IMG/VR virus record: IMGVR_UViG_3300044729_000756 | Span: 1 to 32,322 of that record | Strand: one strand, 5' to 3' | Length of the DNA stretch: 32,322 bases | Source: a virus | In this document: piece by piece, positions 1 to 32,322 of the stretch | Position numbering within the stretch: position 1 is the first letter of the stretch | Layout: each line of letters starts with the position of its first letter | The notes under the pieces: generated by a model | What the model was told of the DNA's origin: nothing | Database searches by the model: none | What the model saw: the letters and a program-made list of their open reading frames with translations, nothing else | Position numbers and translations under genes: made by a program

Positions 1-127
1 TGCCAGGCATCGCTTCCGTGGGTTTGGATGGCATGGTAGCACTCAATGAATAGGTCGGTCTTGTCAATGGCATCGTAGGCATCCCAGTCAATGCTTGCGG
101 CCACCACGGGCAGGATCCGTCGGTTAC
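1..127. repeat. Left copy of 127-bp exact terminal repeat
   Basis: Bases 1-127 are identical to 32196-32322. The repeat lies inside the coding sequence of the primase-helicase gene and the reading frame continues across the join, so the contig closes into a circle of 32,195 bp. A length of exactly 127 is a common maximal k-mer in short-read assemblers, so this is more likely assembly overlap of a circular or circularly permuted genome than a biological terminal repeat. Confidence 0.95.
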
Positions 128-1898
128 CCGTCGGGTCATTGATGACTTCTTCGTCGTTGGAAGTCCCGCAAAGGACCGCATAACGGTTTAAATCTTCGTG
201 GACCCTTCCGTAAGGCTTGCGGATGCTGAAGGTCTGCTTGGAGGATAGTTCCTTCAGTTTCTTGGCCTCCTGCTTTGATTTGCCCCCGAACTCGTCATCG
301 CAGAGGATAATCTTCTTGCACATGAGGATCTCGTCGTCCTTGCCTGCATCCAGTTTGGATTCCCCGTAATAGGACCGCAGTTCAGCAGGGAGTAGGTTCC
401 TGAAAAAGTTGGTCTTGCCGATTCCTTGATCGCCGCATAGCACCAAGATAGCAAGCGAGTAATCGCCCTGCATGCTTGCAACGACGGAGCAAAGCCACTT
501 GTAGATGCACATCTGCACAAATGCGTGTTCTTGCGTCGTGCTGGTGATCGTATTGGATAAGGCTTCAATGCACCCCTTTGGTTGGCGGTGGCCGTTCTTG
601 GCGAAGAACTCCAAAAACGGATTGTAGGTGACAACGAAATCCGAATCCACGATGGCGTTGACCAGTTGCATGTTGACCTCCTTCTTGCCAAAGTTCTCCA
701 GGCAAGCGACATAGATGTTGTTGAGGTCCGTGTCGTTAATAGGTTGGCCGTTCAGTTCAATGTTTCTGGTCACGGCGTTGCGTCGCAGGTCGTAGGATCG
801 CAGGTACGCTTTGATCTGCTTGATGGGCGAATCCTCGGTGGATGCGGTTTTCAGTTCATCGCTATCCATTTGCATGGTGTGTGCGACGATTTCATCTAAC
901 TGCTCAACATCAATCTGATCAATTTCCCGAAGGATGCGGACCGCCGTTTCGGTAGCGGAGGCGATGTCCTTGGGGCCGCCGTTGGTTCCCACCCGCATGC
1001 GGTGGGTCTTGGCGGTTGACACGATGTGGCGGGTCTGCGGGGTTTGGATTTCAACGCCCGCATTCTTAGCCAGCCACATGAAGGATGCAAAGGACACGGA
1101 GTTCTGCTTGGTTTGGCAGAGGGCTTTGTACTTCCGATCGCAGGCTTGCGGGTCGTACTTTGGGGATATGGCTGAAACCCGATGGAATAGGTCCGCACCC
1201 ATGTCCTGGTACTTTGCCGCAATGGCAAAGCCGATCTTCACCCAGTCAGCATAGGAGTTGGTAAGGTCAATGCGCTTGGCTTCAATTTGCTGGACGATAT
1301 GCTCAACATCATGCTCGCCGTGTGGATAGAATTTGGGTGCAGGAGTTGCCTTGGCTTTGGGTAGGTAGGCTTTGAATACGGCCACCTTGCGTTCGGTGTG
1401 GTAGGCTTCGGGATCAAAACTGACAAACCGCAGGCGGGACACATCCTTGCATGCAGGGTCAATAATGATGTGGTACTTATCGGCCAATCGTTTTTCCAGG
1501 GCGAAGAACGCCTCCAGGTGACGATCGGGTTCAATGCGGTAATAGGCGGCATACCCTTCCCCGCCTGTGGACTTGTGCATTGCAAGCAGAAACTCGTCAT
1601 TCAGGAGAGCCTTCATGTTTACGCCATCGTTGTCCTTGGCATCAATGTCAATGCAAAGGATCCCCGAATGGGTGTCAAGTCCATCCCTGCCCTGCTTCTT
1701 AAACTTGCCGCTGGGAGTAACGGCAGAAAGCCTGCGTTTGGTTTCGTCCGTCTTGGACGCACGGTATGCGGTTACCTCGTTGTACCAATACCCCTCACGG
1801 ATATTGGTAATGTACTCCGCAAATTCCAGGTGATCGTCGGGCGTGGTGTTCCGTGTTGCCGCTCCTTTTGCGGCCTTGAATAGTGAAATTGTTGCCAT
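1..1898 (-). CDS. Primase-helicase, 5' part (BT4734/PriCT-2/VapE type), continues across the contig join
   Basis: This is the first ~633 codons of a 744-aa replication protein whose 3' end lies at 31859-32322. Translation from ATG 1898 gives an N-terminal BT4734-like primase region with the acidic motif IDIDAKD near residue 82 and the motif DVSRLRFVSFDPE. A PriCT-2-like segment follows (DWVKIGFAIAAKY, about residue 219). A VapE/D5-type P-loop ATPase comes last, with Walker A GDQGIGKT at about 489-496 and Walker B IILCDDEFGG at about 528-538. Such proteins prime and unwind DNA at phage origins. The start sits only a few bases after a terminator U-tract, and the candidate origin repeats flank the 3' end. 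Start choice is moderately sure because no other ATG gives the full N-terminus. Confidence 0.9.
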   Translation of the reverse strand, partial: MATISLFKAAKGAATRNTTPDDHLEFAEYITNIREGYWYNEVTAYRASKTDETKRRLSAVTPSGKFKKQGRDGLDTHSGILCIDIDAKDNDGVNMKALLNDEFLLAMHKSTGGEGYAAYYRIEPDRHLEAFFALEKRLADKYHIIIDPACKDVSRLRFVSFDPEAYHTERKVAVFKAYLPKAKATPAPKFYPHGEHDVEHIVQQIEAKRIDLTNSYADWVKIGFAIAAKYQDMGADLFHRVSAISPKYDPQACDRKYKALCQTKQNSVSFASFMWLAKNAGVEIQTPQTRHIVSTAKTHRMRVGTNGGPKDIASATETAVRILREIDQIDVEQLDEIVAHTMQMDSDELKTASTEDSPIKQIKAYLRSYDLRRNAVTRNIELNGQPINDTDLNNIYVACLENFGKKEVNMQLVNAIVDSDFVVTYNPFLEFFAKNGHRQPKGCIEALSNTITSTTQEHAFVQMCIYKWLCSVVASMQGDYSLAILVLCGDQGIGKTNFFRNLLPAELRSYYGESKLDAGKDDEILMCKKIILCDDEFGGKSKQEAKKLKELSSKQTFSIRKPYGRVHEDLNRYAVLCGTSNDEEVINDPTGNRRILPVVAASIDWDAYDAIDKTDLFIECYHAIQTHGSDAW

Positions 1899-1914
1899 AG
1901 CAAAGAAAAAAAAA

Positions 1915-1939
1915 CCCCGACTGATTCCAGCAGTCGGGG
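1915..1939 (-). terminator. Intrinsic terminator just upstream of the primase start
   Basis: A perfect 9-bp stem CCCCGACTG/CAGTCGGGG with a 7-nt loop is followed on the minus strand by nine Ts, then CTTTG. The U-tract ends about 7 nt before the primase ATG (1898). It can terminate the early operon (4427 to 2035) or act as an attenuator on transcripts that enter the primase gene. Confidence 0.88.
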
Positions 1940-1985
1940 CAGGGGTTAGAGAGTGAACCCTTTATCGGACGCACCATTTGGCTGG

Positions 1986-2018
1986 AATTACAAATGGGCT
2001 ATATTGGTAAATGTAATT
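1986..2018. repeat. Inverted repeat in the primase leader
   Basis: AATTACA (1986-1992) and TGTAATT (2012-2018) form perfect 7-bp arms separated by 19 nt. The repeat lies just after the candidate promoter at 2025-2032 and before the terminator hairpin. It could be an operator, an alternative leader fold or chance in AT-rich DNA. Confidence 0.4.
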
Positions 2019-2024
2019 AGTTCA

Positions 2025-2032
2025 CAAAGTTA
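2025..2032 (-). promoter_or_regulatory. Candidate -7 element TAACTTTG upstream of primase
   Basis: On the minus strand this matches the Bacteroidota -7 consensus TAnnTTTG. It lies directly after the stop of the DUF736-like gene (2035). Initiation here would give a leader of about 120 nt containing the inverted repeat and the terminator hairpin before ATG 1898. I saw no clear -33 TTG at the expected spacing. Confidence 0.45.
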
Positions 2033-2034
2033 CA

Positions 2035-2277
2035 CTAAAAAGGCATATCACCATCTTGGGGTGCAAAATTCCCGCCGCTGGTCTGCTGCTGGAATGGTTC
2101 CACTTTGCCTGACAGGAACCGCTTGCCGCTCTTGCCTTCCTTGACCCATGCGGACAGGCGCATCTTGGTTCCGTCGGGGAGAATGATGTCGCCCTTGTAG
2201 TCGGGCCGCTTGGGATTGTCACCCTTATCGTTGGCGAACAGGGTGAAGGTGTTGGGTTGGGGTTGGTAATCGCTCAT
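2035..2277 (-). CDS. DUF736-like small protein
   Basis: This 80-aa protein has the pattern GDIILPDGTKMRLSAWVKEG then SGKRFLSGKVEPF, which resembles the DUF736 group (a short beta-rich domain with an aromatic-lysine segment). An OB-like single-strand-binding role would fit its place in the early/replication region, but this is inference. The C-terminus (GDMPF) is acidic and ends in Pro-Phe, which recalls SSB-type acidic tails. ATG 2277 overlaps the stop of the winged-helix gene as ATGA. It is the last gene of the early operon before the terminator at 1915-1939. Confidence 0.7.
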   Translation of the reverse strand: MSDYQPQPNTFTLFANDKGDNPKRPDYKGDIILPDGTKMRLSAWVKEGKSGKRFLSGKVEPFQQQTSGGNFAPQDGDMPF

Positions 2278-2501
2278 GGGGTTTGGGTTGGGGTTTGGTT
2301 AGGTTGAATTGAGTATTTGCAGTTTTCTTGTACGAGCCAATTAGAGGCCCGTAAATCGCTTAGGATTCGGTAGGTGGTACGCATGGTCACCCCAAGCACT
2401 TTGGCGAGTTCTGATGCCCTGTATGGGCGTGAGGCGAGGTACGACACGGCGTAGATGGTGGCGACCCTTCGTTGGATTTCTTTTCCTTTGGGTTTGGGCA
2501 T
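2274..2501 (-). CDS. Small winged-helix/HTH DNA-binding protein
   Basis: This 75-aa protein contains a helix-turn-helix (YRASELAKVLGVTMRTTYRI then LSDLRASNWL, residues ~28-56) typical of a winged-helix transcription factor. The C-terminal QPNQTPTQTP is encoded by the C/A-rich leader of the next gene. It starts at ATG 2501 and overlaps the next gene by ATGA. It is the only clear transcription regulator seen in the early operon, so it is the best candidate for binding the operators at 4581-4598 or 29803-29869, although nothing in the sequence proves this. Confidence 0.75.
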   Translation of the reverse strand: MPKPKGKEIQRRVATIYAVSYLASRPYRASELAKVLGVTMRTTYRILSDLRASNWLVQENCKYSIQPNQTPTQTP

Positions 2502-2503
2502 GG

Positions 2504-2749
2504 TTAGGGAATTAGTTGGTATTTGTGGCCGTTGCGTTCGATGATTTCGGGGATGCGGTTGTCAATGATTTGGCCATTTGAGTTCTCGTGGTAGGTTATT
2601 TCGCTTTTAGAATTGCGTTCCCACTTTGCCCAAGTACCATGTGAATTCTCAATGTAGATTATGGAACCGTTTTTGTCATTGATGTTCAAATCCCCATTCC
2701 CCTCAAAATCCCACTTCAGCCATTGGCCGAATGTTTGTCCGTCTTTCAT
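2504..2749 (-). CDS. Hypothetical protein with internal YxENSxG repeat
   Basis: This 81-aa protein has no recognised function. It contains two related units, IIYIENSHGTWAKWERNS (~residues 30-47) and EITYHENSNGQIIDN (~50-64). These recall the short aromatic/Gly repeats found in some Bacteroidota phage proteins and the MORN-like pattern. ATG 2749 lies one base after the preceding stop, so it belongs to the early operon. Confidence 0.65.
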   Translation of the reverse strand: MKDGQTFGQWLKWDFEGNGDLNINDKNGSIIYIENSHGTWAKWERNSKSEITYHENSNGQIIDNRIPEIIERNGHKYQLIP

Positions 2750-2750
2750 C

Positions 2751-3200
2751 TTAACTGGCTTTAAAAGTTACTGCAATGGATGGTTTTGTCCCCTTGGCGG
2801 GACACACAGGAACCGCCTCGCCCGTTGCTTCGTCGTACACCGTTGCCTTGCCAGCGTTGCGGAAGGCCATCTTTAGTAGTTCTTCCCTTGCTTTCATGCT
2901 TGCCTGCAGGTCGCTCCACACTTGGTCGTGCGTGTAGTCGGGTGTCAACGCCCCCTCCTTGACTTGGATTTCAGCCCCGAAGGCGGAGAAGGTCTTGCCG
3001 TGCTTTTCGGCTTCGTCACGGACGATGTCCTCGGTCGCTTTGAGGACTTGCTCCAAGGCTTTGACGACCGCTTTGAGGCGTACATGGGCGGCGATGGGGT
3101 TGACCTCGCCTTCCTCGATGCGGAGGATAAGGCCAGCGGCGATGTCGGCGATGTCAGCCTTGCTGATGTCCGACTTGGGGATGGTTACTAAATGGTTCAT
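2751..3200 (-). CDS. Conserved phage hypothetical protein, helical (Gp157-like in layout)
   Basis: This 149-aa protein is helix-rich and charged in its central part (AAGLILRIEEGEVNPIAAHV, then KALEQVLKATEDIVRDEAEK), followed by KTFSAFGAEIQV. The layout resembles conserved early proteins of Bacteroidota phages that annotators sometimes name Gp157-like. Start ATG 3200 was chosen over the longer reading from 3272 because it overlaps the preceding stop (3197-3199) as ATGA, and the longer N-terminus is low-complexity. Function is unknown; recombination support is a guess from the neighbour at 3443. Confidence 0.7.
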   Translation of the reverse strand: MNHLVTIPKSDISKADIADIAAGLILRIEEGEVNPIAAHVRLKAVVKALEQVLKATEDIVRDEAEKHGKTFSAFGAEIQVKEGALTPDYTHDQVWSDLQASMKAREELLKMAFRNAGKATVYDEATGEAVPVCPAKGTKPSIAVTFKAS

Positions 3201-3439
3201 GGCATTGTGGTTGTTTGTTGGGATTGGAATAGTAGGTGGAAGGTGTGGACCTTGCGGTCCCATATTGGCCAAGGAAGATGGGCACTAAACCAAAGAATAT
3301 CACTAAGAGTTATATGATAAAATTCTCGGTTTTCTTGCAGGATAGAGATGAGGCGTTCCCCAATTTCGGGTTGGCTTTCTTTAATGTCAAGGATGGCTTT
3401 ATACACATCCGCATTGCATTGGGTTAGTAGGTTGGTCAT
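3197..3439 (-). CDS. Hypothetical early protein
   Basis: This 80-aa protein has no recognised domain. The N-terminal half is plausible and amphipathic (ILDIKESQPEIGERLISILQ). ATG 3439 follows the stop of the 186-aa gene by 3 nt and its own stop overlaps the next ATG as ATGA, which supports it being a real member of the early operon. Confidence 0.6.
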   Translation of the reverse strand: MTNLLTQCNADVYKAILDIKESQPEIGERLISILQENREFYHITLSDILWFSAHLPWPIWDRKVHTFHLLFQSQQTTTMP

Positions 3440-3442
3440 GGC

Positions 3443-4003
3443 TTATTTTTTAGAGAGTTGGTTTTGGATGAATTGAATACCCTTTTCAAATCGGGCGGGG
3501 GTCATTTGGTCGATGTCCTTCATGAACCGCTCCTGTTGGTCGGCGGGTAACTTCTGCACCAACTTGATGAAGTCGGCTTTGAGCGTTGCGGCGGTGAGGT
3601 CGTCGTATGCGGGAACGAGGCCGAGTTTGTCGGTCAAGTCATTGAACTGGTCCTGCTTGGCGATAGCCATCTGCACCTCGTTGGCGGATGCGATGCTCGT
3701 TTCAATCCCGATTCCCAAGGCTGCCAAGGCACGACCAAAGGCAGAGGTTTCGCAGTTTTCTACATAACTCGTTTTGTTAATCATACTGGAGGTGCGGTCC
3801 TCATGGGCGTGTCCCGTTGCTCGGATGCGGCCATCGGCATCCCGAATCATAGCCTTGATGCAGCAGCGGTCGGGTTGCAGGTCAACGAGGTCGGATTCAA
3901 TGGACCAACCTGCATAGGCTGGCTCGTTGCGGAAGAAGAGCAGGCGTTGGTTGACTTCAACATAGTCCTTGCCTTTGATGTTGGTTGTTTTGAATTTGTG
4001 CAT
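3443..4003 (-). CDS. Putative ssDNA-annealing (Erf/Rad52-like) recombination protein
   Basis: This is a 186-aa protein. Residues ~75-110 carry SYVENCETSAFGRALAALGI followed by ASANEVQMAI. This matches the 'E.aETSAvGRALa.lGig...iASa.Ev' pattern seen in phage Erf/Rad52-type annealing proteins and their relatives. The C-terminal third is helical and charged. ATG 4003 is preferred over the longer non-ATG reading because it follows the leader motif AAACCCCAAACC. The protein would anneal single strands during replication or recombination; the VRR-NUC nuclease at 29896 could be a partner. The family call is by motif only. Confidence 0.55.
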   Translation of the reverse strand: MHKFKTTNIKGKDYVEVNQRLLFFRNEPAYAGWSIESDLVDLQPDRCCIKAMIRDADGRIRATGHAHEDRTSSMINKTSYVENCETSAFGRALAALGIGIETSIASANEVQMAIAKQDQFNDLTDKLGLVPAYDDLTAATLKADFIKLVQKLPADQQERFMKDIDQMTPARFEKGIQFIQNQLSKK

Positions 4004-4013
4004 GGTTTGGGGT

Positions 4014-4133
4014 TTAGTTGGTGATGATTGCAAGAATGAATCTGCCGAAAAATGCGAGGCCGAGGCAGGCGGTCAGCACGATGTAGCCCGTCGCAAGGGC
4101 GGCTTTGAGTTTGGTTTTGGTTTCGTGGGTCAT
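4014..4133 (-). CDS. 39-aa single-membrane-segment peptide
   Basis: This short ORF starts at ATG 4133 and stops at TAA 4014. A basic N-terminus (MTHETKTKLKAAL) leads into a hydrophobic stretch (ATGYIVLTACLGLAFFG) that would span the membrane once, followed by RFILAIITN. It fits the gap between its neighbours exactly and is preceded by the A/C-rich leader seen at other starts. Function is unknown; small early membrane peptides of phages often act in superinfection exclusion or host takeover, but nothing here shows that. Confidence 0.6.
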   Translation of the reverse strand: MTHETKTKLKAALATGYIVLTACLGLAFFGRFILAIITN

Positions 4134-4165
4134 GGTTTTGGGTTTGGTGGGTGGAATAAAAGAAT

Positions 4166-4184
4166 GTGCGTTGGCGAGCCGCAC
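4166..4184 (-). terminator. Weak hairpin between early genes
   Basis: GTGCG/CGCAC forms a 5-bp stem with a 9-nt loop; on the minus strand it is followed by ATTCTTTTATT. It is too weak for a confident terminator, but it could lower transcription from the 76-aa gene into the rest of the early operon. Confidence 0.25.
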
Positions 4185-4196
4185 CTCTCGGTTTGT

Positions 4197-4427
4197 TTAG
4201 TAGCGAATAATTGCTACTCTTTCGTTAGGCTTTTCGGAATGATGAATCCAGATATGATGACCGCCTGCACCCCAAAAGAAAGGAGTATCTAAACAGTTCT
4301 CTCTGACCACTTGTAGTGCATCAAATTCGGTTTTTGCCATTTCAACCTTTGGGAGTAGTTCAGTCATGAACTCAATTACCTGTTGGTGGGCTGGGTGATT
4401 CGTGGTGACTTCAATGTTTGTTCTCAT
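4197..4427 (-). CDS. Hypothetical protein, first gene of the early operon
   Basis: This 76-aa protein has no recognised domain. It has a Trp/His-rich C-terminus (FFWGAGGHHIWIHHSE) that might bind metal. It is the promoter-proximal gene of the minus-strand early operon: a TATCTTTG -7 element ends 31 nt upstream of ATG 4427. First genes after an early promoter are often host-takeover proteins, but that is inference. Confidence 0.65.
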   Translation of the reverse strand: MRTNIEVTTNHPAHQQVIEFMTELLPKVEMAKTEFDALQVVRENCLDTPFFWGAGGHHIWIHHSEKPNERVAIIRY

Positions 4428-4458
4428 GATTTTGTGGTTTAGTGCTTGGTTTGTAGGT

Positions 4459-4466
4459 CAAAGATA
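4459..4466 (-). promoter_or_regulatory. Early minus-strand promoter, -7 element TATCTTTG
   Basis: This exactly matches TAnnTTTG on the minus strand, in the divergent intergenic region 4428-4598. It would start the early operon about 25 nt before ATG 4427. No clear -33 TTG is visible at 19-21 nt upstream. A lone copy of TGTAGTCA, the core of the candidate origin repeat, lies at 4492-4499, about 26 bp upstream. Confidence 0.6.
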
Positions 4467-4580
4467 CGGCGGTTTTTCCTTTTGCGACCATTGTAGTCAT
4501 TTTTTTTTTGTGATTTTCTTTTTGGGCATTTACCCCCGATGCGGTATAAATTCCTAATTTTCGGCATATTTGTAATCAAA

Positions 4581-4598
4581 AGTGCATAATTTTGCACT
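4581..4598. promoter_or_regulatory. Palindromic operator AGTGCA-N6-TGCACT over the plus-strand promoter
   Basis: The arms AGTGCA (4581-4586) and TGCACT (4593-4598) are perfectly complementary across a 6-nt spacer. The palindrome ends at the base before ATG 4599 and covers the whole -7 element at 4587-4594. A repressor dimer here would block the amidase operon. Confidence 0.55.
4587..4594 (+). promoter_or_regulatory. Plus-strand promoter, -7 element TAATTTTG
   Basis: Exact match to TAnnTTTG ending 4 nt before ATG 4599, so the transcript would be leaderless or nearly so. A TTTG at 4569-4572 is a possible -33 element, but its 14-nt spacing is shorter than the usual 19-21. Confidence 0.55.
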
Positions 4599-4850
4599 AT
4601 GCCATACCACTCCACCCGACCCGCCAAAGCCCTCACGAACGCCTTGGAGCGGCTCATGATTGCGGTATCACCCCAAGACCTGGAGCAGAACCACGCCCTC
4701 CTGTGCGAGTACCGCAGGGCTTGCGAACTGCTTGGGTATGACCCCGCCAAAGCCCAATGGGCAGGGGTCCATGAAGTGTCTGCCTCCCAGTTGCCCAAGG
4801 ACGAAGACCACACCGTCTGCTATTACCCCCTATTAAACCCCGAAGAATGA
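4599..4850 (+). CDS. Hypothetical protein upstream of endolysin
   Basis: This 83-aa protein has no recognised domain. It is helical in the first half (TNALERLMIAVSPQDLEQNH) and ends in an acidic/aromatic tail (KDEDHTVCYYPLLNPEE). It is the first of two plus-strand genes; its TGA overlaps the amidase ATG (ATGA), so the two are translationally coupled. There is no signal peptide or membrane segment, so it is not a holin. A regulator or partner of the amidase is possible. Confidence 0.65.
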   Translation: MPYHSTRPAKALTNALERLMIAVSPQDLEQNHALLCEYRRACELLGYDPAKAQWAGVHEVSASQLPKDEDHTVCYYPLLNPEE

Positions 4851-5272
4851 GAGATATTACCCACCTCGTTGTGCATTGCACGGCCACGCCGAAGAACACC
4901 ACCATAGCATCCATCCGCAAACATTGGAAGGAGGGGTTGGGCTGGAAGGCGGTAGGCTACCACAAGATTGTAGAACCCAACGGGAACATCATGACCTTGG
5001 CCACCGACGACAAGGTGACCAACGGGGTGGCGGGTCACAACAGTACAAGCCTGCATGTGTCTTACATTGGCGGGAAGGATAGCGATGACCGCACCATCCA
5101 GCAGAGGCAAGCCATCGCAGGGGTGCTGCTCTCTTGGTTGCAGAAGTATCCCAAGGCCCGCATTTGTGGCCATCGGGACTTCCCAGGGGTGACCAAGGCT
5201 TGCCCGCAGTTCAATGCGGAGAAAGAGTACGGCTACCTGTACCTAACCGCCAACGATACGCAGGAGGGCTAA
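4847..5272 (+). CDS. N-acetylmuramoyl-L-alanine amidase (endolysin, T7 lysozyme-like Amidase_2)
   Basis: This 141-aa single-domain enzyme cleaves the amide bond between MurNAc and L-Ala in peptidoglycan. Zinc ligands by alignment with T7 lysozyme are H10 (VVHCTAT), H109 (CGHRDFPG) and C119 (TKACPQFN), with K117 and the YHKIVEPNG segment at 38-46 completing the active site. There is no signal peptide, so release through a holin is expected (candidate at 6422). The gene is on the opposite strand from the other lysis genes. Its TAA overlaps the metallophosphoesterase TAG tail-to-tail (5269-5272). Confidence 0.93.
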   Translation: MRDITHLVVHCTATPKNTTIASIRKHWKEGLGWKAVGYHKIVEPNGNIMTLATDDKVTNGVAGHNSTSLHVSYIGGKDSDDRTIQQRQAIAGVLLSWLQKYPKARICGHRDFPGVTKACPQFNAEKEYGYLYLTANDTQEG

Positions 5273-6153
5273 TACAACCTATCCGCAGGAGTGAAGGTGG
5301 CGTGCAGTTGCAGTTCGGGACCTTTGTTGTCCTTGCTGGCATTGCGGCTCGTTTCCAATTTCATCCAATAGCCTCCCAAAGGCTTCGGGCCTCTTCCTCG
5401 TTCAGTATGAAAGCCCATGTACCCTCCGTCCCACTCTTCCTTGTAAGTCGCCGTCCTAAGTTGGTGAATAGGTTTTTGAAGGAGCGTCTTCGTGGAACGG
5501 TCATAGCGGTGAATCATGTTTTGGTGGTAGTATAACTCGTGGACATGGCCCATCCAAGTCAAGTCGTAGCCTTCGGTGGATGCGAGTAACCGTTGGTCAT
5601 GAATTACTCCACGGCTGACGGGGCCTCCCCCACCTGCACCATGAAAATAATGCACTACGAAGTTGACCCCACGGAGGTTGTCGTGTTGCACTCGGATATC
5701 AATCGTGCCGCCGTATCCGCCAACCTCAACCGCTGACCCCGTGGCGTAGTTCAGCGTGCTTGCGAAGCGTTGCAGGATGTCGGTTTCTTGGTGGTGGATG
5801 ATGGATGTTTCGTGGTTCCCGTAGCCAACCAGCAGCAGGTTCTTTGCATAGGGTGCAAACCATTCCACGGCCGTGTTGACGATGGAGTCCAGGTACCTGG
5901 CGTTATTGTGTTCTTCCCGTATGTCTTCCTTGCTCCGTCTTGGGTCGCCCTTGCCTTGCATCAAACAAAAAAAGTCACCGTTGACGATGACTCCTGCGCT
6001 GCGCCGTTGGGCTTCCTTTAGGTGGTTGGTCAGCAGTCCCCTATCGCAATGGGGGTTGTCCCAATGCAGGTCGCTGATTAGAAGAAACTCCTGCCCGCTT
6101 TGGCAGGTGATGTCGTGGATGTTTCGGGAGTGCTTAGTGGTTGGCAGAATCAT
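5269..6153 (-). CDS. Calcineurin-like metallophosphoesterase
   Basis: This 294-aa enzyme has the full metal-binding set: SDLHWDN (D28, H30), VNGDFF (D60), GYGNHE (N113, H114), VVHYFHG (H168) and MGHVHE (H203, H205). It belongs to the binuclear phosphoesterase superfamily (DNA, nucleotide or protein phosphatases and nucleases); the substrate cannot be read from sequence. ATG 6153 overlaps the stop of the spanin-like gene by ATGA, so it is the last gene of the late operon. Roles in host DNA processing or defence evasion are possible. Confidence 0.88.
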   Translation of the reverse strand: MILPTTKHSRNIHDITCQSGQEFLLISDLHWDNPHCDRGLLTNHLKEAQRRSAGVIVNGDFFCLMQGKGDPRRSKEDIREEHNNARYLDSIVNTAVEWFAPYAKNLLLVGYGNHETSIIHHQETDILQRFASTLNYATGSAVEVGGYGGTIDIRVQHDNLRGVNFVVHYFHGAGGGGPVSRGVIHDQRLLASTEGYDLTWMGHVHELYYHQNMIHRYDRSTKTLLQKPIHQLRTATYKEEWDGGYMGFHTERGRGPKPLGGYWMKLETSRNASKDNKGPELQLHATFTPADRLY

Positions 6154-6425
6154 TGCATGGCTTTTAGTGTTGCGTTCTCGGATTCAAGTGCATGGATTGT
6201 ACTTTCCAAACACTCAATCCGTTGACGCAAAACTACAAGTTCATTGCGTAATTCAGTCAACTCTTTGTTTTGTGCTTCGGCGGTAGCCTGCCACATAGCC
6301 AGCACCGCTTGGGCTTGCTTGACCTGCAAACTATCGGCCGTGAATTTGCCTTTGGTCAGCCAAGCAACTGCACCCCCGACGATTGCGGAGATGGACCCGA
6401 TGATAGTGGTTTCTATCAGGTTCAC
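6150..6425 (-). CDS. Spanin-like membrane/coiled-coil protein
   Basis: This 91-aa protein has an N-terminal membrane anchor (TTIIGSISAIVGGAVAWLTK, residues ~6-25) followed by a long predicted coiled coil (QNKELTELRNELVVLRQRIE, then SENATLKAMQ). This architecture, next to a holin candidate, fits an inner-membrane spanin that helps disrupt the outer membrane. No lipoprotein partner (o-spanin) was seen nearby. ATGA overlaps on both sides place it in the lysis group. Confidence in a spanin role is moderate. Confidence 0.6.
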   Translation of the reverse strand: MNLIETTIIGSISAIVGGAVAWLTKGKFTADSLQVKQAQAVLAMWQATAEAQNKELTELRNELVVLRQRIECLESTIHALESENATLKAMQ

Positions 6426-6646
6426 GCCTTCGGTGCTTCGGGTTTAGCCTTTACTTTCTCCACGGCCATCCAACCAACTGACAACAAGGTAATTATCGCA
6501 CCGATGATTTCGGTGAGCGTTGCGGTATCAATGACCCCTTTGGCGACGAGTGTACCACCGATAAATGTTAGCAGGTGGCGAAGTAGTGCGATGATGGCTG
6601 ATTGCATGAGGTTAGGTTTGTTAGGGTTGCGCTTAAATAGTCCCAT
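6422..6646 (-). CDS. Putative holin
   Basis: This 74-aa protein has two hydrophobic segments (about residues 15-36, IIALLRHLLTFIGGTLV; and 44-62, LTEIIGAIITLLSVGWMAV) and a charged C-terminus (EKVKAKPEAPKA). Size, two membrane segments and basic tail match small phage holins, including those common in Bacteroidota phages. It would form membrane lesions that let the amidase reach peptidoglycan. ATG 6646 gives a basic N-terminus; Met14 is an alternative dual start, as known for some holin/antiholin pairs. Confidence 0.7.
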   Translation of the reverse strand: MGLFKRNPNKPNLMQSAIIALLRHLLTFIGGTLVAKGVIDTATLTEIIGAIITLLSVGWMAVEKVKAKPEAPKA

Positions 6647-6657
6647 AGTTGGAAATG

Positions 6658-6921
6658 TTATTTGGTTTGCGGTGTTGCAAATTCTTTGTAGTCAGCCTCG
6701 TATTGAGCGTCCCAACCGAGGAAGGAATGCACCCCGCAAGGCGTGGGCCAAACGATGTAGGGGTTGAGCGATGGAGGACAATCGTCTTGGAATAACACAT
6801 CCACGCAGACGGTGTTATCTATCTCACCGACTGGCACGGCGAAGTCCAACGGTTGCAGGGATGCGAGCAACTTGTCAGCGGTTGCTTGGTTGGGGAATGC
6901 GAACTTGCGGAAGGTGGCCAT
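6658..6921 (-). CDS. Hypothetical protein downstream of the tail fibre
   Basis: This 87-aa protein has no recognised domain. It is rich in aromatic residues and Pro (SLNPYIVWPTPCGVHSFLGW). It lies 2 nt after the fibre gene stop. Small genes directly after a fibre gene are often fibre assembly chaperones or accessory virion proteins, which is an inference from position. Confidence 0.6.
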   Translation of the reverse strand: MATFRKFAFPNQATADKLLASLQPLDFAVPVGEIDNTVCVDVLFQDDCPPSLNPYIVWPTPCGVHSFLGWDAQYEADYKEFATPQTK

Positions 6922-6923
6922 TG

Positions 6924-8195
6924 TTATGCGGTGAGGGCTGCAAGTTCAGCGTTGCTTAGGCGGGTGGTGTAGAGGGCAGCTTCAAGGATGCGGTCGTTGA
7001 AAGGCACATAATTTGTATTTGACAGGACGCATTGCGTCAATGATGTTGCGGGGTAATTGGTTGAGTTTGTTGATGTACCTGCACTCACTCCATCAATATA
7101 AAGTGCATAATCGCCATTGGTATAAGCAAGGGCTATTTTATGAACACCAAGAGCAACTGCGCTGCTTGTGATGATAGTTGTAGTAGAACCCCCTGCCCTT
7201 CTTATTTGCGCTCTTATCGTAAGATTCGCTAACCTTCCAATGGCGATAAAATCGGATGTATCTCCATCGTCTACCACAAGTAAAGAACCAGCAAATAAAT
7301 TCCTCACATCCACCTCCGCATAAATAGTCCCGCTTAACTGCCCGATACTTCCGCTCACCGCTCCGCTGACCGAAACCACATCTGCGTTTCGGGTGACCGC
7401 TGCGGTGGTGGTGGGGATGTAGGAAGTTGCGACCGAGCCTGTTTCAAGTTGTGCGCCCCATATATATGCGGTTCCTCCGCTGACGGTTGCAGGAAGATTG
7501 GATACTATTGTTGATGTCGGACGAATTGATATATTAGCCGATGCTGGCGTGTATGAAACAGTCACTGTCATACTGCAACGATACCATCCGTTTCCGTAAT
7601 TTTCAATGCTTGCCCTTGTAAGGGTGAACCCTGCACCAAGAGTTCCGCTTGCACCAAGCGTTCCTGTGTCAAGCCTAAATGATTGAGCAACGCCCGACAC
7701 AAAATTCGTGCCTGTTCCTTCTTGAAATACTAATGAAACACCACTTGCAAGGGCAAGGTTCCCTGCCTCAGCAAATAAAGAGAAAGTGTGCGTTGTTCCG
7801 CTTGTAATTGCAGCAAAGGTTTGTCTTAATCGCCCTGTATTTGCCGACGCCTCAATTAGCGTGCCGTTGGCGTTATTGGATGGTGATGTAAATCCCGTCG
7901 TTATTGCCAAACTTGTTTGCGTCCAACTCGTCAAAAAGTTCTCACTCTGCAACGCCAAATTACTCCCACTCGGCTCCACAAGCAACGCAGGACACCCAAC
8001 CGTTCCACCGCTTGCGAAATAGTCCAACCTCGGAATCCCCGAAGCCACCGACTCAATAAGTCCGCTTGCGTTTACACGGGTTGCGTTGGTCGCACGGGTG
8101 ACCGTGAAATCACCCGCTCCGCTGGTTGGGATTTGCGAGTAAAGTTTACCCGACTTGAAGCGTGCGGGAACGATTAGGAGCGAAGGTGTCGGCAT
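6924..8195 (-). CDS. Tail fibre/receptor-binding protein with LamG-like C-terminus
   Basis: This ~423-aa protein has three parts. The N-terminal segment carries TVTRATNATRVNASGLIESV and then NLALQSENF. A beta-rich carbohydrate-binding-like middle contains IENYGNGWYRCSMTVTV and YIWGAQLETGSVATSYIPT. The C-terminal concanavalin/LamG-like domain contains KIALAYTNGDYALYIDGVSA and RILEAALYTTRLSNAEL. This combination is typical of Bacteroidota-phage fibre or virion adhesins that bind surface glycans. ATG 8195 (MPTPSLLIV) is preferred to the longer TTG reading from 8237 because it sits 2 nt after the stop of the 57-aa gene. Confidence 0.8.
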   Translation of the reverse strand: MPTPSLLIVPARFKSGKLYSQIPTSGAGDFTVTRATNATRVNASGLIESVASGIPRLDYFASGGTVGCPALLVEPSGSNLALQSENFLTSWTQTSLAITTGFTSPSNNANGTLIEASANTGRLRQTFAAITSGTTHTFSLFAEAGNLALASGVSLVFQEGTGTNFVSGVAQSFRLDTGTLGASGTLGAGFTLTRASIENYGNGWYRCSMTVTVSYTPASANISIRPTSTIVSNLPATVSGGTAYIWGAQLETGSVATSYIPTTTAAVTRNADVVSVSGAVSGSIGQLSGTIYAEVDVRNLFAGSLLVVDDGDTSDFIAIGRLANLTIRAQIRRAGGSTTTIITSSAVALGVHKIALAYTNGDYALYIDGVSAGTSTNSTNYPATSLTQCVLSNTNYVPFNDRILEAALYTTRLSNAELAALTA

Positions 8196-8197
8196 TG

Positions 8198-8371
8198 TTA
8201 GAAGTTGTAAATCGTAGCAAAGCGACCGAACAGGCAACCGCTAACCGCAGCCTCTGCCGTGGTTGCTCCATCCGCATCAGCACGGGTGTTGAACGCAGCC
8301 CAAGCCGAAGCCGATAAGCCACCGCCTTGCAGGGTGCTTAATGGATAGCCGTAGCCGTAGCCGATGAACAT
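8198..8371 (-). CDS. 57-aa Gly/Tyr/Ala-rich structural peptide
   Basis: This small ORF runs from ATG 8371 to TAA 8198, filling the space between two structural genes with 3-nt and 2-nt gaps. It begins MFIGYGYGYPLSTLQGGGLS and ends CLFGRFATIYNF. The composition (Gly-Tyr repeat, then small residues) fits a virion component near the fibre. No family is recognised. Tight packing and strand match make it likely to be real despite its size. Confidence 0.65.
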   Translation of the reverse strand: MFIGYGYGYPLSTLQGGGLSASAWAAFNTRADADGATTAEAAVSGCLFGRFATIYNF

Positions 8372-8374
8372 TGC

Positions 8375-8650
8375 TTAGAGGAAGGTGTATCCGATTACCG
8401 AACCGACGCTTGGAGTGACGGCCGTAATCTTGCCGCCGTTCCTTCCGCTGATGACGATGCCCGCAGATACGGACTTGCCGCTCATTGCGTAAGCGGTTAG
8501 AAGATTTTCGCCTCCTGTACCCGTCAAGGTCGTAAAAGTTGCGGCGGTGTTGACAACGATAAAGTCAAAGTTCTCGCCCGTGACGGCTGCGTCCACGAAT
8601 TTCATGGAACCGCCCTGACCGAGCATTTGTTGTAAGATTGGAGTTGGCAT
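8375..8650 (-). CDS. Small virion protein upstream of fibre
   Basis: This 91-aa protein is rich in Gly, Thr and Val and mostly beta in character (AGIVISGRNGGKITAVTPSV). It resembles small head- or tail-decoration proteins but no specific family is recognised. Start ATG 8650 lies 33 nt after the previous stop and is preceded by an A/C-rich leader. Confidence 0.65.
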   Translation of the reverse strand: MPTPILQQMLGQGGSMKFVDAAVTGENFDFIVVNTAATFTTLTGTGGENLLTAYAMSGKSVSAGIVISGRNGGKITAVTPSVGSVIGYTFL

Positions 8651-8683
8651 TTTGTTTGGGTTGCTTGTAAGGGTAAATGTATC

Positions 8684-9187
8684 TTAGGTAGGAATTTCAC
8701 AAACGGAGTGAGAGTACGGGATAGCAAACGATAGAGTAGCCACCCACCCCGCCGTGCGGTCATCACGGCTCTCCACGAACCTCGTTAATGACACGGAGGT
8801 ACTTAGGGTCCATTCTTGCGTCGGGTCGTTTGTGAGCGACGATATGAAGTCCTGGGCGATTTGCAGTTGGTCGCTCAAAACCTCGTCTTCGTTGTCTTGC
8901 CAACCCAGCGTCGGGCTTCCCGAAACCACTCCACCCATCGTGGCAATGGATTCCACTCGGTCAGAAAAATAGACACCCACAGTAAGAACCAAACTGCCCA
9001 AGTCAGTGCTTGCTGACTGAACATCCGCAAAAACGAGCGGATAGACGATTCGCTCACGGCTTGGGGTTCGCAGGTTTATCGTGTTGTCGGTCCCTATTGC
9101 AAGAGGATCCCCCGTCCCGAAGGAGTTTACTTGCGGGTGAGCATTTGCAAGCGCAAGGAGTGCCTGCTTGATTTTTATCCATGACAT
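8684..9187 (-). CDS. Putative tail terminator/completion protein
   Basis: This is a 167-aa protein. Helix-strand layout with an N-terminal helix (KIKQALLALANAH), a basic loop (TPSRERIVYPLVFADVQSAS) and C-terminal strands (GWVATLSFAIPY) resembles tail-terminator or neck proteins that follow head-completion proteins in siphoviruses. It comes directly after the connector-like gene. Assignment rests mainly on position and size. Confidence 0.5.
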   Translation of the reverse strand: MSWIKIKQALLALANAHPQVNSFGTGDPLAIGTDNTINLRTPSRERIVYPLVFADVQSASTDLGSLVLTVGVYFSDRVESIATMGGVVSGSPTLGWQDNEDEVLSDQLQIAQDFISSLTNDPTQEWTLSTSVSLTRFVESRDDRTAGWVATLSFAIPYSHSVCEIPT

Positions 9188-9232
9188 AAGCCTGTAATTT
9201 CAGAATATTTTTTGAGTGCGCTCCCATAGGTT

Positions 9233-9814
9233 TCAGCAGTTGGAGCAGTAGGGGTCGTAGCCGTATGGCCAAGGGCGGTCCAAGCCAGCACCACGGCGCA
9301 GGGTCCGAGCGTCCAAGGCCATCCCAGTGTTGTAGTTCGTGCCGTTCGGGTAGATGGTATCCAAAGCGGATGGCGGGGAATTGAAGAGCGGATAGTCGGT
9401 GCGGTTCTCCATGAGGTATCTGGTAATTCTTTCGGAATACCACTCCGCATCGTTCTTCACTTTGTCGGTGAGGCGGGTGATTTCGTCCATGGACATTTGG
9501 GAAGATTCCTCGCTGGTTCTGCGGACCATCCCCTTGTTCATGTATTTGAACGCCAATACCATCGGGAGTTCGTAGTACAACCATTGCACCATGGCGGGTT
9601 GGATGTAGTCCTCCAGTAGAGTGGTGTTCAGGGCCGTGGTCGTACCGCTCACCACCTGCGTCACCATTTCACTATAAAGAGCAGACCCAACGATAGGCTG
9701 AATCCGCATCTCTTGGACCTTCACGATGGTGGGCCGTATTTGGGTAAACGATACATTCTCGTTTATGACCGAATTGTCCAGCAGGGTTTGTTCGCTGATA
9801 AAGAGTGCCTTCAT
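9233..9814 (-). CDS. Putative head completion/connector protein (DUF6712-like)
   Basis: This 193-aa protein is largely helical, with the segment QEMRIQPIVGSALYSEMVTQ and a helical middle (AMVQWLYYELPMVLAFKYMN). The C-terminus is Gly/Tyr-rich and ends CSNC. The pattern matches a Bacteroidota-phage head-completion group that sits after the portal gene. ATG 9814 overlaps the portal stop as ATGA, supporting a role at the portal vertex. Confidence 0.6.
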   Translation of the reverse strand: MKALFISEQTLLDNSVINENVSFTQIRPTIVKVQEMRIQPIVGSALYSEMVTQVVSGTTTALNTTLLEDYIQPAMVQWLYYELPMVLAFKYMNKGMVRRTSEESSQMSMDEITRLTDKVKNDAEWYSERITRYLMENRTDYPLFNSPPSALDTIYPNGTNYNTGMALDARTLRRGAGLDRPWPYGYDPYCSNC

Positions 9815-12078
9815 GCTTTCGTGATTTTATTGCCCTTACGGATTACTATCTGCTGCTCCCAAATGTGGCGGCATTGGGGGCGGTTCACTCCGCTGGCCGT
9901 GTGATACCAACCGCCTCGGCGATTCCAAACGCTATAGCCCATGATGTTACTGATGCCGTTGATGTCGTCACGGGTGTAAACCTTGCCTTGGTCAGCGAGG
10001 TCCAGCATCACCTTGCAGAACTCACGGCTCGTCCTCTTGTCTTTGTTGCTGAAACCTGCGGCCCAAGAATATTTGTAGCGTACTTCCAGCACGGGTTCAT
10101 CCGTTGGCTTGGCACCTTCCTTGGCGATTTGGTCCACGGCACGGGCGATGGGGTAACGGTCTTTGGTAATCAAGTAGGCGACCCGCTTGGCGACTTTCGC
10201 CTTGCTGACCCCGAACTCCTTGGCCATTTCTTCCACGCTTGCGTCACGGTTCTTCTTGCGGTAGGCTTCAATTTTTTTATCCAGTTCCTTCTCCTCCTCG
10301 CCAAGTTCTGCGAAGGCTTGACGGACCTGGTCGTCCAAGTCGGTGTCAAACCGCATTGGCTTGGAGTGCATTACCACATAGTCGTCCGAACTACTCCCAA
10401 ACTTGCTTGCGACCACCTCCAAGACCTTGAACTCTTCCTCCCCCCATCCGTAGTCCTCGGTATCTTCTTCGCCCCATTGGGGTTCGCTGAAGGCTTGCTC
10501 TTGCACGCCAAGCAGGGTGTTGACTTCTTCGGGGGTCAAGCCGAAACCAGCGGATAGCATCGTGCGGGCCATCTCCAAGGTAATTTTTTCCTGCGCATAA
10601 TGGCGGACGATTCGCATGAGGTTTTGGTACTCACGGCCCGACAATTTCTTGATGTTGTCGTTGCCCATCATGGCGGGGGTTTGCGGTTGCTCGTCGGGTT
10701 GGGCGTTCGGTCCGACGACATCCGAAGGCGTGCCAGCGGGGGTCACCAGTCCTTGACCCTCTGCCTTCGCAGGAAGTGATACAAGCGCACGGATTTCGTT
10801 GGGTGACATTGACTCCAGCACCTTGTTTGCAACCAGCGGAGAGAGGCTATTAATGGCCGTGATGACATCCTGCACGCTGCTTTCGGTCTTAATCTCAATA
10901 GCAGGCAATCCCGCTTTCTCCCGCAGTTCGGTGGGTGTCATTGCTTGAATCATTGCGGTTTCGCTTAACTGCTCGGTAATCGGTTCCACAGGAATCAGTT
11001 CCATCCCATCCACGCCATTAAACGAACCCAAGTAGTTTATCATCCGCTCCACCTTGCGAACTCGGTCGTTCACATAAGTCGCTTTGAATAATTCGTAAGC
11101 CTCCACCAGTTCTTGCCTGCCTCCCAGTTGTCCTTCGGTCTTCACTCCGAATAGCATGGGGTTCACGACACGGTGCGAAATGAATATTTCGGACTGGATG
11201 GCTTTGTTCAAAATCTCAAACTGCTTGTCCATGTCGCTCGGTGTGAGCGGTTCTAAGGTGGGAGCCTTGCTCACATCCTCGTTGAAGGTCACCACAAAGC
11301 GACCAGCGTTGTCGGTCCCGCTAAACTTGCGCTTGATTTGACGCTCAATGTCGCCTTGCTCTTCGGTGGTCGGGATGCCGTTGTTGAAGTTTATCAAGTA
11401 CCCGCCCCAAAAGTTGTTCCGCAGGTTATTGTTGTGGAAATTAGCCACCTGCACATCGGCCTCAATCCAAGCCAACCCTCCCATGTATTCGGGGAGGGGG
11501 TAGGACTTCACGCCTGCAGCATAGACCCTGTAATAGAACAACTGCTTGCCGATGCGGTTGTCTGCATCAAAGGCGGGGATTTTCTCTACATCCCCGATTT
11601 TGGGGTAGAGTTGGACCATGGCATCGTCGTACCAATCGGCCACTTGGAACATCCGCTCGTCCTTGTCCACTCGGATTTTTTCAAAGGGAATATGCTCCAT
11701 CTTGGCGATGGTTCCCATCTTGTTCCATGTGACCGCGACCGCAAACCCGTTGAATAGTTCAAGGTCAAGGACGAGTTTCTCGGTGATGTCGTTGAGGTCG
11801 TCATGCTCGCTCAACCCGTCAAAAAACTTGGCATACCTTGCCTGCTGCTCAACCGTCATCTTTTCCCCTGGCTGCCAGCCTCCGCCGACGATGTAATTGA
11901 CCTTCCCGTTGACGATAGCGTTGTGCTTTGAACTGCGGCGGTAGTTGTCAAGGAGGTAATACGGGTACTCGTTGAACGCCCCGTAGGTGATGTACTTGCC
12001 CGCTTTGTTTTCAAGCATCACAGGGACTTTGTGTTCAATACCCAACCATTGGGTGAACGATTGTTTTATGCTGCTCAT
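9811..12078 (-). CDS. Portal protein with C-terminal HTH and head-morphogenesis-like extension
   Basis: This is a 755-aa protein. Residues 1-~430 have portal features (YYLLDNYRRSSKHNAIVNGK; ISHRVVNPMLFGVKTEGQLG; a long crown/stem helix region). A linker rich in Pro/Gln follows, then an acidic segment with GWGEEEFKVLEVVASKFG and a short HTH (SVEEMAKEFGVSKAKVAKRV). The C-terminal ~100 residues carry SREFCKVMLDLADQGKVYTR and RPQCRHIW, recalling the Ser-x-x-Cys and CRH pattern of SPP1 gp7/Mu gpF minor head proteins. It forms the DNA entry ring of the capsid; the extension may replace a separate minor head protein, as none is encoded nearby. Confidence 0.88.
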   Translation of the reverse strand: MSSIKQSFTQWLGIEHKVPVMLENKAGKYITYGAFNEYPYYLLDNYRRSSKHNAIVNGKVNYIVGGGWQPGEKMTVEQQARYAKFFDGLSEHDDLNDITEKLVLDLELFNGFAVAVTWNKMGTIAKMEHIPFEKIRVDKDERMFQVADWYDDAMVQLYPKIGDVEKIPAFDADNRIGKQLFYYRVYAAGVKSYPLPEYMGGLAWIEADVQVANFHNNNLRNNFWGGYLINFNNGIPTTEEQGDIERQIKRKFSGTDNAGRFVVTFNEDVSKAPTLEPLTPSDMDKQFEILNKAIQSEIFISHRVVNPMLFGVKTEGQLGGRQELVEAYELFKATYVNDRVRKVERMINYLGSFNGVDGMELIPVEPITEQLSETAMIQAMTPTELREKAGLPAIEIKTESSVQDVITAINSLSPLVANKVLESMSPNEIRALVSLPAKAEGQGLVTPAGTPSDVVGPNAQPDEQPQTPAMMGNDNIKKLSGREYQNLMRIVRHYAQEKITLEMARTMLSAGFGLTPEEVNTLLGVQEQAFSEPQWGEEDTEDYGWGEEEFKVLEVVASKFGSSSDDYVVMHSKPMRFDTDLDDQVRQAFAELGEEEKELDKKIEAYRKKNRDASVEEMAKEFGVSKAKVAKRVAYLITKDRYPIARAVDQIAKEGAKPTDEPVLEVRYKYSWAAGFSNKDKRTSREFCKVMLDLADQGKVYTRDDINGISNIMGYSVWNRRGGWYHTASGVNRPQCRHIWEQQIVIRKGNKITKA

Positions 12079-12629
12079 AGTGTGTGGACGGTGAAGGATA
12101 GAGCCGAAATCGTGATATTGGACCCACTACTTATAGCGTTGACCAAGATAGTAAATTCGTCATTGACCGCACCTTGCAGAACGGTTTCGGTGAACACCGC
12201 ATGGCCGTTGTCGTGCGATAGCGTGAGGTCAGCCATGGACTGATTTATAGCGGTGCCGTTCTTTGCAATGTAAATCTTGACCTGGTTGCCGTTTCCTTGT
12301 GAAATCACCATGTTAACCGACACCCGAAGCGACGCATTGGTTGTGCCTGTGTAGGTGATGGAACTGGTCGTCCGTGAAAAATTGTAGGTAGTCAGCAGAC
12401 CCGACTTCATTGCAGAGGTCAGTTTTACCGCACTCCCTTGGGTTGGGGTGAAGTTGGTGTCCGTGTCAAGGTACAGGTTCGCCACGCCCCGCTCTCGGTC
12501 CAAGGTGGCGGTATCTGCGAGGTCGTCAAAGAGTCCACCCACACGGACGGCGGTATTGGCTGCGGCAACGGTTTCGTTGGTGATGGTCAGGGCCGAAGCC
12601 TGTAACTGACTGCGTGTTTGTACGCTCAT
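12075..12629 (-). CDS. Accessory virion protein, beta-rich
   Basis: This 184-aa protein has an N-terminal helix (SQLQASALTITNETVAAANT) and a long beta-rich C-terminal part with Gly/Thr/Ser runs (TTYNFSRTTSSITYTGTTNA; DEFTILVNAISSGSNITIS). It resembles the jelly-roll or fibre-tip proteins found next to portal genes in Bacteroidota phages. It overlaps both neighbours by ATGA. A decoration or head-fibre role is plausible but unproven. Confidence 0.6.
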   Translation of the reverse strand: MSVQTRSQLQASALTITNETVAAANTAVRVGGLFDDLADTATLDRERGVANLYLDTDTNFTPTQGSAVKLTSAMKSGLLTTYNFSRTTSSITYTGTTNASLRVSVNMVISQGNGNQVKIYIAKNGTAINQSMADLTLSHDNGHAVFTETVLQGAVNDEFTILVNAISSGSNITISALSFTVHTL

Positions 12630-13024
12630 TGGAATGTTTGGTCAAAGGTTGAATCAAAAATGCTGACGGCACTTGCGCCGTAGACATTGTACTGGATGGT
12701 ATTGGCGAAGGTGTTAAATGTGAGGCTGATTACCTGTACATACGCCAAGCCCGTTTCAACCACCGCAACGGCTGCTGCAACCGTGCTACTGGTATCGTAA
12801 ACTTCATAACGATACGACCCCGTTTCAACAGCCCCCAGGGTAATCTGAAATTTATCATAGCGTTCGGTGTAGGAAGAAAGGTTGGCCGTCTTGAGGATTG
12901 TGAAGTCGGTGGTCAGGTTCTTGGCGATGTTCGTGAGCCGCAGGATGTAACGGTCCCCCGAAGAGGCCCGTTGCGTCCAAGTGACGACAATCGTGTTAGT
13001 GGTGTTGGGGGATAGGTAAATCAC
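12626..13024 (-). CDS. Accessory virion protein of a Bacteroidota-phage family (VIYLSP type)
   Basis: The recognisable family pattern begins at VIYLSPNTTNTIVVTWTQRA and continues through SSYTERYDKFQI and SYRYEVYD. Homologues usually start at this point, so GTG 13024 was chosen; it leaves a 31-nt gap after the glycosyltransferase stop. A longer reading from ATG 13135 would overlap the glycosyltransferase by 80 nt and add a low-confidence N-terminus. The protein is beta-rich and ATGA-coupled to the next gene, suggesting the two form one virion substructure. Confidence 0.6.
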   Translation of the reverse strand: MIYLSPNTTNTIVVTWTQRASSGDRYILRLTNIAKNLTTDFTILKTANLSSYTERYDKFQITLGAVETGSYRYEVYDTSSTVAAAVAVVETGLAYVQVISLTFNTFANTIQYNVYGASAVSIFDSTFDQTFQ

Positions 13025-13055
13025 TCTACCCCTAAATGTACTTTGCCCGCCAATT

Positions 13056-14129
13056 TCACAATTTGCGCCCGATGCTTCGGTAGAGTTCGGCCCTCCGTTC
13101 AGCGGTCTTGCTGATGTCAAACCGTTCCCGAACATCCTTGCTCAACTGCACGGCCAAGGAGCGAGCGTAGTCGGGCTCGTTCACAAACTTGCGGACCGCC
13201 TTGTACCAAGCATCCTTCTTGCCGTATGGTATCAGCAGGCCGTTGTGGCCGTGAGTAATTATGTCCGTGTAGGGGATGGTTTCGGATGCGATGATAGCCT
13301 TGCCCATCCATCCCGCTTCCACGACTTTCAATTCCGATTTAAGGCGGTTGAACTTGGTATCTCGGAGGGGTGCAATGGTGGCGTTGATGAAGTTGTACCC
13401 CCCGACATAGGAGTAGATGTCCGCCGCTTGGATGCGTCCGTAATTCTTGTTCAGCCCACGGCAGGAGAGCATCTTTTCGTAATCGGCGTAAACAGGGTTC
13501 TCGTTCCACCCGCCAAGGTAGATTTTGTATCGGCCGTCAAGGGATTTGTCATGAGCCAGCAAGCCAAACGAATGCTCCACAAGGGCGATGTCCTCTTGGT
13601 GCTGCGCCCCTCCGAACCAACCAATCTTGAACAAGTGCGGTTCGGGTTCTGCATTCGTGTCGGGCAAGTACTGCTGGTAGGCTTCGTAGGGTTCGTTGGG
13701 CAGGATGGTGACGGCCTTGTTGAGCAGGCGAATCTTCTGTGCCAAGTGTTCCGTGGTCGTGGTCACATGGTCAGCCAAGCGGATGTGTTCACGGATTTGC
13801 TCGTCAAGTTTGGTGTCCAGGTAATGGCGGTACATGATGTGTCCCGATTCCAGCACCCAGTAATCGTCAAGGTCAAGTATCACCTTCGCCCCAAACGCTG
13901 TGAGAGCCTCGTATACCTTCCGAATTTGGTCCAGCGTACCTTGACACCACAAACGATTGAAAAGCCACACATCAACGGTCTTTAGGTCCTCATCATTGAC
14001 ATTGGCGATGTTGTCCACGCACACATAGTCAAACTCCGTGAAGTTGTCGCCGAGGTAGGCGTTCGGCATCTCCAAGCGATAGAAGGAGCACCCCGTTGGG
14101 TGGGCGTTGTAAACGATGCAAATTCTCAT
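13056..14129 (-). CDS. Glycosyltransferase, GT-B fold (GT4-like)
   Basis: This 357-aa protein has an N-terminal Rossmann start (MRICIVYNAHPTGCSFYRLE) and a C-terminal nucleotide-sugar domain with KVVEAGWMGKAIIASETIPY and HGHNGLLIPYGKKDAW, the E-x7-E type pattern of GT4 enzymes. It would transfer sugar from an activated donor to a surface glycan or a virion protein. ATG 14129 is preferred to a TTG 6 nt upstream. It heads the second virion operon, directly after the terminator at 14150-14175, with -7 box TACCTTTG ending 3 nt before the ATG. Confidence 0.82.
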   Translation of the reverse strand: MRICIVYNAHPTGCSFYRLEMPNAYLGDNFTEFDYVCVDNIANVNDEDLKTVDVWLFNRLWCQGTLDQIRKVYEALTAFGAKVILDLDDYWVLESGHIMYRHYLDTKLDEQIREHIRLADHVTTTTEHLAQKIRLLNKAVTILPNEPYEAYQQYLPDTNAEPEPHLFKIGWFGGAQHQEDIALVEHSFGLLAHDKSLDGRYKIYLGGWNENPVYADYEKMLSCRGLNKNYGRIQAADIYSYVGGYNFINATIAPLRDTKFNRLKSELKVVEAGWMGKAIIASETIPYTDIITHGHNGLLIPYGKKDAWYKAVRKFVNEPDYARSLAVQLSKDVRERFDISKTAERRAELYRSIGRKL

Positions 14130-14132
14130 GCC

Positions 14133-14140
14133 CAAAGGTA
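14133..14140 (-). promoter_or_regulatory. Candidate -7 element TACCTTTG immediately before the glycosyltransferase start
   Basis: Exact TAnnTTTG on the minus strand, placed between the terminator U-tract (14142-14149) and ATG 14129. Only GGC separates it from the ATG, so a transcript started here would be essentially leaderless. Confidence 0.55.
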
Positions 14141-14149
14141 CAAAAAAAA

Positions 14150-14175
14150 AGGGCCACCCCGTGAGAGATGGCCCT
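14150..14175 (-). terminator. Intrinsic terminator after the tail tube gene
   Basis: On the minus strand AGGGCCA and TGGCCCT form a 7-bp stem around a 12-nt loop, followed by a run of Ts. A second short hairpin (GCGGG/CCCGC, 14191-14210) precedes it. It ends the packaging/capsid operon 50 nt after the tail tube stop, and the U-tract ends about 13 nt before the next ATG. Confidence 0.85.
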
Positions 14176-14224
14176 AACCACTAAACCATTGCGGGCGTAT
14201 GAGAACCCGCAGGTCAAAGATAGT

Positions 14225-14743
14225 TTACGAACCGCTGATTTGTGCCGAGGCTACCGTGAATTGCGTTGACAAAACATTCAGCATCGGATTCGGCTCCATG
14301 CCCGAAAGGGTCAACTCGTAGCCGCTCCTGTCGCCAAATGCAGTACCCGTTCCAGCGGTTCCAGCAGACACTTCCAAGCCGTTGGCCGCACCGAGGAACC
14401 AGTAGCGGTCATTGTTGTCTTGAACGATTGCGTACACCCGATTTTGGGCCAAGAGGCGCAACTCATTGCGGACGGTGGTCTGCAACTTGTTGATAGTGAA
14501 GGTCAGTTCGGGAGTGTAGAAAAGCGTTCCATTCTCAACCGACGCATTCAGCGTTTCGGTCATGCTGGAGGTCGCTTTGGTTAAATCGTATTCAAACCAA
14601 GTACCTGCAAGGGTTCCCGATACCGAGCCTGTGGTGTTGGCGACCGTTCCCGTTGGGTTGAATGTTTGCACGAAGATTGTTTTGATACCGCCAACCGAGT
14701 TGCGGCATCCGAGGGCGTAGCCCGTAGTGAGAGAACAAGACAT
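14225..14743 (-). CDS. Putative major tail tube protein
   Basis: This 172-aa protein starts MSCSLTTGYALGCRNSVGGI and has a beta-strand-rich core (GTWFEYDLTKATSSMTETLN; NGTLFYTPELTFTINKLQTT) ending in YELTLSGMEPNPM. This pattern is typical of the tail tube proteins of Bacteroidota siphoviruses, where it polymerises around the tape measure. It is the last gene of its operon, after the major capsid protein, so both abundant proteins sit together before the terminator. Confidence 0.65.
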   Translation of the reverse strand: MSCSLTTGYALGCRNSVGGIKTIFVQTFNPTGTVANTTGSVSGTLAGTWFEYDLTKATSSMTETLNASVENGTLFYTPELTFTINKLQTTVRNELRLLAQNRVYAIVQDNNDRYWFLGAANGLEVSAGTAGTGTAFGDRSGYELTLSGMEPNPMLNVLSTQFTVASAQISGS

Positions 14744-14778
14744 AGTGTATATTTTATTTTAAGGTGGAACAAAATAAC

Positions 14779-14800
14779 GGGGGGCAGTTACCCGCCCCCC
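14779..14800 (-). terminator. GC-rich hairpin between capsid and tail tube genes
   Basis: GGGGGGC (14779-14785) and GCCCCCC (14794-14800) form a 7-bp stem with an 8-nt loop, 6 nt after the capsid stop. The minus-strand continuation is GTTATTTTGTT, only a weak U-tract, so it may be a partial terminator or an mRNA-stabilising 3' hairpin for the capsid message. Confidence 0.5.
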
Positions 14801-14806
14801 TTACAC

Positions 14807-15742
14807 TTAGGCCAGGCGGAAGTCAACCATCAAATCGGGATAGGCGAACTGCACACCTGCTTTGAAGGCGGCTTGGAAGCGGACTTCATCGTTGTCCTTG
14901 GAGTACCACAACTCAAAGTTTTCCTCGTCGGAGAGCAAGTCGGTTCCGTAGAACAGGTTGCCGAGGTAAGTTGCAACGATGCGGTTGGTAGAGGTCAAAC
15001 CTGGGACGGCAACGATGCGGACATTTGTACCAGGGTAGATGATGTCACCATCGGCCAACCCTTGGAGGTCCACTTGGTTATACATGACACCTGTCTGCGA
15101 CTTCAACGCTCCAATCAAGGTGCGGAAGTTGTTCCATCCGCAGAAGATGACGAGGTCGGTTTTGGTCAAGATAGCCTGCGGGATATCGTTGTAAACCTTG
15201 TCAAAGATGCTGATGACATTGGAAGTCGTGATACCGACGGAAGCCGATACTGGATTCCAAGTGGTGCTGGAAGCATTGGCGAGAACCGTAGAACCCGATG
15301 CGGCGTTCAGCAGTTGGTTTACACCGCTGAAGTAGGAGTTACCCTGCCAAATGGCGGTTTCCAAGGCTTCGGCAATACGGAGAGCCTTCTGCTCGGAGAA
15401 AGCCTGCTCAAATGGTACGCCATCGTATTGGCTACCAGCAGTCAACTGGGACTGCATCCAGTATTGCTCAAGTGAGCGAGGGCAAAGAGCCTCTTGGATT
15501 TTCATCACGCCAACGGTGATGTTACGCTGACTGAAGGTCGTGTTGCCTGTTGCAGACCAACCGCAGACGGTTCCTGACCCGATGTTTGCATCGGTGTCCA
15601 TGAGGTTGAGGGCAGCAGCCGACTTGATACCAACTTGCTTGGTAAAGAGGGCAGCAGAGCGAGCGGCGAAAACCGCTTTGGTGATTAGGGGCAGCCTTTG
15701 TTGGTCGGTGTAGGCTGATAGGTTTCCGAAAGAAAATGCCAT
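14807..15742 (-). CDS. Major capsid protein (HK97 fold)
   Basis: This 311-aa protein begins with an N-terminal arm (MAFSFGNLSAYTDQQRLPLI). It then has an A/P-domain pattern, with EQKALRIAEALETAIWQGNS in the spine region and KTDLVIFCGWNNFRTLIGAL in the P-loop/axial part. The C-terminal strand pair includes LLSDEENFELWYSKDNDEVR and FKAGVQFAYPDLMV. Size and layout fit HK97-type capsid proteins of small siphoviruses, and it follows protease and scaffold genes. No long N-terminal delta domain is present, in agreement with a separate scaffold. Confidence 0.85.
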   Translation of the reverse strand: MAFSFGNLSAYTDQQRLPLITKAVFAARSAALFTKQVGIKSAAALNLMDTDANIGSGTVCGWSATGNTTFSQRNITVGVMKIQEALCPRSLEQYWMQSQLTAGSQYDGVPFEQAFSEQKALRIAEALETAIWQGNSYFSGVNQLLNAASGSTVLANASSTTWNPVSASVGITTSNVISIFDKVYNDIPQAILTKTDLVIFCGWNNFRTLIGALKSQTGVMYNQVDLQGLADGDIIYPGTNVRIVAVPGLTSTNRIVATYLGNLFYGTDLLSDEENFELWYSKDNDEVRFQAAFKAGVQFAYPDLMVDFRLA

Positions 15743-15766
15743 GATTTTGTTTTTAGGGGGTTAAGG

Positions 15767-16399
15767 TTATTTGGAGTTTTTAAGAGTTTGGATTGATTGT
15801 GCGATGGCCGCAAAGTTTTGGGCGGCTGATGCCTTCCGTTGCTCCACGATTGCAGAGGCGGTTGGCTTCGGGGCTTCGGATGGGAGTTCGGCAACCTTTT
15901 CTACGATGTCGGTCATGGTTTCCATCTGACTTGCAAATGCGGCCATCTTGTCCTTCATCTTGCCCATTTCAGCGTAGGCGGCCTTCAGTTCCTCCATGAT
16001 GCTGACGAGGTGCTTCTTGACGATTTCTTCCACCATCAACGGGTCCACCATTGGGTAACCTTCGGCGATTTCACTCACCACTTCACCCGCAACTTCGGGT
16101 GTGATTTCGGCAGCAACGGCCACTTCCTCGGCAGGTGCTGGGGCTTCGGCCACGACAACTTCGGTGATTTTGCCGCCTTCGGTTTTGATGACACCAACGC
16201 CTTCCACTTGATGCTCGCCATCGGGGGCAGGAAGGGTTTCGTCTTCGGTGATGACATAAACGGCAGTACCTGCAACGAGGTCGCCGTCCACACGGACAAC
16301 AGTACCGTCCACCAACTTGTAGTCAGCGAAGGATTGCTTTTGGGTTGTGAACTTGCGGAGTTCGGTCCGCAAAGTGTCAATGGCTGCTTTTAGGTTCAT
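15767..16399 (-). CDS. Capsid scaffold protein
   Basis: This 210-aa acidic protein has a small N-terminal beta domain (LVDGTVVRVDGDLVAGTAVY), an Ala/Glu/Pro-rich linker and a C-terminal coiled coil (SIMEELKAAYAEMGKMKDKM, then MTDIVEKVAELP). Acidic, helical and placed between the protease and capsid genes, it fits a scaffold that is cleaved by the XkdF-like protease during prohead maturation. Three-base spacing to the protease gene suggests coupled translation. Confidence 0.75.
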   Translation of the reverse strand: MNLKAAIDTLRTELRKFTTQKQSFADYKLVDGTVVRVDGDLVAGTAVYVITEDETLPAPDGEHQVEGVGVIKTEGGKITEVVVAEAPAPAEEVAVAAEITPEVAGEVVSEIAEGYPMVDPLMVEEIVKKHLVSIMEELKAAYAEMGKMKDKMAAFASQMETMTDIVEKVAELPSEAPKPTASAIVEQRKASAAQNFAAIAQSIQTLKNSK

Positions 16400-16402
16400 A
16401 GA

Positions 16403-16996
16403 TTAAAGGGATTTGTAGGTTGGGTTGATATGTTGCAAAAAGTTCGTCAAATCGTCTGCGAGGCCCGCAAGTGCGACCTCCAGTTCGGTTCCTGTATTTT
16501 TCATCCCGAAGAGGCCCTCCACGGAGAAACCCTTGAAGGCGTGACGGTTCTCCCACACTTCGTCGTTCTCCACTTTGAACGACCCGAACCATGAGCCGTC
16601 GGGGGTGTCCTCGTAGCCTTTGGGGGCAAGTACGCCCCGCTCGGTGTCGGTGATGTAACTCTCAAACATGAAGACCCCGTCCAATTCGGCGTTGTGGTAG
16701 GCATTCACATTGTGCTGGTTCCCTTGCTTGAAATACTTCTGCACGATTTTGCGGATGGTGGCTTTGTCAAAGACGACATAGTACTCGCCGTAGGTGTCGT
16801 CCTTGCGGTAGATGGGAGTATCGGCCAGCATGAGCGGTCCCGTCAGGACCCTGCGTTCCCCCGTTTCAGCGAATCGTTGCGGGGTCTTGGCGAAGGCTTG
16901 GAATGGCTTTTCAATGGCGGGCATATCAACGAGGGCGACAAACTGCACGCCTTCATCCACCTCGTCAACTGTCATCCGATATACGGGTAGTTCCAT
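16403..16996 (-). CDS. Prohead protease (XkdF-like)
   Basis: This 197-aa protein resembles the PBSX XkdF serine-protease group: GPLMLADTPIYRKD, GEYYVVFDKATIRKIVQKYF, the candidate catalytic His in NAYHNAEL, FESYITD, GSWFGSFKVENDEVW and the motif GFSVEGLFG with the candidate Ser. It cleaves scaffold and perhaps capsid protein during head maturation. It is full length and is followed by scaffold and capsid genes, the classic order for this module. Confidence 0.83.
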   Translation of the reverse strand: MELPVYRMTVDEVDEGVQFVALVDMPAIEKPFQAFAKTPQRFAETGERRVLTGPLMLADTPIYRKDDTYGEYYVVFDKATIRKIVQKYFKQGNQHNVNAYHNAELDGVFMFESYITDTERGVLAPKGYEDTPDGSWFGSFKVENDEVWENRHAFKGFSVEGLFGMKNTGTELEVALAGLADDLTNFLQHINPTYKSL

Positions 16997-17013
16997 GGTG
17001 GTAGATGTAGGCG

Positions 17014-18537
17014 TTACCCCAATGTTGCAAATTCGGACAAGCGGCGCACCCTGCTGGTCGTCTGCTGGATGTCCCGCTCCACCACATAGGCCCGCATGGG
17101 TTGGGAGCCTTGGCCTTGACCCGATGACAGGTCGCCCGTTCCGAGGTTGGTCGTTTGAGGGTTGGCGAAGATGGGCGGCGGGGTCATGCTTGCGCCCGAT
17201 GCTCCACCCATTACGCTTCCTCCAGGTGCGCTTCCTCCACCGCCTTGGAATTGGGTCGCTTTAATCTTGGCCACATTCGCAAGACCAGCGGCAAGGGCAA
17301 GACCTGCCTCAACAAACCGCTGACCTGGGAAGACGGTTTCCGTGGGCTTGATAGCCAAGGCCGAGTTTACGGCAAGGTAAGTGCTGACGATGGCTTGGGC
17401 GATGCTTGCGGCCTTCGCTACATTGAAGGCTCGCCGTTGGGCTTCTTCGCTCTTGCCTGCACTTGCTTGGATAATGTCACCGATGACGGCGAAGGACTGT
17501 CCGACATACTTCTCACGAAGGGATGCGAGGTCCGCTTCCCGTTGCGCTTGCCCCGCTGCTGACTTCGCTTCGGCATCGTTGCGCATCCGAATATTTCGCA
17601 AATACGCATCCCGATTGCGGAGCATTTGGTCCTCTTGGAGTTGGTCCTGCTTGTTGATGCGGTCCAGTTCCATCTCGTAGAGGGTGAGATTCAAGTCCTC
17701 CACGAACTTGATGATGGCGTTGTTTTCCTCTTGGAGTTTCAGCAGGCGTTGCTTGGTGGCTTCCTCCTGCTCCTTGCGGCGTTGCTCCTGCTGGGCTTTG
17801 CGTTTTGCGTCAGCAGCAATGAGGGAATCGGTGTGCTTGTCGTAGGCTTGGCGGTACTGCTCCAGTTGGGCTTCCTCCCGTTGCAGGGCCATGGCTTGCT
17901 CCGCTGCTCTTTGCTTCGGGTCGGGTAAGTTCAAGTATCGTCGCACCGCTGCGGTGAGATCGTCCCACTTGGCTATCAATAACCCGATTGCCGCAACTGC
18001 TGCACCGATACCCGTTGCAAGGAGTGCAATGCGAAACGCCTTCATCGCTCCCGTGCTGGTTCCAACCGCCACGGCGTACAATGCCTGCGCCGCTGCTTGG
18101 CCTTGGGTTATCAGGATGGAATCCTTGTTCAGCAGGTTGGCCACCTGTTGCACCCCGTTAGCGAGGGCCATGGCCGCTTGGACCTTGACCAAGGACTTTT
18201 GCAGTTCTTCTTCTTCCGCTCCGAATAGTGCCGCCGCACCCTGTGCAATTTGGAATCCAGCAGTAATACCTTGGATGGCCCCGACGAAGGTGTCAATGGT
18301 GCGGGTGTCCGATGCGAGGTTCTTGATCCTCTGCTGGGTGTCCCCGATTTGGTCTTTGAGCCGTCCCGCTTCTTTCTCCATCTCACGGAATGCCTTCGTC
18401 CCGTCTTGGCCAGCGAGGGCCATGTCCGCAAGGGTCTTCTGCAATTCCCGCAGGCGGGTCTTTGCGCTGGTTGTGCCAGCGGCGGTGGAATCCTTGAGGC
18501 CAACCTCAAGTACAATTTCTTTGGTTACATCTGCCAT
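17014..18537 (-). CDS. Tail tape measure protein (short)
   Basis: This is a 507-aa protein. The N-terminal helical part includes SAKTRLRELQKTLADMALAG. A hydrophobic stretch around residues 165-190 (RIALLATGIGAAVAAIGLLI) is typical of tape measures that insert in the host membrane. A long charged coiled coil spans about 210-345 (QQEQRRKEQEEATKQRLLKL). The C-terminus is Gly/Pro-rich. At roughly 1.5 angstrom per residue the tail would be about 75 nm long. It follows the large tail gene by 2 nt. Confidence 0.8.
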   Translation of the reverse strand: MADVTKEIVLEVGLKDSTAAGTTSAKTRLRELQKTLADMALAGQDGTKAFREMEKEAGRLKDQIGDTQQRIKNLASDTRTIDTFVGAIQGITAGFQIAQGAAALFGAEEEELQKSLVKVQAAMALANGVQQVANLLNKDSILITQGQAAAQALYAVAVGTSTGAMKAFRIALLATGIGAAVAAIGLLIAKWDDLTAAVRRYLNLPDPKQRAAEQAMALQREEAQLEQYRQAYDKHTDSLIAADAKRKAQQEQRRKEQEEATKQRLLKLQEENNAIIKFVEDLNLTLYEMELDRINKQDQLQEDQMLRNRDAYLRNIRMRNDAEAKSAAGQAQREADLASLREKYVGQSFAVIGDIIQASAGKSEEAQRRAFNVAKAASIAQAIVSTYLAVNSALAIKPTETVFPGQRFVEAGLALAAGLANVAKIKATQFQGGGGSAPGGSVMGGASGASMTPPPIFANPQTTNLGTGDLSSGQGQGSQPMRAYVVERDIQQTTSRVRRLSEFATLG

Positions 18538-18539
18538 GG

Positions 18540-20786
18540 TTATCCTTCGGAGGGTAGTTCGGGGTTTACGGGTGCTTCATACCCTGGGTCCACAGGGTCG
18601 GGGTCAATCGGGCCGTTGAATAGTCCCGACGGGTCGTTTGCAATCGGGGTGGTCGTGGTTGCCGCAAAGTCAGCAAGGTTGAGGATGCGGCGGAGCGTAA
18701 CACGGCAAGGCTTCATCTGCCCGACCAGGTAGTCACGGATTTCCAGCAGTCGCCAACGAATGCCGCCGTAATAGATGGGCTTGCGGAAGTCCAGTTGGTA
18801 AATGTCCACGCTTGATAGCATCATTGTCAATTCCAACTGCAATGCTTCCTGACTGACCGTTTCGTTTATGTAATTAAGCCAATAGGTGTTATACAAGTTG
18901 TTATTGGTGTAGGCGTACGGGCTGCCGCTTGCGTTTACGGCGTTGTAGTACACCAAGCGAGGCTGACCAAAGGCCAAGTCCACATTCGGGGCGTAGGGGT
19001 TGTCAATGTGCGACACAAAGGGCATCCGCAAGATTCCCACGGATAAGGCCGTGTTCCCGCTGACCCCGTATTGGTAGGCCCACTCGGTTTGTCCTTCAAT
19101 GAGGTTATACTGCGCTAATCGGTAGCCCGTCTGCAGGGCTTTGATGGTTCCGCTTGCGAGGGTTCCGTCGATGTCCCAAGTCCTGCCCACGATTTTGTCG
19201 GTGCTGAACGATGCGGGTATCAAGGTCCCGCAAAGGGTTTCCACGACCTTATCCCCCTTGCCGTAAAAGTTGGAAGTGTTAAAGATTCGCCCGCCGTAGC
19301 CCTCACGGGCCAAGGGATAGGACTGCTTGTAGGTTTTGGATAAATAGTCACCCATGTCTTTGTACTTAAACATGACATTGGTGTAAGCGTTGGGGTCGCC
19401 GTTGGTGATGTTCTGCTCGGCGTTCTCGTCGGACTTTTGCGACCAGTCCAAGGAACCCGATGAGTAGAAATCCTTCCAAGGTTCAATGTACAGGAGTTTG
19501 GGGTCTTGCGGGTCAGGCATGAATTGCAGGTTGAACATCTTCTGCAAATCTTGCAGGAGGTCGCTCTGCTTGACATCGGCAGGGAGTGCGGTCCGCATAT
19601 CCAGCACGCCGATACCAACGGGGTTTTCAAGGCAGGTCCATTGGACCGTTGCCCCCGACAGGATGGAGAAAGTACTCGTCAAAAAGTTTGGACCCGCCGT
19701 GACTGCGAAACCAATGTTGGCCGTCGTGTTGGCTGGGATGGTTACATTTTGGAAGCGGACCGTGAACTGGGTATTGGTTGCAAAACTTATCCCCGTGATG
19801 ACTGCGTTATCCGTGGAGTTCGTGATGTTTCGGATGGACATACTCGCCCCGAACCTTCCAGCAGTTGTGCCGCTGACGGTTAGGGTGACATCCACATTCC
19901 AACGGGTTGCAACGGCTGGATTTGAGAATACGCTGGACGATGCGACCCAATAACCTGGGTTGTCGTAGAACGGCGCAGGGGTGTCTTTGGGGAATAGAGC
20001 GGTTGCGTTTGTGCTTCCTGCAAAGGTCACATTCCCCGTGCTTTGTGCAAGGATATTGGACCCCGACAAGTTTACGGGCATGGTCCCCGCTGCGTATGGG
20101 ATGACCAGTTTATTGAATAGCGACGAGTTGAAGAAACTTGACGAGTAGCGGAACCCTGCCTCGGCGAAAATGAGGTCCACCATCTTCTTGACATAGATGC
20201 TGGGACCGAGCCTCCACCACGGGGCTTGGAACCAACCGCCTCCTTGGTTGAGGATATCCGTGAACCCCGCCGCATCCACTACCCCGTAAACATACCCGCT
20301 GCTCAACGCACCCGATGCCGTCCAAGTGCCGCTCACATGGCCACTCGTGGGCGTGTGGTTCATTCCTGTAACGCCCGCCGTGTTGACGAGCATATTGCCT
20401 TCAATGGCTTTAAACAGGGACACATTATCGGTGAACAAGCCCACCTCGTAGGTAACGGTTCCCTTGGTCTTGCTCATTGATAGCAACTGCAGGACTCCGC
20501 TGAACACCTGCACCCCATCCTCCCACATAGCAGCACGGATGCGTTTGTTCGGTTGGAATCCACCCACAAAGGATTGGATGTTATAGGCGTAGGCAAAGCA
20601 GGCCCGATTCGTCGGGGTGTTGGGAAGGGTTATCGTCTTGCTAAAACTACCCCGCTGCTTGGTCACATCCTCAATGTCACCAATAGAATAGGTGACCGCA
20701 ATGTCGGTTCCTCCCATCGTGTCAAGCACATAGGGCACTTCGGTGTTGCTATCGTTGAGCGGGTAAGCGATTAGGGTGACGCTCAT
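18540..20786 (-). CDS. Large tail protein, probable baseplate/tail-tip hub
   Basis: This is a 748-aa protein. The N-terminal ~130 residues (VTKQRGSFSKTITLPNTPTN, GVQVFSGVLQLLSMSKTKGT, YEVGLF) match a conserved start in large tail-tip proteins of Bacteroidota phages. A beta-sandwich-like middle (TNSTDNAVITGISFATNTQF) may be an inserted carbohydrate-binding domain. The C-terminal part (LQDLQKMFNLQFMPDPQDPK, then YIEPWKDFY) looks hub-like. The tail end is Pro/Asp-rich. It overlaps the preceding gene by ATGA. Confidence 0.7.
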   Translation of the reverse strand: MSVTLIAYPLNDSNTEVPYVLDTMGGTDIAVTYSIGDIEDVTKQRGSFSKTITLPNTPTNRACFAYAYNIQSFVGGFQPNKRIRAAMWEDGVQVFSGVLQLLSMSKTKGTVTYEVGLFTDNVSLFKAIEGNMLVNTAGVTGMNHTPTSGHVSGTWTASGALSSGYVYGVVDAAGFTDILNQGGGWFQAPWWRLGPSIYVKKMVDLIFAEAGFRYSSSFFNSSLFNKLVIPYAAGTMPVNLSGSNILAQSTGNVTFAGSTNATALFPKDTPAPFYDNPGYWVASSSVFSNPAVATRWNVDVTLTVSGTTAGRFGASMSIRNITNSTDNAVITGISFATNTQFTVRFQNVTIPANTTANIGFAVTAGPNFLTSTFSILSGATVQWTCLENPVGIGVLDMRTALPADVKQSDLLQDLQKMFNLQFMPDPQDPKLLYIEPWKDFYSSGSLDWSQKSDENAEQNITNGDPNAYTNVMFKYKDMGDYLSKTYKQSYPLAREGYGGRIFNTSNFYGKGDKVVETLCGTLIPASFSTDKIVGRTWDIDGTLASGTIKALQTGYRLAQYNLIEGQTEWAYQYGVSGNTALSVGILRMPFVSHIDNPYAPNVDLAFGQPRLVYYNAVNASGSPYAYTNNNLYNTYWLNYINETVSQEALQLELTMMLSSVDIYQLDFRKPIYYGGIRWRLLEIRDYLVGQMKPCRVTLRRILNLADFAATTTTPIANDPSGLFNGPIDPDPVDPGYEAPVNPELPSEG

Positions 20787-22006
20787 AGGATGGAATTGTC
20801 ATAGGCCACCGCAACCTCAATCTGCAACTGCGTGAGGCGGTCATTCCGTCTGGTTACAAATTGATACTGGTTCGCATTGACCACCGCTTCCACAAGTTGG
20901 CCGTCCAATTCCAACCATACCTGCCCGCTTCGGACCATCTCAATGAGCCACTCGGATTCGGCATCGGTCAGCCAATCGCTATTCAAAGCATACACATAGT
21001 CAAACGAACCCGCCCACATCTTGTTGTAGGTCGTGGTTGCGTACACATCCGAGTTATACCCGTAAACCTCCCTCTCCACATTGGCCCTCTTGCGGTTCTT
21101 CATCGTGAAGGTGTAGGAGTCAATCCCGCCGTACTTGTTGATGAAGTGGACGGGGATGGAATTGAACCGCTCGCAGGGGCCTATACGGAACCAAGTAGCG
21201 GTGTATCCTGCGTCGGTTAAATCAACAAATTGAATGTAATAACCAGCACCTTCTGTTGTTGGAAAATTGAACGACCCTGCTTGACCATCCGAGCATTGCC
21301 CCGAAGTCAAAGCCTTGAGATTCATCGGTCCTGCCCCAAAGCGGTGAATAGAACCACTCACCGATAAAGGACGAGGTACTGAAAAACTGCGTACAACGGC
21401 ACCAGCAGCATTGGTGTAAACAACATTTGCAGACACAATCGCTCCGCTAAATCCAGCGCCTCCGCATAAAAATCCGTAAGAATTAGAATAGACCACATTT
21501 AGGGCATTGGCTGGATTAGAAATTTGAACAGAAGTTGTTGTCAATGCTTTCTCACCTCCCTGCAAAGCGCTGCTTGGAAAGTAAGTGCCACCGCTCCAAT
21601 CGGCCAACTCCAACTGCTCCAAGTTCCCCGCAAACGCAAGGACTCCGCTGACATTAGTAGTCGTTCCCGTCTGCACAACTGGAGTGTTGCCGTACTCTTC
21701 CATGAAGGTCAGGCGGTAACCCGAATAGAACCCCGCATGGTCCGCGAAGCCGACCTGGGCCAGCGTTGGTACGGTCGGGGCCATCAAGGTTTCCACGACC
21801 CTACTCACATCAAAGAACCCGTAATTCGTGGTTGGTAGTTTGTCGCACTTTAGCCGTGCCAGCGTGGTCGTGCCTGCGCCATTCTTGACATCGCAGACAT
21901 AGCGGTAATTGGTCGCACTCGTTAGCGAGCCGCTGACCTTGAAAATCATTTTGTTGTAAACAGGGGTTGCCGTTTGAGGCGAACCCGAAAGCACGGATAT
22001 GGACAT
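20783..22006 (-). CDS. Tail protein, probable distal tail component
   Basis: This 407-aa beta-rich protein contains NYRYVCDVKNGAGTTTLARL and YGFFDVSRVVETLM near the N-terminus and SYTFTMKNRKRANVEREVYG, VWLELDGQLVEAVV and RRNDRLTQLQIEVAVAYD near the C-terminus. This arrangement matches Bacteroidota-phage tail proteins encoded between the chaperone region and the tail hub. It is coupled to the next gene by ATGA overlap. A distal tail role is inferred from order and size. Confidence 0.6.
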   Translation of the reverse strand: MSISVLSGSPQTATPVYNKMIFKVSGSLTSATNYRYVCDVKNGAGTTTLARLKCDKLPTTNYGFFDVSRVVETLMAPTVPTLAQVGFADHAGFYSGYRLTFMEEYGNTPVVQTGTTTNVSGVLAFAGNLEQLELADWSGGTYFPSSALQGGEKALTTTSVQISNPANALNVVYSNSYGFLCGGAGFSGAIVSANVVYTNAAGAVVRSFSVPRPLSVSGSIHRFGAGPMNLKALTSGQCSDGQAGSFNFPTTEGAGYYIQFVDLTDAGYTATWFRIGPCERFNSIPVHFINKYGGIDSYTFTMKNRKRANVEREVYGYNSDVYATTTYNKMWAGSFDYVYALNSDWLTDAESEWLIEMVRSGQVWLELDGQLVEAVVNANQYQFVTRRNDRLTQLQIEVAVAYDNSIL

Positions 22007-22009
22007 GGG

Positions 22010-22609
22010 TTATCGGACGGTTGCGACGCTTATTGATTTGCCGAGAACCTCGGCGATGTTTTCGGTTAGCACATCCACCATTTCTTTGGTGGCTGCGTTG
22101 CTCATAAAGTTGGTCGCCCGTAAGCCTTCCCGCCGAATCTTGTTGGCGATGTTGATGGCGAAGGAACGGTTGGCGGCCTGCTTGTCACGGCCTTCCAGGG
22201 GGATGCTTTTGAACGCAATCCACTCTTGGATGGGTCGGATAGGTGGCCGTTTGTCCCTGTACTGAAACGGGGAATTAGGCGCACGGCTACTGCTGACCGC
22301 ACCCTTGACACCGAGGTCCACGAACTTCCAGTAATCGTTGGCGACAATAGCAACCACGAAGGAAGTATCGGTCAGCGTGATGGGTTCAAAGTCAATACTT
22401 GCCGATAGTGAATCGCTTGCAATAGCCCCCGAATTTGCGAGGTTCTGCTTGGCCAAAGTGATGACCCCTTCCAACCATTTCTTGACTACGGCGTAGGACT
22501 TGTTGTCAATGGCTCCGTCCGCAAGATTGACACCGAATTCGGGCAACGCTTGCTTTTGGAAGTCGGTCAGTTTCTTCCCCGAACCACCTACAAATACATC
22601 AAACTCCAT
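22010..22609 (-). CDS. Tail completion/minor tail-like protein
   Basis: This 199-aa protein from ATG 22609 carries SSSRAPNSPFQYRDKRPPIR and FVDLGVKGAV, with flanking amphipathic helices. The 'W.FVDLGVKG' and basic Pro-rich segment resemble tail completion or neck proteins. ATG 22609 is preferred over a TTG at 22633 because it lies 32 nt after the frameshifted chaperone stop, with no loss of conserved sequence. It sits between the chaperone and tail genes. Confidence 0.5.
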   Translation of the reverse strand: MEFDVFVGGSGKKLTDFQKQALPEFGVNLADGAIDNKSYAVVKKWLEGVITLAKQNLANSGAIASDSLSASIDFEPITLTDTSFVVAIVANDYWKFVDLGVKGAVSSSRAPNSPFQYRDKRPPIRPIQEWIAFKSIPLEGRDKQAANRSFAINIANKIRREGLRATNFMSNAATKEMVDVLTENIAEVLGKSISVATVR

Positions 22610-22641
22610 GGTGGTAAATGTCCAGCCTCGCAAATTGTGTC

Positions 22642-22902
22642 CTATCTCCGCCGCATCCGCTCCGCTTCCATCCGTTCCGCTTCCAAGATGTCGTGTATCA
22701 GCAGGGCGTAGTTCAAGAACTCCACCGCCTTCATCGCAAAGATGGCATCAAATTTCAGCACATCCTTGTTTGCCATCCGCCATACGACCATCAGCCAACC
22801 GTACCCAGCAAGCGGGTTGGTTACTGGCCCTGCATCCCCTTGGTCAGGTGCTTGGAATAGTCGCTCAAAACTTTCAAGTAGGATTCTGAACTTAACAAAA
22901 AA
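22642..22902 (-). CDS. Tail assembly chaperone, -1 frameshift extension (T part)
   Basis: This frame has no ATG near its beginning; its open region starts only upstream of the slippery site and overlaps the end of the 188-aa gene. Reading through the U UUU UUG site adds 84 residues to the first 164 of the upstream protein, giving about 248 aa. The extension contains NPLAGYGWLMVVWRMANKDV and a helical end (AERMEAERMRRR). This matches the lambda G-GT arrangement, where the T part recruits tail tube protein to the tape measure. The first ATG lies deep inside, so independent initiation is unlikely. Confidence 0.72.
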   Translation of the reverse strand, partial: FFVKFRILLESFERLFQAPDQGDAGPVTNPLAGYGWLMVVWRMANKDVLKFDAIFAMKAVEFLNYALLIHDILEAERMEAERMRRR

Positions 22903-23387
22903 AAACTGACCACCCCCCAAACATCACCAATCTTGGCGTGGGCTTTGAGCAGTTCGGCCCGCTCTTGGTGCGAAGCCCCGTCGTATTTCTTTGGGAAGTA
23001 ACCAAGGAACCCGCCCTCCCTGCAAAGGGTCGCCATGATGCGGTGCAGGTTTTGGACGAGTTTCTTTTCGTCCGTGGTGTCGGTGTCCATCAGGTCTATC
23101 AGTTGGCCAGCGGTCAACTCGTCCGTGAAGACGGTTGGAATCCACCACTTGCCGCCCGCTTTGAACCGCCTCCTGTAAGCGAGGGTGGGTAACTCGTTCC
23201 ACTCCGCAATGATGGTCTTATATCGTTTGGTTAGCCCCTTGGCGGGCATTTCTCGGACGAGCGATACATCCACCCCCTCAACTATCGCCACGACCCCTGC
23301 ACGCTTGTCGTAGTCCGTGAGGACTGGGCTGAACTCCAGCGCAGCGATGCGTTGGAACTGGTCAATAGTGAGGTCTTGGAGTTTCAT
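22821..23387 (-). CDS. Tail assembly chaperone, zero-frame product (G part)
   Basis: This 188-aa protein is mostly helical: MKLQDLTIDQFQRIAALEF, then DELTAGQLIDLMDTDTTDEK and LVQNLHRIMATLCREGGFLG. It ends after the slippery site with SYLKVLSDYSKHLTKGMQGQ. Its place before the tail genes and the -1 extension identify it as the shorter chaperone form. ATG 23387 overlaps the methyltransferase stop by ATGA. Confidence 0.68.
   Translation of the reverse strand: MKLQDLTIDQFQRIAALEFSPVLTDYDKRAGVVAIVEGVDVSLVREMPAKGLTKRYKTIIAEWNELPTLAYRRRFKAGGKWWIPTVFTDELTAGQLIDLMDTDTTDEKKLVQNLHRIMATLCREGGFLGYFPKKYDGASHQERAELLKAHAKIGDVWGVVSFFLLSSESYLKVLSDYSKHLTKGMQGQ
22896..22902 (-). other. Programmed -1 ribosomal frameshift site U UUU UUG
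   Basis: In the zero frame of the chaperone gene the codons are AGT TTT TTT TTG, inside a run of nine Ts (22897-22905). The heptamer T TTT TTG fits the X XXY YYZ rule, and a -1 shift joins the 84-codon T frame. A run of nine Ts could also arise from sequencing error, but both frames look coding on either side. Confidence 0.72.
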
Positions 23388-24001
23388 AAATTGGCGGTTT
23401 TAATCCAAATAGAATCGCTTTGCAGTCCAGGCATCACGAAGTCAAAGTCCACCTGCTCATACCCTTTCGCAATCATGAACGCTGCGACCTGGTTGTAGAG
23501 TGCCTGACCGACCCACACTTCTTCGTGTTCGCATTCAAGGTGAAAGGTCTGCACCCGATGGATGGAATCGCCCATGCTTTGCAAAACTTCAAGGCTTGCC
23601 CCTTCCACATCCACTTTGCAAGCCCCAATCGGGCCTTCAATCATTGCGAGCAGTTCCCGACCCGTGATAGCCTCCACCTCAATCCTGTTGGCGTTGGCGT
23701 ATAGGTTGTCGTAGGAACGGTCAAGGAGCGATGAAGTTCCTACCTCGTTAGGACTGCCCTGCATTTGGATGAACTCCAACTTGCCCGAATGCTTATAGAT
23801 GGCTTTGCGGACCAGGTTGAAGTTGGGGTAGGCTTGAGCGATGTAATCCGCTTGGCTTGGGTTTGGTTCGCAGACCCACACGGAACTTGACCCGAAATGG
23901 TCTGCAATCGCCTTCGCATCGTGTCCATCCCGTGAGCCGATTTCCAGCACGGTTGTTGGAACTATTCCTGCGGTTCGGATGGCGTTGCAGTATCGTTGCA
24001 T
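23384..24001 (-). CDS. FkbM-family SAM-dependent methyltransferase
   Basis: This is a 205-aa protein. The SAM-binding motif VLEIGSRDGHDAKAIADHFG is near residue 18, followed by VWVCEPNPSQADYIAQAYPN and KVDVEGASLEVLQSMGDSI, all typical of FkbM methyltransferases that O-methylate sugars. ATG 24001 was chosen over a TTG at 24007; it leaves a 2-nt gap after the glycosyltransferase stop. With two glycosyltransferases just upstream it probably methylates a glycan added by them. Confidence 0.82.
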   Translation of the reverse strand: MQRYCNAIRTAGIVPTTVLEIGSRDGHDAKAIADHFGSSSVWVCEPNPSQADYIAQAYPNFNLVRKAIYKHSGKLEFIQMQGSPNEVGTSSLLDRSYDNLYANANRIEVEAITGRELLAMIEGPIGACKVDVEGASLEVLQSMGDSIHRVQTFHLECEHEEVWVGQALYNQVAAFMIAKGYEQVDFDFVMPGLQSDSIWIKTANL

Positions 24002-24003
24002 GG

Positions 24004-24753
24004 TCAAAAGATTTTAAGCCCGTCCGCAATCTTCTTGGCGGTGCTGGCGTGGTTGGCTTTGTCAAGGTATTGCCTAAACTCCCAGTCCGCATTCAAGTCA
24101 TCGGCGGTCAGGTAGTAGGGAAGATGCCTGCACTCGTAAGGTGCGACCATCCTTGCCCCTCCGATGACCACCCGCTGATAGCGTTGGTGATGGTAGAAGG
24201 CAAAGGTCGTGTCAACGGGCGCAAGTTGCAGGTCGTGGAAGTACGGTTGGTTCTTGTAGCGTAGTTCGGCCTGCTGGAAGAACAGGGCATCGGTAGGAAC
24301 ATCGTCCGTCCGAATGCCAAGGCCGATTTTGTCCTTGACCGAAAACCTAACCCCGTTAAACGGGTCGCCTTCCTCCTGCTCGTACATATAAGATTTTTCG
24401 GGTAGGTCGTACCAAAGTTCCCGCATACGCAGGAGCGTGTCATCGGGCAGCGCCGAAAGGTCAAGGTCGGGGTCCGTGACGATGTAGTCGGGATATCCCA
24501 TGTCAAACAACTGCTGCGGGATTTGTGCCTGCCATGCTACGAGGTGTCCGAAGTTGCCACCTGTGCGGATGACTGCAACCTCGTTGGCTTCCAGTTTCAA
24601 CTGCTCGTACCATTCCAGCGTGGGGCCGTAGGTAGAATCGTTGTCCACGATTAGGATGGGTCCAACCCCAGGCATCCTCATCAGTTTCTTGACCATCGCC
24701 TTCGGCCAAGTGTAGAGGTTGAAGTTGGTAATGATGACAGGGATTTTGGCCAT
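24004..24753 (-). CDS. Glycosyltransferase, GT-A fold (GT2-like)
   Basis: This 249-aa protein has the GT-A hallmarks: PVIITNFNLYTWPKAMVKKL at the N-terminus, ILIVDNDSTYGPTLEWYEQL at ~33-52, and a DxD-type motif in IVTDPDLDLSALPDD (94-98) for metal and nucleotide-sugar binding. The later part has FFQQAELRYKNQPYFHDLQL and a His-rich FYHHQRY. It lies in a three-gene group with another sugar-related gene and a methyltransferase. Confidence 0.78.
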   Translation of the reverse strand: MAKIPVIITNFNLYTWPKAMVKKLMRMPGVGPILIVDNDSTYGPTLEWYEQLKLEANEVAVIRTGGNFGHLVAWQAQIPQQLFDMGYPDYIVTDPDLDLSALPDDTLLRMRELWYDLPEKSYMYEQEEGDPFNGVRFSVKDKIGLGIRTDDVPTDALFFQQAELRYKNQPYFHDLQLAPVDTTFAFYHHQRYQRVVIGGARMVAPYECRHLPYYLTADDLNADWEFRQYLDKANHASTAKKIADGLKIF

Positions 24754-24755
24754 GG

Positions 24756-25415
24756 CTAAAATGTGATGACGAACTTATCGGGACCTGGCCATCCCTTGCA
24801 GGAGTTATAGACGGTCATGCCTTCACGCTTCCCAATCCAATGCTCTGCCTGCCAGCGGTGTTCCCTTACGGGTTCTCCGAGTTCCCGAATGTGGGATGAC
24901 TTGGCCCACCAAAAAGTCCCCGCAAAGTAGGGGTAACCGTCGGGGTTGTTGTGGTCTGCGATTTGGGGAAACTCTTCCTTGGTCAGCCAGTAGGCTCCGA
25001 CGCAGTCCACATTGGCGAGTTCTGCAATGGCCCGTTCCCAAGCGACGATGTTAAAAAACACCATGGACCTGCACCAAAGTTGGTTGATGAGGCTGGGGTC
25101 GGAACTGCCCTTGGTGTGGGCGTACAGGTAGGCCGCATCCTCGGTCTGCGATGCCTTGTACATCTCGGTCAGCGTCGCTTGCTCCCAAGCATTGGTGCGG
25201 GTGACTACCACCTTAATCTTTGCCGCCACGAGCGAATTGTCCAGTATCTCCTTGACCACCTTCCGCTGGTCGGGAGGGCCGACGATGCCGACACGGATTT
25301 CGTCCAGTTGTTCAATCAATCCGTAATTGCAAAGGGCCATCATGTGCTGGTGCATGATGAGTTGCCATTGCCCGCCTCCGCCGCAATAGATGTGGTAGTA
25401 GTGTACGAGTTTCAT
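24756..25415 (-). CDS. Putative glycosyltransferase
   Basis: This is a 219-aa protein. The segments MKLVHYYHIYCGGGGQWQLI, AAYLYAHTKGSSDPSLINQL and GYPYFAGTFWWAKSSHIREL match a group of sugar-transfer-related proteins with a conserved 'HTKG' and a 'G.fWWak' motif. Catalytic residues are not certain. ATG 25415 overlaps the stop of the upstream membrane peptide (ATGA), so it is translated from the terminase-side operon. Confidence 0.6.
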   Translation of the reverse strand: MKLVHYYHIYCGGGGQWQLIMHQHMMALCNYGLIEQLDEIRVGIVGPPDQRKVVKEILDNSLVAAKIKVVVTRTNAWEQATLTEMYKASQTEDAAYLYAHTKGSSDPSLINQLWCRSMVFFNIVAWERAIAELANVDCVGAYWLTKEEFPQIADHNNPDGYPYFAGTFWWAKSSHIRELGEPVREHRWQAEHWIGKREGMTVYNSCKGWPGPDKFVITF

Positions 25416-25504
25416 AATATGGAAACAATTGCAAAAATCAAGACCAATAAGAGGAAGAATCTGCCAAAAATCAAAAGCAAATCAATGATGGATTCAAGGT
25501 TCAT
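25412..25504 (-). CDS. 30-aa membrane micropeptide (second of a tandem pair)
   Basis: This ORF runs from ATG 25504 to TGA 25412. The N-terminal part MNLESIIDLLLIFGR leads into a single hydrophobic helix. It is ATGA-coupled on both sides, to the 42-aa peptide upstream and the glycosyltransferase downstream. It aligns with the start of the 42-aa peptide (M-N-x-E-x3-D-x-L-L-I-x-G-R shared), so the two are paralogues from a tandem duplication. Function is unknown. Confidence 0.65.
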   Translation of the reverse strand: MNLESIIDLLLIFGRFFLLLVLIFAIVSIL

Positions 25505-25629
25505 TTGCATAGGGGGGTCAAGAGTTGGGCGATTGCTAAAACCGAAATAATGTTTCCCGCTATGATTAGCAACCAACCGACAACCCGCCCAACGATAAGC
25601 AGGATATCAATGAGGTATTCTCGGTTCAT
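25501..25629 (-). CDS. 42-aa membrane micropeptide (first of a tandem pair)
   Basis: This ORF runs from ATG 25629 to TGA 25501. It begins MNREYLIDILLIVGRVVGWL and continues hydrophobic to QLLTPLCK, enough for one long or two short membrane helices. A longer in-frame reading from 25755 only adds sequence antisense-like to terminase and is not supported. It lies 10 nt after the large terminase stop and is coupled by ATGA to a related 30-aa peptide. Confidence 0.68.
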   Translation of the reverse strand: MNREYLIDILLIVGRVVGWLLIIAGNIISVLAIAQLLTPLCK

Positions 25630-25639
25630 GGTGGTAAAG

Positions 25640-26818
25640 TTACACCACAAGATACTTACCCGAATTGCTGACGGCCAATTTGTTGAGGGCCACATATCGC
25701 AGGGCATCGCAGGCGTGGTTGTAGGAGTCAATCGGCACTCCTGTATCCTTCCCATCCTTGTCCGTGGCCCAAGTGTAACTGCGGAGTTCTTTTATCAAGT
25801 TGACCGAATCCTTGGTCACATGAAGGTTGAATCGCTTCACGATGTCAATCCCCTGCCTGACCGAATCGGGTCCCTTGGATGCGGGCTTGATATTGAATCC
25901 GAGGCGGTAGATTTCCTCGATTGACTTCGGTTCTGCTGAATCGGCCACAATCTCCCAAGCCCTTGTGATGCCAAACTCTTTTAACCGCACCGCAATATCG
26001 GAGTTGGTCAGTCCACGGTGGTAGAGCAACTCATGAATAAACAAGTCGTCACCCCTGCGGTACACGGCGACCAAGGCGGTTGGGTCGTTGCTGAACCCCC
26101 AGTCAAGGCCGTAGGCGACGAATTTCATCGTGGATGGGTCTATACCCTCAACCACCGTGTAATCCCCGTATATCGCCCCTTGTAGCGTCCCGACTTGACC
26201 GAGGCCGTACACCTTCCACCAATTCGCCCAATATGCGGAATGCTCCGCTTTGGCTCGGTTTAGTTCTATATCGTTCCGAATCGTATCAGGAAGCGCTTCG
26301 TTGTCTTGGTAGGTCAGGATGAGGAACTCCGCATCCGCTTCGGGGAGGACTTCCGTATGCGCCCAAAATTCGTGGGTGGGGTTGAAGTCAATGTAGATTT
26401 CTTGGCTGGTACGGATGGCCAACTGGTAGTACGAGTCAAAGTCGATGTTGTTCGCCTCGTTGATGTAAAGTACCTGCCTCCTTGCCCCTCGGAGGCGTGC
26501 TTCCGAATCAGCGGAAAAGAACTCAATCGTGGAACCGTTGGCGAAGTTGTACTGGAGCAGGGTCTTGTTCCACCTATCGGGAACCCATCGGTGGGTCCAT
26601 TGCATAATCTTGGCGAAGTCCTTAATCGCCCCCCGTCGCAGGTGAGGCACGGATTCGCTGACCACGGAAATCTCCGACTTGGGATGGCGAGCGGCGTGGT
26701 CAATCAGTACCGCAAGGATGCCGAAGGTTTTGCTCGCACTTGTCCCGCCTTGGATGACCTTCTTCCGAGCGGTCATCGCCCGAATCTTGCGGATAGCGGT
26801 GGTGTACTTAAAGTCCAT
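25640..26818 (-). CDS. Terminase large subunit (PBSX/Terminase_3 type)
   Basis: This ~392-aa DNA-packaging motor and nuclease has Walker A VIQGGTSASKT (GGTSASKT at 24-31) and Walker B QVLYINEANN (about 116-122). The RuvC-like nuclease acidic residues are D239 in YGLDWGFSNDPTAL, D293 in EIVADSAEPKS and D371 in SYNHACDALRY. It cuts concatemers and drives DNA through the portal. ATG 26818 (MDFKYTTAIRK) is preferred because it overlaps the small terminase by only 11 nt; ATG 26875 would add 19 residues. It is complete. Confidence 0.93.
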   Translation of the reverse strand: MDFKYTTAIRKIRAMTARKKVIQGGTSASKTFGILAVLIDHAARHPKSEISVVSESVPHLRRGAIKDFAKIMQWTHRWVPDRWNKTLLQYNFANGSTIEFFSADSEARLRGARRQVLYINEANNIDFDSYYQLAIRTSQEIYIDFNPTHEFWAHTEVLPEADAEFLILTYQDNEALPDTIRNDIELNRAKAEHSAYWANWWKVYGLGQVGTLQGAIYGDYTVVEGIDPSTMKFVAYGLDWGFSNDPTALVAVYRRGDDLFIHELLYHRGLTNSDIAVRLKEFGITRAWEIVADSAEPKSIEEIYRLGFNIKPASKGPDSVRQGIDIVKRFNLHVTKDSVNLIKELRSYTWATDKDGKDTGVPIDSYNHACDALRYVALNKLAVSNSGKYLVV

Positions 26819-27224
26819 CCCCGAATAGGGGTTGCTCAATCGTGATACTCGTTTCCTGCTTTTCCACCAAGCCATTCAACCGCTGGGTGATGGAGGGGTT
26901 GTAAATGCCCGCCATGCCTCCCTTGATTTGGTCGGCTCGGATGGCTTCCTTTATGCGCTGGCAGATTGCGGTAAATTCTTCATATGCTCCCCCTTTGTTG
27001 TTAAAATAGTCCCTCCCCCCATCAGCAATACCCTTGTCCCAAAGGTGCAATTTAAACCCCTCCATGGTCAATGGTGCTTCTTTTTCCCGAAAGACCTCCA
27101 CGGCTTTGGGGCCAATCCAATCTTTTACAAGGATGGGTTGCTTCTTTGTATTGACGCAATACTCGCTGAAATCTTCCCAAAGTTCTTGGGGGTTCGCAAA
27201 TACCCGTGGCCTTCCTGCTCCCAT
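26808..27224 (-). CDS. Terminase small subunit (P22 gp3-like)
   Basis: This is a 138-aa protein. The order GRPRVFANPQELWEDFSEYC, LTMEGFKLHLWD, YEEFTAICQRIKEAIRADQI, GGMAGIYNPSITQRLNGL matches small terminases of the P22 gp3 type in many Bacteroidota phages, which bind the packaging site and hand DNA to the large subunit. ATG 27224 overlaps the preceding stop by one base and the gene runs into the large terminase start. Confidence 0.85.
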   Translation of the reverse strand: MGAGRPRVFANPQELWEDFSEYCVNTKKQPILVKDWIGPKAVEVFREKEAPLTMEGFKLHLWDKGIADGGRDYFNNKGGAYEEFTAICQRIKEAIRADQIKGGMAGIYNPSITQRLNGLVEKQETSITIEQPLFGDGL

Positions 27225-27364
27225 CAGTATTCTATTTTGTCAATGAGTTCGTCAATCTTGTCCACGATTTTCATCTTCACCGCAAAGGCGTTGGGCGAGT
27301 TGGAATCGTCCACCGCACCAATGCAGTCGCAGAGGGTCGTGATGACCATCATCAGCGAATCCAT
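27224..27364 (-). CDS. 46-aa hypothetical protein before terminase
   Basis: From ATG 27364 the peptide reads MDSLMMVITTLCDCIGAVDD and ends VDKIDELIDKIEY, an amphipathic acidic helix. A longer frame from 27718 exists, but its first part is antisense-like to the 113-aa gene; an upstream GTG or TTG start adding up to ~20 residues cannot be excluded. Its stop overlaps the small terminase start (TGATG), suggesting coupling and perhaps a packaging role. Confidence 0.5.
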   Translation of the reverse strand: MDSLMMVITTLCDCIGAVDDSNSPNAFAVKMKIVDKIDELIDKIEY

Positions 27365-27398
27365 GCGGGCTTGCACTTGGGCCTCATCGTTGGGGGCT

Positions 27399-27740
27399 TT
27401 AGTCGAGTTCGCCAAGTTCCCGTAGTTTATTCCTGCTCCACCCAAGGGCCGCTTTTCCACCCCAAAGGAGATAGGAGATGTAGCCGCAGTCGCTGGTGGA
27501 ATCAGCGTTGTCGTAGTAGGTTTCAGCCCGTGAAAGGTAGGAGTGCATCCGCTTAACCGTTTCAAGGGAAATCCCCTCACCGCTTGCAAGTTGCTGCGCT
27601 CGGACCTTGCCTGTTTGGGTAGCACACTTGTTCCCATTCCGCTCGTTGAGTTCAATCCCCCGCTTGGCGTTATTGCGCACACCTTCGCCGTAATCGGCAT
27701 AGGTTTGGAACTGTTCACGGGTTGGGGTTGTTGAGGGCAT
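27399..27740 (-). CDS. Conserved phage protein with KRG...WLLWGG-type domain
   Basis: This 113-aa protein has the pattern NNAKRGIELNERNGNKCATQ, KVRAQQLASGEGISLETVKR, MHSYLSRAE and GYISYLLWGGKAALGW. The same order (KRG, RA..L..G, iS..TV.RM, YLLWGG..G..W) occurs in many phage proteins near the packaging/capsid module and in some prohead protease fusions. Function is unknown. Its start overlaps the preceding gene by 26 nt. Confidence 0.65.
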   Translation of the reverse strand: MPSTTPTREQFQTYADYGEGVRNNAKRGIELNERNGNKCATQTGKVRAQQLASGEGISLETVKRMHSYLSRAETYYDNADSTSDCGYISYLLWGGKAALGWSRNKLRELGELD

Positions 27741-27975
27741 GGCTGACTTGATGCTGGTTGGCTTCGGCGAACTGGTCCGCTTGTGAGTAAATGTATTGGA
27801 GGGCCGATTTTACGCAGTCAGCGCACCACCAATTTGTGTTGGTTCGTCCATGGGCTACGAGGATGGTCTGCAAGTCATGGACCGCTTCGGGTGATAGCCG
27901 CATGAACAGGGCCGCTTGGTACTGTTCCCAATAGTGGCGGTGCTTTTGGGCCGTGAGGTATTCCGCTTGGGTCAT
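27715..27975 (-). CDS. Hypothetical protein
   Basis: This 86-aa protein from ATG 27975 includes AQKHRHYWEQYQAALFMRLS and a Cys/Trp segment (NWWCADCVKSALQYIYSQAD). No family is recognised. The ATG overlaps the stop of the membrane protein gene (ATGA), which fixes the start against a longer frame from 28143. The CxxC might bind metal. Confidence 0.6.
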   Translation of the reverse strand: MTQAEYLTAQKHRHYWEQYQAALFMRLSPEAVHDLQTILVAHGRTNTNWWCADCVKSALQYIYSQADQFAEANQHQVSHALNNPNP

Positions 27976-28223
27976 CGGTTCGTCAGTTGCAGGATGACAA
28001 CGGTCAACCCCGCAGAGGCGAGGCCGTACACGGGAGCGAGAACCCAACCGCAGGTGGACCAGGTGAGCAGGACCGCAACCCAAAAGGTCAGGCAGGTGAC
28101 ACAGGAGAACGGCTTGTGCCTTGCGAACCAGGTCTTGTACCAAACCTGCGGGAGGACATGGTACTCCGCAATGGCGAGGGCCGTGAGCGAACTAATCAGC
28201 AGGGGAAATATCAGCGTGTCCAT
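27972..28223 (-). CDS. Small membrane protein with two to three segments
   Basis: This 83-aa protein from ATG 28223 has hydrophobic stretches at about 2-18 (DTLIFPLLISSLTALAI) and 40-80 (TCLTFWVAVLLTWSTCGWVL, then LASAGLTVVILQL), with a loop containing FARHKPFSCVTC. The Cys pair recalls small phage membrane proteins near sigma-like genes. A longer TTG reading from 28265 is less likely. It overlaps the sigma-like gene by 32 nt. Function is unknown; it is not next to other lysis genes. Confidence 0.6.
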   Translation of the reverse strand: MDTLIFPLLISSLTALAIAEYHVLPQVWYKTWFARHKPFSCVTCLTFWVAVLLTWSTCGWVLAPVYGLASAGLTVVILQLTNR

Positions 28224-28743
28224 GGGATTGAATGGCGGCCTTGATTTTGGCCTTGGCTTGGTCAATGGAATAGATTATAGAACGATACGGGATGCCCGTG
28301 TCACGGGACAACTTCTTCATGTTACCCGTCCGCAGGTGGAGGCGCAGTAACTCCTTGTCATAGGGGAACGCCCCGTCCTTGGCCCAAGTGTCCATCTCGG
28401 CTTCGGCAATGGCCCACAGGTCGTCCATCAGTGAATCGTACTCGGACTGTGGGATAGGGGAATCGGGGTCCAGTTCTTCCAGCAAATCGTGGTGGCGGTA
28501 CTTTTGGGCAAACTGGTTGTTCTTGCCTCGGTAGAGGTTCAGCAACAGGCGAACCACATAGAACTTGAAATACCCCTGCCCGTGGATTTGCAGAATCTTG
28601 GCGGGGTCTTTCTCCAGCAGGATTAACACGCACTCCTGCTCCAAGTCCCTCCAAAGCGGGTCGCCTCCTGTAATCGTTAGGCAGGCTTTGCGGATTTCGC
28701 CGCTTCGGTAGAGGTCCAGTATCGTGTGTTCTGCGGATGCCAT
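28192..28743 (-). CDS. Sigma-70-like (ECF-type) RNA polymerase factor, putative
   Basis: This is a 183-aa protein. The N-terminal half has a region-2-like segment (LWRDLEQECVLILLEKDPAK, YFKFYVVRLLLNLYRGKNNQ) and the C-terminus a region-4-like HTH (KKLSRDTGIPYRSIIYSIDQ, AKAKIKAAI). Its size and helix order fit ECF sigma factors or sigma-like regulators found at the head of late operons in Bacteroidota phages. It would direct host RNA polymerase to late promoters. ATG 28743 is preferred to a TTG at 28758 that lies in the terminator U-tract. It is the first gene of the packaging/virion operon. Confidence 0.6.
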   Translation of the reverse strand: MASAEHTILDLYRSGEIRKACLTITGGDPLWRDLEQECVLILLEKDPAKILQIHGQGYFKFYVVRLLLNLYRGKNNQFAQKYRHHDLLEELDPDSPIPQSEYDSLMDDLWAIAEAEMDTWAKDGAFPYDKELLRLHLRTGNMKKLSRDTGIPYRSIIYSIDQAKAKIKAAIQSHGHADISPAD

Positions 28744-28746
28744 GCA

Positions 28747-28754
28747 CAAAGATT
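28747..28754 (-). promoter_or_regulatory. Near-consensus -7 element AATCTTTG before the sigma-like gene
   Basis: Minus-strand AATCTTTG matches five of six fixed positions of TAnnTTTG and sits 3 nt before ATG 28743, immediately after a terminator U-tract. It shares its position with the exact box at 14133-14140. Confidence 0.4.
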
Positions 28755-28762
28755 GCAAAAAA

Positions 28763-28790
28763 AAGGGGTCAGCGGTTAGGCCGACCCCTT
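28763..28790 (-). terminator. Intrinsic terminator after the DnaA-C-like gene
   Basis: AAGGGGTC and GACCCCTT form an 8-bp stem around a 12-nt loop, followed on the minus strand by a T-run and GCAATCTTTG. It ends the replication operon and its U-tract lies about 12-15 nt before ATG 28743. Confidence 0.87.
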
Positions 28791-28811
28791 GGGTGTTTGG
28801 GCGGTTTTGGG

Positions 28812-29162
28812 CTATTCTCCGCTCGGAAGTTGCAGGGTATCAGTGATATAAGCCCCCTCAGCCGTCTGCAAGTAGTCCTGTGCGTTGTTGAAAACTTGCC
28901 TCCGAAGGTATCGCAGTTGCGGCTTGGCCTTGCAGTCGTTGTGGAAGGATTCAAGGTTTATAATTATCGTGGAGTAGTGGCGGTTCAACTCCTTCCCGAT
29001 AGCCATGAAGGTGAATAGGTATTCGTTGTATGCAATGTCGGCCACGATATTCCGAGCGATTACGCAGGGCCGTTCCCTTGACGGGGACCGCACCTGGTCG
29101 GGGGTTATGCCGAATATCATTGCGGTGGTGTCAACGAGATGATGGATGAGTGCTGGGGTCAT
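28812..29162 (-). CDS. Stand-alone DnaA domain IV-like DNA-binding protein
   Basis: This is a 116-aa protein. Residues ~14-75 follow the DnaA C-terminal domain: FGITPDQVRSPSRERPCVIA, RNIVADIAYNEY, FTFMAIGKELNRHYSTIIIN. The RHYST segment corresponds to the DnaA signature D-H-S-T that contacts the DnaA box. No AAA+ ATPase domain is present, so it should bind DNA but not remodel it as DnaA does. It could mark the phage origin or compete with host DnaA. It is the last gene of the replication operon. Confidence 0.75.
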   Translation of the reverse strand: MTPALIHHLVDTTAMIFGITPDQVRSPSRERPCVIARNIVADIAYNEYLFTFMAIGKELNRHYSTIIINLESFHNDCKAKPQLRYLRRQVFNNAQDYLQTAEGAYITDTLQLPSGE

Positions 29163-29165
29163 GAC

Positions 29166-29354
29166 TTAAACGATTTCGGGTATTGGCATCCAATAATTGA
29201 CTTCGCTGGTAAACCAAGCGTGGTTCTCGGAGTACCACATATTGTTGCTTACAGAATACCAAGCAACGATTTGCAGCCCTTCTACATCGGTTATCAGCAC
29301 GGGTTTATTATCCTCGGGCATTTGGTCTTGGGGTCGTGTCCAGGGCATTGTCAT
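29166..29354 (-). CDS. DUF551-like small protein
   Basis: This 62-aa protein matches the DUF551 pattern: PWTRPQDQMPEDNKPVLITD near the N-terminus, VAWYSVSNNMWYSENHAWFT in the middle and the terminal YWMPIPE. Members are common in phages; function is unknown. ATG 29354 overlaps the stop of the 50-aa gene by ATGA. Confidence 0.75.
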   Translation of the reverse strand: MTMPWTRPQDQMPEDNKPVLITDVEGLQIVAWYSVSNNMWYSENHAWFTSEVNYWMPIPEIV

Positions 29355-29503
29355 GCGTTTTTGGCTTGGAGGATTCTACCGAGCAGGGTCCAGTTCACGG
29401 ACCAAGGCTTGATGGTTTCGGAACGGTCGGGGCGGTCGCAGTTCACGCACTCCTTGCGGATGTGAATCTGCCAGCGGCGGAAATCGGTGGGGGTTGGTTT
29501 CAT
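29351..29503 (-). CDS. 50-aa hypothetical protein with CxxC
   Basis: This ORF runs from ATG 29503 to TGA 29351. It starts MKPTPTDFRRWQIHIRKECV and continues NCDRPDRSETIKPW, with one CVNC pair. The ATG follows the AAACCCCAAACC leader and the stop overlaps the next ATG, so it is probably real though small. No family is recognised. Confidence 0.6.
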   Translation of the reverse strand: MKPTPTDFRRWQIHIRKECVNCDRPDRSETIKPWSVNWTLLGRILQAKNA

Positions 29504-29518
29504 GGGTTTGGGGTTTGA

Positions 29519-29737
29519 TTATTGGTTATTATTCTCAACGACCTGTCCTTCTTCAATGACAGTCATTTTGTAGTAGTCCGTTCCAAATCCGTATGCATCG
29601 TATTCGTTAGGACTGCCCTTTGGGTAAACTTTTTCAATATGCTTGGTTACGGCTTTGATGGCTTCTTCTTCGCTTTTAGCAATAGTGAAGAACGATTGCT
29701 CACCGTGTCCTTGTGGTTGGAATGCGTATAGTTTCAT
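29519..29737 (-). CDS. Hypothetical protein
   Basis: This 72-aa protein has an alpha/beta-like pattern: MKLYAFQPQGHGEQSFFTIA, KSEEEAIKAVTKHIEKVYPK, then YKMTVIEEGQVVE. The layout suggests a small ferredoxin-like fold, but no family is recognised. It lies downstream of a candidate promoter and two 26-bp repeats, so its expression is probably controlled separately from the nuclease gene. Confidence 0.65.
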   Translation of the reverse strand: MKLYAFQPQGHGEQSFFTIAKSEEEAIKAVTKHIEKVYPKGSPNEYDAYGFGTDYYKMTVIEEGQVVENNNQ

Positions 29738-29802
29738 CGGTTTGGGGTTTGGTTGGTAAGGTTATATTCTGACGATTGGGATTGGTTTGTCAGGGTGTAG
29801 GC

Positions 29803-29869
29803 TGACGGATTTATCACTCATTATATGCGATAAGGGTGCTTATTGACCGATTTCTCATTCATTGTATGC
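29803..29869. repeat. Two 26-bp direct repeats, candidate operators
   Basis: Units 29803-29828 and 29844-29869 agree at 22 of 26 positions (core TGACnGATTT, then TCATT.TATGC), with a 41-bp period, about four helical turns. They lie in a 158-bp noncoding gap, downstream of the candidate minus-strand promoter at 29883-29890 and upstream of ATG 29737. The period would place two bound proteins on the same DNA face. Confidence 0.6.
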
Positions 29870-29882
29870 TCTTGCGTATAGG

Positions 29883-29890
29883 CAAATCTA
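29883..29890 (-). promoter_or_regulatory. Candidate -7 element TAGATTTG
   Basis: Exact TAnnTTTG on the minus strand, 5 nt after the VRR-NUC stop. It would give a leader of about 140 nt containing both 26-bp repeats before the 72-aa gene. No clear -33 element is visible. Confidence 0.45.
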
Positions 29891-29895
29891 CACAA

Positions 29896-30222
29896 CTATT
29901 CCACACTTGCGACCACCCGCTGAAATTCCTCCACGCTTCGGATGACTACATACCTGTAGCCAACTGCCTCCACGACCCCCTGCCACCATTTCTGCGATAG
30001 GGACTGCTTGCCCTTGGGGTCTTTGAACTCCAAGAACACGGCACCAGCGGCGGATAGGTATATCATGTCGCTCACCCCCGCTACCACGCCCATAGCCTTC
30101 ATCACGCTTCCAGCATACGCAGACGGGGCGTTGTTGTTTACTGTAAACAAGCGACCACGCTGGTCGGGAAAGTTATTCCAGTGCCATTGGAAGCACTCGG
30201 CTTGAATCTTGAACTCTTGCAT
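29896..30222 (-). CDS. VRR-NUC domain nuclease
   Basis: This 108-aa single-domain PD-(D/E)xK nuclease has E9, D52 in AGVSDMIYL, E65 and K67 in VFLEFKDPKGKQ, and Q73, the set expected for VRR-NUC enzymes that act on branched DNA such as Holliday junctions. It would resolve replication or recombination intermediates before packaging. It follows the helicase gene by 7 nt. Confidence 0.88.
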   Translation of the reverse strand: MQEFKIQAECFQWHWNNFPDQRGRLFTVNNNAPSAYAGSVMKAMGVVAGVSDMIYLSAAGAVFLEFKDPKGKQSLSQKWWQGVVEAVGYRYVVIRSVEEFQRVVASVE

Positions 30223-30229
30223 GGGTAAG

Positions 30230-31663
30230 TTATTTTAGGATTGGGAAACGGTCTTTATTGTGGAAGGCCCAGCCTGGCTTCCATCCCATGTAGCGGATGA
30301 ACTCCAAGGCTTCGGCTTTGCTCTTGCATTGGTTGTGCAACACCCAGAACGGTGAAATTACTTTGGCCTTCGCTAGTTGTGCCTTTTGGTACATGCTGCT
30401 GGTCGTGGCCAACTGCATGCCCTGGGCCTTGGTCATCAGGTGCAGGTCCACCATTTCGCCCTGCTCTTGGGGCTTGCGCTGGTACTCGTAGCCGCAATGC
30501 TTGCACTTCATCGCCCCAACGGGAATAATCGCCTCGCATCCCTTGCAGTTCTTCGCCCCGCCAACGCCATCGGATTTCTTCTTGCGTTTCTTTTTGATGG
30601 ACCAGTCACGGCTTGCTTCCCAAAACCCGTGGTGGTTCACATTGTTGCCGAAGTCAAGAATCGTAAACTCCCGCTTGGTTGGGGTTACCCTGGAACCACG
30701 GCCCACCATCTGCATGAACAAAGGCAGGCTTGCGGTCGCACGGTAAAGGATTACCACCTCAATGGTTGGCTCGTCAAAGCCCGTGGTCATTAAGTCACAG
30801 TTGCAAAGGATAGCATCGGGGGTATGCTTGAACCACGCCAGCACATCGGACCGCTCCTGCTTGCCCATAATCCCATCGACATGCCTGGCGTTATGGCCTG
30901 CGTTCTGCAAAGCGGCACATACTTCCATACTGGATGCAATATTGCTCGCAAACAGGATCGCCTTCTTGCCCCTGCAATGCCTACCGTAGTTTTTGACAAC
31001 GCCGTCAAACACCCTCCGCTTGGAATAGACCGTTGCCATCTGCTGGGTATCGTAGTCATCGCCCCGCATCCCGATTCCCGACAAGTCCAAGTTTGTCCCG
31101 TAGGTGACAGGACTGGCAAGGAACCCTTGGCGTATCAGTTCCCCGACCTGCACAGGGTTGTGGAGTGCCTGGTAGAACTTGGACAGGCATTCTTGGTTCC
31201 CACGACGCAGCGGTGTTGCGGTGGCCCCGATGACCACGGCCTTGGCGGGGATGCTTGCAAGTAGCGGGTTGAAGGTCTGCTTGTGGGCTTCGTCAATGAT
31301 TACCAGGTCCATTCCCGCCATGAGATCGGCATAGTCGGCCTTGTTCTTGCGTCGGGCGTAGGTCTGGGCCATGGCAATGAAGCAGTTGCCCGAAACATCC
31401 AGTCGGGGTTTGCCCGCTTCAATGAGGGTTGGCACGATGCCGAACTGATCCAGCGCACCGTTGGATTGTTTCAGCAGTTCAACCCGATCGGTGAAGATGA
31501 TGCACCGTTTCCCCCGCTGGAGGGCCGATGCCACCATGAAGGTGAACATGACGGTCTTGCCGCTTCCCGTTGGAGCGCACAGGATGATGTGCCTCTTGCC
31601 ATCTGCGATACTTGTCCGCATTTGGTCAATGGCTTGGTTTTGGTAGGGTCGGAGCGTAGTCAC
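30230..31663 (-). CDS. SF2 DEAH helicase with C-terminal zinc ribbon (RadD-like)
   Basis: This is a 477-aa protein. It has a Q-motif-like start (LRPYQNQAIDQM), Walker A APTGSGKT (30-37), DEAH at 124-127, ATATPLR (148-153), LMTTGFDEPT (291-300) and motif VI QMVGRGSR (318-325). A zinc ribbon C373/C376/C387/C390 (NCKGCE...CKHCGYE) follows. It probably unwinds or remodels forks and recombination intermediates. The only start that keeps the first motif is GTG 31663; an in-frame TGA lies 7 nt upstream (31672-31670). That GTG is inside a copy of the origin-like decamer. Confidence 0.9.
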   Translation of the reverse strand: MTTLRPYQNQAIDQMRTSIADGKRHIILCAPTGSGKTVMFTFMVASALQRGKRCIIFTDRVELLKQSNGALDQFGIVPTLIEAGKPRLDVSGNCFIAMAQTYARRKNKADYADLMAGMDLVIIDEAHKQTFNPLLASIPAKAVVIGATATPLRRGNQECLSKFYQALHNPVQVGELIRQGFLASPVTYGTNLDLSGIGMRGDDYDTQQMATVYSKRRVFDGVVKNYGRHCRGKKAILFASNIASSMEVCAALQNAGHNARHVDGIMGKQERSDVLAWFKHTPDAILCNCDLMTTGFDEPTIEVVILYRATASLPLFMQMVGRGSRVTPTKREFTILDFGNNVNHHGFWEASRDWSIKKKRKKKSDGVGGAKNCKGCEAIIPVGAMKCKHCGYEYQRKPQEQGEMVDLHLMTKAQGMQLATTSSMYQKAQLAKAKVISPFWVLHNQCKSKAEALEFIRYMGWKPGWAFHNKDRFPILK

Positions 31664-31925
31664 TTGTAGTCACTTTGGTTTTTGAGAAGTGACTACAAAA
31701 AACGGCCTTCCTGATAGCGTAGAGGCGGTTGTAGTCAGTGTAGTCACTTGTAGTTACTTTTTTTCTTATGAGTAGATATACATTACACATGCACACATGC
31801 ACACGCTCGTATATATTGCCAATGTAAAATAGGGGTCAAAACTGACTACACTGACTACTTAAAACGGAATGCCTTGATTAGTAGGCGTTTGGGCGTAGTC
31901 ACTTCTTTCGTAATTTCTGACTACA
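31655..31925. repeat. Ten-copy decamer array TGTAGTCA[C/G]T, candidate replication origin
   Basis: On the plus strand forward copies lie at 31655, 31665, 31730, 31739, 31749 and 31894; inverted copies (AGTGACTACA type) at 31688, 31841, 31850 and 31916 (start positions). Copies differ from the consensus by zero to two bases. The array spans the 195-bp gap between primase-helicase and SF2 helicase genes and reaches into both. Such iterons next to replication genes usually bind an initiator protein. A lone core copy is at 4492-4499 in the early promoter region. Confidence 0.72.
31759..31840. other. AT-rich segment with 8-bp tandem repeat inside the decamer array
   Basis: Between the two halves of the decamer array lies an AT-rich stretch with ACACATGC repeated directly at 31785-31792 and 31793-31800, then ACAC, and nearby ATATATT and AGATATA. 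It has no coding potential on either strand that I can see and could be the DNA-unwinding element of the candidate origin. Confidence 0.5.
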
Positions 31926-32322
31926 AAATAGCATCCGAGGAAATTCCGCTCCCTTCGGCATACTTTTTGACACCCAAGCGACTTTAGGATGGCTCCAAGT
32001 TTGTGTGCGGACACATGCTGGCGGGTGCAGGTTTCAATGACATCCTTGATCTCGGAGTTGGTTAACCACTTGCCTTCGGGGTCATCGCTCCGATCGGGGA
32101 TGGTAAACAATTTGAGCAGGAGTTCTTTCTCCACGGCGGGCTGGACATTCAGTTGGGTCCGATCGTTGAGGATTGCGATCTCGGCTTTGGACAACTGCCA
32201 GGCATCGCTTCCGTGGGTTTGGATGGCATGGTAGCACTCAATGAATAGGTCGGTCTTGTCAATGGCATCGTAGGCATCCCAGTCAATGCTTGCGGCCACC
32301 ACGGGCAGGATCCGTCGGTTAC
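31859..32322 (-). CDS. Primase-helicase, 3' part (VapE-type C-terminus)
   Basis: This is the C-terminal part of the primase-helicase whose 5' part is at 1-1898; bases 32196-32322 duplicate 1-127. In the closed circle the gene has 744 codons plus stop. The segment contains the end of the ATPase domain (DWDAYDAIDKTDLFIECYHA) and a C-terminal region resembling a DNA-binding winged helix (NSEIKDVIETCTRQHVSAHK, then GAILKSLGCQKV). The last bases carry three copies of the TGTAGTCACT-type decamer (31850-31859, 31894-31903, 31916-31925), so the candidate origin array extends into the coding sequence. Confidence 0.9.
   Translation of the reverse strand, partial: NRRILPVVAASIDWDAYDAIDKTDLFIECYHAIQTHGSDAWQLSKAEIAILNDRTQLNVQPAVEKELLLKLFTIPDRSDDPEGKWLTNSEIKDVIETCTRQHVSAHKLGAILKSLGCQKVCRRERNFLGCYFVVRNYERSDYAQTPTNQGIPF
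32196..32322. repeat. Right copy of 127-bp exact terminal repeat
   Basis: Identical to bases 1-127. Only one copy should be counted in the closed genome. See the left copy for interpretation. Confidence 0.95.

Follow-up and report, generated by a model that had tools for sequence, protein, structure and literature searches.

The array of ten short repeats described here very probably serves a complete tailed phage as its replication origin and is recognised by the primase-helicase that the phage itself encodes. This reading comes from comparative sequence analysis and draws on the enrichment of the repeats, the least stable duplex that they enclose, the placement of the array behind the primase gene in relatives, and the covariation of the repeats with a winged helix at the C-terminus of that enzyme. 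The source is a freshwater phage of ~32 kb, and the window (the whole stretch of DNA analysed, 32,322 nucleotides) represents a closed circle of 32,195 bp with an exact 127-bp terminal repeat (1-127 and 32196-32322), probably the assembly overlap of a circular genome. Since the circle is closed at the window ends, the primase-helicase gene is split across both, its 31859-32195 part joining 1898-1 over the junction. The minus strand carries all main genes of the window, and the phage has its own virion genes (terminase large subunit, portal, tape-measure). A megablast search of positions 1-25000 against sequenced phages returned no DNA match, and an Rfam search of the window no known RNA element. 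The relevant features are:

30230-31663, minus strand: SF2 helicase (ResIII/Helicase_C), with its GTG start codon inside the iteron at 31655-31664
31655-31925, no strand assigned: iteron array and proposed origin, ten decamers in three inverted modules, their positions largely kept in relatives
31698-31729, minus strand: conserved non-iteron block of the ACGCTATC...GGCCGTTTT type, from the alignment of relatives
31759-31840, no strand assigned: AT-rich core and proposed unwinding element (CA/GT repeat plus TATATA tract), from composition, duplex energy and relatives
31859-32195, minus strand: 3' part of the primase-helicase (744 aa in all; stop codon 31859-31861), from the joined ends; phrog_15962 DNA primase
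1-1898, minus strand: 5' part of the primase-helicase, with BT4734-like primase, PriCT_2 and VapE-like P-loop helicase (Pfam PF08800, PF08707, PF05272)
31894-31925, no strand assigned: two iterons in the primase coding end (VVR and SDY codons), from the reading frame and the tail residues of relatives
31910-32077, minus strand: C-terminal winged helix (~residues 673-728), proposed iteron reader, from AlphaFold models, VIA-align folds and covariation
31979-32008, minus strand: recognition helix, residues 696-705, from AlphaFold models
31958-31963, minus strand: wing residues V711-C712, from AlphaFold models

The ten decamers that the initial annotation had reported in both orientations are all present, each with at most one mismatch to TGTAGTCAST (consensus TGTAGTCA(C/G)T), on the plus strand at 31655, 31665, 31730, 31739, 31749 and 31894 and on the minus strand at 31688, 31841, 31850 and 31916. 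They are arranged as a pair (31894+/31916-), a central module in which 31841- and 31850- face 31730+, 31739+ and 31749+ over the AT-rich core, and a third in which 31688- faces 31655+ and 31665+; the 9-10 bp spacing noted earlier inside the clusters is correct. Against these ten copies in 271 bp, the rest of the circle (~31.9 kb) holds only five, all with one mismatch, an outside rate at which 0.04 decamers would be expected per 271 bp (Poisson P about 5e-21), and when the circle was randomised 200 times under a first-order (dinucleotide) Markov model, the largest cluster per 271 bp had three. The next best 400-bp repeat clusters score far lower, leaving a single array in the genome. Its core is, as first described, AT-rich (66% AT, compared with a genome mean of 47%) and carries an 8-bp tandem repeat, in whose place the alignment of relatives has a (GT)n/TATATA tract that most of them retain; by nearest-neighbour energy, the least stable 80-bp window of the whole circle starts at 31751. 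GC skew shows no clear minimum anywhere on the circle (detrended minimum 27695, maximum 7075) and is not usable here because the main genes all lie on one strand. The array does span the gap between the primase-helicase and SF2 helicase genes to which it had been assigned, reaching from the region of the primase-helicase stop codon to the start of the next gene, an arrangement shared by relatives, but it is not purely intergenic, as two sites lie in the 3' coding end of the primase and one over the SF2 start codon.

Scanning IMG/VR with the primase-helicase gave 80 loci with 48-100% identity, and two further queries were added; the resulting 97 loci fell into 31 primase clusters at 97%, and dropping the truncated L021 and restoring L064 left 31 rows. 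In these viral scans an array is present directly downstream of the primase wherever the region is covered, and across ~30 non-redundant relatives with 47-100% identical primases most sites keep nearly the same positions and orientations. Counted from the primase stop on the primase strand, the sites of the nearer lineages lie at about -65(+), -43(-), +1(+), +10(+), +102(-), +112(-), +121(-), +163(+), +186(-) and +196(-); the most distant relatives lack the two coding-region sites, and a few other sites differ. The motif, in turn, switches at nearly all sites together, taking the forms GTAGTCA, ATAGTCA, TTAGTTA, GTGGTTA, ATGGTTA, GTAGTAA and GTGGTAA. The initial annotation had expected conserved repeats with drifting spacers; the reverse is seen, with positions kept and the repeat sequence drifting in concert. 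These switches extend into protein, since the -43 iteron read in frame gives Ser-Asp-Tyr (AGTGACTAC), Ser-Asn-Tyr (AGTAACTAT) or Ser-Asn-His (AGTAACCAC) to match the iteron of the lineage, so that primase tails SDY, SNY or SNH accompany local iterons GTAGTCACT, ATAGTTACT or GTGGTTACT. Because the tail residues track the lineage iteron, they seem best explained by selection at the DNA level. The block at 31698-31729 (minus strand ...ACGCTATCAGGAAGGCCGTTTTTT) is recognisable even where primases are ~48% identical and the iterons differ, and may be a promoter, a priming start or a host-factor site.

Arrays also occur behind more distant primases in bacterial genomes. Of 11 loci on bacterial genome contigs (L243-L253; most titles name Bacteroidota) whose primases are 32-46% identical, eight carry a clustered array directly downstream and three have none there. 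Their repeats are mostly unlike those of the window (for example ATGTCGCA, ACCGTGCC, CTTACCAC, TCTTGTCA and GTAGACAG) and mostly form direct clusters facing each other over AT-rich DNA. The presence of such differing arrays behind most of the related primase-helicases on these contigs, mostly of Bacteroidota, suggests a large uncatalogued set of origins. The three nearest cultured phages examined, phi46:1, P12024S and mumin6-4 (primases 30-43% identical), have no clear downstream array, and whole-genome scans of phi46:1 and P12024S, whose AT-rich sequence limits the power of such scans, found none elsewhere. These phages, like the three bacterial loci that have no array, count against the origin reading. 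In Cellulophaga phage phi46:1 (L254), the genes for the primase, SF2, VRR-NUC and the DnaA-C-like protein keep their order, with an annotated ORF, gp33 (26131-26439), at the expected place of the array and no iteron cluster found in its genome.

As to what reads the iterons, two binders had been named, the primase-helicase and a 116-aa protein resembling the C-terminal domain of DnaA; covariation backs the former, through its C-terminal winged helix, and speaks against the latter. In the AlphaFold models, helices 654-662, 679-690 and 696-705 and strands 710-713 and 719-726 form a winged helix, also when the domain is modelled separately, the full-length model being of moderate confidence (pLDDT 75, pTM 0.49). 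VIA-align places the domain with winged helices of a generic kind (Z up to 7.6 over 64-74 residues), and as the matches are generic and Z stays below 8, no family is claimed for it; by sequence it matched no solved structure at E up to 10. On the phylogenetic tree of the winged helix, iteron type requires 7 changes (minimum 6), compared with 10 on that of the remaining primase. Genome pairs within 12% distance for a given protein were then counted if their iteron types differed, giving discordance in 0 of 24 pairs for the winged helix, 4/27 for SF2, 16/54 for the rest of the primase, 21/55 for VRR-NUC, 26/51 for orf188 and 7/15 for the DnaA-C-like protein. A partial Mantel test associates iterons with the winged helix given the rest of the primase (r=0.45, p=0.0005), and iterons with the DnaA-C-like protein given the winged helix at r=0.006; pairs being non-independent observations, these pair and correlation numbers are guides rather than strict probabilities. 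Such strong covariation makes the C-terminal winged helix of the primase-helicase the predicted iteron reader.

Individual comparisons point the same way. The primases of L063 and L064 are 97.7% identical: 17 of 742 residues are substituted, and ten of these substitutions crowd into the final 45 residues (p=3e-9); the wing residues change from VA to HN and the iterons from TAGTCA to TGGTTA, while in the coding-region iteron two valine codons change synonymously (GTA GTC to GTG GTT) exactly like the motif. These changes could stem from a small recombination event, but in either case the reader changed along with its sites. HN also occupies the same wing positions in L068, which has a TGGTTA core and a different tail. 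In the pairs L049/L028 and L034/L055, a divergent island of ~500 bp comprises the winged helix and the array only, between immediate flanks ~92-98% identical, and L061 carries a winged helix and array of the window's type on a primase body of the other clade. Together, the islands, L061 and the co-changes in L063/L064 indicate that reader and sites travel as one cassette.

The DnaA-C-like protein (28812-29162, minus strand; Pfam E 2e-8 for the DnaA C-terminal domain) is exchanged freely among relatives, and as a reader it is rejected by the distance pairs and the partial Mantel test. It is identical in L028 and L049 despite their different iterons and 58% different between L009 and L061 despite identical ones. 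A DnaA-dependent origin was likewise rejected, as the array contains no DnaA boxes and this protein does not track the repeats; the decamer is indeed unlike the DnaA box, the only match to TTATNCACA in the window lying at 3399, outside the array. Well conserved beside the DnaA-C-like gene is orf188 (28192-28758, minus strand; 188 aa, no Pfam match), which, by eye only, resembles a sigma-70-like factor.

Of the original proposal, a phage-specific array bound by an initiator, the array thus stands, with an origin as its best explanation, and the DnaA-C-like binder does not. Two observations named as refuting the proposal, an equal decamer density elsewhere in the genome and close relatives devoid of the array, did not materialise. 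We take the relation between reader and sites to be one of initiation on grounds of homology, position and architecture. In the proposed mechanism, the 744-aa BT4734-primase/PriCT-2/VapE-helicase would bind the decamers through its C-terminal winged helix, and the two facing iteron sets would assemble oligomers of the enzyme at both flanks of the AT-rich core; the P-loop helicase would melt this core and the fused primase domain would make the first primers. An improbable alternative is that a phage DNA-binding protein, DnaA-C-like or other, occupies the array as an operator that controls the SF2 helicase operon, with no part in an origin. The position of the SF2 start codon inside one iteron, and the array's filling of the gap upstream of that gene, would suit an operator, but what covaries with the iterons is a helicase's DNA-binding domain and not a repressor, facing iterons around the genome's least stable DNA fit an origin, and the DnaA-C-like protein, besides its failure to follow the iterons, has a gene that was not detected in several array-bearing loci of relatives.

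It is very unlikely that the origin is instead a stem-loop, as proposed for the replication protein of plasmid pRN1, with the repeats as by-products of its inverted arms. A 19-nt inverted repeat does flank the core (31731-31749/31840-31858), and pRN1 needs a downstream stem-loop (PMC4234260). In many relatives, however, the arms match without interruption over 5-11 nt, down from 16-18 nt, as the spacing of the iterons moves by one base, whereas the iterons and their order stay and sites outside any stem are also conserved; a conserved long stem-loop of the pRN1 type was rejected on this loss of arm match. Iteron arrays can also have control roles, as with P4 crr and in iteron plasmids, but that the primase-helicase reads these iterons for copy-number or replication control, or for partition, with initiation elsewhere, is hardly credible given that the genome's one array, unrivalled by any other cluster, holds its least stable duplex.

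An origin recognised by the phage's own primase-helicase has its closest counterpart in the replicons of SaPIs and other PICIs, where the C-terminal domain of SaPI Rep recognises iterons directly downstream of the rep gene (PMC7581432). The sole solved sequence relative of the helicase part is 7pds (E 2.4e-11, profile positions 400-638), whose chains (titled 'The structure of PriRep1 with dsDNA') also take the first six places in the fold search, the PriRep1 identity being taken from PDB titles and the SaPI statements in PMC7581432; weak fold matches include the P4 origin-binding domain 1ka8 (rank 21). As in SaPI/PICI replicons, the array, here the putative origin, lies immediately 3' of a gene for an initiator helicase, homologous to PriRep1, and iterons flank AT-rich DNA, with further sites outside here. 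By position, flanking iterons and helicase homology, the module fits a replicon of SaPI/PICI type; that its C-terminal domain reads the iterons is predicted from strong covariation and cassette exchange. It differs in its BT4734-type primase domain, in additional iterons that lie in the coding end of the initiator and across the start codon of the gene that follows, and in belonging to a complete tailed phage. A PICI, as a satellite without the full virion gene set, was rejected on the presence of the terminase large subunit, portal and tape-measure genes, so that only the replicon module is PICI-like.

Other systems share parts of this design. The isolated C-terminal domain of SCCmec Cch2 binds short direct repeats that lie close behind the cch2 gene (PMC7581432), the same combination of helicase C-terminal domain and downstream repeats for which binding is predicted here, but there the repeats are three direct ones of 5 nt, the helicase is of the D5/Primase_Cterm group and the primase is a separate protein. 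Phage P4 alpha, like the present enzyme, is a single protein with primase and helicase parts and a winged helix, which in P4 binds repeats at the origin (as summarised in PMC4234260), its primase being of the Toprim type. ORF904 of the Sulfolobus plasmid pRN1 likewise joins a primase, an SF3 helicase and a winged helix, with a putative origin downstream of the gene (PMC4234260), which in that case is a 100-bp stem-loop without iterons. It was suggested that VirE-type (PF05272) ATPases are helicases and that related primase-helicases recognise origins through winged helices at their C-terminus (PMC5862659); the covariation of iterons and winged helix is evidence, in one family, for such recognition.

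In 2018, an origin of the iteron/AT-rich/iteron form behind the initiator gene was considered a PICI feature found in 'no other known bacterial replicon' (PMC6092414). The same organisation in complete tailed phages, and behind related primases in bacterial genomes, indicates that this replicon type is broader than satellites. For genomes with such primases, the origin should be predictable from the few hundred bases after the gene. The relatives already supply a natural set of readers paired with their sites, the near-isogenic L063/L064 among them, which allows direct tests of the recognition code of the winged helix and of changes in origin specificity. More tentatively, and with the balance leaning somewhat against it, a widespread family of Bacteroidota phages may carry winged helix and iteron array as a specificity cassette open to exchange, both parts being repeatedly swapped or re-tuned together, perhaps as a way out of cross-exclusion by related co-infecting phages or of origin theft by satellites, while the spread of the origin into neighbouring genes would let iteron DNA dictate the tail residues of the initiator.
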